DNA from: Oscillospiraceae bacterium
GTDB taxonomy: Bacteria > Bacillota > Clostridia > Oscillospirales > Acutalibacteraceae
Direction: 5' to 3'
NCBI GenBank assembly: GCA_910574935.1
Contig: CAJTCU010000001.1
Coordinates: 186,001-250,000, forward strand
DNA length: 64,000 bases
The position numbers were made by a program, and so were the translations under genes. Shown piece by piece: positions 1-64,000 of this stretch; position 1 is the first letter of the stretch, and the number at the start of each line of letters is the position of its first letter. The notes beneath the pieces are model-generated. The model was not told the origin of the DNA and searched no databases. It was given only the letters and a program-made list of their open reading frames with translations.

Positions 1-46
1 GCTTTTTTCGATTTTTTGAAATCTACTTCTAAACCAACAGGACCTT

Positions 47-75
47 TTGACAAATCCGGCAAAAAATGGTAAAAT
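47..75 (+). promoter_or_regulatory. sigma-A type promoter for the GH30 gene
   Basis: A perfect -35 TTGACA (47-52) and a -10 TAAAAT (70-75) are separated by 17 bases. They lie about 70 bases upstream of the GH30 start, in an AT-rich stretch, so the gene probably has its own transcript. Confidence 0.75.
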
Positions 76-142
76 ATAGAACAAAATCTGCCGGGCGGCC
101 CAACGTCCGCCAATGGCATTTAGAAAGGAACGGAACACACCT

Positions 143-1603
143 ATGAATTGCAGACAAATTACTACCTTTGCCGCCAATGGAACCGGCTACCCGGTGGAAA
201 ATACCCTGCCCGTCACCCCAGAGGCGGACGAGCCCCGCCACCTGGAGTCTGGCGTGATCAACCTGTATCCAGACATTACCTACCAAACCATCCAGGGCTT
301 TGGCGGCGCCATGACAGACAGCGCCGCCTACCTGCTAAGCACCCTGCCCCCCCAGGCCCGCCAGGAGGCTATGGACCTGCTGTTTACGGAAAAAGGCAAC
401 CGTTTTTCCATCATCCGGGTGCCCCTGGACAGCTGTGACTACTCCCTGGAAGAGTACCAGGCCGTGGCAGACCCTGTGGCGGACCCGGAGTGGAAAACCT
501 TTGACATGACCCGGAACTTCCAGTACATTCTTCCCGCCCTAAAAGAGGCCCTGGCCCTGTGCGGCCCCTCGGCCTCGGTGCTGCTCAGTCCCTGGTCGCC
601 CCCCTGGCAGTGGAAAACACCCCCCAAGCCCCTGAAAAACGACGCCATTGTCTACGGCGAACTGCCCGGCCGGCCCAACGCCGTGGACCACAGCAAGCCC
701 CAGCGGAACAACGGCGGCAGCCTGAAGCCCCAGCATTACGGCGACTGGGCCCGGTACCTGGTGCGCATGGTTCAGGCCTACCTGGACCAGGGGGTGCCGG
801 TAACCATGCTTTCTATACAAAATGAGTCCATCGCGGCCACCAACTGGGACAGCTGCGTCTGGACCGCCCAGGAGCAAAAGACCTTTTTGCGGGACCACCT
901 GTACCCCGCCATAAAAGCGGCCGGCCTGGCGGACCAGGTGGGGCTGTACATCTGGGACCACAACAAGGAGCGGGTGCTGGAATGGACCCGGGACCTGGTG
1001 GACGACGAGACCGCCCCCATGATCGCGGGCGTGGCTTTCCACTGGTACTCCGGCGACCACTTCGAGGCCGTTAAAATGACGGCGGAGCAGTACCCAGGCC
1101 TCAATCTGCTTTTCTCCGAGTGCTGCCCCCTGCACCAGCCGGGCAAGGCCGGCCCCGCCTGGCTGACCAAAAAGACCCCCGAGACCGTGGAGCAAGAGGA
1201 CGCGGTGAACTATGCCCACGACATCATCGGCAACCTGAACGCGGGCATGGAGAAGTGGATTGACTGGAACTTCTGCGTGGACGAAAACGGCGGCCCCCGC
1301 CACGTGGACTTTGGCTTCTCCGCCGGGATGATTGTCTCTGGCGGCGCTTTCCACACCAACCTGATCTTTGACTATGTGGGCCACTTCTCCCGGTACATCC
1401 GGCCCGGGGCCCAGCGGGCCGGCTTTAGCCGCTGCGACGCCCATGTGGAGCTGACCGCCGCCAAAAACCCGGACGGCAGCCTGGCGGTGGTGGTGCTCAA
1501 CCAGGAGAACGAGGACAGGGCCTACGCCTTCCGCATAGAAGGCCAGGTTATTCGGGCCAGTTTCCCGGCCCGGACCATCTCCACCCTGCTGATAGAGGCA
1601 TAG
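143..1603 (+). CDS. Glycoside hydrolase family 30 enzyme (glucosylceramidase / beta-1,6-glucanase type)
   Basis: Predicted retaining beta-glycosidase of 486 aa. The N-terminal QGFGGAMTDSAA motif (about residues 51-62) is the GH30 signature. The acid/base Glu lies in SIQNES (E228) and the nucleophile Glu in LLFSECCP (E326), followed by a C-terminal beta domain (about 400-486). I place the start at 143, not at the ATG at 113, because AAAGGAAC lies 12 bases before it and the upstream ten codons overlap that site. No signal peptide is visible, so it is probably cytosolic and acts on imported oligosaccharides. Substrate (beta-1,6-glucan, glucosylceramide or a beta-xylosidic sugar) cannot be decided. 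Glycosidase remnants follow downstream. Confidence 0.93.
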   Translation: MNCRQITTFAANGTGYPVENTLPVTPEADEPRHLESGVINLYPDITYQTIQGFGGAMTDSAAYLLSTLPPQARQEAMDLLFTEKGNRFSIIRVPLDSCDYSLEEYQAVADPVADPEWKTFDMTRNFQYILPALKEALALCGPSASVLLSPWSPPWQWKTPPKPLKNDAIVYGELPGRPNAVDHSKPQRNNGGSLKPQHYGDWARYLVRMVQAYLDQGVPVTMLSIQNESIAATNWDSCVWTAQEQKTFLRDHLYPAIKAAGLADQVGLYIWDHNKERVLEWTRDLVDDETAPMIAGVAFHWYSGDHFEAVKMTAEQYPGLNLLFSECCPLHQPGKAGPAWLTKKTPETVEQEDAVNYAHDIIGNLNAGMEKWIDWNFCVDENGGPRHVDFGFSAGMIVSGGAFHTNLIFDYVGHFSRYIRPGAQRAGFSRCDAHVELTAAKNPDGSLAVVVLNQENEDRAYAFRIEGQVIRASFPARTISTLLIEA

Positions 1604-1867
1604 GCCGATTCCCTGGAAGCCCGGCAGTGGAGCAAGAGCATGGTCCCGGTGCAGAAGCCCTGGGGTGGAGGCCTGCCAGTGGCTAAGAACCTGTATTCAC
1701 TACCCGCAAACGCCATCTAAGAGGTCCTTTTTGTGCTGATCCAGCGCATCCACTCTGGCCGGGAACCCACCGGGACGGCAGCCGAACCCCCTCTTTACCC
1801 AGGACTCCACGCCCAAATCCCCTTTATTTCCCAAAGCCATCCATTCTTATAGTTTCTTCCAAGGTTC

Positions 1868-1920
1868 GGGCTGGTTTGAAGCATCGGGGACGATTTCCCC
1901 CATTTCCCAACAGGCCCTAG
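1868..1920. repeat. Family A short inverted repeat (about 53 bp)
   Basis: A small imperfect inverted repeat: left arm GGGCTGGTTTGAAGCATCGG, right arm ending in AACAGGCCCTAG. It directly abuts a longer family A copy at 1918. The rest of the 496-base gap after the GH30 gene (1604-1867) shows no supported gene. Confidence 0.55.
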
Positions 1921-2073
1921 GGCTTGTTGAAAAATGGAGGGAATGACAAATTTGGGGTCAGATCCCAGAAAAAAGCCGCAAGGCAACCGGCCGGGTGACG
2001 AGGATTTTTGACGAAGAAGATGGCCGCTCATGGGCAAAAAGACGGCGTTTTTGATGTTTCAAACAAGCTCTAA
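1918..2073. mobile_element. Family A MITE-like element (about 156 bp, TA-flanked)
   Basis: Left end TAGGGCTTGTTGAAA and right end TTTCAAACAAGCTCTA form terminal inverted repeats, each bordered by TA. There is no open frame of note. An internal segment around 1993-2035 (AGAAGATGGC region) resembles an internal segment of the family D element at 47.6 kb. It sits immediately upstream of the GH43 pseudogene. Confidence 0.65.
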
Positions 2074-2099
2074 TATCCACAAAATCAGGAGGTCCCCTT

Positions 2100-2724
2100 A
2101 TGAAATACCGCAACCCTGTTATTCCCGGCTTTTACCCCGACCCCAGCGTGTGCCGGGTGGGCCCATTTGCGTGGCCAAAAGCCGGGCTGCTGCCGGTTTG
2201 AACAGGGCCTGGTGCTCACCGCCGGAGAGGACCGCCTGGACAGCCCTTTGGGTTCTCCCAGCTTTGCGGGGGTGCGCCAGCGGCAGTTTCTTGCTTTTGT
2301 AGAGACAGAGCTTCTCCCCCAGCCAGAGGCCCAGGCCGGGCTCACGGTGTTCCACACCCACCAGCACCACTATGACCTAACCCTTGTCCAGAGGGACGGC
2401 CAGCGGGCGGCGGTGCTGCGCAAGCGGGTCTGCGACATGGTTACGGAAAGCCCCCTGGTTCCTCTGCCCGGGGAGGGCCCGGTAACGCTTCAGATTCAGT
2501 CGGACAAGCAGGGGTACCGGTTCTTTGCCAAACCCCAGGGCCAAGAGCCTGTGCTGGTGGGCCAGGGGCTTAGCCAGCTGCTTTCTACCGAGGTCATGGC
2601 GGGAACCTTCACGGGCTGTTTCTTTGGGCTGTTCTGCCAAGGCCAGCCTGGGGCCCAGGCCCGGTTCATCCGGTTTACCTGCCGGTATTCCGGGGAGGAA
2701 AACGAAAGCCCCGCTCCCCAATAA
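2100..2724 (+). pseudogene. GH43 beta-xylosidase/arabinofuranosidase pseudogene, catalytic core deleted and frameshifted
   Basis: The first 18 codons from the ATG at 2100 (well placed after AGGAGG at 2087-2092) read MKYRNPVIPGFYPDPS, the classic start of GH43 xylosidases. They then run into unrelated codons and stop at a TGA after 34 codons. From about 2200 in another frame comes a GH43 C-terminal concanavalin-like domain: PSFAGVRQRQF, AGLTVFHTHQHHYDL, LSTEVMAGTFTGCFFG, ending at 2724. Family members are about 500-550 aa, so roughly 300 codons carrying all catalytic residues are missing between about 2155 and 2200. What is left cannot be an active enzyme. It shows that the strain once had a xylan/arabinan enzyme beside the GH30 gene. 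Confidence 0.85.
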
Positions 2725-2733
2725 AAAAACAAC

Positions 2734-2769
2734 AAGGCCCCTGGCATGGGATTTCCCGCCAAGGGCCTT
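2734..2769. terminator. Intrinsic terminator after the GH43 remnant
   Basis: AAGGCCC (2734-2740) pairs with GGGCCTT (2763-2769). The hairpin is preceded by an A-rich run and followed by T-rich sequence, so it could work in both directions between the convergent genes. Confidence 0.65.
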
Positions 2770-2833
2770 ATCATATTTTATAAAAGCGGCGCCCGCGCAA
2801 TCTTTGGGAGGGATTGCCTGAAGCGTTCCCCGC

Positions 2834-2886
2834 AGGCTTTTTGAAACACAGAGGGAATGGTTTCCGATGTTTCAAACAGGCCCTAG
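2834..2886. repeat. Family A short inverted repeat overlapping the GH27 stop codon
   Basis: AGGCTTTTTGAAACA (2834-2848) is roughly inverted against TGTTTCAAACAGGCCCTAG (2868-2886). The TAG stop of the minus-strand GH27 gene (2885-2883) lies inside the right end of the repeat. Confidence 0.6.
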
Positions 2887-4172
2887 CACACCTGATACAC
2901 CTTGCAGCCGTGGGGGGCCACGGTGGCCCGCAGGGTTCCGTTCTCTCCATGGGCCGTCTCGCCGGTCCACAGCTCCACCAGCGCCTGGTCCCCCTCCAGC
3001 CTGGCGGAAAGCTCCCGCTCCTCATCCGCCAGGTTAAACAGCGCCACCCAGCGCTGGCCGGTTTTTTCGTTGGCAGCGGTCCACACCGCGTGGGCGTTGT
3101 CCCGGCACTGCTGCTGGGGCCTGCACGCGGGGGGCAGCATGGCCAGCACCTTTTGGTTTGTCAAAAGGGACAGAGTCCACGCGTCCAGCCGGGTCAGTTC
3201 CGCGCCCAGCATCAACGGAGAGCCGAACAGGCACCACAGGGTCATCATGGTCCGCTGCTCGTCCCGGGTCAGATGGGTGTCCCACTCCCCCCGGCCAAAG
3301 CCGCCGCCAATTTTGCCCAGGGGCAGCATGTCGCAGTCTGGGTAGCAGCCAGGGGCAATGTGGTCCTGCCAGATCTCGCACCGGGGGAACATCTCTTTCA
3401 GGTCCTGCCAGTTGTCCCAAAAGTCGTCGGTGATGCGCCACATGTTGGCATATTTCTTATAATGCCAGCTCTTTTGAATAATGGCCGGCCCTGGGGAAAG
3501 GGACAGCACAATCTCCCGCCCGGACTTGAGAATAGCCCGGTGGAGCATCTCAATTTCATGGCGGCGTTCATAGCCCTTTTCGCTGTGGTTCACCAGGTTG
3601 TCTGTGTTACAGATGTCATCGCATTTGATAAAGTCCACCCCCCAAGAGGCGTACAGCTCTATGACAGAGTCATAGTAGGCCTGACCTTCCGGGCAGTCGC
3701 GCACACCATACATGTCCGGGTTCCAGCGGCAGACCGAGTTTGGCTCCGCTACCATGTCCGCGGTGGTATCCGTGCCCAGGATCTTGGCGTGCTGGTGGGC
3801 CGCCTGGCGGGGGATTCCACGCATCATATGAATGCCGAACTTCAGCCCCAGGCTGTGGATGTAGTCCGCCAGGGGCTTAAAGCCCTGGCCGCCCGCGGCG
3901 GAGGGGTAGCGCTCGGGGTCTGGCAGCAGCCGGGAATAGGGGTCCATCTCCACTGGGGCAAAGGGAATGTACTGGAACTTGTCCCGCATAGAGCCCGCCC
4001 TGTGGGCGTACCACTGGATGTCAATGACCACGTACTCCCAGCCAAAGGGCTTCAGCTTTTGGGCCAAAACCTCCGCGTTGGCCCGCACCTGGGCCTCGTT
4101 CACGGTGGTGTCGTAATAATCGTAGCTGTTCCACCCCATGGGCGGGGTGGGGGCAAAGGCGTTTTTGTCCAT
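2883..4172 (-). CDS. GH27 alpha-galactosidase
   Basis: Predicted retaining alpha-galactosidase of 429 aa, hydrolysing alpha-1,6-galactosyl ends of melibiose, raffinose or galactomannan. The N-terminal TPPMGWNSYDYYD motif, the nucleophile Asp in FIKCDD (about D185) and the acid/base Asp in WRITDDFWD (about D249/D250) are all present. A short C-terminal beta domain follows. The start at 4172 is chosen because AGGAGA sits just upstream on the minus strand; the longer frame to 4271 runs through the promoter. There is no signal peptide, so it is intracellular. A GH36 enzyme at 29.2 kb gives a second alpha-galactosidase. Its stop codon lies in a family A repeat end. Confidence 0.95.
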   Translation of the reverse strand: MDKNAFAPTPPMGWNSYDYYDTTVNEAQVRANAEVLAQKLKPFGWEYVVIDIQWYAHRAGSMRDKFQYIPFAPVEMDPYSRLLPDPERYPSAAGGQGFKPLADYIHSLGLKFGIHMMRGIPRQAAHQHAKILGTDTTADMVAEPNSVCRWNPDMYGVRDCPEGQAYYDSVIELYASWGVDFIKCDDICNTDNLVNHSEKGYERRHEIEMLHRAILKSGREIVLSLSPGPAIIQKSWHYKKYANMWRITDDFWDNWQDLKEMFPRCEIWQDHIAPGCYPDCDMLPLGKIGGGFGRGEWDTHLTRDEQRTMMTLWCLFGSPLMLGAELTRLDAWTLSLLTNQKVLAMLPPACRPQQQCRDNAHAVWTAANEKTGQRWVALFNLADEERELSARLEGDQALVELWTGETAHGENGTLRATVAPHGCKVYQVC

Positions 4173-4235
4173 AAGGATTCTCCTATCAGGATAATTTGCA
4201 GCCATGGGCCAAAGGCCGCAGGGGCTGGTAAGCTT

Positions 4236-4264
4236 ATTGTAGCACCTTCGAGACCTGGGGACAA
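4236..4264 (-). promoter_or_regulatory. Promoter for the GH27 gene
   Basis: On the minus strand, -35 TTGTCC (4264-4259), a 17-base spacer and an extended -10 TGCTACAAT (-10 at 4241-4236) lie about 65 bases upstream of the start. Confidence 0.6.
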
Positions 4265-4465
4265 GCCGCAAAGCGGAAATTTTTTTGGGGCGCCGCCCCC
4301 TTCATCACGGAGGCGGCTGGAATTTATTGGCTTTTAGCCAGTATCTTCTCCGGCGGCTTCACCGGGCAAAACAAAGCCGCCCAAGCCGCTCCTTGTACAA
4401 GACCTACGGAATACGCGGCAAAACTTTGGTAATTTCCCCATGAAGCATTTCCCTGGAAACTATGC

Positions 4466-4471
4466 TATAAT
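4466..4471 (+). promoter_or_regulatory. Extended -10 element upstream of the MATE gene
   Basis: TGCTATAAT is a consensus extended -10, with the TATAAT at 4466-4471. No good -35 is seen. It leaves a leader of about 90 bases before the MATE start. The 388-base divergent gap between GH27 and MATE holds this, the GH27 promoter and no further gene. Confidence 0.5.
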
Positions 4472-4560
4472 AGTAAAGAATGTGTATTATGTGAAAGTAT
4501 GCGGTTTACCGCCGCGCCATCAAGGCGCAATTTATCTATGGGAAGGATGGGATCGTATTT

Positions 4561-5988
4561 ATGGCGGGAAAACTCTCCGCGCTGTTTGAAGCACAAGATA
4601 TGACCATAGGCAGCCCTACCCGAAACCTTATTCGGTTCTCGGCGCCGCTGCTCATTGGCAACATGGCCCAGCAGCTGTACAGCACGGTAGACTCGATTGT
4701 GGTGGGCCACTATGTGGGGGACGGGGCCCTGGCGGCCATTGGGGCCAGCAATCCTGTGCTCAACCTTTTGCTGGTGCTGTTTATGGGCGTTTCGGTGGGG
4801 GCCAGCGTTATGGCCTCGCAGTATTTTGGCGCCAAAGAAAGGGACAACCTCTCCCACACCATTGGCGCCACCATTACGGCCACCTTTGTCACCTCAGTCA
4901 TTATCATGATCGTAGGGCCGCTGATCACCTCGCCCATCATGGGCCTGCTGCAAACCCCGGAGGACATCTACCAAATGGCCTGCGAGTACCTGGTCATCCT
5001 CTTTGCGGGCATCATTGGCTCCGCCTACTACAATATCATCTCCGGCGTGCTCCGGGGCCTGGGAGATTCCATCATGCCCCTGGTGTTCCTTCTGGTGGCC
5101 TGCGGGCTAAACATCGGCCTGGACGTGTGGTTTGTGGCCGGGTTTCAGTGGGGGGTGGCCGGCGTGGCCTGGGCCACCATTATTGCCCAGCTTATCTCCG
5201 GGCTCCTATGCCTTTGGCGGCTTTTAAAGATGAAAGACCTGTTCACCCTTACCTGGCGGGGGCTGTGGCCCAGAGCCTACTTTGTGAAGAAGCTGGCCAC
5301 GCTGGGCCTGCCCAGCGGCCTGACCCAGGCCATCTTCTCTCTGGCCATGATCATCGTCCAGTCCCTGACCAACTCCTTTGGCACCTACGTGCTGGCGGCC
5401 AACACCGCCGTGATGCGGGTGGACGGCTTTGCCATGATGCCGAACTTCACCTTTGGCACCGCTATGACTACATACACGGGCCAGAACATGGGCGCCGGCC
5501 GGCTGGACCGCACGGAAAAGGGCGCGAAATCCGGTATGATTATGGGCCTGGGGGTCTCGGTGGTGCTGGTGGGGCTCATCCTGTTGTTTGGCCGCTACCT
5601 GCTGATCCTCTTTACCGACACCCCAGAGGTCATTGACCTGGGGGTACGAATGCTGCGCACCCTGGCCCTGGGCTACATTGCCATGGCCGTTACCCAAATC
5701 CTCTCCGGCGTGATGCGGGGCGCGGGCGACACCATGACCCCCATGTGGATCTCCCTTATCACCACTGTGGCGGTGCGGGTGCCCGTGGCCTACGGCCTGG
5801 AGTTCCTCACCCGGCCCGCGGGCGGGGCCATGGGCTCTGGCACCCCGGACCCGCTGTTCCTCTCCCTGCTGATCTCCTGGGTGGTGGGCGCGCTGCTGAC
5901 CACCATTGCCTACCTGCGGGGCGGCTGGAAAAAGAAAGCCATCACCAGCGCGGGCAAAAGCAAGGACCAGGACCCTTCTTTGGGGTGA
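4561..5988 (+). CDS. MATE family multidrug/cation exporter
   Basis: Inner membrane antiporter of 475 aa with about 12 hydrophobic segments in two similar halves, as in NorM/DinF-type MATE proteins. The first half has PLLIGNMAQQLYSTVDSIVVG and the second half repeats a similar pattern (about residue 250 on). Family members export drugs or metabolites using sodium or protons; the substrate is not predictable. The start follows GGAAGGA. The C-terminus is charged (WKKKAITSAGKSKDQD). It stands alone after a TGCTATAAT promoter; the next gene begins 140 bases on with its own strong ribosome site. Confidence 0.93.
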   Translation: MAGKLSALFEAQDMTIGSPTRNLIRFSAPLLIGNMAQQLYSTVDSIVVGHYVGDGALAAIGASNPVLNLLLVLFMGVSVGASVMASQYFGAKERDNLSHTIGATITATFVTSVIIMIVGPLITSPIMGLLQTPEDIYQMACEYLVILFAGIIGSAYYNIISGVLRGLGDSIMPLVFLLVACGLNIGLDVWFVAGFQWGVAGVAWATIIAQLISGLLCLWRLLKMKDLFTLTWRGLWPRAYFVKKLATLGLPSGLTQAIFSLAMIIVQSLTNSFGTYVLAANTAVMRVDGFAMMPNFTFGTAMTTYTGQNMGAGRLDRTEKGAKSGMIMGLGVSVVLVGLILLFGRYLLILFTDTPEVIDLGVRMLRTLALGYIAMAVTQILSGVMRGAGDTMTPMWISLITTVAVRVPVAYGLEFLTRPAGGAMGSGTPDPLFLSLLISWVVGALLTTIAYLRGGWKKKAITSAGKSKDQDPSLG

Positions 5989-6128
5989 TACGGGCTGTGG
6001 CCCCACCTGGCCTCTGCTTCTTAAACAGGGGCCGGTATGAGAAAAGAATCCGGCGCAAAAGGTTTGTCCCCATTTTCAAACGCGGCAAAACGCAAGATAG
6101 CGTCCCGCGACCGGAAAGGAGGTCCCCA

Positions 6129-6743
6129 ATGAAATCCTATGTCATACATCTGCTGCGGGCCATGCCCAGCCAAGGAGTGCTGGAGGGCCGCTATGTGGGC
6201 CGGGGGCAGTCGCCCCTGCCCATGGAGTGTGTCTCCCAGCTGGTACGGCTGAAAAAGGAGTTCCACTACCCCCAGGCAGAGGCCTTTTTCGCCAGCCCCG
6301 CCCTGGCCTGTGTGGACAGCCTAAAGGTCTTGTATCCCGACCAGGAGCCCGAGGTGGTGCTGGAGCTGGCCGAGTGCGACTTTGGCCAGTGGGAGGGAAA
6401 AACCGCCGCCGGCCTGCAAGACGACCCCCGCTTTGCCCAGTGGCTGGCCGGAAAGGCCGCGCCCCCAGAGGGCGAAAGCGGCCAGGTGTTCTTTCAGCGG
6501 GTGTGCAAGGGCTTTCAGGCCCTTGTGCAGCACCTGATGACCCAGGGAACCACCCAGGCGGTGCTGGTTACCCACGGCGGGGTGCTCACCTCCGTGCTGG
6601 CGGCCTTTGGCCTGCCCCAGGCCCAGCCCCAGGACTGGACGTGCGACCCAGGCTTTGGCTACTCGGTACGTATTACCCCGGGCCTGTGGATGCGGGAGCC
6701 TGTGATGGAGGTGTTCCACAAGGTCCCGGATGAGAGAGCGTAG
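6129..6743 (+). CDS. Histidine-phosphatase-like protein with altered RHG motif
   Basis: 204 aa of the phosphoglycerate mutase/cobalamin-phosphatase (CobC) fold. Family members carry LIRHGE near the N-terminus, whose His is phosphorylated. Here residues 8-13 read LLRAMP, so Arg10 is kept but the catalytic His is Ala11. The rest of the family pattern is kept: EGRYVGRGQSPL, ASPALACVDS, ECDFGQWEGK and the second His in LVTHGG (H149). Start chosen by a perfect AAAGGAGG. Either it has lost phosphatase activity and binds a phosphorylated ligand, or it uses another residue (H7 lies three residues before R10). No frameshift is visible, so the change looks fixed. It is monocistronic before a strong terminator. 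Confidence 0.85.
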   Translation: MKSYVIHLLRAMPSQGVLEGRYVGRGQSPLPMECVSQLVRLKKEFHYPQAEAFFASPALACVDSLKVLYPDQEPEVVLELAECDFGQWEGKTAAGLQDDPRFAQWLAGKAAPPEGESGQVFFQRVCKGFQALVQHLMTQGTTQAVLVTHGGVLTSVLAAFGLPQAQPQDWTCDPGFGYSVRITPGLWMREPVMEVFHKVPDERA

Positions 6744-6803
6744 AAAAAAGCCTGCGGCAAGGCCGTGGGCGCCGGCGGATTCTCGGGAAATCTCGGCAAA
6801 ATC

Positions 6804-6850
6804 AAAAACGGAAGCCCTTCTGGTTCATGCCAGGAGCTTCCGTTTTTTTT
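6804..6850 (+). terminator. Strong intrinsic terminator
   Basis: AAAACGGAAGC (from 6804) pairs with GCTTCCGTTTT, followed by an uninterrupted T run. It closes the phosphatase-like transcript just before the convergent decarboxylase gene ends at 6869. Confidence 0.85.
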
Positions 6851-6868
6851 TCGATGGCCAGACCCCGC

Positions 6869-8233
6869 CTACCGGGCCAAAACCTCCACCGTCTCTATTC
6901 CATAATACTTGTACACCGCCACAGTGTCTTTGCCAATACGTTCGCCGGGCACGGCCGGCAGCACCGCCGGGGGGCAGGCCGCCGTCAAAGTGGCCGCCAC
7001 CTTTCCCGCCGCTTCCTCCACGGATACCTGGCGGCTGGGTAAAAACAGCGTCCGCCGCACCGGCAGCACCCGTTCCGGCAGGGTAAAGGCGGGCAGAGCC
7101 CCAGGCAGCGCCGCGTTTGGCTCTATGCCAAGCAGGGCCTGCTCCAGCCGGGCCAGGTCCTCCTCCGAAGTCCCGGCAGAGAGCATAAGCACTAAAAAGT
7201 CCCGGTCCGCGTACTCGTGGACCACCCCCTGGCGGTTAAGGGCCTCCCCCAGGGCCGTGCCGGTTATGCCAAAATCTTTGGCGTCCAGGGTCAGCTTTAG
7301 GGGCTCGTCCCCGGTAAAGCGCCAGCCCCTTTGCCCCAGCCGGTGTTTCAGGGCCGCCGCCCGCTCGATGATCTCCGCCAGCCGCTGGGGGTAGTCCCCG
7401 GCCAGGGCCCGGTTGGCCTGGTCCAGGGACCGCAAAATCAGGTACGAGGGGCTCGTGGAACCAAAGAGCCCCATGGCCTCCCGGGCTCTTTTAAAGAACC
7501 GCTCCGGCGCGCCCCGGGCAATGTGCAGGTAGGCCCCGCCGGTAAGCACTGGCAGGGTCTTGTGGGCGCTGTCGCAGCACAGAACCGCCCCTTGGTCCAG
7601 GGGGTGGCGGGGCTGGGGCAGAAAACGTAGATAGGCCCCGTGGGCGTTGTCCACCAGCAGGGGCACGCCCTTTTCCCGGGCCAGCCGACCCAGAGGGGCC
7701 AGGTCCACACAATGGCCCAGATAGTCTGGGCTGGTGACGTACAGGGCCGCGGCGTCCGGCTCGTCCAGCAGGGCCCGCTCCACCTGGCCGGGGGTCACCG
7801 GGCAGCGGCAAAGGCTGTAGGCCTCCGCCTGGGGACAGAGCCAGTGAATGTCAAAGTCCAGCAGGGCGGCGGCGGTGAGAAAGGATTTATGGGCGTTGCG
7901 CCCAGCCACCACCACCGGGCGGGCCCCGGGGCGGCGCTCATAAAAAGCCAAAAGGGCCAGGTACAGCATGGCCCGCACGCACTGGGAAGAACCCCCGGTG
8001 GAATAGAGCGTAGCCCCCGCGCCAAACAGGGCGGCGGCGTTTTCTTCGCTCTCCCGGATGATGCCCTGGGGGTGGTACAGGTCGTCCGCGCCGGCAATCT
8101 CGGTCAAGTCCAGGGCCTGGACTCCCCCATCAAGGGCTGGGCTATAAGTCCTGCCCTTGTGTCCAGGCATGTGCAGCCGGACCGCCCCAGACTGGGCGTA
8201 GGCCTCTACAAAGTCGCAGATAGGGGTGTTCAT
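6869..8233 (-). CDS. PLP-dependent Orn/Lys/Arg decarboxylase family protein
   Basis: 454 aa, fold-type I PLP enzyme of the Bacillus SpeA/YaaO group, which removes CO2 from arginine, lysine or ornithine to give polyamine precursors. Visible motifs: LHMPGHKGR near the N-terminus, TGGSSQC (cofactor phosphate), LLVDNAHGAY (pyridine-binding Asp) and the Schiff base Lys in SAHKTLP (K225). It is a little shorter than the usual 480-490 aa. The start ATG overlaps the TGA of scfB (ATGA), so translation is coupled to the SCIFF maturase. The substrate cannot be decided from sequence. Cotranscription with a ranthipeptide maturase is unexpected. Confidence 0.9.
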   Translation of the reverse strand: MNTPICDFVEAYAQSGAVRLHMPGHKGRTYSPALDGGVQALDLTEIAGADDLYHPQGIIRESEENAAALFGAGATLYSTGGSSQCVRAMLYLALLAFYERRPGARPVVVAGRNAHKSFLTAAALLDFDIHWLCPQAEAYSLCRCPVTPGQVERALLDEPDAAALYVTSPDYLGHCVDLAPLGRLAREKGVPLLVDNAHGAYLRFLPQPRHPLDQGAVLCCDSAHKTLPVLTGGAYLHIARGAPERFFKRAREAMGLFGSTSPSYLILRSLDQANRALAGDYPQRLAEIIERAAALKHRLGQRGWRFTGDEPLKLTLDAKDFGITGTALGEALNRQGVVHEYADRDFLVLMLSAGTSEEDLARLEQALLGIEPNAALPGALPAFTLPERVLPVRRTLFLPSRQVSVEEAAGKVAATLTAACPPAVLPAVPGERIGKDTVAVYKYYGIETVEVLAR

Positions 8234-9621
8234 CCCTTTGCCTCTTCCTCCGCCAGTTCCGCCTCGGCGGCTTTCAGCATAATGGCGCACTCCATCCGCT
8301 TTTTGAACAGGTCGCAGCCATAGGAATACACCCCGCTGATGGCCCCTGTAGCGTGGTAGGCGTTGGCCGCGCAGCCCCCGGAGCAGTACAGCTTGGCCCA
8401 GCAGTCCCGGCAGTCGGGGCGGGCGTACACGTTGCAGCGGCGGAACTCCTCTTGCACGGCGGGGTTGGTGACCCCTTCGTACACGCTGCCCAGCCGAAAC
8501 TTCTCGTCCCCCACAAACTGATGGCAGGGGTACAGGTCTCCCCAGGGGGTAACGGCCATGTACTCGGTGCCGGAGCCGCAGCCAGAGATGCGCTTATACA
8601 CACAGGGCCCACCCTCCAGGTCGATCATATAGTGGTAGAAGGTAAAGGGCCTGCCCTCCTTGCGGCGGCGCAGCATCTTTTCGGCCAGCTTCTCGTACTG
8701 CTCCATCACCACGGCCTTATCCCCTTCGGTCAGGGCGGCGGGGTCGTCCGGGGCGCAGACCACGGGCTCCATGCTTAGCTGGTCAAAGCCCAGGTCCAGC
8801 ATGGCCTCAATGTCCTGGAGAAAGTCCGGGTTCCAGTGGGTAAAGGTGCCCCGCATATAGTAGCTCTTGTCCCCCCGGGCCGCCACCAAGCGCTGGAACT
8901 TGGGCACAATCTGGTCATAGCTGCCCCGGCCCGCGTAGTCCACCCGAAAGCGGTCGTGGACCTCTTTGCGGCCGTCCAGGCTAAGCACCACGTTGGACAT
9001 CTCCCGGTTGGCAAAGTCAATGACCTCGTCGTCCACGAGCATCCCGTTGGTGGTCAGGGTAAAGCGGAAGTTCTTGCCCGCGTCCTTCTCCACCCTCCGG
9101 GCATACCGCACCAGGTCCTTTACCACATCCCAGTTCATCAGGGGTTCGCCGCCGAAGAAATCCACCTCCAGGTTCCGGCGGGACCCGGAGTTCTCAATGA
9201 GGAAGTCCAGGGCCCGGCGGCCCACCTCAAAGGACATCAGGGCCCGCTCCCCGTGGAACTTGCCCTGAGAGGCGAAGCAATAGGCGCAGTTTAGGTTGCA
9301 GGTGTGGGCCACATGCAGGCACAGGGCCTTCACCACGCTGCCGCTGTGGGCCTTAAAGTCCCCGGCCATGGGCTCGAAGGTATCCGGGGTAAAGAGCTGG
9401 CCGTTCCGCTCCAGCTGGGCCACGGCGTCCAGGCAGGCCTCCGCCTGGTCGCGGGTAATACGGTCCCGGTGCTTTTCCAGAACCAGGGGGATCAGCTCCT
9501 CCCGGGGTTTTTCCTTATAGAACGCGATGATGTCATAGGCGGCGGGGTCCACCACATGGATGGCGCCGGAGCAGGTATCCAGGACAATGTTGTAGCCGCC
9601 CAGTTTGTATTGATGTACCAT
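8230..9621 (-). CDS. scfB: Radical SAM SCIFF peptide maturase (thioether-forming)
   Basis: 463 aa radical SAM/SPASM enzyme. Family members use a 4Fe-4S cluster and S-adenosylmethionine to link Cys sulfurs of the SCIFF precursor to carbon atoms of other residues, giving a ranthipeptide. The cluster motif is CNLNCAYC (C108, C112, C115). A precursor-binding N-terminal domain (about 1-95, beginning VHQYKLGGYNIVLD) and a Cys-rich SPASM tail with CRDCWAKLYCSGGC follow the known order. The start at 9621 has GGAAAGGA 9-10 bases upstream; the longer frame would overlap the attenuator hairpin. The precursor gene lies 117 bases upstream on the same strand. Confidence 0.96.
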   Translation of the reverse strand: MVHQYKLGGYNIVLDTCSGAIHVVDPAAYDIIAFYKEKPREELIPLVLEKHRDRITRDQAEACLDAVAQLERNGQLFTPDTFEPMAGDFKAHSGSVVKALCLHVAHTCNLNCAYCFASQGKFHGERALMSFEVGRRALDFLIENSGSRRNLEVDFFGGEPLMNWDVVKDLVRYARRVEKDAGKNFRFTLTTNGMLVDDEVIDFANREMSNVVLSLDGRKEVHDRFRVDYAGRGSYDQIVPKFQRLVAARGDKSYYMRGTFTHWNPDFLQDIEAMLDLGFDQLSMEPVVCAPDDPAALTEGDKAVVMEQYEKLAEKMLRRRKEGRPFTFYHYMIDLEGGPCVYKRISGCGSGTEYMAVTPWGDLYPCHQFVGDEKFRLGSVYEGVTNPAVQEEFRRCNVYARPDCRDCWAKLYCSGGCAANAYHATGAISGVYSYGCDLFKKRMECAIMLKAAEAELAEEEAKG

Positions 9622-9695
9622 AGGAGAGAGTCCTTTCCAAGAGTAATGTGGGTGCGGGAAAAAAAGGAAAACCCCCTTTTCCTCGGCCGGTAACG

Positions 9696-9722
9696 AAAAA
9701 GTGCCGCCCATCCCGGCGGCAC
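9696..9722 (-). terminator. Attenuator-like terminator between SCIFF precursor and maturase
   Basis: GTGCCGCC (9701-9708) and GGCGGCAC (9715-9722) form a perfect 8-bp stem. On the minus strand it is followed by TTTTTC. It lies 17 bases after the precursor stop and would leave partial read-through to the maturase, giving more peptide than enzyme. Confidence 0.7.
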
Positions 9723-9738
9723 CCAGACAAACGGCCTT

Positions 9739-9888
9739 TTATTTGCGCTCTTTGTTTTCACACTGCTGGTTAGCAATGCCGCAACTGGTCTTGCAGGCGG
9801 ACTGGCAAGAGGTCTGGCATTCGCCGCAGCCACCGTTTTTGGCGCTCTCGCACAGGTTGCGGGTCTTTAGGGTCTTGATCATTTCCAT
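9739..9888 (-). CDS. scfA: SCIFF ranthipeptide precursor
   Basis: A 49-aa small gene read from the minus strand. It begins MEMIKTLKTRNL and carries the six-Cys block CGECQTSCQSACKTSC plus a final QQCEN, matching the SCIFF (six Cys in forty-five residues) family with spacing C-2-C-3-C-3-C-3-C-6-C (C21, C24, C28, C32, C36, C43). There is an additional Cys at position 13, outside the usual six. GGGAGG lies 8 bases before the ATG; a second in-frame Met is at codon 3. A consensus promoter lies upstream and a terminator-like hairpin downstream. The product is post-translationally modified and probably exported or signalling; its role is still unclear in the family. Confidence 0.96.
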   Translation of the reverse strand: MEMIKTLKTRNLCESAKNGGCGECQTSCQSACKTSCGIANQQCENKERK

Positions 9889-9939
9889 GGGTATATCCCT
9901 CCCGTTTCAGACGCCCGGGCGGGCGCTGGTTTTTTCTTT

Positions 9940-9968
9940 ATTGTAGCATAAGCCGCCCGCCTTGTCAA
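9940..9968 (-). promoter_or_regulatory. Consensus promoter of the SCIFF operon
   Basis: On the minus strand: -35 TTGACA (9968-9963), 17 bases, -10 TACAAT (9945-9940). It lies about 50 bases upstream of scfA, giving a short leader. Confidence 0.85.
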
Positions 9969-10055
9969 GCAAAAGGCCCCGCTGGGGCTTGTCCCTATTC
10001 ACCAAATCTTGTCCTTATGAGTACAATAGTTAACAAGCGGCAGTGCCGCCCGGCT

Positions 10056-10201
10056 TTAAGGCAGCGCCGCAAAATTCCCGGCTAAGTCCTTAAGGAACGT
10101 CTTTTTCGGCAGATAGCGCGGCTTTCGCTGGTCAATCCCCGCTCAACCGGCGCCATCTGCCGAACCCCCTGGCCGCGCGGCATTGCCCCGTATTTCCTTA
10201 A
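10056..10201. mobile_element. Family B MITE-like element (about 146 bp)
   Basis: Ends are related to TTAAGGCAGCGCCGC on the left and its inverse (GCGGCATTGCC...CCTTAA) on the right. Inside, an 8-bp inverted pair CGGCAGAT/ATCTGCCG encloses TTCGCTGGTCAAT, a string also found in the copy at 58.7 kb. It fills most of the gap between the SCIFF promoter and mazF. No open frame is supported. Confidence 0.6.
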
Positions 10202-10310
10202 CTCAGTGATTTCTCTGTGGAAGTTTTTCCTTTGGGATGATTAAACTTCCAGTTTGCGGACAAAATAAAGGTATCACAAAAACCAGTGGCATAGGGAGGA
10301 AGGATTTTCC

Positions 10311-10664
10311 ATGAACGTGCGCAGAGGAGATATTTATTATGCTGATCTTAGCCCCGTGGTGGGGTCCGAGCAGGGCGGGGTGCGGCCCGTGCTGATTATA
10401 CAAAATGACGTGGGCAACAAGTTCAGCCCCACGGTAATCGCCGCAGCCATTACCAGCCAGCACGACAAGGCAAACCTGCCCACCCACATTGAGGTGGACG
10501 CCCAGGGCAGCGGGCTGATCAAAGACTCGGTGGTGCTTTTAGAGCAGGTGCGGACCTTGGATAAGCACCGGCTGCGGGAAAAAATGGGCAAGCTGGACCC
10601 GGATTCTATGGACCGGGTAAATCAGGCGCTTTCTATCAGCTTTGGGCTGGGGCCTACATACTAG
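10311..10664 (+). CDS. mazF: MazF/PemK (EndoA-type) endoribonuclease toxin, no antitoxin beside it
   Basis: 117 aa, full length for the EndoA/YdcE group, which cleaves mRNA at short sequences such as UACAU. It has [20 protein letters not shown] (N-terminal active-site loop), RPVLIIQND, the conserved Thr-Ser of AITSQ, and [25 protein letters not shown] precedes the ATG. No MazE/EndoAI-like antitoxin frame is found in the 422 bases upstream (a family B element and the divergent SCIFF promoter lie there) nor downstream. In Bacillus the pair follows alr; here the toxin is alone, so the antitoxin is elsewhere or absent. Confidence 0.93.
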
Positions 10665-10678
10665 GCCCCGGTCCACCT

Positions 10679-10810
10679 TAAAGCCTGTTTGAAACCTGGA
10701 GAAACCCCTGGACCTTTGGCCAGAAACCAGGGGTTTAGAGAAACGAGCGCAAGAAGGAATCCGTTTCTGGTAAAGACAGACCGTTTTTCAGAGTGTCCAA
10801 ACAGGCTCCA
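10679..10810. mobile_element. Family A MITE-like element (about 132 bp)
   Basis: Left end TAAAGCCTGTTTGAAACC, right end TCCAAACAGGCTCCA. An internal hairpin ACCCCTGG/CCAGGGGT lies near 10704-10737. It directly follows the mazF stop. Confidence 0.6.
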
Positions 10811-10816
10811 GCACAG

Positions 10817-10855
10817 AGGGGGCGCTTTCTAGCTTAGAGAGCGCCCCCTCCCCTT
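10817..10855 (+). terminator. Intrinsic terminator downstream of mazF
   Basis: GGGGGCGCT and AGCGCCCCC arms flank a short loop, followed by CCCCTTTT. It stands between the family A element and the next promoter. Confidence 0.6.
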
Positions 10856-10926
10856 TTAACCAGCCCGCTGTGGTTTCCCCCACTGGGCGCTCAGGTTTTG
10901 GCCGCTCCATACCAGGTGTCTGGGCC

Positions 10927-10955
10927 TTGCGCTCCTTTACTCGATATGCTATAAT
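10927..10955 (+). promoter_or_regulatory. Promoter of the SLH/transglutaminase gene
   Basis: -35 TTGCGC (10927-10932), 17-base spacer, -10 TATAAT (10950-10955), 48 bases before the TTG start. Confidence 0.75.
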
Positions 10956-11002
10956 GTTTGATTGATAAGGACTTAATTTTTCCTTGAGGAGGCGCAATAA
11001 AA

Positions 11003-12496
11003 TTGAAAAAAACCATCTTATCCGCCGTGGTCCTGCTGGCTTTTTCCCTGCTGCCGGCCACAGCCCTGGCCGCGCCAGAGCCAGACGCTCCTGTAGAGGC
11101 CTGGGAGGCGGAGCCCACCGCCGGGCCGGAAGAAGCGGACGCCGGACTGGATATGGACGCCATGGCGGATGCTGACGTGGACCCGGTCTTTGACCTGCCC
11201 GCCGACCCTGAGCCCAGCCCCACCCCCGCCCCAGAGCAAGAGCCCCTTTCCCCCGGCCTAGAGACAACCGCGCACCCGGCCTATATCCGGGGCAGCAATG
11301 ACATGTTCCGTCCCGGCGGAACCTTAACCCGGGCGGAAATTTGCAGCCTGGTGTACTCTCTTTTAGAGGCCCCGCCTCCAGAGGACGGTACGGACCTGTC
11401 CTTTACGGATGTGTCCCCCAAGGCCTGGTACTATAAATACGTCATGCCCCTGGCTAAGATGGGCGCGGTGGAGGGCTTTGCGGACGGCTCCTTTAAACCC
11501 GCCAAACATGTCACCCGGGGCGAGCTGGTGCAGGTGCTGTGCCGCTTTTTTGAAAAGCCCGAGGGCCCAGGCCTCACCTTTACCGACGTACCCCAGGACC
11601 ACCCCGCCTATGAGGCCATTACAAAGGCCTCTGCCATGGGCTGGCTGACCGGTTACGCAGACGGCAGCTTCCGGCCGGACAACACCATTAGCCGGGCCGA
11701 AGCCGTGGCCCTGGTGAACCGCGCCCTGGGCCGCCGGGCAGACCAGGACCTGCTGGACTATGACGGAAAGGTCTTTCTTTACCTGGACCTGCCCTTTAAC
11801 CACTGGGCCTACTACGACGTAATGGAGGCCTCGCTGCCCCACACGCCGGACGTGTTTACCCAAGAGACTGCGGAAGGCCCCCGGCTGCTGGAAAACTGGG
11901 ACTACTACACCGTGCCGGAGGCCGCCCACAAGCCCGGGTACCATTTGATAGACGGCGAGCTGTACTGCATGGGAGAGGACGGCCAGTGGGCCCGGAACCA
12001 GACCATTGGCGTACTCCGCTTTAACGAAAAAGGCATGTACACCACCGGCAACGCGGAACTGGACCAGCGGCTGACCCAGCTGGTAAAGGAAAAAACCGTG
12101 GCAGGCGACAGCAACCTGGCCAACTTTAAGCGCCTGCACCTAAACCTGTGCAATAACTATACCTACCGGGCCGGCAGCTACCTGAAGGACGGCCAAACCG
12201 GCTGGGAACCCCAGATGGCCCTGGAAATGCTGAAAAACGGCAAGGGCAACTGCTACCGCTTCGCGGGCCTGGAGACCATGATGGCCCGGAAGATGGGCTT
12301 TCAGGCCAAGGGCATGTCCGGAGACGTTAATACGGGCAATGGATACGTTCCCCACGGATGGTGCCAGGTGGAACAGGACGGAAAAACGCTGATGTGCGAC
12401 CCAGAGCTGCAATACGTGCGCGGTGATTGGGACTTGTTCCTGAAAGACTACCGTTTGGTTTACCCCCGGTACATGATACAAGGAAAGCGCCTGTAA
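11003..12496 (+). CDS. Secreted S-layer homology protein with transglutaminase-like domain
   Basis: 497 aa, TTG start 10 bases after GGAGG. Residues 1-24 are a signal peptide (KKTILSAVVLLAFSLL...ALAA). An acidic, Pro-rich linker (about 25-85) precedes three SLH-type repeats (about 90-260; FTDV...AWYY, GFADGSFKPAKHVTRGE, GYADGSFRPDNTISRAE) that usually bind cell wall polymers. The C-terminal part (about 340-497) has a transglutaminase/protease-like triad: Cys in GNCYRF (C417), His in HGWCQ (H451), Asp in MCDPE (D466). A wall-anchored peptidase or cross-linking enzyme is likely; the target is unknown. It has its own promoter and terminator. Confidence 0.9.
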   Translation: MKKTILSAVVLLAFSLLPATALAAPEPDAPVEAWEAEPTAGPEEADAGLDMDAMADADVDPVFDLPADPEPSPTPAPEQEPLSPGLETTAHPAYIRGSNDMFRPGGTLTRAEICSLVYSLLEAPPPEDGTDLSFTDVSPKAWYYKYVMPLAKMGAVEGFADGSFKPAKHVTRGELVQVLCRFFEKPEGPGLTFTDVPQDHPAYEAITKASAMGWLTGYADGSFRPDNTISRAEAVALVNRALGRRADQDLLDYDGKVFLYLDLPFNHWAYYDVMEASLPHTPDVFTQETAEGPRLLENWDYYTVPEAAHKPGYHLIDGELYCMGEDGQWARNQTIGVLRFNEKGMYTTGNAELDQRLTQLVKEKTVAGDSNLANFKRLHLNLCNNYTYRAGSYLKDGQTGWEPQMALEMLKNGKGNCYRFAGLETMMARKMGFQAKGMSGDVNTGNGYVPHGWCQVEQDGKTLMCDPELQYVRGDWDLFLKDYRLVYPRYMIQGKRL

Positions 12497-12526
12497 AAAG
12501 AAGCGCGCCTCTTTGATGGATATACA

Positions 12527-12563
12527 AGCGCCAGCGGCCCCAGGCTGCCGGCGCTGTTTTTTT
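12527..12563 (+). terminator. Intrinsic terminator
   Basis: AGCGCC and GGCGCT arms with a GC-rich interior are followed by seven T residues. The family A element begins in the T run. Confidence 0.8.
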
Positions 12564-12738
12564 AGAGCCTGTTTCGGGCGTACATCGTCTGCCACGTCAG
12601 ATTTTTCACCAGAGCGCCCAAATGGAGCGCCGCCAATCAGACCATAAATGGTCTTGGGATTCGGCAGGGGAAAGCTGGGCGCTATGGCGGAAAACACGCT
12701 GGCTGGCCATGCGCGGACAGATGCAAAACAGGCTCTTA
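12563..12738. mobile_element. Family A MITE-like element (176 bp, TA-flanked)
   Basis: Terminal inverted repeats TAGAGCCTGTTT and AAACAGGCTCTTA. The interior is clearly homologous to the copy at 25296-25473 (shared CCAAATGGAGCGCCGCC, CATAAATG, TTCGGC and GGGCGCTATGGCG strings). No transposase is encoded; the size and TA borders fit a non-autonomous mariner/IS630-type element. Confidence 0.8.
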
Positions 12739-12809
12739 AAGCCAGGGAAGCGCCCCATGCACTTCGACAATAAATACACGGTATGGGCTTTCTTGCGACG
12801 AGTTTCGGG

Positions 12810-12838
12810 TTTACATTCCAGGAAACATATGGTATAAT
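12810..12838 (+). promoter_or_regulatory. Promoter of the 32-aa membrane peptide gene
   Basis: -35 TTTACA (12810-12815), 17 bases, -10 TATAAT (12833-12838). The peptide start is 33 bases downstream. Confidence 0.75.
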
Positions 12839-12871
12839 ATCTAAGATTATATATGGGGGAGGCTGGCTTTG

Positions 12872-12970
12872 ATGAATGAACGCCGCAGAAAGCTATTCAT
12901 TCGGGTGGTGGCGGGGCTTTTGGCTCTTTTGATGCTGGCCACTGTTTTTTCCGTGCTGCTGTTTCGGTAG
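12872..12970 (+). CDS. 32-aa single-span membrane peptide
   Basis: A tiny gene: MNERRRKLFIR, then a hydrophobic run VVAGLLALLMLATVFSVLLF and a terminal Arg. The basic N-terminus followed by one membrane helix predicts an N-in miniprotein. GGGGGAGG lies 9 bases before the ATG and a consensus promoter lies upstream, so expression is credible. In length and layout it recalls membrane miniproteins of Firmicutes such as Prli42, but I see no sequence proof of that family. It may share a transcript with metG, 183 bases on, although a second TATAAT (13045-13050) lies between them. Confidence 0.7.
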   Translation: MNERRRKLFIRVVAGLLALLMLATVFSVLLFR

Positions 12971-13044
12971 CGTTTACAGATTTCCCGGCGGTAGGCCGGG
13001 ACAGAATGGGGGAGGTCGGTTTATTTGTTCACCTTTTGGGCCAT

Positions 13045-13050
13045 TATAAT
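13045..13050 (+). promoter_or_regulatory. Possible -10 element before metG
   Basis: TATAAT at 13045-13050 with no convincing -35 at the right distance. No T-box specifier or anti-terminator is seen in the about 100-base leader. Confidence 0.4.
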
Positions 13051-13153
13051 GAGAAACGCGTTTTCCCAGCGAATGCGGCGGGCTTTGGGCTCGTTTGAAA
13101 CCAGATTCTAAACCAGGCCCCTGGATAGAGAAAATATTGTTTTGGAGGACATT

Positions 13154-15130
13154 ATGGAAAATAAAGGAAAATTTTATATTACCACGGCCATTGCCTATAC
13201 CTCCGGTAAGCCCCATATTGGCAATGTGTCCGACCCGGTGCTGGCAGACTGCATTGCCCGCTTTAAGCGGATGCAGGGCTATGACGTGTACTTTCAGACC
13301 GGCACCGACGAGCACGGCAAAAAGAACGAGCAGAAAGCCCGGGCCGCGGGCATTAGCCCAAAGGAGTTTGTAGACAAAACCGCCGCCCAGGTAAAGGAGC
13401 AGTTTGACCTGATGAACCTCTCCTATGACCACTTTATCCGCACCACGGACGACTACCACGAAAAAGAGGTCCAGCGCATTTTTAAAAAGCTGTACGACCA
13501 GGGAGATATTTATAAAGGTGCTTACGAAGGCCTATACTGCGACGAATGCGAGTCCTTCCTTACCGAAAGCCAGCTGAAAGACGGAAAATGCCCGGACTGC
13601 GGCCGGGAAGTGCGACCGGAAAAGGAAGAGGCGTACTTCTTTAAGATGAGCAAATACGCCCAGCGGCTGATTGACCATATCAACAGCCACCCAGAGTTTA
13701 TTCAGCCGGTCTCCCGCCGCAACGAGATGATGAACAATTTCCTGCTGCCCGGCCTGCAGGACCTGTGCGTATCCAGAACCTCTATCAAATGGGGGGTGCG
13801 GGTGGACTTTGACCCCCAGCATGTGGTCTATGTGTGGCTGGACGCCCTGACCAACTACATCACTGGCATTGGCTACCACTGCGGGGAAGAGAGCGGCCCC
13901 TTATTTAAAGAGTACTGGCCCGCCGCCCTGCACGTGATTGGCAAGGACATCACCCGCTTCCACACCATCTACTGGCCTATCTTCCTCATGGCCCTAGGCC
14001 TGCCCCTGCCAAAGCAGGTGTTTGGCCACCCCTGGCTGATGATGGACGGCGGCAAAATGAGCAAGTCCGCGGGCAACGTGATGTATGCCGACGACCTGGT
14101 GGACGTGTTTGACGTGGACGCGGTGCGGTACTTTATCCTGCGGGAGCTGCCCTTTGAAAACGACGGAAACATTACCTGGGAGCTGATCAACGAGCGCACC
14201 AACGGCGACCTGGCCAACGTGCTGGGCAACCTGGTGAACCGGACCATCTCCATGGTAAACCGCTACTTTGACGGCAAGGTGGAAAACTTCGGCATCACCG
14301 CCCCAGAGGACCAGGCCCTACAGGACTTTACCGCCGCCTGCCGGGACAAGGTGGCCGCCAAAATGGACCAGCTGCACATAGCGGACGCCCTGGCCGAGGT
14401 GATGAACCTCTTTAAGCGCTGCAATAAATATATTGACGAAACCGCCCCCTGGGTGCTGGGCAAAGACCCCTTTAAGAAAGGCCGTCTAAGCACCGTGCTG
14501 TACCGCCTGGTGGATTCTATTGCCACTGGGGCCTCCTTGCTGTTCCCCTTCCTGCCAGAGACCAGCGCCTCCATTCTCTTGCAGCTGGGCACTGTGCCCC
14601 TGCCCTGGAACCGGCTGGACAAAACCGGCAATTTCCCGGAAAGCGGCGGACAGGTCACCGGGTCGCCCCACATCCTGTTCGAGCGCCTTGACTTAAAAGA
14701 CATCCAGGAATTTTTAGAAAAAAAGCACGCCCAGGAAAAAACGGCCCCTGAAAAGGCCCCCATGGAGGACCGGGCCGCCCTAAACCGGCAGATGCAGGGC
14801 ATTGCCAAAATTGGCATAGAAGATTTTGCCGCCGTGGACCTGCGCGCCGCGAAAATTCTGGAGTGCGAGCCCGTAAAGCGGGCCAAAAAGCTTTTGAAGC
14901 TGACCCTGGACGACGGCACCGGCGTGGTGCGCACCGTGGCCTCTGGCATTGCCCCCTGGTACAAGCCGGAAGAGCTGACCGGGCGCCATGTGATCCTTGT
15001 TTCCAACTTAAAGCCCGCCATCCTGTGCGGCGTCGAGAGCCAGGGAATGATTTTGGCTGCGGACGTTGGAGAAAAGGATGTAAGGGTTATCTTTGTGGAC
15101 GATATTCCGGCGGGCTCTAAGGTGCGATAA
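13154..15130 (+). CDS. metG: Methionine--tRNA ligase
   Basis: 658 aa. Class I synthetase charging tRNA-Met. HIGH-type motif PHIGN (20-24), zinc knuckle with CDECES and CPDCGR, KMSKS at 301-305, anticodon-binding helical domain, and a C-terminal EMAP/Arc1p-like tRNA-binding domain (about 550-658, DLRAAKILECEPV) that makes the homodimer form. The ATG at 13154 is preferred over the upstream TTG at 13142 because the TTTTGGAGG site would otherwise be inside the gene. It heads metG-tatD-radical SAM, with 30-base and 72-base gaps, a common Firmicutes arrangement for the first two. Confidence 0.97.
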   Translation: MENKGKFYITTAIAYTSGKPHIGNVSDPVLADCIARFKRMQGYDVYFQTGTDEHGKKNEQKARAAGISPKEFVDKTAAQVKEQFDLMNLSYDHFIRTTDDYHEKEVQRIFKKLYDQGDIYKGAYEGLYCDECESFLTESQLKDGKCPDCGREVRPEKEEAYFFKMSKYAQRLIDHINSHPEFIQPVSRRNEMMNNFLLPGLQDLCVSRTSIKWGVRVDFDPQHVVYVWLDALTNYITGIGYHCGEESGPLFKEYWPAALHVIGKDITRFHTIYWPIFLMALGLPLPKQVFGHPWLMMDGGKMSKSAGNVMYADDLVDVFDVDAVRYFILRELPFENDGNITWELINERTNGDLANVLGNLVNRTISMVNRYFDGKVENFGITAPEDQALQDFTAACRDKVAAKMDQLHIADALAEVMNLFKRCNKYIDETAPWVLGKDPFKKGRLSTVLYRLVDSIATGASLLFPFLPETSASILLQLGTVPLPWNRLDKTGNFPESGGQVTGSPHILFERLDLKDIQEFLEKKHAQEKTAPEKAPMEDRAALNRQMQGIAKIGIEDFAAVDLRAAKILECEPVKRAKKLLKLTLDDGTGVVRTVASGIAPWYKPEELTGRHVILVSNLKPAILCGVESQGMILAADVGEKDVRVIFVDDIPAGSKVR

Positions 15131-15160
15131 AGCCCCAGGGCTGAATAAGGAGGCGTTTCT

Positions 15161-15991
15161 TTGCCTGTTACACAGTATTACGAAATTTACGACTCTCATG
15201 CTCACTACGATGACTCCGCCTTTGACCAAGACCGGGCCTGGATGCTGGAGAAAGATCTGCCCCTAAGCGGCGTACGCTGCGTCATCAACATGGGCACGCG
15301 CTTTCGCACCTGCGCCTCTACCCTGGGGCTGGCCTGGTGCAACCCCTATATTTATGGGGCGGTGGGCATTCACCCCACAGAGATTGACGGCACCCTGCCG
15401 GAAAATTGGCTGGACTGCCTAAAAACCTGGCTTTTGGACCCAAAGGTTGTGGCCGTGGGGGAGATTGGCCTGGACTACCACTGGGAGGACAGCGCCCCCC
15501 GAGAGCGCCAGCGGCAGGTATTCGCCGCCCAGCTGGCCCTGGCCAATGAACTGAACCTGCCGGTATGCGTCCACGACCGGGACGCCCATGCCGACGTGCT
15601 GGAACTGCTAAAGCAATACCGGCCCCAGGGGGTGGTGCACTGCTTTTCCGGCAGCGTGGAAATGGCCCGGGAGGTGCTGGACCTGGGGCTGCACATTGGC
15701 ATTGGCGGGGCGGTGACCTTTAAAAACGCCCGCCGGGTGCTGGATGTAGCCCGGGAGGTCCCCCTGGACCGGCTGCTGCTGGAGACCGACGCCCCCTACA
15801 TGTCTCCCGAGCCCCGCAGGGGAACCCGCAACAACTCTGGCAATATTCCCTTTATCGCGGAAAAAATTGCCCAGCTCCGGGGCCTTACCACCCGCCAGGT
15901 CATCGAGGCCTCCAACGCCAATATCCGGCGGCTGTTTCGCATCATTCCTCCGGGCCCCCAGCCCCCGCCCCTTGTGCCGCCCATTTATTAA
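15161..15991 (+). CDS. TatD family metal-dependent hydrolase/DNase
   Basis: 276 aa TIM-barrel amidohydrolase-fold protein. Metal ligands are visible in DSHAHYD, VGEIGLDYHW, CVHDRDAH, HCFSGS and LLLETDAPYM. Family members act as 3'-5' exonucleases or other phosphodiesterases. TTG start, seven bases after AAGGAGG. Placed between metG and its partner radical SAM gene. The C-terminus has a Pro-rich tail (PPGPQPPPLVPP), unusual for the family and probably disordered. Confidence 0.93.
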   Translation: MPVTQYYEIYDSHAHYDDSAFDQDRAWMLEKDLPLSGVRCVINMGTRFRTCASTLGLAWCNPYIYGAVGIHPTEIDGTLPENWLDCLKTWLLDPKVVAVGEIGLDYHWEDSAPRERQRQVFAAQLALANELNLPVCVHDRDAHADVLELLKQYRPQGVVHCFSGSVEMAREVLDLGLHIGIGGAVTFKNARRVLDVAREVPLDRLLLETDAPYMSPEPRRGTRNNSGNIPFIAEKIAQLRGLTTRQVIEASNANIRRLFRIIPPGPQPPPLVPPIY

Positions 15992-16063
15992 AGCCCGCGG
16001 CGGGCATAAAGCGGCGCCGCACCAACAGCCCTTTGCTGAAAATTTACAGGAGTTAATTTTGTT

Positions 16064-16708
16064 ATGGAAACCAGTAAGAACGACCAGCCCCTGCTGTATG
16101 GCGCCAGCGTTACATACGAGCACGGGGGAAACCTGTACATCAATATGACCAACCAGTGCCCAAACCGCTGTGACTTCTGCCTGCGGCAGCACAGCCCGGG
16201 CAGCCTATATGCCAACAACCTGTGGTATAAGGGCGGCGAACCCGCCAAAGAGGAAATTTGGGCCCTATTGCAGCGCCGAGACCTGCACCGCTACCCAGAG
16301 ATTGTCTTTTGCGGCTATGGCGAGCCTGCCTGCCGCTGGGATGACATGATGTGGCTTTGCGACCAGATACGGGGGGATGGCTCCCACTTTATCCGCATCA
16401 ATACCAACGGCCTGGCCAACCTGATTACAGGCCGCAACGCGGCTTTGGATCTAGACGGCCGGGTGGACGCGGTATCCATCAGTCTAAACGCCAGCACCCC
16501 CGAGGACTATGACAAGGTCTGCCACAGCCGTTTTGGGCTGAAAGCCCTGCCGGCAATTCTGCGGTTTACGGCCACGGCGGTGCTGAACGTTCCCCATGTG
16601 CGCATGACCGTGGTGGGCACCATGCCAAAGGCACAGCGGGAAGCCTGCCGCCAGGTGGCGGAAAGTGTGGGCGCGGACTTTTTTGTACGGGAATATATTC
16701 CTGAATAG
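16064..16708 (+). CDS. TatD-associated radical SAM protein
   Basis: 214 aa, short radical SAM enzyme. The 4Fe-4S motif CPNRCDFC (C32, C36, C39) follows NLYINMTNQ; VFCGYGEP and VSISLNAS continue the barrel. This family regularly sits next to tatD, as here, but its reaction is unknown. CAGGAG lies about 11 bases before the ATG. It lacks the long C-terminal accessory domain of anaerobic sulfatase- or MoaA-type enzymes. Confidence 0.9.
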   Translation: METSKNDQPLLYGASVTYEHGGNLYINMTNQCPNRCDFCLRQHSPGSLYANNLWYKGGEPAKEEIWALLQRRDLHRYPEIVFCGYGEPACRWDDMMWLCDQIRGDGSHFIRINTNGLANLITGRNAALDLDGRVDAVSISLNASTPEDYDKVCHSRFGLKALPAILRFTATAVLNVPHVRMTVVGTMPKAQREACRQVAESVGADFFVREYIPE

Positions 16709-16726
16709 GGGCCAGACTAACCCCCA

Positions 16727-16742
16727 GAGCCTGTTTTAAGCA
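16727..16742 (+). repeat. Solitary family A end
   Basis: AGAGCCTGTTTTAAGC matches the left terminus of family A elements, without a matching right end nearby. Confidence 0.4.
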
Positions 16743-16779
16743 GCCCCCGGGCGCGGGCTCTGGAAGGAGCGTTTGGCAC

Positions 16780-16995
16780 ATGAAAAAGTGGAAAAAGGGC
16801 TTTTTGCCAATACGTGCGCTGCTGGCCGGCAGCCTGACCGCCGCCCTTGTTTTACTGGGCGCCTGCGCGGCCCCGGCGGCCCGGCAAGAGCTGGGACAGC
16901 TCCAGCGGGTAAGCCAAAAAAAGTGCATAGAGACAGTAGAGACCGGCGTGGCAAAAAACCACGCCGGTTTTTTGCGTGCGGGCTGTGTGCGCTGA
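16780..16995 (+). CDS. Possible 71-aa lipoprotein, probably a truncated gene
   Basis: The first 30 residues form a textbook lipoprotein signal: basic n-region (KKWKKGF), hydrophobic core (ALLAGSLTAALVLLGAC) and lipobox LGAC. GGAAGGAG is 10 bases before the ATG. However, the last third of the frame is encoded by a strong terminator hairpin (16942-16974), which a real gene would not normally contain. The simplest view is a lipoprotein gene cut off after about 50 codons, with the terminator supplied by the break. I do not recognise the mature part. Confidence 0.45.
   Translation: MKKWKKGFLPIRALLAGSLTAALVLLGACAAPAARQELGQLQRVSQKKCIETVETGVAKNHAGFLRAGCVR
16942..16974 (+). terminator. Strong intrinsic terminator
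   Basis: ACCGGCGTGG (16942-16951) pairs perfectly with CCACGCCGGT (16959-16968), loop of seven, then a T run. It probably ends the metG-tatD-radical SAM transcript. Confidence 0.85.
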
Positions 16996-17272
16996 ATCCC
17001 CCTGGCCCCGAAAGCCGCCCCCGCATAGAAAAAAATTTTTTCATTCATTCTTACAGCGCGGGCCCGCCTGCCGGTCCGGCCAGGAGGAACCCGCCGGAGA
17101 CCACTCTAGCGCCATAAACTCTTCTCAGCCCCTTTACGCTTCCCCCTTTCCCTTTTCTTCTTTTTATGGTATGATGTATTCTGGCGAATAAAAGGAGAAG
17201 CCCTTCGCACCGGCTTCTTCCAAGCGGATCAAAGAATTTTTCCCAGAGATTTACAGGTTTTGAGGTGGTAAC

Positions 17273-19489
17273 ATGTACGGTACATTTTTAGGCGGAGCGG
17301 CGGCGGTGCTCACCCTCTGCTTGTTCCAGGCCAGCGGCGTTCTGGTGGCAGCGGCCCTGCTGCCCAGAGAGAGCGCCGGGGTCCGGCTGCTGGCGGGCAG
17401 CGTGCTGGGCAGTGTGGAGATGCAGTGGTTCCCGGCCCTGGCAGCCTTTCTTTTTGGCTTCGACCTGCGGGCCCAGGCCGCGGCGGTATTGCTGGCCCTG
17501 GCCTGCGGGGCGGGCGCCCTGGCCCTGTGCCGGCGGCGGGGCAGCGGGGAGCTGGCCGGCATAAAAAATATCTATAAGTCCCTGGCCCGGCAAAGGCTCT
17601 TGTGGCTGGCCGCGGCCCTGTGGGTTTTTTTCTGCCTACTGGTGTGGCGCTCTTTCTCTTGGCGAGAGGGCCGGGTGTACAGCAGCCAGGCCACCTTTGG
17701 GGACATGTCCATGCATCTAAGCTTTATCACCAGCCTGGCCCGCCAGGGGGCCTTTCCGCCCCACTATTCCCTGCTGCCCGGGGCCCGGCTTTCGTACCCC
17801 TTTCTCTCAGACAGCATTTCCTCCAGCCTATACCTGCTGGGTGCGCCCCTGCGCCTGGCCTACTGCCTGCCCATGTGGGTGGCCGGGGCCCAGGTGTTCT
17901 TTGGGGCCTGGGCCCTGCTGCGGGCTCTGCTGGGCCGCCAGCGGCGCTGTGCTGTGGCCTGGACGCTGTTCTTCTTTAACGGTGGGCTGGGGCTTATCTA
18001 CTTTTTCCAAGAAGGCGGGCTGAACCGCATTCTGCACAGCTTTTACCAGACCCCCACCAACCTGGTGGAGGAAAACATCCGCTGGGTCAACGTGGTGGTG
18101 GACATGCTGCTGCCCCAGCGGGCCACACTGTTTGGCTGGGCGGTGCTGTTTACGGCCCTGTACCTGCTGTACCGGGCCGTGTTTGAGGGACAGCGAGAAT
18201 ATTACCTGGCTGTGGGGGTGCTGGCCGGGGCCCTGCCCATGATCCACACCCACTCTTTTCTGGCCCTGGCCCTGGTGTGCGGGGCCTGGCTGACCGGGGC
18301 CCTCTGCCAGGAGCTGGGCCTGGGGGACCGGGCGGCCCGGCTGGGCAAGTTGCTGGTGCCCCTGGGTCTGGTGGCTATGAGCCTGCTGCAAGCCATTCCC
18401 CGGGTGCGGAACGGCCAAAACGGCCTGCTGGCCTTCCTCTGCGGGGCGGTGGGCCTGTGGGGCCTGTGCCTGGTGGGCCTGGCGGTCCTCTGCTGCCGTG
18501 GGGGCCGGGGCCGGGCGCTGCTGGGGTCCTGGGGGGTGCTGCTGGGCGTCACCTGTGTGCTGGCCCTGCCCCAGCTGTTCACCTGGACCTTCCAGCAGGT
18601 CAGCGGCGGCAGTATGCTGCGGGGCCACTTCGGCTGGGTGGTGGGCGAGGACCAGTACCTGTGGTTCTACCTGAAAAATCTGGGCCTTGCGGCTGTGCTG
18701 GCCCTGGTGGGGCTGCTGGCGGCCAACAAAGAGACTTTCTGGCGGTACTGCCCGGCTCTTGCCATCTGGTTTGTGGCCGAGTTCGTGGAGTTCCAGCCCA
18801 ACGACTATGACAATAACAAACTGCTGTACGTGGGCTTTTTGTTCCTGTGCTGCGCGGCGGCGGACGGCCTGTGCGCCCTTTTGCGGCTGGCGGGGCTGCT
18901 GCCCAAAGAAGAGCCCCCGGCGCAGGCCCCCGCCCCCGCCTGCCCTGCCGGGAGGAAGCGGGGAAAAACTCGCCCCAAAAAAGAAGCCCTTCCCAAGCCC
19001 AAGCCAAACCCCAAGCTCCGGCTGGCCCAGTGGCTGTGCGCCGGGCTGGTGGGGGTCATGTCCCTGCCCGCCCTGCTGACCATGGCCCGGGAGTGGGTGG
19101 CTACCTACGAGCTCTTTGGGGAAGGGGCCCTGGCCCTGTGCCAGTATATCGAGGCGGAGCTGCCCCCAGACGCCGTGGTGCTCACCGACCAGCGGCACAA
19201 CAACGAGGTGGTGTCCCTCACCGGCCGGAACATTGTGTGCGGGTCCTCCTCGTACCTGTTTTACCACGGGCTAAACTATGCCCCCAGCGCCCAGGCGGCC
19301 CGGGAAATGTACCAGGACCCCCAGGGAAGCCAGGCGCTTTTTGAAGAATATGGGGTAGACTACATACTGGTCAGCGACTTTGAGCGAAACAGCTTTACCG
19401 TAGACCAGGCGGGGCTGGACCAGCTGTTCCCCCGGGTCTACGACGACGGTTTGCGGGTGCTGTACAGCACCCAGGAGGTGAAACCATGA
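17273..19489 (+). CDS. Large polytopic membrane protein, GT-C glycosyltransferase-like
   Basis: 738 aa with more than ten hydrophobic segments up to about residue 530, then a charged, Pro/Lys-rich cytosolic stretch (about 545-585), one more membrane helix and a soluble C-terminal domain of about 130 aa. The early loop FGDMSMHLSFITSLARQGAFPPHY has the acidic, loop-1 character of GT-C enzymes such as PMT/ArnT, and the tail (PDAVVLTDQRHNN, YGVDYILVSD) resembles the end domain of such transferases. I infer transfer of a sugar from a polyprenyl carrier; no family is certain. GAGGTGG precedes the ATG. Its TGA overlaps the rsmA ATG (ATGA). Confidence 0.7.
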   Translation: MYGTFLGGAAAVLTLCLFQASGVLVAAALLPRESAGVRLLAGSVLGSVEMQWFPALAAFLFGFDLRAQAAAVLLALACGAGALALCRRRGSGELAGIKNIYKSLARQRLLWLAAALWVFFCLLVWRSFSWREGRVYSSQATFGDMSMHLSFITSLARQGAFPPHYSLLPGARLSYPFLSDSISSSLYLLGAPLRLAYCLPMWVAGAQVFFGAWALLRALLGRQRRCAVAWTLFFFNGGLGLIYFFQEGGLNRILHSFYQTPTNLVEENIRWVNVVVDMLLPQRATLFGWAVLFTALYLLYRAVFEGQREYYLAVGVLAGALPMIHTHSFLALALVCGAWLTGALCQELGLGDRAARLGKLLVPLGLVAMSLLQAIPRVRNGQNGLLAFLCGAVGLWGLCLVGLAVLCCRGGRGRALLGSWGVLLGVTCVLALPQLFTWTFQQVSGGSMLRGHFGWVVGEDQYLWFYLKNLGLAAVLALVGLLAANKETFWRYCPALAIWFVAEFVEFQPNDYDNNKLLYVGFLFLCCAAADGLCALLRLAGLLPKEEPPAQAPAPACPAGRKRGKTRPKKEALPKPKPNPKLRLAQWLCAGLVGVMSLPALLTMAREWVATYELFGEGALALCQYIEAELPPDAVVLTDQRHNNEVVSLTGRNIVCGSSSYLFYHGLNYAPSAQAAREMYQDPQGSQALFEEYGVDYILVSDFERNSFTVDQAGLDQLFPRVYDDGLRVLYSTQEVKP

Positions 19490-20352
19490 GCGGTCTCTCG
19501 AACCCCCGGCAGGTGCGGGAGCTGCTACAGCGCCACGGTATGCGGCTCTCCAAAGGGCTGGGGCAGAATTTTCTCATCAATCCCAGCGTGTGCCCCCGCA
19601 TGGCCCGGGAGGGGGTAGACCCTGGCTGCGGCGTACTGGAAATTGGCCCCGGGGTAGGGGTGCTCACCTGGGAGCTGGCCCAGACAGCCCAGAAGGTGGT
19701 GGCCGTGGAGCTGGACCGGCGGCTTTTCCCTATTTTGGGCGAGACTTTAAGGGACTGCCCCAATGTGGAGCTGGTCCAGGGAGACGCCATGGAGCTGGAC
19801 CTAAAGCGCCTGCTGGAAGAAAAATTTGGCGGACAGAAGGTGTGCGTGTGCGCAAACCTGCCCTATTACATCACCTCGCCCCTGATTATGCGCCTGCTGG
19901 AAGGGGGCTTGCCCCTTTCTTCCATCACCGTGATGGTACAGAAAGAGGCCGCCCAGCGGCTTTGCGCCCCGCCGGGGGTGCGGGCCTGCGGGGCTGTCAG
20001 CGTGGGGGTGCGCTACCGCAGCCGCCCCCGGGTGCTGTTTGGAGTAGGCAGGGGCAGCTTTTTGCCCCCGCCAAAGGTGGACTCCGCAGTGATCCGCTTT
20101 GACATGCTGGAGACCCCGGCTGTGGCGGTGAAGAACGAAAAGCTGTTCTTCCAAATAGCCCGGGGGGCCTTTGCCCAACGAAGAAAAACCGCGGCCAATT
20201 CCATCTCTGGGGCCCTGGGGGTGGAAAAGCCCCTGGTGGAGCGCGCCCTGGAAGGGGCCGGGGCCGGGCCCGGAGCCCGGGCGGAACAACTGACCCTGGG
20301 GCAGCTGGCAGCCCTGGCCAACGCGCTGGCGGAAGAAATCCAGCCGGAATAA
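19486..20352 (+). CDS. rsmA: 16S rRNA dimethyladenosine transferase (KsgA)
   Basis: 288 aa. Dimethylates two adjacent adenines in the 3' hairpin of 16S rRNA late in 30S assembly. Motifs: LGQNFLIN (substrate), VLEIGPGVGVLT (SAM site), NLPYYITSPL (catalytic motif IV) and PPPKVDSAVI. CAGGAGGTG precedes the start, which overlaps the upstream membrane protein stop, so it depends at least partly on translational coupling. Confidence 0.95.
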   Translation: MSGLSNPRQVRELLQRHGMRLSKGLGQNFLINPSVCPRMAREGVDPGCGVLEIGPGVGVLTWELAQTAQKVVAVELDRRLFPILGETLRDCPNVELVQGDAMELDLKRLLEEKFGGQKVCVCANLPYYITSPLIMRLLEGGLPLSSITVMVQKEAAQRLCAPPGVRACGAVSVGVRYRSRPRVLFGVGRGSFLPPPKVDSAVIRFDMLETPAVAVKNEKLFFQIARGAFAQRRKTAANSISGALGVEKPLVERALEGAGAGPGARAEQLTLGQLAALANALAEEIQPE

Positions 20353-20469
20353 GTCTGGCGGCCGTATTTCATCCGGCTGGATTAAAAAAAGTGGACGCCA
20401 AGACAACACGGATTCCTCCTTGCCGCACGGAGCGGCGATTGGACCGTTTCAGAAAGGAATGGGCTAGAT

Positions 20470-20652
20470 ATGACCGAACTAGAACGCAGGCTTTACAAAT
20501 TTTTATTAATCGTAGATGCCGCCGCCATCCTGATCAGCATGGTGGCCGGCCCCCTTCAGCACACAGCCATTGCCATTGGCACAGGGGCCTCGGCGGGGCT
20601 TATTTCCCTCTGCCTGATTCTCTACGGGCTGCATTTTTGGACCAGGCGGTAG
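20470..20652 (+). CDS. Small two-span membrane protein
   Basis: 60 aa. Two hydrophobic segments (about 10-30 and 36-56) joined by a short loop; the C-terminus is WTRR. AAAGGAA lies about 11 bases before the ATG. It follows rsmA by 117 bases and ends before a bidirectional terminator. I do not recognise a family. Confidence 0.6.
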   Translation: MTELERRLYKFLLIVDAAAILISMVAGPLQHTAIAIGTGASAGLISLCLILYGLHFWTRR

Positions 20653-20679
20653 CGCCCCCGCCAGAATTTGGGATAAACA

Positions 20680-20720
20680 AAAAACCCCGGGGCCCATTGC
20701 CTCGGGGTTTTTGTTTTTTA
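20680..20720. terminator. Bidirectional terminator between convergent genes
   Basis: AAAACCCCG pairs with CGGGGTTTTT; A-rich and T-rich flanks allow function for both the 60-aa gene and the histidine kinase. Confidence 0.8.
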
Positions 20721-23700
20721 TGATCCGTTCCGGCCCAGCACTTGGTCCAGGGTGCTCATCAGGGTATCCACATCAATAGGCTTTGCTATGTGGCCGTCCA
20801 TGCCGCTGCGCAGAGCCTCTTTTTTGTCCTCCTCAAAGGCATTGGCCGTCATTGCCAAAATGGGAATGCTGGCCAGCTCTTTTTCCGGCAGGGCCCGAAT
20901 GGCCTTGGCCGCCTCATAGCCGTTCATGCCCGGCATCTGAATGTCCATCAGCACCAGCTGGAAATGCCCTGGCCCCGCGTTTTTCAGCATTTCCACCGCC
21001 TCCTGGCCGTTTTCCGCTGCTTCCAGGGTAAAGCCCGCCTCCTCCAGCAGAGCTGTGGCAATCTCCCGGTTCAGCTCGTTGTCCTCCGCCAGTAGAATAT
21101 GCCCGGTGTTCTGCACCTGGGACCACGGGGCGGCCTCTTCGGCCTCTTGGTCCTTGTTGACAATGGAGTGCAGGCAGCCCCGCAGCTCTGAGAGGAACAG
21201 GGGCTTGCTGCAAAATGCGGTGACCCCCGCCTCTCTGGCCTCGTCCTCTATGTCGGACCAGTCATAGGCGGTCAGCACAATAATGGGCACCTCTTTGCCC
21301 ATCTCCTGGCGAACCCGGCGGGCCACCTCCACCCCGTTCATATCCGGCAGCAGCCAGTCGATAATGTATACCGAGTAGTGGTCGTCCCGCATAATGGCCT
21401 GGCGGGTGCGCAGCACAGCCTCTTTGCCGGAAAGGGTCCACTCGGCCCGCAGCCCTATCTGCTGAAGCATCCAGGAGACGCTGTCGCAGGTATTAAAGTC
21501 ATCGTCCACCACCAGGGCCCGCAGCCCGCTAAGCTCGGGAATACTCTTTGGCTCCGTATTCTCGCTGCACAGCTGGAACGTAAAGGAGACCAGGCACTCG
21601 GTGCCCACCCCCTGGCGGCTTTTCACTTCTATAGTGCCGTTCATCAGGTCCACGATATTTTTGGTAATGGCCATGCCCAGGCCCGTGCCCTGAATACCGC
21701 TGGTGGTGGAGTTCCGCTCCCGCTCAAAGGGCTCGAAAATATGGGCCACAAAGGCCTCGTCCATGCCAATGCCCGTGTCCTTTACATGGAACTCATAGTT
21801 GGCGTACCCCGCGGGCGCCCCGGCCTTTTCCACCACTTTAACGCTTACCATGCCCCCCGCGCCGGTATATTTCACCGCGTTGGACAAAAGATTCAGCAGC
21901 ACCTGGTTCAGCCGGAGCCTGTCACAGAAGATTTCCTCATTCTGTATGTCCACCGCGTCCATAAACAGCTCCAGCTGCTTGGAATGAATATCCGCCTGGA
22001 TAATATTGCGCAGGCCATGGAGGATCTCCGGCAGGCTGCACGGCTCCTCTTCCAGATGGATCTTGCCGCTTTCAATGCGGCTCATATCCAGCACGTCGTT
22101 GATCAGGCTAAGCAGGTGGTTCCCAGAGGACATAATCTTTTTCAGGTACTCCTCCACCTGCTCTTTTTTGTCAATATGGGTAACAGCCAGGGCCGTAAAG
22201 CCAATAATGGCGTTCATGGGGGTGCGGATGTCGTGGCTCATGTTAGAGAGGAAGGTGCTCTTGGCCCGGCTGGCCCGGTTGGCCTGGGAAAGGGCGTCCT
22301 CCAAAAGGGCCTGCTTCTCCCGCTGCTCCCGGGCCTCTTCGTCAATGCTGCGGAAGCCCAGCACCACCCCGTGCTTTTCCTCCCAGCTGCCGGCCCGGGC
22401 CGCTTTCATCTGAAAATACCGCACATAGCCGCAGCAGGTGGTACGGAAGTTCAAGGAGCTGGCCGGCTTCTCGGCCAGAGCCTCCTCCAGCCACTGGCGG
22501 GTAATGGTCTGGCGCATCATCTCCTGGTCCTCTGGGTGCACGCCCCGTTCTATGTAGCGGCCAATACAGTCCTCCATATAAAGCGGGCCGCTGAAGATCT
22601 CGGTCAGAATATCCTCCGGGCAGGCGTTAATACGCAGGGGGTAGCCCGCGCCGGTTTCCAGGTCAAAGTAGCACACCAGGTTATACTCAATAGAAAGGGC
22701 GTGGATCAGCTCCATCTGCCGGCGCTCTTCCTCCTGCCGTTTCTGCTCTTCCTGCATTTTCAGGGCCGTGCAGTCCAGCAGATACCGCTGGTACAGCAGC
22801 TCGCCCTTTTCCTGTATCAGCTTTACGTTGCCCATTACGTGGAGAATCTCCCCGCCTGGGTGCTGCACCCGGTACTGGATGCTCACATTATCTCCCGCGT
22901 TTTTCAGCTTGCTAATGCTTTCCAGCAGGCGGGTGCGGTCCTCTTCGAAAACCGTATGGGCCACGGTTTGAAAGTCATCGTTCAGCAGCTCCTCTTCCGA
23001 GCTGTAGCCCAAAATATCCAGGGCCGCTTTGTTAATGCTGATAATTCGGGAGCCGTCCAGGCTGTGGCGCATCACGCCGCAGTCCATGGTGGTAAACAGG
23101 TCCTCCAGGGTCTGGTTTTTCTCAATCAGCTCCTGGGCATAGGCCCGCTCTTTGGTCACGTCAATGGCCACGCCCACGGTGCCCATCACGCTGCCGTCCA
23201 GGTCATACAGGGGCGACTTATAGGTGGTCAGCAGCTTAATCTGCCCCTCAGCGGCCTGCACGGTCTCCTCTGAAACAATGGTCTCCCGGCGCTCCATCAC
23301 CACCCGCTCGGACTCAATGCAGGCTGGGTCGTCCTGTTCCACGTCCCAAATAAAGGCGTGGCCCCGGCCCTGCACCTGGGCCTTGGTCTTGTTCACCGTA
23401 GCACAGAAGCTGTCGTTTACCTTTTCATGCAGGCCGTCCTTGGTCTTGTACCACACCAGGTCTGGGCTGCTGTTTATGGCTGTCTCCAGGTACTGGTTGG
23501 TCTGCCACAGGTCCTTCTGCTCTTTAAAGGCCCGCTGCCACCGGGAAAACCGGAACCGCAGCTGGGCCGGGGACATGGGCATGGGCCAAATGTCCGTGAT
23601 GTGGGCCGCGTCCAGGGTGTCCACCAGCCGCTCGGTCTGCTCCGGGGTGGCCAAAAAAACCAGCTGCGCCTCGGCCTTTTTTCCCGCCGCCAGGGTGCGC

Positions 23701-23891
23701 GCCGCTGCCGCTGGGTCCATATCTTCTAAATTTGCTATGATCACATCGGCTTTAGCCGTATGGGCTGGCTGGGGGCCGGGGCTTTCTATAAATTCGTGGG
23801 TAAACGCCTCTAAAGGGGGCGTCTCCTTGAGCGTCTGAAACAGCCCGCTCCAGCGGCCCACAAGGTAGAACCGGACATGACAATGATACAC
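20718..23891 (-). CDS. Cytosolic hybrid sensor histidine kinase with PAS domains and two receivers
   Basis: About 1057 aa. Order: degenerate receiver-like N-terminal domain (about 1-125; ADVIIANLEDMD), PAS domains (about 140-250, 265-380, 400-520), HisKA with phospho-His in NMSHDIRTPMN (H553), HATPase with NLLSNAVKYTG, DTGIGMDE and GTGLGMA, a first receiver (ALVVDDDFNT...YIIDWLLPDMNG) and a second receiver (LLAEDNELNRE...LMDIQMPGMNG). No membrane helix, so it senses an intracellular signal. There is no HPt domain or DNA-binding output; the phosphate must pass to a separate partner, or the receivers act by protein contact. A GTG start at 23891, six bases after GGAGGG, is preferred to the ATG at 23972, which lies inside the promoter region. 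It is monocistronic. Confidence 0.9.
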   Translation of the reverse strand: MYHCHVRFYLVGRWSGLFQTLKETPPLEAFTHEFIESPGPQPAHTAKADVIIANLEDMDPAAAARTLAAGKKAEAQLVFLATPEQTERLVDTLDAAHITDIWPMPMSPAQLRFRFSRWQRAFKEQKDLWQTNQYLETAINSSPDLVWYKTKDGLHEKVNDSFCATVNKTKAQVQGRGHAFIWDVEQDDPACIESERVVMERRETIVSEETVQAAEGQIKLLTTYKSPLYDLDGSVMGTVGVAIDVTKERAYAQELIEKNQTLEDLFTTMDCGVMRHSLDGSRIISINKAALDILGYSSEEELLNDDFQTVAHTVFEEDRTRLLESISKLKNAGDNVSIQYRVQHPGGEILHVMGNVKLIQEKGELLYQRYLLDCTALKMQEEQKRQEEERRQMELIHALSIEYNLVCYFDLETGAGYPLRINACPEDILTEIFSGPLYMEDCIGRYIERGVHPEDQEMMRQTITRQWLEEALAEKPASSLNFRTTCCGYVRYFQMKAARAGSWEEKHGVVLGFRSIDEEAREQREKQALLEDALSQANRASRAKSTFLSNMSHDIRTPMNAIIGFTALAVTHIDKKEQVEEYLKKIMSSGNHLLSLINDVLDMSRIESGKIHLEEEPCSLPEILHGLRNIIQADIHSKQLELFMDAVDIQNEEIFCDRLRLNQVLLNLLSNAVKYTGAGGMVSVKVVEKAGAPAGYANYEFHVKDTGIGMDEAFVAHIFEPFERERNSTTSGIQGTGLGMAITKNIVDLMNGTIEVKSRQGVGTECLVSFTFQLCSENTEPKSIPELSGLRALVVDDDFNTCDSVSWMLQQIGLRAEWTLSGKEAVLRTRQAIMRDDHYSVYIIDWLLPDMNGVEVARRVRQEMGKEVPIIVLTAYDWSDIEDEAREAGVTAFCSKPLFLSELRGCLHSIVNKDQEAEEAAPWSQVQNTGHILLAEDNELNREIATALLEEAGFTLEAAENGQEAVEMLKNAGPGHFQLVLMDIQMPGMNGYEAAKAIRALPEKELASIPILAMTANAFEEDKKEALRSGMDGHIAKPIDVDTLMSTLDQVLGRNGS

Positions 23892-23979
23892 AACGATCCC
23901 TCCATGACCCAAGCCACCAGGGCCGGGCCAGATTGATTGATGTTTCGCGCTCTGCCCATAGGCAGAATACATTTAGTAT

Positions 23980-24009
23980 ATTGTATCAAATCATCGCGGC
24001 CTGTGTCAA
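23980..24009 (-). promoter_or_regulatory. Promoter of the hybrid histidine kinase
   Basis: Minus strand: -35 TTGACA (24009-24004), 18 bases, -10 TACAAT (23985-23980). Confidence 0.75.
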
Positions 24010-24389
24010 GAAAAAAGCTCCATCTAAAAGGGGGCAATTCCATTTATTTTACAGCCAAATTTTGGAACCTCTCCTCTCCGGGCAGCGGCAGGGCCCTAAA
24101 GCCGCCCTGCCGCTGGGTTTTACACGGTTCCTAAAGCGGAAAAGCTTTTACGTCCCAGCCGCTTGGGCGCGGCCGCTTCCTATCAAAGACCCATTAGGGC
24201 TTGCCAAAATACTTTTTGACTCATGGAAAGCCCCCGGGGCAAAGAAGCAGTCTCGCCCGCCCATGAAACCGGCTGGGCTGGGTCAGAACGGCCCCATTCC
24301 TTGGCTTCCACAAATAACCCGCCGGCCTTCCCATCCCCTTGACCGCGCCACATTTCTTGACAGCTTCTATTTCCCAAGAGGTTTAAAAA
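24010..24389. other. Gene-free stretch with one GC-rich hairpin
   Basis: No supported gene between the kinase promoter and the C39 terminator. CAGCGGCAGGG (24083-24093) and CCCTGCCGCTG (24105-24115) form a perfect 11-bp stem followed on the plus strand by GGGTTTTA. No clear gene would be terminated by it. Confidence 0.4.
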
Positions 24390-24422
24390 GCAAGGGCGCT
24401 TCCCCTTTTGAGGGAAGCGTCC
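24390..24422 (-). terminator. Terminator of the C39 peptidase gene
   Basis: GGGCGCTTCCC pairs with GGGAAGCGTCCC; on the minus strand the stem is followed by TTGCTTTTTAAA. Confidence 0.7.
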
Positions 24423-24437
24423 CGTGGCTTTCTTCTA

Positions 24438-25265
24438 TTACTCTATGACCAGGGCTTGTTCGCCCAGGGCCTGGTAGGCCCTTTCTGTGCTTTCCCGGGG
24501 GTAGGCCACCGCCTTCCCCTCCAAGGGGTCGTTAAAGTAGTAGTTCTCGCTGTCCGCGCCCACCAGCAGCAGGCAGTGCTCGGGAGAGAGCCAGTCCAGG
24601 GTCTCCCCATTCTCCAGATGCAGGGTGGCCTCCAGGGCGGCGTCCTCCATATACATGGTGGCCCACACTACCACCGGCGTTCCCTTGCTCACATAGTTCT
24701 GCCACAGCTGGTCCAAAGAGCTCCCGGTCAGGTCCCGCACCTTTAGCCCAGAGCCCTTTTCAGCCAAAAGCCCCTCCGCCGCTTTTTTCAGGGCCGGCGC
24801 ATAGCAGCCCCAGCCGTTCTGGCCGCGGGGGTCTCCCAGATAGGCCTCTCGCGGGTCTGCCGCGTGGTATTGCCCCTGGCTGTCCGGCCAAGGCTCGCCG
24901 GCCATTTTCAGGTGGGCCAAAAAGTCCTCCACGCCTACCTCCAGGCCCGCGTATTGCAGGGCCATGACAGCGGAGACACTCTCGCAGCCTGTGGGGTATT
25001 CCTCCCTCTGGTTGATAAACGGGGCGTCAATAATAACGCGCTGGGTGCTATGGTCCAGGTAAGCCGCATAGGCGGCGCTTTCGGGGGCCAAACCAGGCAG
25101 CGCTTCTGCCGCCTGCCCCTGCTGGCCCAGCATCCCGCCCACCACCATGCCCGCCACAAACACCGCGCCTCCGGCCCAGCAATACACCAATAGCTTGACC
25201 CAAATACTGGGTCCCTTTTGCCGCCGGATTCTGGGGCGGGGATAAGAAGCGTTATGCTCTGTCAT
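24438..25265 (-). CDS. Membrane-anchored C39-like cysteine peptidase
   Basis: 275 aa. A basic N-terminus, one membrane helix (about 28-55, VKLLVYCWAGGAVFVAGMVVG) and an extracellular papain-like peptidase_C39_2 domain. The catalytic Cys is in YPTGCES (C94), the His in SPEHCLL (H230) and an Asn/Asp in YYFNDP. Family members are unlinked to ABC transporters and their substrates are unknown. The start at 25265 (MTEHN) has AAAGG upstream; the longer frame to 25376 is coded by the family A element and is not gene sequence. Confidence 0.88.
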   Translation of the reverse strand: MTEHNASYPRPRIRRQKGPSIWVKLLVYCWAGGAVFVAGMVVGGMLGQQGQAAEALPGLAPESAAYAAYLDHSTQRVIIDAPFINQREEYPTGCESVSAVMALQYAGLEVGVEDFLAHLKMAGEPWPDSQGQYHAADPREAYLGDPRGQNGWGCYAPALKKAAEGLLAEKGSGLKVRDLTGSSLDQLWQNYVSKGTPVVVWATMYMEDAALEATLHLENGETLDWLSPEHCLLLVGADSENYYFNDPLEGKAVAYPRESTERAYQALGEQALVIE

Positions 25266-25295
25266 CACAAACACGACCTTTCTATGTAAATTCCT

Positions 25296-25473
25296 TAGAG
25301 GCTGTTTCGTATCTGGCTGTGCATTGATTGCAGCGTGAAATTTTTCGCCAGAGTGTCCAAATGGAGCGCCGCCCATCAGGCCATAAATGCTCTTGAGATT
25401 CGGCCAGGGAAAGTTGGGCGCTATGGCGAAAATACGCTAGCTATGTGCGGGCAAACACTAAACAGGCTCTTTA
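25296..25473. mobile_element. Family A MITE-like element (178 bp, TA-flanked)
   Basis: Ends TAGAGGCTGTTTCG and AAACAGGCTCTTTA. The interior aligns along its length with the 12563-12738 copy. It lies between the divergent C39 peptidase and pyruvate kinase genes, 30 bases upstream of the peptidase start, so it may carry or displace that gene's promoter. Confidence 0.8.
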
Positions 25474-25597
25474 GGCAGTTCCTTGTGAAAAGCTGGCGAA
25501 CATGCGCGCTGTGTTCCAGGGCTTTCTGTAATATTAGACGCGGCGGACAGGGGGCAAGTAACAAGAAACTTCATCTTTTTTTCAAAAGTTCCCTCTC

Positions 25598-25626
25598 TTG
25601 CTATCTCCTTCAGAACATGCTATAAT
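25598..25626 (+). promoter_or_regulatory. Promoter of pyruvate kinase
   Basis: -35 TTGCTA (25598-25603), 17 bases, extended -10 ATGCTATAAT with TATAAT at 25621-25626. Confidence 0.75.
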
Positions 25627-25692
25627 GTCTATTAAGCAAAAGCTGCCATCCCCTTTGCCGCAGCTCATCTATATATAAAGGGAGTGTTCGCC

Positions 25693-27441
25693 GTGAAAAC
25701 CAAGATTATCTGTACCCTGGGCCCTGCCACCGAGGACGAAAGTGTTCTGCGCCGCCTGATGCTGGGGGGCATGAACGCCGCGCGCTTTAACTTTTCCCAC
25801 CTGACCCATGAGGACGCCCTGCACAAGCTGGAGGCTGTCACCCGTCTGCGGGAAGAGCTGGGCCTGCCCATTGCCACCATTCTGGACACCAAGGGACCCG
25901 AGATTCGGGTGGGCTCCTTTCAGGACGGACCCATCGAGCTAAAGCCCGGCGATATCTTTACCCTGACCACCCGGGACGTGCCCGGCACCCAGCAAACCGT
26001 CTCTATTACCTATAAAGACCTGCCAAAGGACCTGGCCCCCGGGGCCCGGGTGCTTATTGACGACGGCCTGGTGGAGATGCGGGCCCAGCGGGTTACAGAC
26101 ACGGACATTATCTGCGAGGTGATCAACGGCGGCCGGGTCTCAAATAAAAAGGGCATCAATGTGCCGGGTACCACCCTTTCCATGCCCTTTATCAGCCAGC
26201 GGGACCGCGCGGACATTATCTTTGGCATTGAGCACGGCTTTGACTTTATCGCCGCCTCCTTTACCCGCAGCGCCGCCGACGTCCTGGAGATCCGCCAGAT
26301 TTTAAAAGAGTACAAGTGCCACACCATCAATATCATCGCCAAAATCGAGAACATGCAGGGCGTGGAGAATATCGACGAGATCCTGCGGGTTACAGACGGC
26401 ATTATGGTGGCCAGGGGGGACATGGGCGTGGAGGTTCCCCTGGAGGACGTGCCCGTGCTGCAAAAGGAGCTGATTAAAAAATCCTACCTGGCGGGCAAGC
26501 AGGTGGTTACCGCCACCCAGATGCTGGACAGCATGATGAAAAACCCCCGCCCCACCCGGGCCGAAAGCACGGACGTGGCCAACGCCATCTATGACGGGAC
26601 CAGTTGCATTATGCTCTCTGGCGAAACCGCCGCGGGCCAGTATCCCCTGGAGGCCCTGGAGACTATGGTGCGCATTGCGGAAAAGGCGGAGGAGAGCATT
26701 GACTACATCCACCGCTTCAATTCCCGGGACAACCGGGACATTGCCTTTGACGTGACCAACGCCATCTCCCACGCCACCTGCACCACCGCCCACGACCTGG
26801 GGGCCCGGGCCATTATCACTGTGACAAAGTCCGGCGGCACAGCCAGGCAGCTTTCAAAATTCCGGCCCCTATACCCCATTGTGGGCTGCACCACAGAAGA
26901 GAACGTCTGCCGCCAGCTGAACCTCTCCTGGGGGGTAACCCCCCTGCTCATCCAAGAGGAGAGCGACACCGACACCCTGTTTGAGCACGCGGTAGAGGCC
27001 GCCCAAAAGGCCGACGTGGTGGAAAGCGGAGACATTGTGGTCATCACCGCCGGCATGCCGCTGGGGGTATCGGGCACCACAAACATGATGAAGGTCCACG
27101 TGGTGGGCCATGTGCTCATTACCGGCCAGGGCGTTACCGAGCAGTCTGTCTCGGCCCGGCTGTGTGTGTGCAAGACCCTCTCGGACGTAAAGGAGAGCTT
27201 CCGAGACGGGGACATCCTGGTGGTGCCGGAAACCGACAACACCATGGTGGAGTACCTGCGCCGGGCTTCGGGCATCATCACCGAGGCGGCCGGGGCCAAC
27301 ACCCACGCGGCCATTGTGGGGCTGGCCATGAACAAGCCCGTCTTAACCGGGGCCCAGCATGCCACCCGCATCCTAAAGGGCGGCGCGGTGGTCACCCTAA
27401 ACGCCAAGGAGGGCCGGGTGAGCGTATACGCCGACGCCTAG
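25693..27441 (+). CDS. pyk: Pyruvate kinase with C-terminal PEP-utiliser-like domain
   Basis: 582 aa. Converts phosphoenolpyruvate and ADP to pyruvate and ATP, the last step of glycolysis. KTKIICTLGPA start, FNFSHLTHE, TKGPEIRVG, the catalytic region IIAKIEN with MVARGDMGVE, and TATQMLDSM are all present. The extra domain at about 480-582 (GIITEAAGANTHAAIVG) resembles the phosphohistidine domain of PEP synthase and is the usual Bacillus/Clostridia long form; its conserved His in THAA is kept. GTG start eight bases after GGGAG. First gene of a likely transcript with the SPFH and DUF4364 genes. Confidence 0.97.
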   Translation: MKTKIICTLGPATEDESVLRRLMLGGMNAARFNFSHLTHEDALHKLEAVTRLREELGLPIATILDTKGPEIRVGSFQDGPIELKPGDIFTLTTRDVPGTQQTVSITYKDLPKDLAPGARVLIDDGLVEMRAQRVTDTDIICEVINGGRVSNKKGINVPGTTLSMPFISQRDRADIIFGIEHGFDFIAASFTRSAADVLEIRQILKEYKCHTINIIAKIENMQGVENIDEILRVTDGIMVARGDMGVEVPLEDVPVLQKELIKKSYLAGKQVVTATQMLDSMMKNPRPTRAESTDVANAIYDGTSCIMLSGETAAGQYPLEALETMVRIAEKAEESIDYIHRFNSRDNRDIAFDVTNAISHATCTTAHDLGARAIITVTKSGGTARQLSKFRPLYPIVGCTTEENVCRQLNLSWGVTPLLIQEESDTDTLFEHAVEAAQKADVVESGDIVVITAGMPLGVSGTTNMMKVHVVGHVLITGQGVTEQSVSARLCVCKTLSDVKESFRDGDILVVPETDNTMVEYLRRASGIITEAAGANTHAAIVGLAMNKPVLTGAQHATRILKGGAVVTLNAKEGRVSVYADA

Positions 27442-27508
27442 GCGGCGGGCCCTAAAAGCCCCCGGGCAGCCCTAAACAAAAAAATATGAATGTGAGAGGA
27501 GACCCACC

Positions 27509-28447
27509 TTGTTTCAGAAAAAAACTTCTTACACCGACGCCGAGGGGCGGCAGGTGTACACCTCCAAAATCAATCTACCCAAAATAATTCTCGCGGTCAT
27601 CATCCTGGCGGCCCTGCTGGCCCTGGGCACTTCCTGCTTCACGGTGGTCTCGGCGGGCCACACCGGGGTGGTCTCCACTTTTGGGCGGGTCAGCGAAAAC
27701 GTGCTGCAAGAGGGCTTCCACTTTAAGGCCCCCTGGCAGAATGTGACCAAAATGGACAACCGCATTGTAAAGCTGGAGGTCTCTACCGAGGCCTTTAGTT
27801 CGGACCTGCAAACCGTGAACGTAAACCTGGCTGTAAACTACCGGGTGGACACCAGTAAGTCTTACTCCATTGTGAAAAACGTGGGCACCAAGTATGAGGA
27901 CGTACTCATCACCCCCTCGGTCAACGAGGTGATGAAGTCCATTATGGCGCAATACACGGCGGAGCAGAGCATTACCAACCGCAATATTATCTCCGCCGCC
28001 CTGCTGGAAGAGCTGAACGAAAAGGTGGGAGACAGCGGCATCTTTGTTTCAGACATCAATATCATTGACTTCGACTTTTCCGACGTATATGTGGCCGCCA
28101 TTGAGGCAAAGCAGGTGGCCGAGCAGGAAAAACTGCGGGCCAAAATTGAGCAGGAGCAGCTGACCATGGAGAAGGAGGCCGAGGCATCCCGCCGGGTGAT
28201 TGACGCCGAGGCGGCGGCCAACGTGGCCCGCATTGAGGCCGAGGCGGCGGCCTACGCTGGTGAAAAGGAAGCCGCCGCCAACGAGAAGATTGCGGCCTCC
28301 ATTACCCAGCCCCTGATTGAGTATAACAAGATCCAGAAGTGGGACGGCAAGCTGCCCGCCGTAACAGGCAGCGACGCCCTTATTATGATGGAAAATCCCG
28401 GCAAAGAGACCTCCTCCCCGGCGGCGGCGCCGGAGGATGGGCAGTAA
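27509..28447 (+). CDS. SPFH/prohibitin (HflC-like) membrane protein
   Basis: 312 aa, TTG start after GAGAGGAG. One N-terminal membrane helix (about 26-50), a Band 7/SPFH domain (about 50-210; GHTGVVSTFGRVSENVLQEG, TVNVNLAVNYRV) and an Ala/Glu-rich coiled coil (about 210-270). Such proteins form membrane rings or microdomains and often regulate FtsH-type proteases. It lies 67 bases after pyk and 12 bases before the DUF4364 gene, with a shared transcript likely. Confidence 0.92.
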   Translation: MFQKKTSYTDAEGRQVYTSKINLPKIILAVIILAALLALGTSCFTVVSAGHTGVVSTFGRVSENVLQEGFHFKAPWQNVTKMDNRIVKLEVSTEAFSSDLQTVNVNLAVNYRVDTSKSYSIVKNVGTKYEDVLITPSVNEVMKSIMAQYTAEQSITNRNIISAALLEELNEKVGDSGIFVSDINIIDFDFSDVYVAAIEAKQVAEQEKLRAKIEQEQLTMEKEAEASRRVIDAEAAANVARIEAEAAAYAGEKEAAANEKIAASITQPLIEYNKIQKWDGKLPAVTGSDALIMMENPGKETSSPAAAPEDGQ

Positions 28448-28459
28448 AGGAGTGTGTCT

Positions 28460-29035
28460 ATGCGGCAGGACGCTTTTACCGGCGGAGTAGACCCCGGCGG
28501 GCTGTGGACCCAAAACGACGTGCGCATTTTGATTTGTTACATTCTTAGCAGCATCGGAGAGCCCATGAGCCGGGAGGACCTGTGCGCCATGATCCAAAAC
28601 CGGGCCCTGGCCAACTACTTTGAGGCAGAGGACGCCCTGGCGGCCCTGGAGGTTTTAGGCCATCTGCGCCAAAGCGGCGGGGGCCTGACCGTAACGGACA
28701 CCGGCCGGGAAATTGCCAAGGACCTGGACACCAGCCTGCCGCTGGCTGTGCGGGACAAGGCCCTGGAGGCCGCCATGCAGGCCCTGGCCCTGGCCCGGGC
28801 CCGGCGAGAGCACCGGGTGGAGATTATAGAGGCAGAAAAGGGCTGGCAGGTGCGCTGCCACATCTCCGGCGGCGGGAGCCTGGACCTTATGGAGGTCTCT
28901 CTGTATGTGCCAGACCGGGCCCAGGCGGCCCTGGCCCGGGAGAATTTTCATAAAAACCCAGACGCTGTGTATAAGCTGATGCTGGCCGCCCTGACCGGGG
29001 ACCGGGCCTATGCCCAAGAGTATTTTGCCCAGTAA
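28460..29035 (+). CDS. DUF4364 family protein
   Basis: 191 aa. LTQNDVRILICYILSSIGEP-like start (here WTQNDVRILICYIL) and GREIAKDLDTSLPLAVRDK match the DUF4364 family of Clostridia, which has a winged-helix look at the N-terminus. Function unknown, possibly a regulator. AAAGGAG lies seven bases before the ATG at 28460, which is preferred to the Met at 28454. Last gene before a terminator. Confidence 0.85.
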   Translation: MRQDAFTGGVDPGGLWTQNDVRILICYILSSIGEPMSREDLCAMIQNRALANYFEAEDALAALEVLGHLRQSGGGLTVTDTGREIAKDLDTSLPLAVRDKALEAAMQALALARARREHRVEIIEAEKGWQVRCHISGGGSLDLMEVSLYVPDRAQAALARENFHKNPDAVYKLMLAALTGDRAYAQEYFAQ

Positions 29036-29049
29036 CGGCGGCCAGGGAG

Positions 29050-29090
29050 GCTAAAGACAGCCGCTCCTAAGGGGGCTTTAGGCTTTTTTC
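29050..29090 (+). terminator. Intrinsic terminator of the pyk operon
   Basis: GGCTAAAG and CTTTAGGC arms followed by six T residues. Confidence 0.6.
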
Positions 29091-29121
29091 AAAAAGGGCT
29101 TCCTTTTTTGGAATGAGACGC

Positions 29122-29127
29122 TATAAT
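29122..29127 (+). promoter_or_regulatory. -10 element of the GH36 gene
   Basis: TATAAT at 29122-29127, 50 bases before the ATG; no convincing -35. Confidence 0.45.
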
Positions 29128-29176
29128 TAAGTACAGTCTATCTATCATTAAAAAACAGGAACACAAGGAGCGTATT

Positions 29177-31357
29177 ATGCCAATTACCTTTGACGAAAAA
29201 AACAAGGTGTTCCGCCTGGACACCAAGACCTCCAGCTATGCTATGATGGTCTTTGAGGAGAACTACCTGATCCACCTGTACTACGGCCCGAAAATTCCTG
29301 ACACAGACCTGCAATACCTGATGTACCGGGGCTGGTATGAGTCCATGTCTCCCCACAACCCCAAGGTCAGCGAGCACCGCTTTACCCTGGATGCCATGCC
29401 CCAAGAGTACTCTGGCAACCAGAACGGCGACTTCCGGCTCTCCGCCCTTCAGGTGCGCAACCACAACGGCGACGCCGTAACAGACCTGCGCTATGTGGGC
29501 CATAAGATTTACCCCGGCAAGCCCCAGCTGCCCGGCCTGCCCGCCACCTTTGCGGGAGAGGGCCAGGCCGAAACCCTGGAGATTGAGACGCTGGACGCTG
29601 TTACGGGCGTAAAGGCCACCCTGCTGTACACCGTGTTTGAGGACCACGGCGCTATGGCCCGCAGCGTCCGGCTGGAGAACACCGGCAGCGCCCCTGTGGA
29701 CCTGGAGCGGGCCTTTAGCCTGTGCCTGGACCTGCCCGGCATGGACTATGACCTGGTGCACATGTACGGCCGCTGGGCCAAGGAGAACACCGTGGTGCGC
29801 CATCCCCTTCAGCACGGCATACAGGCCATTGGCTCCAAGCGGGGCATGACCAGTAGCAACCACAACCCCTTCGCGGCCCTGTGCCGCCAGGGTTCCACCG
29901 AGGAGCAGGGCCAGGTCATGGGCGTAAGCCTGGTGTACAGCGGCAACTTCTCCATCGAGATAGAGGTGGACACCCTGGGCTGCCCCCGGCTGCTGGCGGG
30001 CATTAACCCCACGGATTTTTGCTGGCGGCTGGAGCCTGGCGAGAGCTTTACCACCCCTGAGGCCGTGATGGTCTTTTCCGAAGAGGGCCTGGGCGGCATG
30101 AGCCGGGACTTCCACCGGCTGTACATGGACCACCTGTGCCGTAGTGAATGGACCCACAAAAAGCGCCCGGTGCTGATCAACGACTGGGAGGCAGCCGTGT
30201 TCGACTTTGACGATGAGCTGCTGGTGGCCTTTGCCAAAGAGGCTAAGGACCTGGGCGTGGAGATGCTGGTGATGGACGATGGGTGGTTTGGTACCCGCAA
30301 CGACGACCGCCAGGGCCTGGGCGACTGGTACGTAAACGAGAACAAGCTGAAAGGTGGCCTGGGGTCCCTAATCCAGCGGGTCAACGACCTGGGACTGAAG
30401 TTTGGCATCTGGTACGAGCCGGAGATGGTGAACCCCAACAGCGACCTGTACCGGGCCCACCCGGATTGGATTATCCAGGCCCAGGGCCGGGAGGGCTCCC
30501 TAAGCCGCTACCAATGCGTACTGGACATGACCCGCAAAGAGGTGCGGGACAATATCTTCCAGCAGATGTACGACGTGATCTCAAAGAACAACATCGCCTA
30601 CATCAAGTGGGACTGCAACCGGAACATTAGCGAGGCGGGCAACGCCGTGCTGCCCCCAGAGCGCCAGGGGGAGTTTTTCCACCGCTATGTGCTGGGCGTG
30701 TACGAACTGATGGACCGGGTAACCCGCGCGTTCCCCCACATTTTGCTGGAGAACTGCTCTTCCGGCGGCTGCCGATTTGACCCGGGGATGCTGTACTACT
30801 CCCCCCAGATCTGGACCAGTGACAACACAGACCCCATTGAGCGCTTGACCATCCAGTTTGGGGCGTCCCTTTGCTACCCGGTGGCCAGCATGGGGGCCCA
30901 CGTTTCGGCCTGCCCCCGCACAGGCTTTGAGACCCGGGGGGCCGTGGCCCTGATGGGCACCTTTGGCTACGAACTGGACCCCCGGAAGCTGACAGAGGAG
31001 CAGAAAAACCTGGCCAAGGCGCAGATCGCCGATTATCATAAATATTATGACCTCATCCACTACGGGGACCTGTACCGGTTAACAGACCCAGCCCAGGACC
31101 GGTTTTTTGCGGACTGGGAGTTTGTCAGCCCGGACCAAAGCGAGGCGCTGCTGACCCGGGTGGTCATGCGCAAGCCGGACAACTTCTACCAGATGCTGCG
31201 GCTGCGGGGCCTGGACCCCCACAAGACCTATATGGACCAGGCCACAGGCCAGCGGTACTCTGGCGCGCTGCTGATGAACGCCGGGGTAGACCTCTCCACC
31301 CCCTACCCAGGTCCAGCGGACGGCAGCTGCGTCATGAAGCACTTCATACAAGTTTAG
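29177..31357 (+). CDS. GH36 alpha-galactosidase
   Basis: 726 aa, usual length for bacterial GH36. Beta-sandwich N-terminal domain (about 1-310), TIM barrel, C-terminal beta domain. The barrel carries DWEAAVFDF, MDDGWFG, the nucleophile Asp in IKWDCNR (D479), SSGGCRFDPGM and the acid/base Asp in TSDNTDP (D549). Hydrolyses raffinose-family or galacto-oligosaccharides in the cytosol; no signal peptide. CAAGGAG precedes the ATG. It stands alone between a TATAAT element and a family C repeat. Confidence 0.96.
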   Translation: MPITFDEKNKVFRLDTKTSSYAMMVFEENYLIHLYYGPKIPDTDLQYLMYRGWYESMSPHNPKVSEHRFTLDAMPQEYSGNQNGDFRLSALQVRNHNGDAVTDLRYVGHKIYPGKPQLPGLPATFAGEGQAETLEIETLDAVTGVKATLLYTVFEDHGAMARSVRLENTGSAPVDLERAFSLCLDLPGMDYDLVHMYGRWAKENTVVRHPLQHGIQAIGSKRGMTSSNHNPFAALCRQGSTEEQGQVMGVSLVYSGNFSIEIEVDTLGCPRLLAGINPTDFCWRLEPGESFTTPEAVMVFSEEGLGGMSRDFHRLYMDHLCRSEWTHKKRPVLINDWEAAVFDFDDELLVAFAKEAKDLGVEMLVMDDGWFGTRNDDRQGLGDWYVNENKLKGGLGSLIQRVNDLGLKFGIWYEPEMVNPNSDLYRAHPDWIIQAQGREGSLSRYQCVLDMTRKEVRDNIFQQMYDVISKNNIAYIKWDCNRNISEAGNAVLPPERQGEFFHRYVLGVYELMDRVTRAFPHILLENCSSGGCRFDPGMLYYSPQIWTSDNTDPIERLTIQFGASLCYPVASMGAHVSACPRTGFETRGAVALMGTFGYELDPRKLTEEQKNLAKAQIADYHKYYDLIHYGDLYRLTDPAQDRFFADWEFVSPDQSEALLTRVVMRKPDNFYQMLRLRGLDPHKTYMDQATGQRYSGALLMNAGVDLSTPYPGPADGSCVMKHFIQV

Positions 31358-31737
31358 CCAGCGCCCGCAACGTGACGTTGCATCCAATGTCGCGGGGGCG
31401 TTCGCTTGGGCTCACTCGTCGGTGGTAGCGTTTCGCTAAGCTAGCGCGGTTTTCTGGGCGCTTCCGATCCTGTCCACGTTGGCTCGGCTAATGGTTACCA
31501 CCCAGGAAGGGCGGGGCTGTGCCCGAGGAAGGTCCCCAGTGGCAACCGTTCTGACCCGACCGGCTCCAGCCGATTTCATGGGACACACCCACGGTGGGGC
31601 CGTGTTGGTTAAAGCAAATAAAGAGAGAGCCTTGCCGGAAGCGCCCGGAGGAACGCGCTGGCTAAGCGAACGGTTACTGGCGAGTGAGCCAGGGCGAACG
31701 CCCCACGACATTGGTGCAGCGCTTGCGCTGCCCGTGA
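31358..31737. repeat. Family C foldback element
   Basis: Left arm about 31390-31466 (starts GCGGGGGCGTTCGCTT) is inverted and imperfectly repeated at about 31635-31712 (ends GCGAACGCCCC), around a core of about 170 bases. The outer edge has a GCAGCGCTTGCGCTGC palindrome near 31717. The interior holds no gene that I would defend. It separates GH36 from tRNA-Lys. Confidence 0.75.
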
Positions 31738-31757
31738 CTAATATCTTCAGAAATGGG

Positions 31758-31786
31758 TTGACAGGACGCGAAAAAGTTGCTATAAT
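31758..31786 (+). promoter_or_regulatory. Perfect consensus promoter of tRNA-Lys
   Basis: TTGACA (31758-31763), 17 bases, TATAAT (31781-31786), as expected for a stable RNA gene. Confidence 0.9.
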
Positions 31787-31821
31787 AAGTAAGCTGTCTG
31801 GGTTATTCTGGACAGCTGTGA

Positions 31822-31897
31822 GACTCATTAGCTCAGTTGGCAGAGCACCTGACTTTTAATCAGGGTGTCCGGGGTTCAAATCCCCGATGGGTCACCA
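31822..31897 (+). tRNA. tRNA-Lys (anticodon TTT)
   Basis: 76 bases including an encoded CCA. Acceptor GACTCAT pairs with ATGGGTC (one G-T pair), D-arm GCTCAGTTGGCAGAGC, anticodon stem CTGA/TCAG around a CTTTTAA loop with TTT, and T-arm CGGGG/CCCCG around TTCAAAT. Single tRNA gene, not part of a cluster. Confidence 0.97.
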
Positions 31898-31901
31898 AGA
31901 G

Positions 31902-31940
31902 AAATCTCTAGAAGTTACTGACTTCTAGAGATTTTTTCTT
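31902..31940 (+). terminator. Terminator of tRNA-Lys
   Basis: AAATCTCTAGAAGT and ACTTCTAGAGATTT form a 14-bp perfect stem followed by a T run. The stop codon of the integrase remnant lies within it. Confidence 0.9.
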
Positions 31941-32400
31941 TTTGTCTGGAAAGGCCCTAGATTTCCCCACTGACTACCTTGACTACTTTCTGAAAAATCC
32001 CCCTCTGCCTGACTACCGCTGGACAGATACCGCTCCAGCTGAATAACAGAAGCGGCCGCGTCCTCCTTCTCCATTTTGCGGTCATCTGGATAGTGGTATG
32101 TCCCGGCAGGTACTGGGCGGTTTTCAGGTCAAAACACGGCCGGTATCTTTCGCCAATCTTTGCTGGCGAATCGTGGCTGAGACCTTGCCGATCCCCTCGG
32201 TCACATTCTCTATTCCTTCGCGAGTGCCCATGTACTTTACCCGGTTTGCAACCGTGCACTTTCGCATGTTCCTCATGTATCGACTTGTCACAATAATTTT
32301 CGGTATATTCAATCACCGCCGTTCTGCCACTCGTTGGCGTCCTCAAAACTCAGAAGCCCATTTGCCTCTCCAATTTCTCGTGCAATGTTGTGGCGCAAAG
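31925..32400 (-). pseudogene. Decayed tyrosine integrase at the tRNA-Lys 3' side
   Basis: The minus strand reads, in broken frames, DLKTAQYLPGHTTIQMT, the GH-containing C-terminal box of tyrosine recombinases (compare KTVQYLLGHS in ICE integrases). After a frameshift it continues KMEKEDAAASVIQLERYLS... to a TAG at 31927-31925. The catalytic Tyr expected about ten residues after the GH is gone. The gene points at the tRNA, the normal layout for an integrase of a tRNA-inserted element. Upstream pieces (TLRHNIAREIGEANG and TAVIEYTENYC) look like further scraps of the same element. No second copy of the tRNA 3' end was found in the window. Confidence 0.6.
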
Positions 32401-32467
32401 TTGTCAACGACACTTCAAGGACATCGTTAAACACTTCCACTAGCATCGGCCCAGGTCACTTCTGGCA

Positions 32468-32803
32468 GTGTGGATGGGGCGAAGTTCTCACTTGCTGCCA
32501 CGAGTCTCTATCGGTGGTGTGACGTTCAATGTCACAAAGCCCGGCGGCAAGATCACTTTGAGCATGAAGAGCGTGCCCACCACCAAGTTCGACGAGGGTA
32601 TGTCCGTTACAGTTGATGTATCCGGCGCTGTCAAAGTGGAGCGGGCCGCCATTGCCAAGGAATACTCGAAGTTTGCTTCCGCAACCTTTAGCCTGGCAAC
32701 CGACATGATAAAAAACGGCAACCAGATTAAGAACGGTAAGCATGGTTTACTTCGCCTGCTTCGTTGGCGCGGGGCTGTGTGGTCGCCTCTGCTTCTTAGA
32801 TAA
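32468..32803 (+). other. Unrecognised open frame in mobile-element debris
   Basis: Up to 111 aa. The middle part (TFNVTKPGGKITLSMKSVPT, FDEGMSVTVDVSG, KVERAAIAKEYSKFASATF) reads like real protein, while both ends do not, and no ribosome site precedes it. Codon use and lower GC differ from the neighbours. Probably a fragment of an accessory gene from the element that once sat at tRNA-Lys. I do not recognise the family. Confidence 0.35.
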
Positions 32804-32920
32804 GAGAATACCGGAAAATTCTCTGTCTGTCTAGGAAAGGCGGCAAAGCGGAGGCTTTAGGAGCCCAAAGCCAGGGATGGTTTTGTATTCCCGAGCGGCC
32901 ATAGGAAATATGAGCAAAAG

Positions 32921-32960
32921 AAAAAGGCTCTGGCAGCCGCGTACCAGAACCTTTTGAAGC
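32921..32960. terminator. Hairpin, probable bidirectional terminator
   Basis: AAAAGG-TCTGG pairs with CCAGA-CCTTTT with one mismatch (32922-32955). It lies just after the HExxH gene (minus strand) and after the mobile debris (plus strand). Confidence 0.5.
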
Positions 32961-33048
32961 ACTACTTTTTGACTACCCGGCGGCTGAAAAATCGGGTGCT
33001 TTCCTGTTTACATATCTCTCTGCACAGAAAATTTAATTGGCAGTCTCC

Positions 33049-33513
33049 CTAAAGCTTCTTTAAGCCGTCGAAAAGCTCGTTATAGGACTTCATCCCCTGG
33101 CACCGCCCAAAGGAGAGCTCCTGGTCCTCCCCCAGCGCGCCCAGCCAGCATTTGGCCAGTTCCTCCACAGTGACCTCCAGCGCCTCCATAAACTGCCGGT
33201 AAACCACGCCATAGGCCGGCGTGCCCTCCTGGTAGTGGCCCTCAATCAGCCCCTCGGTCAGCTGGTCCAGAGGATACAGCTTTAGGTGCATCAACTCATG
33301 GATAATAACCTCTTCCGGGTTCTCCTGGCGGGGGTTTTGGGCATTCAGCATTAAAATGGCCTTTCGGTCGTCAGGGTCTATTTTTAAGTCCCCGGTTTTG
33401 GTAAAGGCAGAGTCCTCTATCAGCTCCAGCTTTACGTCCCAGACGTTTTTTAGCCGGAGGCGTTCCAGCCAGCGCTCAAAAATGGGGAAAACCTTATCCT
33501 GGGTATACGTCAT
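33049..33513 (-). CDS. Small HExxH putative metalloprotease
   Basis: 154 aa. HELMH at residues 72-76 (EEVIIHELMHLKLYPLD) is a zincin-type metal site; a downstream Glu for the third ligand could be in TEGLIEGHYQ. No signal peptide or membrane helix. Resembles ImmA/SprT-like small cytosolic zincins in size, but I cannot name the family. The start at 33513 follows AAAGGAG; the longer frame to 33729 crosses the terminator. It is downstream of the clpE-GNAT pair, across a terminator-like hairpin. Confidence 0.7.
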   Translation of the reverse strand: MTYTQDKVFPIFERWLERLRLKNVWDVKLELIEDSAFTKTGDLKIDPDDRKAILMLNAQNPRQENPEEVIIHELMHLKLYPLDQLTEGLIEGHYQEGTPAYGVVYRQFMEALEVTVEELAKCWLGALGEDQELSFGRCQGMKSYNELFDGLKKL

Positions 33514-33636
33514 AAACCATTCGCTCCTTTTGGTGCTTCTGCTTGGGCTGGGGCGGTTTTTTGCCGTGCAGAAGGAAATGTCCTCTAAAACACGCTGATA
33601 AATAAAGGGCCCGCCAAGGGGTGGTAAAAGTTCTGG

Positions 33637-33680
33637 GAAAAACCCCGTGGATCCTCCCCACAGGGGCCCCGGTTTTTTTC
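33637..33680. terminator. Bidirectional terminator between GNAT and HExxH genes
   Basis: AAAACCCCGTGG and CCACAGGGGCCCCGGTTTT pair with a CCCC bulge; T runs lie on both sides. Confidence 0.6.
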
Positions 33681-33691
33681 TTATAGCCCCA

Positions 33692-34195
33692 CTATAGCAC
33701 CCGCTCATAGGCCATGCGCGCTGTGCCATCCTCCGCGTAGATGATTCCCCGGTACTCTAGCCCACACTTCTCCATCACCCGCCGCATGGGCTGGTTATCC
33801 CGGTGGGTGTCGCCTCGTATGGCCCCCACGCCCCGGGCCCGAGCCTGCCCCACCAGCTCCTGGAAAAACATTGGCGCTATGCCCTTTCCCTTAGCGGAAG
33901 CAGAAACCGCCGCCCGGTGCAAAAAGCCGTAGTCCCCGGTACTCTGCCAGCCGCCCTTTTCTATCACGTCATAGGTGGGGTCCTGGCCAAAGCCCAGGCA
34001 GGCAGTGGCCACCACCCGGCCCTGGTCCTCGGCCACATAACACCAGCCCCGGGCCATGTCCTCCCGGGCGGAGTCCTCGTTGGGGTACTCTCCCTGCCAC
34101 TGGTCTACCCCGGCCTGGCCCAGGGCCTTTCGGGCCTCCCTATAAAGAGCCCCAATGGCGGGCAGGTCTGTCTCCGCCGCTCTTCGAATGATCAT
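33692..34195 (-). CDS. GNAT family N-acetyltransferase
   Basis: 167 aa. The acetyl-CoA loop is in HRAAVSASAKGKGIAPMFFQ, followed by RGDTHRDNQPMRRVMEKCGL, the usual GNAT C-terminal half. The YPNEDSARED segment is common in clostridial GNATs that are often near housekeeping operons; substrate unknown. Its ATG overlaps the TGA of the clpE-like gene (ATGA), so it is made together with that ATPase. GGAGG precedes the start. Confidence 0.88.
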   Translation of the reverse strand: MIIRRAAETDLPAIGALYREARKALGQAGVDQWQGEYPNEDSAREDMARGWCYVAEDQGRVVATACLGFGQDPTYDVIEKGGWQSTGDYGFLHRAAVSASAKGKGIAPMFFQELVGQARARGVGAIRGDTHRDNQPMRRVMEKCGLEYRGIIYAEDGTARMAYERVL

Positions 34196-36492
34196 AGGGC
34201 CTCCACCCGCAGCGCACCGTCTTTCGCGTCCACGGCAATGGCCTCCAGGCCCCCTTCGCCCTTTTGGACAATGAGGTTGGCTATTTTATCCTCCACCATC
34301 CGCCGGATGTTGTTCCGCAGGTCCCGGGCCCCGCTTTTTCCGCCCACGGACTTCTCCGCCAGCAGGGCGCAGGACTCTGGGCTGTAGTTCAGGGTAATGC
34401 CTTTCTCGGCCAAAGAACCCACGTACTCCTCCAGCATCAAAGCGGCAATCTGTTTGTAATCCTCCACATCCAGAGGGCGGAATACCACCACCTCGTCAAT
34501 GCGGCTAAGGAACTCGGGCCGCAAAAACTCGTTTAGGGCCTTCAGGGCCTTTTCCCGGCTCATGTCCCCCGGGCTCTTGGCAAAGCCCAGGGCCCCTTCC
34601 TTCCGCTCGCTGCCCGCGTTAGAGGTCATCACCACTACGGTATGCTCAAAGTTCACGGTGCGGCCGTGGGCGTCTGTAACGCGTCCTTCGTCCAAAATTT
34701 GCAGCAAAATGTTCATTACGTCCGGGTGGGCTTTCTCAATTTCATCAAACAGCAGCACCGAGTAGGGCCGCCGCCGCACCTTTTCGGTGAGCTGTCCGGC
34801 CTCGTCATAGCCAATATAGCCTGGAGGCGAGCCAGTGAGCTTAGACACCGAGTGCTTTTCCATAAACTCGGACATATCCAGGCGGATCATGGTCTCCGGC
34901 GTGTCGAACAGTTCCTGGGAGAGCACCCGCACCAGCTCGGTTTTGCCCGTGCCGGTGGGCCCCACAAAGATAAAGGAGGCTGGCCGCCGCCTGGGGCTGA
35001 TCTGCACCCGGCTTCTGCGCACCGCCGCGGAAACCGCCGCCACGGCCTGGTCCTGGCCCACAATCTTCTTTTTCAGCACATCCTCTAGGCCAGAGAGCTT
35101 CTCCAGGTCTCCAGCCTCTATCTTGGAGGCCGGAATGCTGGTCCACAGCTCTATCACATAGGCCAGGTCCGCCTCTTCCACTGGGGCAAACACCCCTTCC
35201 CGGCGCAGCCGGTCCAGGCCCTCCTCCAGGGTGGCAATGCGGTAGTGGGTTTTGGCCAGCTCCTCATAGTCCACGCTAAGGTTCCCCGGGTTCGAGAGAT
35301 CCTGCTCCCGCACCCGTTCCCGGTTCAGATCTCTCTCCATGCGGTCATATTCCTCCAGCCGCTGGTTGCGCAGGGCCGCGCAGGCGCAGGCCTCGTCCAA
35401 AAGGTCAATGGCCTTGTCAGGCAGATAGCGGTCATTAATGTACCGCTCGGCCAGCACCACCATGCGGCGGGCAATTTTTTCCGATACGGTCACCCGGTGG
35501 TAGGCCTCGTAATAGCTTTTTATGCCCAGCAACACCTGCGCCGTATCCTCGGAAGAAGGCTCGTTTACGGTGACTGGCTGAAAACGCCGCTCCAGGGCAG
35601 CGTCCTTTTCAATATACTTTCTGTATTCGTTAAAGGTGGTGGCCCCTATGACCTGAATCTCCCCCCGGGACAGGGCGGGCTTTAGAATATTGGCCGCGTT
35701 CATGCTGCCCTCCGCGTCGCCGGTGCCCACCAGGTTGTGGACCTCGTCGATAAAGAGGATCACATTTCCGTCTGCTTTCACCTCGTCTACCAGGCCCTTG
35801 ATGCGGCTCTCGAACTGCCCCCGGAACTGGGTGCCCGCCACCAGGGCGGTAAGGTCCAGCAGCTGGATCTCCTTTTCCCGCAGCTTCGCGGGCACATCCC
35901 CGCTGGCAATGCGCAGGGCAAGGCCCTCTGCCACAGCGGTTTTGCCCACGCCGGGCTCGCCGATCAGGCAGGGGTTGTTCTTGGTCCGGCGGGAGAGAAT
36001 CTGCACCACCCGCTGAATCTCCTTTTCCCGGCCCACAATATTGTCCAGTTCTCCCCTGCGGGCCCGGCCGGTCAGGTCTGTGCAGTAGTTCTGGATGTGC
36101 TTGCGCTTCTTTTTGTGAACGCTCTCCCGGCGGTCCCGCACGTTCTGGCCCGCGTTGGCCCCCGGGGCGCCCCCCAGCATGATGTCTGTGGGCAGGGTGG
36201 CCGCTCCCCCCAGAGAAAAGCCTTCCTCCTCGTCCTCGTCCTCCCCGCTTTCCTGGGCGTCCAGGCGCATCATCTGGGTCATCTGCTCGGTGGCCTCCTG
36301 AAACTCCTCCTCGGTCATGCCGGTCTGCTGCTTCAGGGTGTTCATCATGTTGTCCATAATGTCGTTCACGGGCTTGATGCCCAACTCTTTTGCACACACA
36401 AAGCAGTAGCCCTTTATGTCCTTGCCCGTGGCCGACTGAGAGACAAACACCGTGGCCGGCCTTTTGTGACATCTTGTACACAGCATCATCAT
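34192..36492 (-). CDS. clpE: ClpE-like AAA+ protease chaperone subunit with N-terminal zinc finger
   Basis: 766 aa. Residues 1-40 form a four-Cys zinc finger (LCTRCHKRP...YCFVCAKEL), then a linker with an acidic stretch (about 80-90), and two AAA+ modules: Walker A GEPGVGKT (about 177-184) with ILFIDEVHNL, and GPTGTGKT (about 511-518) with LLFDEIEKAHPDV. The order zinc finger/AAA/AAA without the N-terminal double Clp repeat is that of ClpE. A partner peptidase ClpP is not in the window; the tripeptide loop that docks ClpP (usually IGF/LGF) could be the LGF in EGALGFAKS. Three Met codons start the frame; GGAGGG supports any of them. No CtsR operator was recognised. Confidence 0.88.
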   Translation of the reverse strand: MMMLCTRCHKRPATVFVSQSATGKDIKGYCFVCAKELGIKPVNDIMDNMMNTLKQQTGMTEEEFQEATEQMTQMMRLDAQESGEDEDEEEGFSLGGAATLPTDIMLGGAPGANAGQNVRDRRESVHKKKRKHIQNYCTDLTGRARRGELDNIVGREKEIQRVVQILSRRTKNNPCLIGEPGVGKTAVAEGLALRIASGDVPAKLREKEIQLLDLTALVAGTQFRGQFESRIKGLVDEVKADGNVILFIDEVHNLVGTGDAEGSMNAANILKPALSRGEIQVIGATTFNEYRKYIEKDAALERRFQPVTVNEPSSEDTAQVLLGIKSYYEAYHRVTVSEKIARRMVVLAERYINDRYLPDKAIDLLDEACACAALRNQRLEEYDRMERDLNRERVREQDLSNPGNLSVDYEELAKTHYRIATLEEGLDRLRREGVFAPVEEADLAYVIELWTSIPASKIEAGDLEKLSGLEDVLKKKIVGQDQAVAAVSAAVRRSRVQISPRRRPASFIFVGPTGTGKTELVRVLSQELFDTPETMIRLDMSEFMEKHSVSKLTGSPPGYIGYDEAGQLTEKVRRRPYSVLLFDEIEKAHPDVMNILLQILDEGRVTDAHGRTVNFEHTVVVMTSNAGSERKEGALGFAKSPGDMSREKALKALNEFLRPEFLSRIDEVVVFRPLDVEDYKQIAALMLEEYVGSLAEKGITLNYSPESCALLAEKSVGGKSGARDLRNNIRRMVEDKIANLIVQKGEGGLEAIAVDAKDGALRVEAL

Positions 36493-36517
36493 ATATACCC
36501 TCCTCTATCTTGAGAAA

Positions 36518-36543
36518 GGGAACACGGGCCCTGCCGTGTTCCC
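36518..36543 (-). promoter_or_regulatory. Perfect hairpin in the clpE leader
   Basis: GGGAACACGG (36518-36527) and CCGTGTTCCC (36534-36543) pair with a six-base loop. On the minus strand the hairpin ends 14 bases before the GGAGGG ribosome site. It may be a stability or translational control element. A consensus extended -10 (TGGTATAAT, -10 at 36598-36593) lies 50 bases further upstream. Confidence 0.55.
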
Positions 36544-36631
36544 CCTATAAACCTTTAATTCTGCAAGCATGCAAGCCTTTGCATTTATCCCTATTATACC
36601 ACGGCCCCCCGGCGATTTCATTAACAAGCTT

Positions 36632-37303
36632 TTAATTTTTGCCGGCAACCCCCAGCTTTTCCGGTGAAAAAGGGGCCCTTTGGCCCTGGTCGACCCAATA
36701 GATCTCCCCTGTGTGGAACACGCCGCCCGCCTCTACAAAAATAGCGCTGTCATCCGCCATAGCGCAGATGGGCAGTTCCATAGAGATTTGCAGCAGGGTG
36801 CTTAGCACCTGCCTGTCAGACAGAGAGAAGTGGGGCTTTACCGTAATATTGGCCAGCCCCAGGCCCGCATAGGGGGCCAAAGATTCTTTGGTGTCCAACG
36901 CGCGCTCCGCCATATTGATGGCCCCGGCGCTGACGCCCAGCACCACGGGGGCAAAGCCTTCAATGGCCCCGGCCAACCCCAGATCCTGTATCAGCCTGAG
37001 CTGCTGCCCCGGGTGGCCGCCCATCAAAAACACGCAGGAGGCCTTTTGAACCGCCGCCACGGCTTCCTGCGCCCCCATCCGCCTATCAATGACACAATGC
37101 CGGTCAAAGGACATGCCGTACTGCAAGAACATCTCATACATACCCGCCAGGTCGCTGTCATTCCTTTGGGCATCCTCCGGCCATGCGCTGACAAAAACCA
37201 GGCTGTCCCGCTGTGCCAGCGCCTCTTTTAACCGCTGGGCTACCGCAGGGGGAAAGCGGCGGCTGGGAAAGCCGCTGAAAAAGCCCAATAACCGCTGCTT
37301 CAT
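36632..37303 (-). CDS. Peptidase S51 family (dipeptidase E-like)
   Basis: 223 aa. Class I glutamine-amidotransferase-like fold with the Ser nucleophile in GVSAGAIN (S125), preceded by FLMGGHPGQQL and followed by DDSAIFVEAG. Family members cut Asp-X dipeptides or cyanophycin-type substrates. The ATG overlaps the TGA of the phosphatidyltransferase gene (ATGA). Cytosolic, no signal peptide. Confidence 0.85.
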   Translation of the reverse strand: MKQRLLGFFSGFPSRRFPPAVAQRLKEALAQRDSLVFVSAWPEDAQRNDSDLAGMYEMFLQYGMSFDRHCVIDRRMGAQEAVAAVQKASCVFLMGGHPGQQLRLIQDLGLAGAIEGFAPVVLGVSAGAINMAERALDTKESLAPYAGLGLANITVKPHFSLSDRQVLSTLLQISMELPICAMADDSAIFVEAGGVFHTGEIYWVDQGQRAPFSPEKLGVAGKN

Positions 37304-37920
37304 TTCCGCCGCCTTTCCTCCGGCGGGTTTTTGTCCTGTCCGCCCCCCGGCTCCCTTAGTATGGCCAGGAATATCTGAAAATACTTCACCGCCGCGTAGG
37401 CCATCATCACGCCGGTCAGGCCCAGCATTACATAGGCCGAAATATTAAAGGTGTTGGGCTTTGCCAGCCCAATGCCGTCCATCAGCACGATCACAGACAC
37501 CGAAACATAGAACATCACGGTGGCCACCTTGCCGTACCATTTGGCGGCGCAGGGCCGCTTGTGCTTTTTCAGCAGCACCACCGCGCAGCCCAGCATCAGC
37601 AGCTCTTTAAAAATAAACAGCAGCAAAAGTGGACGAATGGCTGGAAACCGCAGGGCGATGCACAGGGCCACCACCCCCTGGGTCAGCTTGTCGGCAAAGG
37701 GGTCCAGCATTTTGCCCAGCTCTGTAATCTGGTTGAATTTTCTGGCAATCAGCCCATCCAGCATATCTGTCAGCCCCGAAAGAAGCAAAAGCGCCACTGC
37801 CGCGGCCACGTACCCCTTTAGGTAGAGCACCGCAAAAAAGGGCACGATCAATATTCTTAGCCCGGACATGGCGTTGGGCACAGTCAGTACACGGTTCGAA
37901 GGTTTTGTTTCTTGGGGCAT
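37300..37920 (-). CDS. CDP-alcohol phosphatidyltransferase (PgsA-like)
   Basis: 206 aa integral membrane enzyme. The CDP-alcohol motif is complete: D52, D55-G56, A59-R60, G69, D73 and D77 (TDMLDGLIAR...GKMLDPFADK). It transfers a phosphatidyl group to glycerol-3-phosphate or a similar alcohol. About six hydrophobic segments, then a basic tail (PPEERRRK). PgsA itself usually lies elsewhere in Clostridia, so the acceptor is uncertain. AAGGGAAG before the start. Confidence 0.9.
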   Translation of the reverse strand: MPQETKPSNRVLTVPNAMSGLRILIVPFFAVLYLKGYVAAAVALLLLSGLTDMLDGLIARKFNQITELGKMLDPFADKLTQGVVALCIALRFPAIRPLLLLFIFKELLMLGCAVVLLKKHKRPCAAKWYGKVATVMFYVSVSVIVLMDGIGLAKPNTFNISAYVMLGLTGVMMAYAAVKYFQIFLAILREPGGGQDKNPPEERRRK

Positions 37921-37995
37921 AAGGGCTTCCCTTTCTTTATCTTAAAAATGGGTTTTTTATGGTGTATGGTCCCACCCCAGCGCGCCAGCGTTCTG

Positions 37996-38013
37996 TTTTT
38001 AGAACAGACTCTA
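37996..38013 (-). repeat. Solitary family A end overlapping the cvpA-like stop
   Basis: On the minus strand TAGAGTCTGTTCT follows GGC of the last codon; the stop codon is the first three bases of the repeat end. The same GGCTAGAGTCTGTT junction occurs at the AraC gene stop (58481-58494). Confidence 0.5.
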
Positions 38014-38715
38014 GCCTGCCTGGAACATGCCTCCCAGCGGGTTCAGATTTACCAGGGTTCCGGCAATTATCGAGTGGTTTAGGGCGTCCTCCATCTTCCA
38101 CTGCACGCTGGGCTCCAGCATGGGGGTAAACACAAAGAGGCCCGCAACGATAATCCAAACAACCACCAGCGCCACCAAAAAGCCGCACACCCCGCCCAAA
38201 AGGCCGTCCACCTGGCTAAGAACGGGCAGCTTCAGCATCCGGCTCACGGTCACAGCCAGCACCCGCACCAATGTCATAAACAGGAAAAATAGCACAATCA
38301 CAGCCAGCACCTTTAAAAAGTTCACAAACACCGGCGCCAGGTAGTCCACTACCATAACCGCCGCCCGGCCTGTTTGAGAAGCCAGCCCCCCGCTGATGGA
38401 GGCTGCGGTCACCCCGGCCTCTTCCAAAGCCCGGACAATAAAGTCCGGCAGGTTGGCCAGCAGCTGCTCCGCAGTGATGGCCGCGTTTTCCACCCCCATG
38501 GTGCGCAGCGAAGCGTCAATCTTATCCACCATGGCGTCCCGAAACAGGGTGTTAAAAAGCCAGTGCGCCAGGTATCCGCCAAAAACGGAGGCCAGCCCGG
38601 CCGCCACAATCGCGCCCAAAAAGTGGACCAAAGAGCGGATAAAGCCCCTGCGTACCCCGGCAATTACACAGATCAGGCAAATGCCTAAAATACAGATGTC
38701 CAGTGAATAGCCCAT
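38011..38715 (-). CDS. CvpA family membrane protein
   Basis: 234 aa. Four to five hydrophobic segments: an N-terminal helix directly after the start (YSLDICILGICLICVIAGVRRGFIRS), and the family Arg-Gly pattern RRGFIRSLVHFLG, then SQVDGLLGGVCGFLVALV, the conserved CvpA tail. Members affect envelope integrity and colicin V export in E. coli; the Gram-positive role is undefined. The start at 38715 has AAGGAGG upstream; the frame to 38760 is not needed. The stop codon lies in a family A end. Confidence 0.87.
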   Translation of the reverse strand: MGYSLDICILGICLICVIAGVRRGFIRSLVHFLGAIVAAGLASVFGGYLAHWLFNTLFRDAMVDKIDASLRTMGVENAAITAEQLLANLPDFIVRALEEAGVTAASISGGLASQTGRAAVMVVDYLAPVFVNFLKVLAVIVLFFLFMTLVRVLAVTVSRMLKLPVLSQVDGLLGGVCGFLVALVVVWIIVAGLFVFTPMLEPSVQWKMEDALNHSIIAGTLVNLNPLGGMFQAG

Positions 38716-38885
38716 TTGGCATTCCTCCTTTTCCAAAACGCGCCAAGCCGCGCCAAGCAAATCCTATTGTAGCACACTTTTTCAACTTAAACAAGAGAAA
38801 ACCCCTTACAGTTCTCTTTCAATCCTGGCCGCGGGCCGCAGCGCCCAAGCCGCCCGCTTGCCGCCCCTTTGAAAAAACGCTTTCG

Positions 38886-40190
38886 CTAGCCCTCTGCCTC
38901 TAGGGTTCGAATCTCACTGACACCCAATATGTAGGCCTTGCTTTCGCTGGCCAGGGCCAGGCTCTTGGCGTCTGTGCCCGCCTCCGCCCGGGCCAGCACC
39001 ATGCCGGTGTCGTAATCGCAGAACACCACTTCGCCCCCTACCAGCGCGCCCACCGTTCCCCCGGCGGCCGAAATAGCCTCTATGCGCTGGTCAAACTCCA
39101 CCCGCGCCGGGTTGTTTGGGCCAATCTCCTGGGTGGCGTCATAGGCCATCAGGGTGCTGGCCCCCGCGTGCTCATAGGCGGAAATGGACAAAAACGCCCG
39201 GTTTTTGTCCAGGCAGAAAGCCGTTAGCCGCCGGCCCTGGTAGCCCTGCTCCACAAAGCTGTAGTCCGAGGACCGGCACATTACCAGCGCCTCGTCCCCC
39301 ACCCCGTAAATAGCCCCGTTCTCCCCCCAGTAGGCGGCCAAAAGCAGGTTGTCTCTGGTCTCGAACTGGGCCACGGGCTCGGTTTTTGTAAAGTCGAATA
39401 TGGTTAGCAAAGACACCATCTCGCCTTTTTCGCTGCGTACGGTGCAGACCCCGCCAAAGGAGCCGTCGTAGTTTAGGCAGACCGCTGTAATATAGTCTTG
39501 GGCAAAGGGGTACTCATATTGCAGCTTGCCGTCCTTTAAAAAGACTTGCAGCTTTGAAGCGCCAAAGCTGCCCTCCAGGCCCAGGGCATACTTGCCGTTT
39601 GGGGCCACATCGCCGGTAATGATGTCCTGCTCCGCCACGGCATCCACGGCCTTTTCCCCGCCGGACAGCACGGTATAGCCCGTACTGCCGCTGTTAAATA
39701 TCAGGTACCGGCCCCCGGCGGTTTTCAGCACCGGCTGGTTCAGCTTGTGCCGAACCGACATCTCCTCCTTTCCCCCCGCGTTCACCACAGTAAGGGCCGT
39801 GTTGCTTAGGACCACCGCCGAGCCTCCGCTGGCGGTGAAGTTAGAGGCAAACACATTGGAACCCGTGATCTGCACTGGAAAGCCGTCGCCGCCCTCTTCC
39901 CCCAGCACTTGCAGCTTGGCCCATTCCTTTATGGAGTCCCAGTTCAAGTACTGCCGGTTAACCCACAGGGCCAGGCCAATAATCACCGCCAAAAGTGCCA
40001 AACTGCTGGCATACACGGCCTTTGGCAGCTGGCGCAGCCTTCTTCTTTGTTCATAGACTTGGCCGCTCTCTTCTTCCTGGTCCTCTCCCTCATATTCATA
40101 TGCCGCCCGGGGCTCTGGCTGTTCCTGTTTTTCCTGGTAGTCCTTCAGGCGGATGACCTTTGTGTTCTGTTCCTTGCTGTGTTTTGCCAT
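38886..40190 (-). CDS. DUF5711-type membrane-anchored beta-propeller protein
   Basis: 434 aa. A charged cytosolic N-terminus (about 1-60, many Glu and Gln), one membrane helix (about 60-80, SSLALLAVIIGLALWV), then an extracellular domain of repeated beta strands like a WD/propeller (LSNTALTVVNAGG, GYTVLSGGEK, VAPNGKYALG). Matches the DUF5711 pattern of Clostridia; function unknown. It follows truA by 12 bases. Confidence 0.8.
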   Translation of the reverse strand: MAKHSKEQNTKVIRLKDYQEKQEQPEPRAAYEYEGEDQEEESGQVYEQRRRLRQLPKAVYASSLALLAVIIGLALWVNRQYLNWDSIKEWAKLQVLGEEGGDGFPVQITGSNVFASNFTASGGSAVVLSNTALTVVNAGGKEEMSVRHKLNQPVLKTAGGRYLIFNSGSTGYTVLSGGEKAVDAVAEQDIITGDVAPNGKYALGLEGSFGASKLQVFLKDGKLQYEYPFAQDYITAVCLNYDGSFGGVCTVRSEKGEMVSLLTIFDFTKTEPVAQFETRDNLLLAAYWGENGAIYGVGDEALVMCRSSDYSFVEQGYQGRRLTAFCLDKNRAFLSISAYEHAGASTLMAYDATQEIGPNNPARVEFDQRIEAISAAGGTVGALVGGEVVFCDYDTGMVLARAEAGTDAKSLALASESKAYILGVSEIRTLEAEG

Positions 40191-40202
40191 ATGCTTTCCC
40201 TT

Positions 40203-40940
40203 TCAATAAAACACCCGGTTTAAGTACAGCCCGCAGGCCGGGGCGGTGGGCCCCGCCGCTTTCCGCTCCCGGGCGGCAATAATGCCGGGGATGTCCTCTG
40301 GGGCCAGCTTGCCCTGCTGGACCCGCAGCAGGGTGCCCGCCATAATGCGCACCATGTTGTACAAAAAACCGTCCGCCGCCACCGTGAACACCACCAGGTT
40401 CCCCCGGCGCTCCACCTTTGACTCCCACACCCTTCGGGTCAGGTCCCCCCGGTCCCGGCTGTCCAGGGTGCAGAAGGAGGTAAAGTCGTGGACCCCCACA
40501 TAGCGGCGGGCGGCCTGATCCAGCAGGGCCTCGTCCATGGGATACCAGTAGTGCAGAGCCCGCCCCCGCAAAAAGGGCTCCCGCACCGGGTGGTTCCATA
40601 TTTCATAGCAGTACTCTTTGCCCTTGCAGCTGTAGCGGGCATGAAAGTCTGGGGGCACTTCCCGGCAGTCCTTCACCGCCACGTCTGGGGGCAAATAGTG
40701 GTTCAGGGCGGCCAGCAGCCGTTGGGGCGGCATAGGCGCCGCTGTTTTTAGGCTAAGACAGAACTGCCGGGCGTGTACGCCGGTATCGGTCCGGGAGCAG
40801 CCCTTTAGGTCCTCCCGCTGCCCCGTAACCCGGAACAGCGCCTCTTGAAAGACCTGCTGCACCGTAAGGGCGTTCTCCTGTATCTGCCAGCCGTGGTAGG
40901 CCGTGCCGTCATAGGTAATGGTTAGCAGTAGGTTGCGCAT
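40203..40940 (-). CDS. truA: tRNA pseudouridine(38-40) synthase
   Basis: 245 aa. Isomerises U38-U40 in tRNA anticodon stems. The catalytic Asp is in CSRTDTGVHA (D52); LTITYDGTAYHGWQ and the FLYNMVRIMAGTLL motif are typical. The start at 40940 sits after AAAGGAGTCTCC, so the Met at 40955 is rejected. In many Firmicutes truA directly follows ecfT; here three accessory frames are between. Confidence 0.96.
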   Translation of the reverse strand: MRNLLLTITYDGTAYHGWQIQENALTVQQVFQEALFRVTGQREDLKGCSRTDTGVHARQFCLSLKTAAPMPPQRLLAALNHYLPPDVAVKDCREVPPDFHARYSCKGKEYCYEIWNHPVREPFLRGRALHYWYPMDEALLDQAARRYVGVHDFTSFCTLDSRDRGDLTRRVWESKVERRGNLVVFTVAADGFLYNMVRIMAGTLLRVQQGKLAPEDIPGIIAARERKAAGPTAPACGLYLNRVFY

Positions 40941-41120
40941 GGAGACTCCTTTCATAAGCTCTTAGAACCTGTACCGATAGGATATTGCGCATGTCTTTCC
41001 GGCAAACTCCCGTTTGGCCTGTGCCGTGACCTGTTCCCACAAACGCGAACTTTGCCTGAGAATATCCGTTGGACATACGCTCAATTTTGCCGCTTTCAAT
41101 GTCCCGCAGCATGCGCCGCT

Positions 41121-41378
41121 TCAGCCCCGCGTACTCTGCCGCCGCAGGACATCCCCTTTACCCACAAAAGGGTCCTCCGCCCGGGTGGCAAGCTCTTCCC
41201 CATAGCCAATGGTTTTCAGAGCCCTCTGTAATTCCGTCACATTGCAGCTGGCGTCGATCTCCAGCAAAATGTCCACAATGGGCTTTGCCACCAGCCCCGG
41301 AACCGCGCTGCTGCCAATATGGTTTAGGCGTGCAGCGTCCCTTGGGCCAGCGGCGCGCAATATCGCCGCTTTCTCCCC
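41121..41378 (-). pseudogene. Truncated GrpB-like fragment directly after a GNAT gene
   Basis: In frame after the GNAT stop codon comes an open stretch of 85 codons (GEKAAILRAAGPRDAARL, NHIGSSAVPGLVAKPIVDIL, DPFVGKGD) that matches the middle of GrpB/nucleotidyltransferase-like proteins. About 15-30 N-terminal and about 90 C-terminal residues of the usual 170 are missing, and no ribosome site precedes it. GrpB-GNAT fusions exist (Bacillus YqkA), but in the other order. I read it as a remnant. Confidence 0.65.
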
Positions 41379-41795
41379 TCACTCCACCGCCTTCATCATC
41401 TTCAGCCGGATGCCCTCGTTGGCGTCAAAGCCCAGCTGTTCATAAAAGGGGGCCTTGTCCGGCACGGCGCACAGCTCCACAAATATCTCGGTGCCCCGAA
41501 CGCCGTGGTCGTTGACAAACTGAAGCAGCTGGTCCATCATCAGCCGCCCAATCCCCCTGTGCTGGTACTCCGGCCGCACCACCACGTCTTTCACGTAGTA
41601 GTTCAGTCCCATGTCCCCCAGCATCCTGGCCATTCCCACAATTTTGCCCCCATCCCACACAGATACCCGAAACAGGGTGTGCTCCATGGCCAGCCGCACC
41701 TGCTCCGGCGCGGGCCCCTGGTCCCATACTGTCTCCCACAGCTCGATAAATTCCTGGGCCGTCAGTTCATTTTGCTTTATTACAAATCCTTCCAT
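41379..41795 (-). CDS. GNAT family N-acetyltransferase
   Basis: 138 aa. Typical small GNAT: VWDGGKIVGMARMLGD, VVVRPEYQHRGIGRLMMDQL (acetyl-CoA pyrophosphate loop RGIG), and APFYEQLGFDANEGIRL (splay strand). AGGAAACC precedes the ATG. It follows the HExxH gene by 21 bases, inside the ecf-truA block. Confidence 0.9.
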   Translation of the reverse strand: MEGFVIKQNELTAQEFIELWETVWDQGPAPEQVRLAMEHTLFRVSVWDGGKIVGMARMLGDMGLNYYVKDVVVRPEYQHRGIGRLMMDQLLQFVNDHGVRGTEIFVELCAVPDKAPFYEQLGFDANEGIRLKMMKAVE

Positions 41796-41816
41796 TTGGT
41801 TTCCTCTCCAAATTCC

Positions 41817-42443
41817 TCACTGTGCGCACTGCACAGCGGGGTTTTCCACCAGCTCCAGCTGGACCGCCATAGGGGGCAGGCCCAGGCTTTCCAGGTCTGC
41901 CAGGGCCTGGCGCAGCACCGGCCGGGCGTTTTGCGCGGATATCTCCCCCCGATACCCCGTTACGGCCATCTCGCTGCCAAGGGGAATGCCCATAGAAGCC
42001 AGTACGCTCTTTAGGTCCCGGCCCGCTTTCACTGCCTCCCACACGCTGCTAAACTGAAAGTGCCCGTACCGGGCCACGTCGCCCAGCAGTTCTTCGCCCC
42101 ACACGCTCTCGTAGTACTCCACAAGACCCATATTTTCCGGCACAAAGGCGGGCATGCCCGCCAGCCGTTCTTCCAGCAGGCGGCCCAGCTCCTCTATTCT
42201 GTCCCCCTGGCCCGCCTGGTTCCAGTATGCCACGGCAAAGGCGTTCACCAGCATTTCCTCTTTCACAGGGGAGGTCCGCAGCCCCTGGGCCTCCGTCACG
42301 CAGTGCCCAAGCTCGTGGAGGATGTTATACCAGTGGAAGTACAGGTCGAACTTGTACTGGGTGTTCTCTTCCCCAAACAGCGCCCGAAAGGCCTCCCGCT
42401 GCTGGCTGGTCCCCTTTTCGTATTGCCCGGATATAATCTTCAC
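41817..42443 (-). CDS. HExxH putative metalloprotease inside the ecf-truA block
   Basis: 208 aa. HELGH at about residues 43-47 (YNILHELGHCVTE), then EEMLVNAFAVAYW, where Glu could be the third zinc ligand. This spacing fits gluzincin-like cytosolic proteins; the family is not recognised. A GTG start at 42443 is nine bases from AAAGGGG, better than the ATG at 42452, which touches the site. 26 bases downstream of ecfT, so cotranscribed. Confidence 0.7.
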   Translation of the reverse strand: MKIISGQYEKGTSQQREAFRALFGEENTQYKFDLYFHWYNILHELGHCVTEAQGLRTSPVKEEMLVNAFAVAYWNQAGQGDRIEELGRLLEERLAGMPAFVPENMGLVEYYESVWGEELLGDVARYGHFQFSSVWEAVKAGRDLKSVLASMGIPLGSEMAVTGYRGEISAQNARPVLRQALADLESLGLPPMAVQLELVENPAVQCAQ

Positions 42444-42468
42444 GCAGTCCATCCCCTTTCTACTCGAG

Positions 42469-43287
42469 CTACCGCACAATGGCCGGCGGGAACCCCACAT
42501 TCAACACAATAAACACTCCCAGCGCCACCGCCGCCGAGCAGAGAATCAGCCAGTCCGCTCCCCCAAAGCGCAGCACCTTCATCTTGGTGCGGCCCTGGCC
42601 CCCGTGGTAGCAGCGGCTCTCCATGGCTGTGGCCAGGTCAAAGGCCCGCCGGAACGCCGACACGAACAGGGGAATCAGCACTGGCACCAGGGCCTTGATC
42701 CGCTGGATAATCCCCCCGCTCTCCATGTCCGCCCCCCGGGCCTTTTGGGCGCTCATAATCTTGTCCGTCTCCTCTAAAAGCAGGGGAACAAACCGCAGTG
42801 CGATGGTCATCATCATGGCAAACTCGTGCACCGGCACCCCCAGCTTTGAAAGAGGCCGCAGCAGCCGCTCGATAGCGTCGGTGAGCTGGTTGGGGGAGGT
42901 GGTAAAGGTCAGCACCGAGCTGGCCAGAATCAGCACCACAATGCGCACAGACACAAAAAAGCTGTTTAGCAGCCCGTTTTTCGTGATTTTGATAAAGCCC
43001 AGCTGCCACAGGGGGTCCCCGGTGCCGTAAAAGACGTTTAACACCGCGGTAAACACAATGATGAACAGCACGGGTTTCAGGCTGCGCAGGTACATCTTTA
43101 AGGGGATTTTAGAAAGGGCCATGCCCAGGCCAATGTACCCCACCGCCAGGGCCAGGCTGAAGAAATTCCCCGCCGCGAAGATCAGCACAATGGAAAAGAT
43201 GGTCAGGCAGATTTTCAGCCTGGGGTCCGTCCGGTGCAGAACCGACGGGGCTGGAAAATATTGGCCCAAGGTAATATCAGAGAGCAT
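42469..43287 (-). CDS. ecfT: Energy-coupling factor transporter transmembrane subunit
   Basis: 272 aa. Integral membrane scaffold joining the two ATPases to vitamin-binding S subunits. Five to six helices; the coupling helices hold the two Ala-Arg-Gly type motifs (AQKARGAD and ATAMESRCYHGG). Overlaps the end of ecfA2 by 11 bases. Confidence 0.95.
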   Translation of the reverse strand: MLSDITLGQYFPAPSVLHRTDPRLKICLTIFSIVLIFAAGNFFSLALAVGYIGLGMALSKIPLKMYLRSLKPVLFIIVFTAVLNVFYGTGDPLWQLGFIKITKNGLLNSFFVSVRIVVLILASSVLTFTTSPNQLTDAIERLLRPLSKLGVPVHEFAMMMTIALRFVPLLLEETDKIMSAQKARGADMESGGIIQRIKALVPVLIPLFVSAFRRAFDLATAMESRCYHGGQGRTKMKVLRFGGADWLILCSAAVALGVFIVLNVGFPPAIVR

Positions 43288-44149
43288 TCTTCCGCCCCCT
43301 TTCTTTGAGATAGGGAATCAGCTGCTTCAGGGCATCGTCCACCGTCAGGGTGGCGGGGTCCACCGGCCAGCCCAGCTTTTGCAGCTCTCCCATGATTTTC
43401 GTAATCTGCGGCACCCGCAGGCCCACGGCCTCCAGCGCTTCCCCCCGGGAAAACACCTCTTTGGTGGGGGCCAGGGCCTGTTTGCGCCCACCGCCCATTA
43501 CCAGCAGCCGGTCCGCCGCCCGGCCGATGTCCTCCATGCTGTGGGAGACCAGCAGCACTGTGTTGCCCCGCTCCTTGTGGTATTGGCCAATCTGCGCCAG
43601 CAGCACGTCCCGGCCCCGGGGGTCCAGGCCGGCGGTGGGCTCGTCCAAAATCAGCACCTCGGGGTCCATGGCAATCACCCCCGCAATGGCGGCCCGGCGC
43701 TTTTCGCCCCCAGAGAGTTCAAAGGGGGACTTTTCCAGCAGCTCCTCCCGCAGGCCGGTAAACCGGGCGGCCTGCTGGGCCCGCTCTTTGGCCTCTTCGT
43801 CCGAAAGGCCCATGTTCTTGGGCCCGAACATGATGTCTTTGAGCACCGTCTCCTCAAAGAGCTGGTACTCTGGGTATTGGAACACCATCCCCACCCGAAA
43901 GCGCACGGCTCGTATCTTTTTGGGCTCTTGCCAAATGTCCCGGCCCTCCAGCAGCACCTGGCCAGCGGTGGGGCGGATCAGGCCGTTGAGCATTTGAATC
44001 AGGGTGGACTTTCCGCTGCCCGTGTGGCCAATGACCCCCACGAACTCCCCTTTCTCAATGGCAATGGACACATCTTTCACAGCGGTTTTCTCAAAAGGGG
44101 TGCCCTGGCCATAGACATAGCACAGGTTTTTAGTCTCTAGTATTGGCAT
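43277..44149 (-). CDS. ecfA2: Energy-coupling factor transporter ATPase 2
   Basis: 290 aa. Walker A GHTGSGKS (41-48), Q-loop VFQYPEYQLF, signature ELSGGEKRR, Walker B VLILDEPTAGLDP, and the C-terminal EcfA domain. The pattern FQYPEYQLFE is characteristic of EcfA2. ATG at 44149 is nine bases from GGAG. Separated from ecfA1 by two accessory genes. Confidence 0.95.
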   Translation of the reverse strand: MPILETKNLCYVYGQGTPFEKTAVKDVSIAIEKGEFVGVIGHTGSGKSTLIQMLNGLIRPTAGQVLLEGRDIWQEPKKIRAVRFRVGMVFQYPEYQLFEETVLKDIMFGPKNMGLSDEEAKERAQQAARFTGLREELLEKSPFELSGGEKRRAAIAGVIAMDPEVLILDEPTAGLDPRGRDVLLAQIGQYHKERGNTVLLVSHSMEDIGRAADRLLVMGGGRKQALAPTKEVFSRGEALEAVGLRVPQITKIMGELQKLGWPVDPATLTVDDALKQLIPYLKERGRKNAL

Positions 44150-44188
44150 TTGAATGATCTCCACTCCTTGTCCCTTAGATGCACGGGT

Positions 44189-44581
44189 TTAGTCTCTCTT
44201 CGTCAGCACCTCATATCTCCTCTTCTTTCGCTCGCTGTATCTGCCCCATGTCTCCCGCTCCATTATCAGCGGCGGGGCCTGGAATAGAGAACGCTTTTTC
44301 CTCACCCAGAAGGTCCTTCCCTGGCAGATGTCCAGCAAGTCCCCGAATATTTCCTCCTCCGGGGGATGCCAGTGGGTCAGCGGGCGCTCCCGGCCCCGGC
44401 GGTCCGTCCAGGCTGTGGCAATGGTCTCGAAACAGACCCAAAGGCGAATGCCGTTGGGCAGCCGCCATAGGAGAACGTCCTCTTTCAGGGCCAGCTCCCC
44501 CGCCGGGTTCTGCCGCCGGAGGGCCTCATACAGCTCCTCCATGCCGCGGGGGACAAAGCTCCCTCTCTCATGTTCCATCAT
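44189..44581 (-). CDS. Hypothetical 130-aa protein between ecfA1 and ecfA2
   Basis: No recognised family. A compact, soluble sequence rich in Arg, Trp and Glu (ERGSFVPRGMEELYEALRRQ, LWVCFETIATAWTDR, RYSERKKRRYEVL). It overlaps the upstream GNAT gene by 14 bases, suggesting coupled translation; only a weak G-rich site precedes the two adjacent Met codons (44581, 44578). Confidence 0.65.
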   Translation of the reverse strand: MMEHERGSFVPRGMEELYEALRRQNPAGELALKEDVLLWRLPNGIRLWVCFETIATAWTDRRGRERPLTHWHPPEEEIFGDLLDICQGRTFWVRKKRSLFQAPPLIMERETWGRYSERKKRRYEVLTKRD

Positions 44582-45134
44582 ACCCCCGCGCGTCCGCTGA
44601 AGCGTCCGGGACGCAGTCCCAATAAAAAATGATGTCCGCCTTTCCCTCTTGGGGGGTGCCTTTATACACCTGGGTATCCAGGCCCCCAATGACAAAGCCC
44701 ATCTTCAGGTAGAACCGGCACGCGGCCAGGTTGTTATCCTGGCCCTGGGTGTAGACGCCCCGGTAGCCGGCGTCCAGGGCCACCTGGCGGGCCTTTTCCA
44801 TCAGTTGCCTGGCCACGCCCTTGCCCCGGTACTCCCGGTTGACCTTCAAATCATACAGGTACATGTACTTAAAAAACCCGCTCTGCATCACTGCCAGGCC
44901 CACGCAGGCCTCACCGTCATAGGCGCCAATGAACACGGTGTCCTCGCTCATGGCGTCATAGTCGTAGGGCTCGTCGGGAAAGCGCATCTCCGTAACATGG
45001 GGAAGCTTTTCCACCGTATAGCTCCATTCCTGGTGGATATAGCTGGGAATCATCCGCCCAAACAGCGGGAAGGGCTGGTTGGGCAGACGGACGTCCGCCT
45101 TGTGCGCGGAGTCAATAACGCGTATCTCTATCAA
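44568..45134 (-). CDS. SatA-like GNAT acetyltransferase
   Basis: 188 aa, TTG start nine bases after AGGAGG. The C-terminal half (VNREYRGKGVARQLMEKA, QDNNLAACRFYLKMGF, LDTQVYKG) resembles streptothricin acetyltransferases such as Bacillus SatA/YyaR, as does the N-terminal PFPLFGRMIPSY. It could acetylate an aminoglycoside-like or lysine-containing compound; resistance is an inference. Inserted 13 bases after ecfA1. Confidence 0.82.
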   Translation of the reverse strand: MIEIRVIDSAHKADVRLPNQPFPLFGRMIPSYIHQEWSYTVEKLPHVTEMRFPDEPYDYDAMSEDTVFIGAYDGEACVGLAVMQSGFFKYMYLYDLKVNREYRGKGVARQLMEKARQVALDAGYRGVYTQGQDNNLAACRFYLKMGFVIGGLDTQVYKGTPQEGKADIIFYWDCVPDASADARGYDGT

Positions 45135-45147
45135 CCATCATTGCCTC

Positions 45148-45984
45148 CTATTCATTTATATTTATCTTTTTAAAGATCTCCAGGCACTCCTCCACCGAAA
45201 GGGGCGAGCTCCCCAGGTCCACCCCCGCCGCCTTTAGCTGGTAGCACAGCTCCGTGGCCTGGGGCACGTCCAGGGCGTGGCGCTTTAGCCGCTCCACCTG
45301 GCTAAAGACCTGCCGGGGGCCCCCGTCCATCAGCACCCGGCCCCCGTCCATCACCACCACCCGGCCGGCCCCCACCGCCTCGTCCATATAGTGGGTAATC
45401 AGGATAATGGTGATGCCCTTCTCCCGGTTCAGCCGTCGGATGGTGTCCATCACCTCGGTCCGGCCCTGGGGGTCCAGCATGGCGGTGGGCTCGTCCAGCA
45501 CAATACATTTTGTCTCCATGGCAATAATACCCGCTATGGCCACCCGCTGCTTTTGCCCGCCAGAAAGCTTGTGGGGGGCGTGGCCCCGGTAGTCGTACAT
45601 ATCCACCGCCCGCAGGGCCTGGTCCACCCGGCGGCGGATCTCCTCCGGAGGAATGCCCAGGTTTTCGGGGCCAAAGGCCACGTCCTCTTCCACCACCCCG
45701 GCCACCAGCTGGTTGTCCGGGTTCTGCTGCACCAGGCCCACCCGCCGGCGCACGTCCAGCTGGCGGTTCTCGTCCGCTGTGTCGATGCCGTCCACCAGCA
45801 CCTGGCCCCCTGTAGGAACCAGCATCCCGTTAAACAGCTTGGCCATGGTGGATTTTCCGCAGCCATTATGGCCCAACAGGGCCACAAACTGCCCCTCTTC
45901 AACACGCAAATCAATATCATGCAGGACCTCCGGGCTTTCGCCGTCATACCGAAAGCTCACGCCCCGCGCTTCTATAAACGCCAT
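45148..45984 (-). CDS. ecfA1: Energy-coupling factor transporter ATPase 1
   Basis: 278 aa. Walker A GHNGCGKS (38-45), Q-loop LVQQNPDNQLV (EcfA1 type), signature KLSGGQKQR, Walker B CIVLDEPTAMLDP, switch His in LITHYMDE. Powers group II ECF vitamin and metal uptake with EcfA2 and EcfT. The start at 45984 is preferred; the longer frame reads through the 250-base intergenic region. Confidence 0.95.
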   Translation of the reverse strand: MAFIEARGVSFRYDGESPEVLHDIDLRVEEGQFVALLGHNGCGKSTMAKLFNGMLVPTGGQVLVDGIDTADENRQLDVRRRVGLVQQNPDNQLVAGVVEEDVAFGPENLGIPPEEIRRRVDQALRAVDMYDYRGHAPHKLSGGQKQRVAIAGIIAMETKCIVLDEPTAMLDPQGRTEVMDTIRRLNREKGITIILITHYMDEAVGAGRVVVMDGGRVLMDGGPRQVFSQVERLKRHALDVPQATELCYQLKAAGVDLGSSPLSVEECLEIFKKININE

Positions 45985-46233
45985 GATTTTCACCGCCTTG
46001 TATCTCGGATAAAGTTTTTTCTGATGAGCCGGGCGCCCACCCGCACCGCTTTTTCTCCCGCGCTGGCTGGCCGCTGTTCCGGTGGTTAACCGCCGGAACA
46101 CGCTGGGATTGGAGGAAGGGCAAGGGCCACGGGGCTCTGCCCCGCACCCCGCCAGGAGAAACTAGTTTCCCCTGGACTCCTTTTTGCGCTTCGCGGCGTT
46201 TTCTTTTGGCCGCTGTGTTCCTTTTGGCTCCTT

Positions 46234-46587
46234 TTATGGATCTGGGTACCGGTTCTTCCACCAAGTATAGCAGCCAGAGGCCAAAAAGTCCAGAAACAGA
46301 ATCAGGTACAGGGGCAGCATGGGCACATGAGAGGCCCCCTCTTCCGCTGTATGGTCCATGGCCAGCATAAAAAATGCGCAGGCCAGCGCCGCCAGGGTAA
46401 ACCAGGTCCTGGGCTTCAGCTTTGGTACGCCCCGCCGCCAGGGCTGCCGCATTAACACTACGGCTCCCATAAACACTCCCCCTGTCAGCAGATACCCCAG
46501 CCACAGGGCGCCCTGGCCGGACCACATCCACTCGTACACCACAGCCGCCGCCCACGCGGCCCCTATGCCCCAATAGCTCCACGTCAT
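46234..46587 (-). CDS. Small four-span membrane protein
   Basis: 117 aa with about four hydrophobic segments (YWGIGAAWAAAVVYEW, LWLGYLLTGGVFMGAVVL, WFTLAALACAFFMLAM, LPLYLILFLDFLAS). No family recognised. The ATG overlaps the TGA of the methyltransferase gene (ATGA). Confidence 0.7.
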   Translation of the reverse strand: MTWSYWGIGAAWAAAVVYEWMWSGQGALWLGYLLTGGVFMGAVVLMRQPWRRGVPKLKPRTWFTLAALACAFFMLAMDHTAEEGASHVPMLPLYLILFLDFLASGCYTWWKNRYPDP

Positions 46588-47453
46588 CCCTTGTCCCCCC
46601 CGCTCCAAATAGCTGTGTTGCCGCAGGGCAGGCTTAGGCCGCTGGCCGTTACCCGCAGGCCAATCTCCTCTGCCCAGACCCCGCCCCCCAAAGGGCCCAG
46701 CAGTTCGCTAAGCAGATAGCCCATCACCGTGGGAGAAAGCCCCGTGGTGTAGGAGTTCAGGATAAAGAATAAGGGTCTGTCGCTTAGGATGCCCCGGCAT
46801 TGCTCTACCAGGCCGTACAGCTGCTCCTCCAGCTTCCACACCTCGCCCCCGGGCCCCCGGCCGTAAGAGGGCGGGTCCATAATAATGCCGTCGTAGCGGC
46901 TGCCCCGGCGGGCCTCTCGCCCCACAAACTTCACGCAGTCGTCCACCAGCCAGCGCACCGGCCGGTCCAAAAGCCCGCTGGCCCCGGCATTCTCCTTGGC
47001 CCACTGGACCATGCCCTTGGCCGCGTCCACGTGGGTAACGGCGGCCCCGGCCGCAAGACAGGCCACGGTGGCCGCGCCGGTGTAGCCAAACAGGTTCAGC
47101 ACCTTCACCGGTCGGCCCGCGCCCCGAATCTTTTCCATGGCCCAGGCCCAGTTCACTGCCTGCTCGGGGAACAGCCCCGTGTGCTTAAAGCCCATGGGCT
47201 TTAGCCGGAAGCTAAGCCCCTGCCAGCCAATCCGCCACACCTCCGGCATTTTTTTGTAGGCTTCCCAGTGCCCGCCCCCTTTGTTGGACCGGTGGTACCG
47301 GGCGTGGGCCTTTTCCCAGCGGGGGTCCCTTTTTCCCCCCCGCCAGATGATCTGGGGGTCCGGGCGGATCAGAAGGATGTCCCCCCAGCGCTCCAGGCGC
47401 TCCCCTGCCGCCGCGTCGATCAGTTCATAGTCCTGCCACTTTGCTGTTCTCAT
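46584..47453 (-). CDS. RlmI/RlmK-like SAM-dependent methyltransferase
   Basis: 289 aa. SAM motif VLNLFGYTGAATVA (about 118-131), then the acidic HVDAAKGMVQWAKEN and motif IV MDPPSYGRG (about 192). These are the RlmI/PUA-less RNA cytosine-C5 or guanine methyltransferase motifs; the N-terminal PUA domain of RlmI is absent. Likely modifies rRNA; site unknown. ATG at 47453 with GAGG six bases upstream is preferred to the Met at 47465. Confidence 0.87.
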   Translation of the reverse strand: MRTAKWQDYELIDAAAGERLERWGDILLIRPDPQIIWRGGKRDPRWEKAHARYHRSNKGGGHWEAYKKMPEVWRIGWQGLSFRLKPMGFKHTGLFPEQAVNWAWAMEKIRGAGRPVKVLNLFGYTGAATVACLAAGAAVTHVDAAKGMVQWAKENAGASGLLDRPVRWLVDDCVKFVGREARRGSRYDGIIMDPPSYGRGPGGEVWKLEEQLYGLVEQCRGILSDRPLFFILNSYTTGLSPTVMGYLLSELLGPLGGGVWAEEIGLRVTASGLSLPCGNTAIWSGGDKG

Positions 47454-47536
47454 GCCTTCCCTCATTCCGCGACCACTAAAACGCCGTTTTCTGTTGTCGC
47501 CTCAATTTTCATTGTCTTTCTCCTTAATTATTTTAA

Positions 47537-47697
47537 GCCGTGTTCACATAAGCTGAGTATGCAGATTTTGGAGTCAATTTTTGTCAGATGCACGGCGAAA
47601 ATTCGCAGACGTGCTCGCGTACTTCAAGAATTTTCAACGCAGAAGATGGCAAAAATTTGCCAAAAACATGCGTACGAACGCTTATGTGAGCACGCCC
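47537..47697. mobile_element. Family D MITE-like element (about 160 bp)
   Basis: GTGTTCACATAAGC (from 47540) is inverted at GCTTATGTGAGCAC (47680-47693). The interior has nested inverted pairs and an AGAAGATGGCAAAAA string shared with the family A copy at 1.9 kb. It abuts a family B copy. No gene. Confidence 0.65.
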
Positions 47698-47698
47698 T

Positions 47699-47744
47699 AG
47701 GCAACACCGCGCAATAGGGTGCTTAGTATTGTGCGGGATTGCCT
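47699..47744. repeat. Minimal family B inverted repeat, overlapping a gene end
   Basis: AGGCAACACCGCGCAATA and TATTGTGCGGGATTGCCT are inverted around ten bases. The right arm supplies the last seven codons and stop (TGNPAQY-stop) of the minus-strand methyltransferase at 47723. Confidence 0.7.
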
Positions 47745-48682
47745 GTAGATTTCTCCGCCGCGGCGAACAGGTTGTCTTTGCCCATGCCCAGCACATAGGG
47801 GTTTTGGTCATAGACAAAGCAAAAGTCCAAAAAGTCCCGCTTCTGCTGTGGGTCGCGCATCAGTTTTTGCAATATCTCATGGGGCACGGTGCGGGCATAG
47901 GCCCCCGGGGCGCTCATGCGGATCTCCCGGAGCCCCAGGCGTTCCAAAATGCTCTGCAGCTCGTCCGGCAGAAAGCAGTAGGTGATGCACCAGGGCGCTC
48001 CGCCCCGCTCATACTGGTCAATTTCCGCCTGGCCGCCCATCAGCCCCTGGGCCAGCAGCCGCTCTGCCGCCCCCTTGTCAAAGCGGAAGCCCTTCACCAG
48101 GGCTTCTTTGTTTTCCAGGCACCACTGCACATAGGGGTCGTCGCAGCTGGGGTCCAGGATAAACTGATTTTTATTGAGGGGATTGGCCAAGTACGGCAGC
48201 GACCCCAGCCGGGAGCTGACGCTAAGCAGCAGCCTCTTTTTGCAGATACGGGCCAGCTCCCCAAGGACCCGCTCCTGGTTGGGGTAGGTGTAGGAAACCG
48301 GCGCGTCAAAGGACATCACCAGGTCAAACTGCCCGTCCCTATAGGCCGAAAGGTCCTCCAGGGCCCCCTGGACAAAGGTCATCCGGTCCAGCACCCCGGC
48401 CTGGGCCGCCAGCTCTTGGGCTTTGTCCAGCATGGGCTGGGAGATGTCGAAATGGGTCACCCGCAGGCCCCGCCTGGCCAGCGGGATGGAGAACCGCCCG
48501 CAGCCTCCACCGCCGTCAAACACGGTCTCCACGCCCTTCAGCGCACCCAAGATCTGGCGCTCCAGGTGGTCCTTTTGAATAATGTCGTCCATAAAGGTGG
48601 CTTCTCTTTGGCTTTCCAGCTGGCCCTTGTCGGGCTGGTTCCACTGGCGCTGGGAGATTTTTTGGCTGTAGCTTGGGTCCAT
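47723..48682 (-). CDS. SAM-dependent methyltransferase, C-terminus rewritten by a repeat
   Basis: 319 aa. Class I methyltransferase with motif I VFDGGGGCGRF (about 54-64), motif II THFDISQPML and LVMSFDAPVSY. A C-terminal region with DELQSILERLGLREIRMSAPG. Substrate unknown. AAAGGAAG lies eight bases before the ATG at 48682. The final codons come from a family B repeat, so the original C-terminus may have been lost. Confidence 0.82.
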   Translation of the reverse strand: MDPSYSQKISQRQWNQPDKGQLESQREATFMDDIIQKDHLERQILGALKGVETVFDGGGGCGRFSIPLARRGLRVTHFDISQPMLDKAQELAAQAGVLDRMTFVQGALEDLSAYRDGQFDLVMSFDAPVSYTYPNQERVLGELARICKKRLLLSVSSRLGSLPYLANPLNKNQFILDPSCDDPYVQWCLENKEALVKGFRFDKGAAERLLAQGLMGGQAEIDQYERGGAPWCITYCFLPDELQSILERLGLREIRMSAPGAYARTVPHEILQKLMRDPQQKRDFLDFCFVYDQNPYVLGMGKDNLFAAAEKSTGNPAQY

Positions 48683-49079
48683 AAGTTCACTTCCTTTTGG
48701 TCTGTTGCGTTTCGGGCGTTCCACCCGGTTTTTTTGTTTTGGTTGATTTTGGACTCTCCGCCCAGGGCGGGGCTTCTTCTGGCTTGTTTGAACTTCGGCC
48801 TCCCCGCCTGGGGCAGCCCACTTCTGGCCGTCCGCTGTCCAAAAAATCCCGCTTTGCTCATTTTTAGGATTCGCTGCCCGCAGGCGGCGCTCGCCGCGCG
48901 CTCTATCCTGGCTATCCTAAAAGTACTGCCGCGCCGCTCTATCTTACCTTCTCGCGCCGCTTAAGGTCAAGGTCTTGGGGCGCTGCCCCAAACCCCGCAG
49001 CCTTTGAAAAGGCTGGCGAAACTTTTACTCCGCCTCTACGCTTCTGCTCCCGCTAGCTACTGCCTCGAGGCCGTCAGGC
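48683..49079. other. Gene-free stretch with inverted repeats
   Basis: No credible gene. TTTTAGGAT (48862-48870) and ATCCTAAAA (48914-48922) are inverted around a GC-rich core with GGCGGCGCTCGCCGCGCGC palindromic parts. A further GGGGCGCTGCCCC palindrome lies near 48977-48989. This may be an end-to-end terminator region behind glmM's convergent side or another repeat family; I cannot decide. Confidence 0.4.
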
Positions 49080-50432
49080 TTAGCAGAGTTCCTCTCTGAT
49101 GACTTTGGCTACGCTTTGGGCCAGCTCCTCAATCTGGACCTGGTCCCGGCCCTCTACCATCACCCGCAGCAGGGGCTCGGTGCCGCTGGGCCGCACAATG
49201 ACCCGGCCCTCGCCGCCCAAAATGCCGCTGACCCGGTCGATCTCCTGCCGCACCCGCTGGTCGGTGTAAAAGGCCAGCTTGCCTTCAGGAGAGACCTGGA
49301 TGTTCACCATGGTCTGGGGATAGCGCTCCATGGCCGTGGCCAGAGAGGAAAGCTTCCCCTGCCGCCTGTGCATCAGGCTAAGCAACTGGCAGGCGGTCAG
49401 CTGGCCGTCGCCCGTGGTGGCAAAGTCTCTAAAGATTACGTGGCCGCTCTGCTCGCCCCCAAAGCTGTAGCCCTCCAGCCGCATCTGCTCCAGCACGTAC
49501 CGGTCGCCCACCTTGGTGGCCTCAAAGCGCATCCCGTTGTCCTCGCAGAACTTCTGGAAGCCCAGGTTGGTCATAATGGTGCCCACCACGGTGTTTTTGT
49601 ACAGCTTGCCCCGGCTCTTCATGTCCAGGGCGCAGATGGCCATAATAAAGTCGCCGTCTACAAATTCGCCCTTCTCGTCCACCATCAGGCAGCGGTCCGC
49701 GTCGCCGTCAAAGGCCACGCCCGCGTCCAGGTCGTGGGCCTTCACATACTCGATGAGCCCCTCCATGTGGGTGGAGCCGCAATGGTCGTTTACGTTAATG
49801 CCGTCGGGGCTCTGGTTCAGCATAGTGACCTCTGCCCCCAGCTCGGTAAACAGGGCCTCCGCCGTGGCGCTGGCCGAGCCATTGGCGCAGTCTATGGCAA
49901 TTCTCATGCCGTCCAGGGCAAAGTGCACGGTGCTCTTCACATGGTCAATGTAGTCTCTCACCGCTGTTTCCGCCCGGCTGACGGTGCCAATGCCGTCATC
50001 CTGGGGCAGCTGGCCGGAAATATCGGTCTTGCCCAGAATGATGTCCTCAATGCGCTCTTCCAGGTCGTCCGGCAGCTTAAAGCCGTCGCCGGAGAAAATT
50101 TTGATGCCGTTGTACTCGAAAGAGTTGTGGCTGGCGGAGATCATAATTCCCGCGTCCGCCTTGTACTTCTCCACCAAATAGGCCACCGCGGGAGTCGGTA
50201 CCACGCCCAGGGTGACCACGCTGGCCCCTATGCTGCACAGCCCCCCGGCCATGGCGTTTTCCAGCATGTCAGAGGAGAGCCGGGTGTCCTTGCCGATGAG
50301 CACCCGGGGGTGGCGGTTGGATTTGTTGGTCAATACCTGGGCGGCGGCGCGCCCCAGCTGGGTGGCCAGCTCACAGGTCAGGTCTTTATTGGCAATGCCT
50401 CTGATTCCGTCTGTTCCAAAAAGCCGTCCCAT
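49080..50432 (-). CDS. glmM: Phosphoglucosamine mutase
   Basis: 450 aa. Converts glucosamine-6-phosphate to glucosamine-1-phosphate for peptidoglycan precursor synthesis. GRLFGTDGIRG start, phospho-Ser in SASHNS (S101), metal site DGDADRC, sugar loop GGEQSGH, and phosphate site RPSGTEPLLRV. The ATG at 50432 is chosen by homology; a weak AAGTG lies upstream. The preceding methyltransferase ends 80 bases away and the AT-rich gap may hold a promoter. Confidence 0.96.
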   Translation of the reverse strand: MGRLFGTDGIRGIANKDLTCELATQLGRAAAQVLTNKSNRHPRVLIGKDTRLSSDMLENAMAGGLCSIGASVVTLGVVPTPAVAYLVEKYKADAGIMISASHNSFEYNGIKIFSGDGFKLPDDLEERIEDIILGKTDISGQLPQDDGIGTVSRAETAVRDYIDHVKSTVHFALDGMRIAIDCANGSASATAEALFTELGAEVTMLNQSPDGINVNDHCGSTHMEGLIEYVKAHDLDAGVAFDGDADRCLMVDEKGEFVDGDFIMAICALDMKSRGKLYKNTVVGTIMTNLGFQKFCEDNGMRFEATKVGDRYVLEQMRLEGYSFGGEQSGHVIFRDFATTGDGQLTACQLLSLMHRRQGKLSSLATAMERYPQTMVNIQVSPEGKLAFYTDQRVRQEIDRVSGILGGEGRVIVRPSGTEPLLRVMVEGRDQVQIEELAQSVAKVIREELC

Positions 50433-50512
50433 AAAAAAACACTTCACTTTCTCAAAAAGATTAAGATTTATAATATATATGCTGTCCTATTCTTCAGGAG
50501 CCACGGGCTTAT

Positions 50513-51340
50513 TCACTTTGCTTCCTGCAAATTGCGTCCCGCAAAGGCGATCATCTCCGGCAAAACCGCCGCCGGGTTTTTGTGCCAGTCGTATAGGGCG
50601 TCCACTTCCTCCCGGCTCACCTGGCGGCCGTTTACCATTTCATGGTTGCTCACAAAGAACGGCCGCTCGTAGTCTGGCTTTGGCATGATCTCCTCCATGT
50701 GCAAAAGACCAACGCCCGCCTCCAGCATGGCGTTTACTATATCCTGTATGCGCCAGGCAAAGTTCACGGTAGTCTCGTCCTCAAAGGGGCCTGTCCAGTC
50801 ATAGGGCTTTACCACCTTCATCCCTTCGCCAAAGGGCCGCTGAAAGGGGTGCAGCTCATACATCACATATACGCCCCCGGGCTTTAGTACGCGGCTGACG
50901 TTTCTGTACATAGAGGGCAGGTCGTTTAGCCACACATGCACCCCATTGGAGGTGTATACCAAATCGTATTCGCCGTCCGGCACTCCCGCCAGCCGCATGG
51001 TATCCTCCTGTTGAAAGGTCATGCGTTTTTCCAGCCCCAGCTTCCCGGCGGCGGCCTTTGCCGCGGCCAGCTGGTTTTTTGAGATGTCGCAGGAGGTCAC
51101 CCGGGCCCCCAGCAGGGCAAAAGCCAGCGCCGCGTTATTGTCCCCGCTGGAGGGCACACAGACCCGCCTGTTCAAAAGCTCCGGCACATACCTTTGCAGC
51201 ATGGCCCACACCGCTGGGTCAAAGGCGCTCTGGGGCCTTGTTTTCAGGCGTTCCAATATTTTGTCCGATAGGTTAAAAGCCATATACTTCTGGGAAATTT
51301 CCTCCCAGTCCCGCCGGTTCTTTTCTACAATATCTGCCAT
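50513..51340 (-). CDS. SAM-dependent methyltransferase downstream of ruvB
   Basis: 275 aa. Motif I VCVPSSGDNNAALAFALLG (about 60-78) is a degenerate version lacking the usual GxGxG; CDISKNQLAAAK, YDLVYTSNGVHVWL and VLKPGGVYVMYELHPF follow the class I order. Substrate unknown. GGAG eight bases before ATG. It begins five bases after the ruvB stop, so it is the last gene of that transcript. Confidence 0.85.
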   Translation of the reverse strand: MADIVEKNRRDWEEISQKYMAFNLSDKILERLKTRPQSAFDPAVWAMLQRYVPELLNRRVCVPSSGDNNAALAFALLGARVTSCDISKNQLAAAKAAAGKLGLEKRMTFQQEDTMRLAGVPDGEYDLVYTSNGVHVWLNDLPSMYRNVSRVLKPGGVYVMYELHPFQRPFGEGMKVVKPYDWTGPFEDETTVNFAWRIQDIVNAMLEAGVGLLHMEEIMPKPDYERPFFVSNHEMVNGRQVSREEVDALYDWHKNPAAVLPEMIAFAGRNLQEAK

Positions 51341-51345
51341 GGCTC

Positions 51346-52470
51346 TCACTCCATTCTCATTTGCAGCTCCTCTTCTGCCCGCAGCCGGCTGGGCAGGGGC
51401 AGGCCCAGGTGGGCGCAGGCCGCCGGGGTGACACAGCGGCCCCGGGGGGTGCGGGTCAAAAAGCCCAGCTGCATTAGGTAGGGCTCGTTCACGTCCTCAA
51501 TGGTCACCGCCTCTTCGCCAATGGCCGCCGCCAGGGTCTCCAGCCCCACGGGCCCGCCCCCATAATTTTTGATAATGGCCGCCAGCATATTCCGGTCGCT
51601 CTGGTCCAGGCCCAGTTCGTCAATCTCCATGCGCTCCAGGGCGATCTGGGCGGTGTTCAGGGTAATCACGCCCCCGCTCATTACCTGGGCAAAGTCCCGC
51701 ACCCGCTTTAAGAGCCGGTTGGCAATGCGGGGGGTGCCCCTGCTGCGGGAGGCCAGCTCCAGGGCGGCGTCCGCCTCTATCTCCACCTGTAGAATGCGGG
51801 CGCTGCGCCGGACGATTTGTCCCAGCTCCTGGGGGTTGTACAGTTCCAGGCGGAGCATCACCCCAAACCGGTCCCGCAATGGGGCCGAGAGCTGCCCCGC
51901 CCGGGTGGTGGCCCCCACCAGGGTGAACCGGGGCAGGGGCAGGTGGTAGCTGGCGGCCATCTGCCCCTTTCCGGTGATAATGTCCAGGGCAAAGTCCTCC
52001 ATGGCTGGATACAAGATCTCCTCCACCAGCCGGGGCAGGCGGTGGACCTCGTCAATGAACAGCACGTCCCCGGAGGAGAGGTTGGTCAGCAGCGCGGCCA
52101 GGTCTCCGGGCTTTTCAATGGCCGGTCCACTGGTAATGCGCAGGTTGCTGCCCATTTCCTCTGCCACAATGCCCGCCAGGGTGGTTTTGCCCAGGCCCGG
52201 CGGGCCATACAGCAGCACGTGGTCCAGGCTCTCCTTCCGGCTTTTGGCCGCCTCAATATATATTTTCAGGTTCTCCTTTACCTTGTCCTGGCCAATATAC
52301 TCCCCAAAGGTCTTGGGCCGCAGGGGATTTTCCACCTCCTGGTCCCCGGGGGCATAGCCAGTGTCCATCAGGCGGTTTTCCAGGTCCAGGTCATCGCCCG
52401 CCATAGCGTCTCTTTCGTTCCAGTCAATGCCATACTGGGCGCTGCCCGGGCCGCCGCTTTTTTCTATCAT
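51346..52470 (-). CDS. ruvB: Holliday junction branch migration ATPase RuvB
   Basis: 374 aa, longer than the usual about 335 aa because of a C-terminal tail and a 40-aa N-terminal extension (beginning [13 protein letters not shown]). Walker A GPPGLGKT (about 89), Walker [10 protein letters not shown], sensor VGATTRAG, Arg finger region APLRDRFG, then winged helix. AGGAGG is 11 bases before the ATG. ruvA and ruvC lie upstream but four genes away. Confidence 0.95.
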
Positions 52471-52496
52471 TCTGTCCGTTTCCTCCTTCCCCGGGC

Positions 52497-52811
52497 CTAG
52501 GGTGTTACGTTGATCTTAATGACCTTCGCCGTTTCATCGCTGTCGTTCCAAATGGAATGGACCGCGCCCCCCGGCACCACAAAGCTGTGGTCCTTTTCCA
52601 CCATATGGGCCTCTTCCCCCAGCATCACCCGCACCCGGCCCTCTGTCACAATGAAGATATGGCCGCTCTCGTGGGTATGGTTTCCCGCCGGGCCCCCGCC
52701 GCCCTTCTCAATATAAGCCAAGGCTGCCCACTGAATGGCTCCGCCGCCCTCAAACAGCTTTTTTGCCAAAAAGTTCCGGTGTCCCTCCGGGGTCATAAAT
52801 TCTTCTTGCAT
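52497..52811 (-). CDS. Small cupin-domain protein
   Basis: 104 aa single cupin barrel: [20 protein letters not shown] (metal ligands His, His, Glu-like position) and [12 protein letters not shown] (second His). Typically a metal- or small-ligand-binding protein; no enzyme can be inferred. GGGGGAG before the ATG. Within the ruvA-ruvB interval. Confidence 0.85.
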
Positions 52812-52859
52812 CCTGGGTGCTCCCCCTTTTTATAATAGGTTTTTTTCGCTCTTTAAAAA

Positions 52860-52931
52860 CTACCCCAGGGCCTTGGCCTGCTCTGCCGTCCGGATGTCCA
52901 GCTGCCTCAAGCAATATTTTTTCTCTTGCAT
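52860..52931 (-). CDS. Possible 23-aa peptide or gene remnant
   Basis: Minus-strand frame MQEKKYCLRQLDIRTAEQAK... ending in a TAG. AAAGGGG lies six bases before the ATG, as good as the neighbours. It could be a leader peptide or the start of a deleted gene. The following 52932-53147 stretch shows no gene. Confidence 0.35.
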   Translation of the reverse strand: MQEKKYCLRQLDIRTAEQAKALG

Positions 52932-53147
52932 ATCTTTCCCCTTTCTAACGGGAATCCCCGGCGGAGCTTGGGGCATTCTCCCAAAACGGAACCCCAGGAA
53001 ACTCTAAACCAAAGCCCCGTCCTAACGCTATAGTAACCCCCTTGAAAACCAGCAGAGCCACGGGGCGTCCATCCCCCGCCGCTTTTGAACAGAGGGGACC
53101 CGCTTCCCTTCCAAAGCAAATATCCGGGCCCAAAAGGCTTTGGGGCC

Positions 53148-53696
53148 TCACCGCGCCAGCGCCCCAAACTGCCGCTCTGTCATAACCCCGCCCACCAGGG
53201 CCCACAGGCGTTCCCGGGCCCTGGTGCGGTCTGTCTCTATGGGAAAGGCCCCTGCCAGCCGCTCCCATTCTTTGGCTGTCCCGTACCGCAGCTGGGACCA
53301 GTTCGCGTTTAAGTCCCGGCCCTTTGCCACTGCTGTGGCCAGCAGATTTTCCAGCAGAAAGTCCAGGCCCGCTCGGAACTCCTTGGCCAAAAGACCGCTG
53401 GCAGTTTTTAAAAAGGCTGTATCCGCCTCTGGGTTCTCCGCCAGGACCCCCAGCAGCGCCTGGGCAGAAGGCGGCGGGGGCCGGGAAGGCTTCACCGCTT
53501 TTAGCAAATAGTAGGCCTCTTGGGAAAGGTAGGTGGTCCGCTTCTTATACGCCTTGCAGTAGAATACCTGGTGGGCGTCCACCAGCTCCATGGCCTCCCG
53601 CCAGGTGCAGCCCAAGTCCTCCAGGGCGGGCAGTTCCGGGTTCTGGTTGCACAGCAGGATTCCGTTTTCCTCCAGCCAGTCCAGCATATCGCTCAC
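53148..53696 (-). CDS. Hypothetical 182-aa protein coupled to a kinase-like gene
   Basis: GTG start whose TGA overlap (GTGA) links it to the APH-like gene; GGAGG lies eight bases upstream. A soluble, mostly helical sequence (LDWLEENGILLCNQ, KKRTTYLSQEAYYLLKAV, ANWSQLRYGTAKEWERL). No family recognised. The longer frame to 53870 overlaps the kinase gene and is rejected. Confidence 0.65.
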   Translation of the reverse strand: MSDMLDWLEENGILLCNQNPELPALEDLGCTWREAMELVDAHQVFYCKAYKKRTTYLSQEAYYLLKAVKPSRPPPPSAQALLGVLAENPEADTAFLKTASGLLAKEFRAGLDFLLENLLATAVAKGRDLNANWSQLRYGTAKEWERLAGAFPIETDRTRARERLWALVGGVMTERQFGALAR

Positions 53697-54619
53697 GACC
53701 CCGCCTCCCGCAAAATCCCTTTTGCCGCTTCCACGGCCCGCCGGTAACAGAAGCAGGGCTCCGCCTCCAGCTCTTCCCGGCTCACCCCGGGGTCCAGCAG
53801 GCCCTGCTCCAGAAACTCCACATACTCGTTCAGCACCGCCAGCTTGAGGTCCATCACATACCGCTCCCAAGAGGGCTTGTGTTCCAGCCGCCGGTACATC
53901 TCCTCCACAAACCGCCGCCGGGCGGCCTCCTCCATATAAAAAGGAAACTCCCCGGGGGCCGGGCTCTCGCTGCCATGGGCAATGTGCCGGGCAATGTCCA
54001 GGGCGTAGGGCATGGTCCCTCCAAAGGCCCAGTCGATGAGATACACCCGTTCCCCGTGGAAGATGGCGTTCAGGGGAAGAAAGTCCCCGCTGGAAAGGGT
54101 CCGGGGGCAGTCCGGCTGGCGCTTTAAAAAGAGCTCATAGGCCTCCGCCAGCAGGGGGTCGTCCTTTAGGCACTGGGCCCTGCGGTTGATCCGCTCCCAG
54201 TAGCGCTGAAAGCGCCCGTCCTCTCGGCCTCCCCAATAGGTGTTTTGTATCTCCGCCAGACTCCGGGCGCTGGCCCCGGCCAGCTCCGGGGTAAAGCGCC
54301 GCAGGTCCGGCCCGGGCAGATATTCCAGCAGCAGCCAAAGGTCCCCGCCCCAAAAGGCCCGGCCAAAGTACTCCGGCACCGGGAGGCCCCGGCCCTTCAA
54401 ATAGGTTTCGTACAGGCGGGCCTCCGCCTCATCGCTCTTTTTCAGCACATAGGCCCTGTCCCCGGCCTCTAGCCGGTAGACGTTGTACTCCCGGCGGTAG
54501 TCCCCGTCCTGGTCGCAGAAGCGGCCCACAGCCAAGGGGCCGCCGCGGCCGGTGATCTCCCCCAGCAGCTGGGCAAAGGGGATGGGGCTGTCCTCCACAG
54601 GTTTGATAAAAGCGCTCAT
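53693..54619 (-). CDS. Aminoglycoside/choline kinase-like phosphotransferase
   Basis: 308 aa, APH/ChoK fold. The catalytic loop reads SGDFLPLN (about 176-183) where the family has HGDxxxxN: the His is Ser but the catalytic Asp and metal Asn are kept. LIDWAFGG supplies the second metal Asp. N-terminal lobe has YVLKKSDE with a possible ATP-binding Lys. Substrate unknown. It starts 12 bases after the ruvA stop. Confidence 0.82.
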   Translation of the reverse strand: MSAFIKPVEDSPIPFAQLLGEITGRGGPLAVGRFCDQDGDYRREYNVYRLEAGDRAYVLKKSDEAEARLYETYLKGRGLPVPEYFGRAFWGGDLWLLLEYLPGPDLRRFTPELAGASARSLAEIQNTYWGGREDGRFQRYWERINRRAQCLKDDPLLAEAYELFLKRQPDCPRTLSSGDFLPLNAIFHGERVYLIDWAFGGTMPYALDIARHIAHGSESPAPGEFPFYMEEAARRRFVEEMYRRLEHKPSWERYVMDLKLAVLNEYVEFLEQGLLDPGVSREELEAEPCFCYRRAVEAAKGILREAGS

Positions 54620-54631
54620 ATGCCCAGCCCC

Positions 54632-55243
54632 CTAAACCGCGCTGCCAAAAGACTTCAGCGCCAGCCGGATCAGCTCCTCGGGGGGCAGCTGGCTGTCCAG
54701 CCGGGCCACGGCGGCCGCCGCCTCGCTGGGCGAGTACCCCAGGGCCACCAGGGCCTCGGCGGCCTGGGCGGCGTGCCCAGCGGCAGAGGGGCCCCCGGGC
54801 TGGGGCAGAGAAAGGTCCAGCTCTGTGCCCGCAAAGCTAAGGCCCTTTACCTTGTCCTTCATCTCCAGCACAATGCGCTGGGCCAGCTTGGCCCCCACGC
54901 CGCTGGCCCGGGTAAAGCGCTTGGCGTCCCCGGCGGCGGCGGAAAGGGCCACGTCCTCGGGGCTCATCTCTGACAGAATGGAGAGCGCCGCCTTTGGCCC
55001 CACGCCGCTGATGGCCGTAAGCATTTTGTAGCAGTTCAGCTCCAGCTGGCTGGCAAAACCGTACAGGTCCAGGGCGTCCTCCCGCACGTTTAAATAGGTA
55101 AAAAGCGTGGCCTGCCCCCCAATGGGCGGCAGGGTGCGCAGGGTGCCCATAGAGGTATTGCACCGAAACGCCACCCCGCCCACGTCAATCACCGCCATAC
55201 CCGGTCCGGTATGGGCCACCTTGCCCGTAATACTATAAAACAT
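54632..55243 (-). CDS. ruvA: Holliday junction DNA helicase subunit RuvA
   Basis: 203 aa. OB fold (1-65), two helix-hairpin-helix motifs (LTAISGVGPKAALSIL and RASGVGAKLAQRIVLE), Ala/Pro-rich linker and the C-terminal RuvB-contacting domain (ALVALGYSPSEAAAAV). AAAAGGAGG before the ATG. 141 bases from ruvC. Confidence 0.95.
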   Translation of the reverse strand: MFYSITGKVAHTGPGMAVIDVGGVAFRCNTSMGTLRTLPPIGGQATLFTYLNVREDALDLYGFASQLELNCYKMLTAISGVGPKAALSILSEMSPEDVALSAAAGDAKRFTRASGVGAKLAQRIVLEMKDKVKGLSFAGTELDLSLPQPGGPSAAGHAAQAAEALVALGYSPSEAAAAVARLDSQLPPEELIRLALKSFGSAV

Positions 55244-55384
55244 GGTTGGCCTCCTTTTAGTTTTACACCTGGTGTGAATTTTTTTTGAGGGACGGCAGGC
55301 CTCCGGCGGCCAAAGTTTGGCTTTGGCCGCTCTTGGGCCTTGGCGTTTACCGTGCGTCTATGCCCTCTTCGCCGCTTCCGCCTC

Positions 55385-55894
55385 TTATCGCCGGTCCAGC
55401 TGTATCATCCCCCGCCGCAGGGGCGAACCCGCCGCTTGGCCGTGACAAATAGCCAGGGCCAGGGCGTCGGCTGTGTCGTCTGGCTTTGGGATGCCTGGCA
55501 GGTTCAGCAGCCGCCGGGTCATTTCCTGCACCTGGCGCTTTTGGGCCTTACCATAGCCTGTCACCGCCTGCTTCACCTGCATAGGCGTGTACTCAAAAAG
55601 GGGTACGCCCCCCTGGGCCAGGGCCAGCAAAAGGACCCCCCTGGCCTCGGCCACGCCAATGCCTGTGGTCTTATTGTTGGTGAAAAAAAGTTTTTCCACT
55701 GCCGCCGCCTGGGGCTTCAGCGCGGCCAGAATTTGGGTCATTCCCTCATAAAGCTCTTTCAGCCGCAGGCCGAAGTCCTGCCCCGCGGGGGTGGTGACCG
55801 CCCCATACTCAACAGGCCGGTATGTCCCTGTGGCCGCTTCAATCACTCCGTACCCAGTAATAGCGTACCCTGGGTCAATTCCTAAAATGCGCAC
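55385..55894 (-). CDS. ruvC: Crossover junction endodeoxyribonuclease RuvC
   Basis: 169 aa. Resolves Holliday junctions as a dimer. Active-site acids: D7 in RILGIDPG, Glu in AVEKLFF, and the final DDTADALALA pair. GTG start six bases after GGGAGG; TTG/GTG starts are frequent here. First gene of the ruv transcript, behind a leader of nearly 300 bases. Confidence 0.95.
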   Translation of the reverse strand: MRILGIDPGYAITGYGVIEAATGTYRPVEYGAVTTPAGQDFGLRLKELYEGMTQILAALKPQAAAVEKLFFTNNKTTGIGVAEARGVLLLALAQGGVPLFEYTPMQVKQAVTGYGKAQKRQVQEMTRRLLNLPGIPKPDDTADALALAICHGQAAGSPLRRGMIQLDRR

Positions 55895-56189
55895 CTGTTC
55901 CCTCCCCCCCCCAAAGCCCCGGGCCTGCCCTTTTTGCCCAAGGCCAGCGCCCCAAGCCCGCTGCTTTTCCCAAAGCGGTCCAAGGGCTCTATTCTAAATT
56001 TTTTACGTTGATCCAGCGGCCCCTGCCACAAAATAGCAAGGCGCCCGGGAACCGAAAGCCTTCGGCCGCGCGGGCCCGTATCTGGCAAAACAAAAGTCCT
56101 TTTCCAAAATCAGCGTTCCCCACATAATAAACCCGACAAGCCCGGTAAGAAGGAACTGTCCGTGTGTTCAAAGACTTGCTTTGGAACCC
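55895..56189 (-). ncRNA. Long structured leader or small RNA upstream of ruvC (candidate)
   Basis: From the promoter to the ruvC start about 295 bases carry no ORF I would support. The minus-strand RNA can form: AGTTCC...GGGAAC around a CCGGG/TCGGG hairpin, then TGCCA...TGGCA enclosing GGGCCC...GGGCGCC and a CCGAAGGCTTTCGG palindrome, with an asymmetric internal loop. A 6S-like RNA was considered but not established; no T run ends it. Confidence 0.35.
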
Positions 56190-56218
56190 ATTATATCATA
56201 GAAGGTTTTTCCAGTCAA
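56190..56218 (-). promoter_or_regulatory. Near-consensus promoter of the ruvC operon
   Basis: Minus strand: -35 TTGACT (56218-56213), 17 bases, -10 TATAAT (56195-56190). It is divergent to ypeB. Confidence 0.8.
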
Positions 56219-56300
56219 AAAAAGTTGATTCCCACGCATGACAAGCCCTCTAATTCGGAAAACTATCCATAATCTTCTAAGAAAGGAAGCCTATAAATAG

Positions 56301-57653
56301 ATGAAAACCCCCACAAAAATTCGTCTTGTCACCTTTTCGCTGGCTTTTCTGGTTCTGCTGGGGGGCTTTTGGCTGGACACCCGCCTAAGCCTCTCGGCCA
56401 GCAGCACCCAGCTGGAATATGTTTACCGCCGGGCCCTGGGCGACCTGACCGGCTATGTCACCGGAATGCAGTCCACCCTGGAAAAGGCCCGCTATGCCGG
56501 CGCCCCCACCACCCAGACCGAGATCTCCGCCCAGCTGCTGGAGCAAAGCGGCGGCGCAAAGGCCGCCATGGCCGCGCTGCCCCTTTCCCAAGAAAAGGCC
56601 GAGGCCATCAGCCGCTTCCTCTCCCGGGTCGGGGACTATGCCCTGTGCGTCAGCCGGAAGTCCTTTTCAGAAGAAGGCCTGGAAAAGGCCGACCTGGAGG
56701 GCCTTAGCCTGCTGCAAGACTATGCCGGACGGCTCACCGGGGCTCTCCAGGAGGTGCAGTCTGGTCTCACTGCGGAGGGAAAGAGCCTGGTAAAAATAGA
56801 AAGCCGCCTGAACAACCTGGAAGGTCTGGAGGTCCTGGCCAGCCTGGACGACTCTATGGACGAGGCCGCCCAAGAGTTCGCCGCCTTTCCCACCCTGCTG
56901 TACGACGGCCCCTTCTCTGACCACATTGCCCGCCGCAGGCCTCTGTTTATAGAAAACGCGGAGGGCGTTACCCAGGAGGCGGCGGCCCAAAAGGCCGCGG
57001 ACTTTTTAGGCTGCGGGACCGACGCCCTGACATGCACCGGCCAGGGCAGCGGGCCCCTGGCCGCGTATGGTTTTTCCTGGGAGGGCTCTATGGTAAGCGT
57101 CACCCGCCAGGGCGGGCAGGTGTGCTATTACAAAAAGGATGGCCAGGTGAAAAGCCCCCGGCTGAACTATCCCCAGGCCCTGGAAGCAGCCAAGGACTTT
57201 TTGTCCCAGGCGGGCTTTCCTCCCCTGACAGAGAGCTATTATGTGACCAGCGACGGGCTGTGCACCATCAATTTCCACACCATCGATATCACAGAAAACG
57301 GCCAGCAGGCGCTCTGCTACCCAGATCTGGTCAAAGTGACCGTGGAGCTGGAGCAGGGCGGCGCGGTGGAGCTGGACTGCACGGGTTTTCTGATGAACTG
57401 CCACCGCCGGACGCTAAAATCCCCCCGGATCCGCCAAGAGGAAGCCCAGCAGACCCTAAGCCCCCTGCTGGAGGTGGAAAAGGCCGGTTTAGCGGTGATT
57501 CCCGGACCAGGGCTGGAAGAACTGCTCTGCTGGGAATTTTTGTGCACCGCGGCGGACGGCCGGGAGATCCTAAGCTACGTGAACACAGAGACCGGGCTGG
57601 AAGAGCAGCTGTACCTTTTGCAAAAAGACGGGCACGGGGTGCTGACGGTGTAA
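56301..57653 (+). CDS. ypeB: Germination protein YpeB
   Basis: 450 aa. One N-terminal membrane helix or signal anchor (about 8-26, VTFSLAFLVLLGGFWLD), then an all-helical region with AQLLEQSGGAKAAM and three PepSY-like C-terminal modules (LNYPQALEAAKDFLSQAGF, CTINFHTIDITENGQ). YpeB is needed for localising the cortex-lytic enzyme SleB in the spore; sleB usually precedes it but is not seen in this window. AAAGGAAG is 14 bases before the ATG. It implies sporulation. Confidence 0.93.
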   Translation: MKTPTKIRLVTFSLAFLVLLGGFWLDTRLSLSASSTQLEYVYRRALGDLTGYVTGMQSTLEKARYAGAPTTQTEISAQLLEQSGGAKAAMAALPLSQEKAEAISRFLSRVGDYALCVSRKSFSEEGLEKADLEGLSLLQDYAGRLTGALQEVQSGLTAEGKSLVKIESRLNNLEGLEVLASLDDSMDEAAQEFAAFPTLLYDGPFSDHIARRRPLFIENAEGVTQEAAAQKAADFLGCGTDALTCTGQGSGPLAAYGFSWEGSMVSVTRQGGQVCYYKKDGQVKSPRLNYPQALEAAKDFLSQAGFPPLTESYYVTSDGLCTINFHTIDITENGQQALCYPDLVKVTVELEQGGAVELDCTGFLMNCHRRTLKSPRIRQEEAQQTLSPLLEVEKAGLAVIPGPGLEELLCWEFLCTAADGREILSYVNTETGLEEQLYLLQKDGHGVLTV

Positions 57654-57665
57654 CGGAACCCGCCC

Positions 57666-57694
57666 TTGTCAAACCGGGAAGAATATGTTATAGT
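57666..57694 (+). promoter_or_regulatory. Promoter of the AraC regulator
   Basis: -35 TTGTCA (57666-57671), 17 bases, -10 TATAGT (57689-57694). It overlaps the end of ypeB's downstream region only, giving the regulator its own transcript. Confidence 0.7.
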
Positions 57695-57727
57695 AAAACT
57701 TCACCAAGAGGACTCTGGGGGCGCGCC

Positions 57728-58486
57728 ATGATCACCGTAAATTTTGTGGACTATATGCGCAGGGAAACCGCTGGATATGAAATTCTGCGTCCAGCGGGCA
57801 GCGGCGACTATCTGTTTCTCTGCTTCCCGCTGCCCATGCGCTTTTCCCACATGGGCCCTTCCCCAGGGCAAGAGATTCTCCTTACCCAAAAGCACGCCTG
57901 CATTCTTCTGGCCCCTGGAGACGCCCACTGGTTTTGCGGAAACCCGGAGTTTCTAAACAGCTTCATCCACTTTAACGATCCCCAAGACCAGGTGGGCCGC
58001 TTTGGCGTTCCCACCGGGCGTCTTTTCTACCCCACAGGCTTCGAGCGCCTAAACAGCGCGGCCCTGACCATCAAGGAAGAGCTGCTTACCGGCGGCACAC
58101 TTCACCAGGAGATGGTCCACGCGGCTATGTTGCGGCTTTTGGTATGGATATGCCGGGACTTTGCCCAGGGCGCTTGCGACCCCCTAAAGGAGCAGTTCGA
58201 GGCGCTGCGCTACGAAATGCTCTCGGACTGTGCCCGGGAGGTCTCCGTACAAGAGCTGGCGGCTAAAATGTGCATGAGCAGGACCTCCTTCTACAAGTAC
58301 TACAGCCGCTACTTTGGCTCTTCCCCCAAGCAGGACCTGCTGCGCCTGCGTATGGAAAAGGCGGCGGTTTTGCTTACCAACCAGCAAAAAACCGTGGCCG
58401 CGGTGGCCGCGGAAACGGGCTTTAAAAGCGTGGAGCACTTTGCCCGGTATTATAAAAGTTTTTACCACAAGCCGCCCAGGGGCTAG
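57728..58486 (+). CDS. AraC family transcriptional regulator
   Basis: 252 aa. N-terminal sensor with an AraC-type cupin look (LLTQKHACILLAPGDAHWF, FIHFNDP) and a C-terminal double helix-turn-helix from about residue 172 (VQELAAKMCMSRTSFYKYY; AAVAAETGFKSVEHFARYYK). Regulators of this type control sugar use; the window has no adjacent target operon. The stop codon TAG is part of a family A end (GGCTAGAGTCTGTT). Confidence 0.9.
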   Translation: MITVNFVDYMRRETAGYEILRPAGSGDYLFLCFPLPMRFSHMGPSPGQEILLTQKHACILLAPGDAHWFCGNPEFLNSFIHFNDPQDQVGRFGVPTGRLFYPTGFERLNSAALTIKEELLTGGTLHQEMVHAAMLRLLVWICRDFAQGACDPLKEQFEALRYEMLSDCAREVSVQELAAKMCMSRTSFYKYYSRYFGSSPKQDLLRLRMEKAAVLLTNQQKTVAAVAAETGFKSVEHFARYYKSFYHKPPRG

Positions 58487-58500
58487 AGTCTGTTTTAAAA
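58484..58500 (+). repeat. Solitary family A end at the AraC stop codon
   Basis: TAGAGTCTGTTTTAAAA, without a partner end nearby. The junction GGCTAGAGTCTGTT is the same as that at the cvpA-like gene stop. Confidence 0.5.
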
Positions 58501-58628
58501 TCGGAGAAATGCTGGATGAAAAGGAGCCGCCCGCAGTCCGCCAGGCCAAGAACCCGCCTTTGGCTTGGGCCGGCTTTCCCTGGCTTGCCAGATTGCCCGC
58601 GCTCAACCCCTTTAATAAACACACTTAA

Positions 58629-58785
58629 GGCAACACCGCACAATTCTAAGCACCGTCTTGCTTGCAGATTTTCCGTGATAGAGCACAGCGTTCGCTGGTC
58701 AATGGTGAGATGGACGGAGCTCAATCTGTACCCTCTCACGAAAAATCTGACTGCCCAATACGGTGCTTAGAATTCTGCGATATTG
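58629..58785. mobile_element. Family B MITE-like element (about 157 bp)
   Basis: The first 27 or so bases (CAACACCGCACAATTCTAAG...) are inverted at the right end (CTTAGAATTCTGCGATATTG). The interior has TTTTCCGTGA/TCTCACGAAAA inverted arms and TTCGCTGGTCAAT as in the 10.1 kb copy. It fills part of the gap between the AraC and hydrolase genes; no gene is seen. Confidence 0.75.
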
Positions 58786-58925
58786 TATTAAAAATTGCTA
58801 CCTGCCGATTTTTAACCAGAAGGGCGTGGTATTGCCCAAACACAAAAAAGGGACAGCCCCGCGCTGCCCCTTTTCCTTTTGCGTAAAGGCCTGTATTTAT
58901 TAGTCCCCAAAAGAGTTTGATGGTT

Positions 58926-59579
58926 CTAAATCCACCCAAGCGCCTCTGGCCGCCCTTCCTCTTCCCCATAGAATTCGTTTAATATCCCGGCCAGCGCCTC
59001 TGGATTTTCCTCATTCACCACGTGCCCTGTGCGCTCTATAATTTTTAACGCCGCGTTTTCAATATGTTTCCCTAAATACTCCGCCGCCTTCCGGTTTGCC
59101 CGGTCCTTTTCTCCGCAAAGAACCAGGGTCCGGCAGCGGATGTTTTGCAGCCGGCCGCTAAAGTCCAGGTTTTTCATGGAGCGGCCCAAAGCAAAGGTAT
59201 CCTGTTTGCCAAAGGCCGCGCCCTGAAAAAAGGAGCTGGGCAGACACCGAAAAACCATATTTTGTATGCCAAACAGCAGCTTTGGTACCTGATAAGGCGT
59301 CCCGATCAACACCAAAGAGTCCACCTGGTCTGGAAAATCCAGGGCGTAATCCAGGGCTAGAATGCCCCCCAGGGAAAGGCCGCATAGCGCCGGCCGCTCC
59401 CCCGCCTTCTGGCAGTACTGGACAAAAGCGGCATACAGGTTTTCATAGGCCGCCTCCTTTTCCCCCAGAACCGCGGCCAAGTCCGGGCACAAAATATCCT
59501 CTCTGTTTTTCATGCGGGCAAGGGTTGCGTTCCAGCTTTCCGCTTTGTGCCCAGAACCGTGAAGGAAAATCTTTTTCAT
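58926..59579 (-). CDS. Alpha/beta hydrolase
   Basis: 217 aa. IFLHGSGHKAESW (oxyanion region), nucleophile elbow CGLSLGG (S69), acid Asp in LCGEKD and His in TGHVVNEE: a complete alpha/beta-hydrolase triad with a small lid. Substrate unknown. GGAGGG precedes the ATG at 59579, and the longer frame to 59666 is ignored. End of a four-gene minus-strand group. Confidence 0.88.
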   Translation of the reverse strand: MKKIFLHGSGHKAESWNATLARMKNREDILCPDLAAVLGEKEAAYENLYAAFVQYCQKAGERPALCGLSLGGILALDYALDFPDQVDSLVLIGTPYQVPKLLFGIQNMVFRCLPSSFFQGAAFGKQDTFALGRSMKNLDFSGRLQNIRCRTLVLCGEKDRANRKAAEYLGKHIENAALKIIERTGHVVNEENPEALAGILNEFYGEEEGRPEALGWI

Positions 59580-59798
59580 GGCGCCCTCCTTCCTTCTCAA
59601 GGTTTTTTGCTCTCGTCCCAGCCATAGGCCGCTTTTGCCCAACGCAGCCTGGGCCTCGTTTCCCACGAAAGCCCCCAGGCCAGCGCCCCGCCGCCTTAAA
59701 CAGGGACAAAGGCCGCCAGGGCCCGCCCTTGGGGCCGTCTCCCGTCCCTTTTATTCCCAGAAGAGGCCAGAAGCCCCTTCCTGGTTTGCCTTTGGCCT

Positions 59799-60335
59799 CT
59801 ATTTCCGAAACATCCGCTCCAGCTGCCTGTGAAGCCGCCGGTAGTACTGGGTAATTAGCCCCGCCAGCACAAAATCGTACAGTACAAACACCCCGTTGGC
59901 CAAAAGCAGCAGCGCCGCCGGGCCCCAGCCCCCCAAAAAGGGGAAGGCCTCCCAAGGGACGCCCAGCACGTACACGGTCAGCAGGGCCTCGCCAATGGCC
60001 GCCGCGTTAAAGATCAGCAGCTTGGCTCCCCAGCGCAAGAACCGCCCCCGTATTTTGCTTAATAGGGCAAACAGCGCCGGGTAATATCCAAAAAACAGCA
60101 GGTAGATCAGCACCGCCTCCCGGTCCGGGGCCAGCAGCAGGCACAGCGCGCCCGTGGCCCCATAGGCCCCAAAGGCATAGCCCAGGCCCGCCTCGGCCAC
60201 CAGGGGAATCAGCAGGCACCCGGCCACTGCCGGAATGGCCACCGAGGCCACGGAAACCAGCCCCTCGAAAAGCATAAGCACCACCGAAAGAGCCGCCACC
60301 ATGCCGCATAAAGCCAGCTTCATTGTGTTTTTCAC
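59799..60335 (-). CDS. Six-span membrane protein, possibly an ECF S component
   Basis: 178 aa, GTG start about eight bases after AGGGAGG. The N-terminal KNTMKLALCGMVAALSVVLM is like the start of ECF substrate-binding (S) components, and the protein is the right size (about 180 aa) with about six hydrophobic segments (IPAVAGCLLIPLVAEAGLGY, AVLIYLLFFGYYPALFALL). EcfA1, A2 and T at 42-46 kb could power it. The ligand is not predictable, and a generic membrane protein is possible. Confidence 0.55.
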   Translation of the reverse strand: MKNTMKLALCGMVAALSVVLMLFEGLVSVASVAIPAVAGCLLIPLVAEAGLGYAFGAYGATGALCLLLAPDREAVLIYLLFFGYYPALFALLSKIRGRFLRWGAKLLIFNAAAIGEALLTVYVLGVPWEAFPFLGGWGPAALLLLANGVFVLYDFVLAGLITQYYRRLHRQLERMFRK

Positions 60336-60353
60336 CAGCCACGCCTCCCTCTT

Positions 60354-60995
60354 TTAGCAGCAGGGAACCAGGTCGCCGCCCATGCACTCGCAGCAGCAGT
60401 CCGCCATCAAAAGGCCGGAGCACATGTCACAGGTATTGCACCCGCCGGCCGCCATATTCTGGTTAGGGTTATAGCCCCCATACATGCCCCCCCGCTGGCT
60501 CATGGCCTGGTTCAGGGCCGCGCTGTATTCGCCGTTGCCCGGGTCCATTTGGCACGCCCGGGTAAAGTGGTCCTTTGCCTCTTCCAGCCAGCCCCGGCGG
60601 TACAGCACCGAGCCCTTTAGAAAATACCATTCCGCGTTGCGCCGCTCCACGGGCACGCCGTTCAGAATCTGCTCTGCGTCCGCGATGCGCCCGGACATAA
60701 TCAGACCGCGCACATCGTTAAAGCCCGTGTTCTGCCCCGCGTATCCATAGCCCTGGGCCCCGCCGTAGTCATCCTCGCCGCTGTAGCCGCCGCTTCTGCC
60801 CCTGCCCTTGCGCCGGGCCGTAATGGCGTCGTAGGCCTCGTTAATCTCCTTCATCTTCTCCTCTGCCAATTCCTTCAGCGGGCCTTCCTCAAACTGGTCC
60901 GGATGGTAATTTTTGGCCTGTTTGCGGTAGGCGTCCTTGATCTCTTCGTCAGAGGCGGAAGGAGAAACCTTCAGCACTTTATACGGATCGCTCAT
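60354..60995 (-). CDS. J-domain protein with TPR-like middle and Cys-rich tail
   Basis: 213 aa. J domain 1-65 with HPD (31-33) and KVSPSASDEEIKDAYRKQA. A Gly-rich linker, then a TPR-like helix region (about 95-165, EWYFLKGSVLYRRGWLEEAK). The end has Cys pairs CNTCDMC, CCCEC and a final CC. J proteins stimulate DnaK; the Cys tail suggests metal or cluster binding. Partner of the DUF5685 gene just upstream, a recurring pair in Clostridia. Confidence 0.87.
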   Translation of the reverse strand: MSDPYKVLKVSPSASDEEIKDAYRKQAKNYHPDQFEEGPLKELAEEKMKEINEAYDAITARRKGRGRSGGYSGEDDYGGAQGYGYAGQNTGFNDVRGLIMSGRIADAEQILNGVPVERRNAEWYFLKGSVLYRRGWLEEAKDHFTRACQMDPGNGEYSAALNQAMSQRGGMYGGYNPNQNMAAGGCNTCDMCSGLLMADCCCECMGGDLVPCC

Positions 60996-61051
60996 ACAAA
61001 AAAACACTTCCCTTTCTTCATAAAACCGGCCGCGAACCGGTCCGGCCGCTT

Positions 61052-61960
61052 CTACACTTGTTCCAGTTCCCGCCTGGGCTTATCCTTTACATGCAGAAAA
61101 AGAATTTCCCGCTGCACCTGGGCCAGGCCTTTTAGGGCCACGTTTTCTATAATGGGGCCAAACTGCCCGGGCTCCTCCAGCAAATCCACCGCCCTCACGG
61201 CCTGGGCGGCGGTGGCGTTCAGGGCCGCGTTGCACGCCTCTTCGGCCTGGGTCCGTTCCTGGGGGGAAAGCTCCCTTTTTCCTTCCAACCCCAGCCGGGA
61301 GATAAAGGGGTTAAAAGCCCCCGCCGCCAGGTCCTCCCGCAGGTCGTCGGCAGCGTCCATCAGGTACACCCACCGGCCCAGGTAATAGCCAAAGGCTGCC
61401 AGGGGCCTTTGCTGGGCCCCGCACCCGGCCAGCGCCCCAAACACGGTCTCCAGCAGCTTGGCGGTGGGCTCGGCGCAGCGGTCAATGCCCGCCTTTTCCG
61501 CCTCTGCCCGGCGCTGGTCCTCCATGGCCTGTTCTGCGGCCCGGGCCAGGTCCGGCCAGCGGACAGCGGCCTTTTTTGCTTTGCCCCATACCACCGGCAG
61601 CAAAAAGCGGCTGCCCAGGGAGGCCAGAACGCCCTGGTCCGCTATATTGTCCTTTAGCTTGTGGTAGGTAAGCAGCACGCACAAAGCGGCGGCTTTTTTG
61701 TAAGAGTCCCCCCCCGCGGGCAGATAGGCGCAGGCTTTCAGGGGGTTGCACACGCACCGGGCCCGGCGCTCCTGTACCTTTTCGCCCGTCACAGACAGGG
61801 CCAGCATGGCGTAAAAGGCGCAGTCGTAACTAAGGGCAAACCGGGCCAGGGGGCCGTACTCCTGTCCCAAAACCCGGCACAGCTGGCAGTAGACCGCCTT
61901 ATACTGGGCATACTCCCGCACCAAAAGCTCCGCTTTATGAGGACGCACATAACCAAACAT
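61052..61960 (-). CDS. DUF5685 family protein
   Basis: 302 aa. MFGYVRPHKAELLVREY and VYCQLCRVLGQEYGPLARF at the start, with several Cys pairs (YCQLC, CVCNPLKAC), then an all-helical domain with acidic DAADDLREDL like isoprenoid-synthase-type folds. Matches the DUF5685 pattern, function unknown. AGAGGG precedes the ATG at 61960; the frame to 62056 extends into the intergenic repeat. Confidence 0.85.
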   Translation of the reverse strand: MFGYVRPHKAELLVREYAQYKAVYCQLCRVLGQEYGPLARFALSYDCAFYAMLALSVTGEKVQERRARCVCNPLKACAYLPAGGDSYKKAAALCVLLTYHKLKDNIADQGVLASLGSRFLLPVVWGKAKKAAVRWPDLARAAEQAMEDQRRAEAEKAGIDRCAEPTAKLLETVFGALAGCGAQQRPLAAFGYYLGRWVYLMDAADDLREDLAAGAFNPFISRLGLEGKRELSPQERTQAEEACNAALNATAAQAVRAVDLLEEPGQFGPIIENVALKGLAQVQREILFLHVKDKPRRELEQV

Positions 61961-62030
61961 AGCATCATCCCTCTTGTAGCTATTGTACCGGATTTCCCGC
62001 AAAAGATGTTGAACACAATGTAAACTTTGC

Positions 62031-62297
62031 AGCGCCCAGCGCAAGCGCTGGACCATTAGTCGCGGGGGCGTTCGCTTCGGCTCACTCGCCAGTGGTAACT
62101 TTTAGCCGAGCCAGCGCGTTCTTCTGGACGCTTCCGGCGTGACCCTTCTTTATGTCTTTCTTTAGCCAATACGGGCCCCCACCCCTCGGCCCCTGTCCGC
62201 GCTGGCTCGGCTAAAAAAATATACACCGGCAAGTGAGCCGGAGCGAACGCCCCCGCAACATTTGGCGCGGCGTCACGTTGCGGACGCTGGGCTGCTG
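62031..62297. repeat. Family C foldback element
   Basis: Left arm (AGCGCAAGCGCTGG, then GGGGGCGTTCGCTTCGG) and right arm (CCGGAGCGAACGCCCC) are inverted over about 80 bases with few mismatches, around a core of about 90 bases holding a TTTAGCCAATACGGGCCCC string. Lies between DUF5685 and the lipid kinase gene. Confidence 0.8.
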
Positions 62298-62299
62298 TG

Positions 62300-63184
62300 T
62301 CAGCGGTAAAGATTCAGCCCCCCCTGCAAAACCTCTACCCTCACATCCTGCCCGCCAGAGGCATACTCTCCGTCCAGGGACCAGGGCATGGGCTCTGCGC
62401 AGGTAAACGCGGCCCCCTGGGTATGCACAAAGGTAATCAGTTCCTCATCCACCTTGCCGCCCATAAGGGCCAGCAGAATGCGGTTCAGCTCATGAATATT
62501 CTTGGGGGTCTTGACCAGGCTTAGTTCAAACATCCCGTCCGTGGGGTTCACCTGGGCTGGGTCCAGCTTAATCACGCCCCCTAAAGAGGTGGAGTTGCTG
62601 ACCGAGCCAAACAGGTAGTTCCCCTGGTACACGCCCCCCTCGGCGGTCTCCACCCGCACCGGGTAAGACTGTAAGGCGGGCAGCTCCTTAATGCCCTCAA
62701 TCACATAGGCCAAGTGCCCAAGGGAGTTCTTCAGGCTTTGGGTAGTGGTGTAAGAGGTCTGGGTAAAGGCCCCAAAGGAGGCCACATAGATAAAGTGGCG
62801 GCCGCAAAACCGGCCCACGTCAATGGGGGCGGGCTCCCCCCGGGCAATAAGCTCCGCGGCCATAGGGGGCTCTTTGGGCAGGCCCAAAAAGTTGGCGAAG
62901 TCGTTCGTGGTTCCAGCGGGGATATAGCCCAGGGGAATGGGGCACTGCCGGCTAAGCAGCTGGTCCGCAGCGGCGCTAAGGGTGCCGTCGCCCCCGCAGC
63001 AGACAATAGCCCCCGGGCCCTGGGCCACAGCCCGCTCCAGGGCCCGGGCGGCGTGTCCGGCGGTAAAGGTGAGTTCCACCACAGGCTGGTGGCCCGCCTG
63101 CTGAAAGGCCTGGAAGATACCCTCGGCCTCCCGCAAAACCGTCTGTTTTCCAGCGCTGGCGTTAATGAGAATGCTTACGTTCAT
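62300..63184 (-). CDS. Diacylglycerol/lipid kinase (DagK-like)
   Basis: 294 aa. DAGK catalytic domain with CCGGDGTLS (GGDGT at 64-68) and ATP-binding NASAGK; GYIPAGTTNDFA and the C-terminal ECRK-like region SLDGEYASGG. Phosphorylates diacylglycerol or a similar lipid to recycle it into phospholipids. AAAGGAG before the ATG. Flanked by family C elements on both sides. Confidence 0.93.
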   Translation of the reverse strand: MNVSILINASAGKQTVLREAEGIFQAFQQAGHQPVVELTFTAGHAARALERAVAQGPGAIVCCGGDGTLSAAADQLLSRQCPIPLGYIPAGTTNDFANFLGLPKEPPMAAELIARGEPAPIDVGRFCGRHFIYVASFGAFTQTSYTTTQSLKNSLGHLAYVIEGIKELPALQSYPVRVETAEGGVYQGNYLFGSVSNSTSLGGVIKLDPAQVNPTDGMFELSLVKTPKNIHELNRILLALMGGKVDEELITFVHTQGAAFTCAEPMPWSLDGEYASGGQDVRVEVLQGGLNLYR

Positions 63185-63248
63185 GGGGTTCTCCTTTTTG
63201 GCAAGTTGACAATATCTTTATTATAAACCATTTCTTTCCCCTTATCAT

Positions 63249-63716
63249 GCAGCGCCCAGCGCAAGCGCTGGACCATTAGTCGCGGGGGCGTTCGCTTCGG
63301 CTCACTCGCCAGTGGTAACTTTTAGCCGAGCCAGCGCGTTCCTCTGGATGCTTCCGGGCAGCGCAAGCGCTGCATCCACTTCGCGGAATCGGGCAAAGCT
63401 GCGCCCTCGCCAGTGCGAACCATCAGCATAGCCAGCGCGTTCCTCTGGGCGCTTCCGGGCAGCGCAAGCGCTGCATCCACTTCGCGGAATCGGGCAAAGC
63501 TGCGCCCTCGCCAGTGCGAACCATCAGCATAGCCAGCGCGTTCCTCTGGGCGCTTCCGGCACGGCACCGTCTCTGTGTTTTTCTTTTAGCTAATACGGGC
63601 CCCACCCCTTCGGCCCCAGCCAACCCTGTCCGCGCTGGCTTAGCCAAAAGTTATCAGCGGCAAGTGAGCCCAAGCGAACGCCCCCGCGACTAACGGTCCA
63701 GCGCTTGCGCTGGTGT
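63249..63716. repeat. Family C foldback element with internal tandem duplication
   Basis: The left arm starting CCAGCGCAAGCGCTGG near 63254 is inverted at the right end (about 63636-63716) over about 83 bases, almost perfectly. The core contains a 101-bp tandem duplication. No gene is present. Confidence 0.85.
63358..63559. repeat. Two tandem 101-bp units inside the family C element
   Basis: Unit 1 (63358-63458) and unit 2 (63459-63559) are virtually identical, starting GCAGCGCAAGCGCTGCATCC and containing TCGCGGAATCGGGCAAAGCT. Each begins with a CAGCGCAAGCGCTG palindrome. Confidence 0.9.
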
Positions 63717-63822
63717 GTTGCGCGTTGCGGTGTGTTACGGCTTCTACCTATAGTTATAACAATATACACTTTGTACATGACTTTATAAAACACCGTAACA
63801 CAACACAACACATAACACATCA

Positions 63823-64000
63823 GCAGCGTGACGCTGCACCCACTTCGCGGAATCGGGCAAAGCTGCGCCCTCGCCAGTGTAAACCGCCAGCTTAGCCAAC
63901 GCGGACAGAGGCCACACACCGCCGGAAGCCCCCAGAGAAACGCGCTGGCTGGGCCAGAAGATACCACCGGCAAGTGAGCCCAAGCGAACGCCCCCGCGGC
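63823..64000. repeat. Family C foldback element, cut by the window end
   Basis: The same 101-bp-unit sequence (TCGCGGAATCGGGCAAAGCT) and a right arm GCAAGTGAGCCCAAGCGAAC reach the last base, so another copy or its remainder lies beyond. Confidence 0.75.

Follow-up and report, generated by a model that had tools for sequence, protein, structure and literature searches.

How do palindromic repeats that carry no transposase spread, and why do they gather at the ends of genes? A family of long hairpin-forming repeats raises this question in the window, the whole 64,000-nucleotide stretch analysed here (G000:C1:186001-250000, part of the 4.17-Mb draft genome G000 of a gut bacterium, an Acutalibacter). 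The first-pass annotation had placed complete copies at 31358-31737, 62031-62297 and 63249-63716 and a fourth one cut by the window end; all are present and match one another. To describe them we use modules that were defined on 15 regions of G000, then on 16 contigs or stretches of a sister species (G014) and one further G000 locus: P, a 16-bp hairpin; three types of arm (A, B and C); a core that has a direction and measures about 80 bp; and a D module (clusters were broken at the palindrome). The window contains the following features.

Copies in the window and their modules

31368..31730, forward strand: copy 1, with a CAACGTGACGTTG hairpin (31368-31380), an A arm (31389-31448), a C-arm fragment in reverse (31477-31573), a forward core (31593-31656) and a reverse A arm plus P (31654-31730)
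31822..31894, forward strand: tRNA-Lys (anticodon TTT, read by eye), the neighbour used in the empty-site comparison
62037..62292, no strand assigned: copy 2, with P (62037-62050), an A arm up to 62118, a reverse core (62116-62198) and a reverse A arm (62198-62272)
62300..63184, reverse strand: gene for a DAGK_cat/YegS_C protein, the neighbour separating copies 2 and 3
63257..63712, no strand assigned: copy 3, with an A arm (63257-63338), two B arms (63359-63439 and 63460-63540), a reverse core (63538-63617) and a reverse A arm (63631-63712)
63709..63824, no strand assigned: D module of about 110 bp, with inverted ends of its own and including TACCTATAGTTATAACAA
63824..64000, no strand assigned: fourth element, cut by the window end, with P (CAGCGTGACGCTG) and a B arm (63824-63903), then a reverse A arm from 63941

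As read from these sequences, we showed that the basic unit is the 16-bp P hairpin followed by an arm, and that such units usually come in facing pairs with a directional core between them. An element runs in the order P, A arm, directional core, then a second arm of any of the three types, and a closing P; with two arms and one core it measures about 241 bp. The arm pairs in 31 two-arm elements were BA (10), AA (9), CA (5), AB (5) and AC (2), and two non-A arms never occurred together. The arms had been described as conserved; they are not one sequence but of three types, at least one A arm being present in each of the 31 elements. At the core's GGACAGG side, the arm was of type A in all 18 elements with a recognised core. 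The D pattern (up to two mismatches) has six matches in G000, every one of them in or beside a P cluster.

Copy 1 begins 10 bp past the stop codon of a melibiase-family gene, upstream of the tRNA-Lys gene. Copy 2, whose decayed P extends by eye to about 62292, adjoins with its right end the stop codon (62300) of the diacylglycerol-kinase gene. The B arms of copy 3 are tandem units of 102 and 101 bp, each starting at P, and the cluster of the fourth element runs about 61 bp past the window end. An arm length of about 80 bp fits one copy, in which 83 nt are 89% complementary (63256/63631); the others give 58 nt at 76% and 91 columns at 78%, the latter being the value found in the alignment of the copy at 31376. 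Bordering palindromes had been proposed for all copies: CAGCGCAAGCGCTG stands at both ends of 63257-63712 and no other copy has both, the right border of the copy at 62037 being decayed and the left border of that at 31368 being CAACGTGACGTTG. Two further repeats were observed besides this family. One, of about 166 bp (query 3652-3817), has about 30 or more copies in G000, several of them 99-100% identical, and a stretch resembling it by eye splits an element at locus L038. The other is a pair in the window (12562-12737 and 25295-25471) that is 79% alike over 182 aligned columns.

The three window copies fold, as single strands, with z-scores of -11.2, -11.0 and -9.8, and none of the shuffles folded as well. 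We assessed the implication of the arms in this fold by permutation. Arm-arm identity within the 31 elements was 0.606, against 0.644 between elements, and 0.9999 of the permutations equalled or exceeded the observed value; for the nine A+A elements alone, the paired fraction was 0.829 within and 0.847 between elements. Selection on arm-arm pairing is therefore not supported, since the two arms of an element neither resemble each other more nor pair better than arms taken from different elements. By this comparison, the large foldback is a consequence of related arms facing each other.

The P hairpin behaves differently from the arms in such tests. Among 120 copies, whose remaining stem letters were set by the search pattern, Watson-Crick pairing holds for the inner variable pair in 70 of 74 and in 46 of 46 copies, and for the outer variable pair in 72 of 74 and in 46 of 46; each pair alternates between two main pair types. 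In an alignment of 24 arms every P cell is paired, with a covariation score reached by none of 500 shuffles; further pair types, scored by one of five covariation measures on the same 24 arms, did not rise above shuffles. This covariation supports P as a structured unit. Since the base preceding P covaries with the base after it, the moving boundary is the 16-bp palindrome itself.

Placement at gene ends and distribution among relatives

We analysed the position of the elements relative to genes in 19 clusters, a count that leaves out three chance 12-15-bp palindrome matches. In 16 of the 19, an end overlaps or lies within 26 bp of a gene's stop codon, and 15 of these 16 adjoin Pfam-supported genes; the exceptions are L038, the second cluster of L041, and L043. 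Between tandem genes, 10 of 12 cases are closer to the stop than to the next start (p=0.019), with a mean position fraction of 0.18 (p=0.00006 against uniform placement), some of the start positions in this test having been chosen by hand among alternatives. The coding ends of several genes are element sequence, as in ...ATQALHH-stop. The copies had been called intergenic and free of genes; they do carry no gene, but at several places in the genome their ends overlap or supply the stop codons of their neighbours. The stop is TAG in 12 of 18 abutting genes and in 15 of 36 long open reading frames of the window; a TAG stop as the target was considered and found not decisive, part of these TAGs being element sequence.

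The same placement recurs in diverged copies. At 14 distinct diverged places, which include four G000 or G014 members (one an orthologue pair), P starts in 10 cases from -16 to +12 bp of the end of a stop codon closing at least 90 open codons. Nine of these ten scripted placements were accepted as genes; the tenth, L180, was doubted, its frame crossing a spacer. Four loci (L176, L181, L186 and L188) do not fit a placement at a stop codon. The gene before L040 and its relative in the congener G040 (86% identical over 132 residues) both have a unit after the stop.

Searching the whole genome with the 83-nt arm, a check proposed in the first-pass annotation, gave 62 matches in G000. Over 40 relatives including G000, the same arm has at least 35 matches in G014, a lower bound because only part of the candidates was scored, and a single weak match (in G012) in the 38 others. 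The exact CAGCGCAAGCGCTG occurs 34 times in G000 and 31 times in G014. Beyond these two genomes it has a single occurrence among 23 other congeners and a single one in a genome from a different family of the same order; the reversed-pattern control gave 0. Among the named records of a genome collection, a search that may leave out the window's own genome, the exact arm pattern was found only in three contigs, those of the Acutalibacter sp. metagenome assembly JAAWSH01. The plasmid and phage collections searched with copy 2 gave no match, and pattern scans of viral contigs gave none.

A profile built from 24 arms extended this picture. It has 78 matches in G000, 55 in G014 and one to three in each of G001, G010, G012, G020, G040 and G042; the remaining 21 genomes of the genus gave no match, nor did 31 genomes from other genera, under stricter filters through which weak matches may escape. 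The confinement to two species suggested by the arm and exact-P searches is thus corrected by matches in six more congeners. As far as these searches reach, the family in its full form was found in G000 (19 clusters studied) and in one sister species, G014 (16 contigs studied). Reciprocally, a model made from the G001, G010, G040 and G012 units recovers the G000 and G014 arms. P and a CGCGG block are common to the congener units, which in part also share GCCAGCGCG. The units of G020 and G042 (L178 and L184) have a terminal hairpin that differs in sequence (such as GCGGGGTGCCCCCGC), still placed after stop codons; L184 also shows a duplication of about 30 bp. At L176 and L177 (G040 and G010), a P-plus-arm unit occupies the same position in similar DNA, and in L176 it lies within an open frame.

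Occupied sites, empty sites and array growth

We compared the sites of the elements between the two species and with their congeners. Flanks of G000 clusters, representing 12 loci, are matched by 13 of the 16 element-bearing G014 contigs; this leaves L099, L101 and L104. The right flank of L101 is located in G000 C1, its left flank being absent from the matches. At L104, the left 3.6 kb match G000 C11 until 18 bp short of the element, which G000 lacks at this place; for the right flank, no BLAST alignment was obtained within 1.5 kb and only a short common stretch is seen by eye. The G014 assembly reaches 63% completeness, with several contigs breaking off inside arrays. In the congeners, the empty sites expected of a mobile element were found at copies 1 and 2. 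Copy 2 is missing in all six congeners whose two flanks lie side by side. Around copy 1, 13 congeners keep the gene end and the tRNA in order within 2 kb, and the copy, judged by spacer length, is missing in 12 of them (60-193 bp, against 430-520 bp in G000), the spacer of G007 measuring 1.5 kb; ten of the 12 short spacers were read and contain neither arm nor P. The simplest reading of these sequences is insertion before the two species split, with loss elsewhere as the alternative. They support elements that are non-autonomous and were once mobile; since most sites are common to both species, present-day transposition is not shown.

What might have moved them was sought among known enzymes. 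The Y1 transposase (PF01797) has no match in G000 or in the 63% complete G014 and is present in 11 of 30 genomes; of 29 genomes in the genus, 19 have IS110 matches. Units flank none of the 10 Y1 loci compared (five from congeners) and neither of two congener IS110 loci, and no exact P lies near the six G000 IS110 coordinates. Both candidates were therefore set aside, neither having a link to the elements. At L041, a D5-type primase gene (3531-4976) sits between two element clusters and a D module, and similarity in the congener matches listed for this region ends at the end of the preceding gene. This primase was rejected as a diagnostic partner, as it also occurs elsewhere in the genus.

The first-pass annotation had raised the possibility of non-autonomous foldback transposons, and a classical element of this kind, or a MITE, would have the arms as terminal inverted repeats recognised by a DDE-type transposase. 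Inverted arms, intergenic insertion and empty sites agree with it, and the non-autonomous and formerly mobile character stands; the foldback part is weakened, because the two arms of an element can be of different types and match no better than after shuffling. Arrays that grow on one side also speak against such a transposon, and in the genes scanned beside and between clusters there is no transposase gene bounded by arms. No target duplication was seen, and none is definable at the empty sites, where the relatives are only about 70-80% identical. We regard this explanation as very improbable.

The arrays themselves reveal how the elements change. Neighbouring P in the same orientation are spaced by 30-32 bp (7 cases), 39 bp (6), 82-85 bp (17) or 101-102 bp (11) in 41 of 57 cases, the remaining 16 spacings ranging from 59 to 166 bp. 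At every array joint, a point in an arm is followed directly by P: units start with P and break off at one of a few points that recur, in counts that include tandem copies and orthologues, so that the joints are not all independent. Between G000 and G014, L040/L112 differ by one 32-bp unit and L035/L109 by one 102-bp unit, while further shared sites have been rebuilt more thoroughly; at the site of copy 3, G014 has only a lone palindrome, CCAGCGCAAGCGCTGG. Some arrays coincide with contig ends in the draft of the sister species. At L035/L109, the left match is 93% identical to the sister and the right one 99.6%, with the switch inside the element array; from the alignment, this resembles a recombination tract whose end lies in the repeat. 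A 1.9-kb segment with regulator and methyltransferase genes is inverted between the species (L045 1653-3569 against G014 C261, L106 3939-5932) and bears element clusters at both ends. This inversion may reflect recombination between inverted copies or a draft misassembly.

Joints that begin exactly at P and have few partner points would also be expected if P were an attC- or dRS3-like site of some integrase and the fixed joints its crossover products, and the reduction of copy 3 to one P in G014 and the inverted inter-cluster segment agree with this. However, no integrase is linked to the elements (IS110 being the integrase family searched), the inversion and the loss of units are accounted for equally well by homologous recombination or by slippage of replication at hairpins, and the G014 assembly is fragmented as well as incomplete. 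Site-specific recombination is accordingly a doubtful explanation, with little probability in our estimate.

The reading that we favour, and hold to be probable, is that the family is of the REP/BIME, BOX or NIME kind: mosaic repeats with hairpin caps, non-autonomous, once mobile and now changing mainly in place. The elements would have spread in the ancestor of both species through an enzyme recognising the P hairpin, which would since have been lost or is yet to be found; present change would occur mostly in place, by duplication, deletion and recombination at P.

RNA features and known repeat families

Placement after stop codons raises the possibility that the family is instead a structured 3'-UTR RNA under selection, in which post-stop hairpins stabilise or terminate the upstream mRNA and spread is a by-product of duplication. 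The diverged places at gene ends (10 of 14, nine accepted), the covariation in P and the post-stop units of the L040 gene and its 86%-identical G040 counterpart are in its favour. So is a strand bias: mismatches between arms lean towards G.U on the core-forward strand (94 to 41), and in 16 of 18 elements this is also the strand on which the arms by themselves pair better (p=0.0003). A second alignment gave a G.U bias of 129 to 63. Counted as distinct column changes, the bias is 20 to 10 in the A+A elements and 37 to 24 in all elements with a core, and whole elements compared with shuffles fold better core-forward in 13 of 18 (p=0.024), which is weak. A strong asymmetry, with 17 of 18 elements folding better core-forward, was rejected as largely base composition. 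The core is co-directional with the neighbouring gene in six of nine usable cases, judged by eye.

A second hairpin was noted in congener units: of six sequences chosen by eye four were counted, three being fully paired with paired differences and one having one mismatch. It is absent from the RNAalifold prediction on 10 cross-species units, which contains little beyond P. Rfam, searched on the window, returned tRNA only; from 62000 to 64000 at E up to 0.1 it returned microRNA models far under their gathering thresholds, and on five congener loci none, so that there is no match above chance. The same gene ends also occur in many congeners without an element. We therefore consider selection for a 3'-UTR RNA unlikely as the primary explanation. 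The suggestion that the repeats are structured units is supported for the P hairpin, which covaries; they may also function as RNA, the G.U-type strand bias being weak after control for composition. Tentatively, and with a probability that we would also put low, a hairpin-recognising system other than RAYT/Y1 may have placed P-capped units at stops and re-joined P to a few fixed points, producing one-sided arrays; the units would then be genus-wide and form RNA structures at 3' ends.

The favoured reading of mosaic repeats invites comparison with known systems. REPs are short palindromes that occur singly, in facing pairs or in clusters, less than 20 bp from the 3' end of the upstream gene in the genomes described, and the termini of GTAG repeats often supply a TAG stop codon (PMC3733652). 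The window family is likewise palindromic, clustered and close to the 3' ends of upstream genes, a location found in the 16 stop-codon clusters and the 10 tandem cases nearer the stop. It differs in that P carries a long conserved arm and a core and that array units end at recurrent arm points. In the copies read there is no GTAG or CGTC tag at the foot of P: the sequence before P at array junctions is mostly TCGCGG, GTTCG, GCGCG or TTCCG, and the TAG preceding P in 18 gene ends is the gene's own stop codon. Unlike GTAG-REPs, the family is not accompanied by a RAYT (Y1) gene found in G000 or in the 63% complete G014.

Pneumococcal BOX elements are composites of boxA-boxB(n)-boxC with a variable number of modules, predicted stem-loops and length variation between strains, and a link of their ends to ISSpn2 has been proposed (PMC3049150). 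The likeness is one of architecture: terminal modules enclose variable internal ones that differ between relatives. Here, in contrast, the terminal units themselves duplicate from P, the ends abut stop codons and no such link was found. Neisserial intergenic mosaic elements (NIMEs) combine the short inverted repeat dRS3 with RS units of 30-160 bp in intergenic arrays that differ between strains, and one dRS3 type is a known target of phage integration (PMC3898611). Our family shares a short inverted repeat with units in intergenic arrays that vary between relatives; P, however, is a longer hairpin with a fixed following arm, no phage or integrase is linked to it, and its letters in the 120 copies do not fit the dRS3 pattern ATTCCC(N8)GGGAAT given there. 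By these comparisons, the family behaves like REP/BIME, BOX or NIME, yet carries none of the tags, transposases or sequences that were looked for from REP and NIME. In the literature searched, mostly open-access titles and the openings of abstracts, nothing was found that names such a repeat family in Acutalibacter.

How CGTC-REPs lacking a transposase of their own spread, and why they gather at gene ends, is described as unsettled (PMC3733652). The present family bears on this question of spread and of gathering at gene ends: shared sites with different modules, empty sites in congeners and exact joints make stepwise growth directly readable. For the genes concerned, an element can lengthen the neighbouring protein by a few residues and provide its stop codon; as a hairpin at the 3' end, it may also act on the mRNA upstream.
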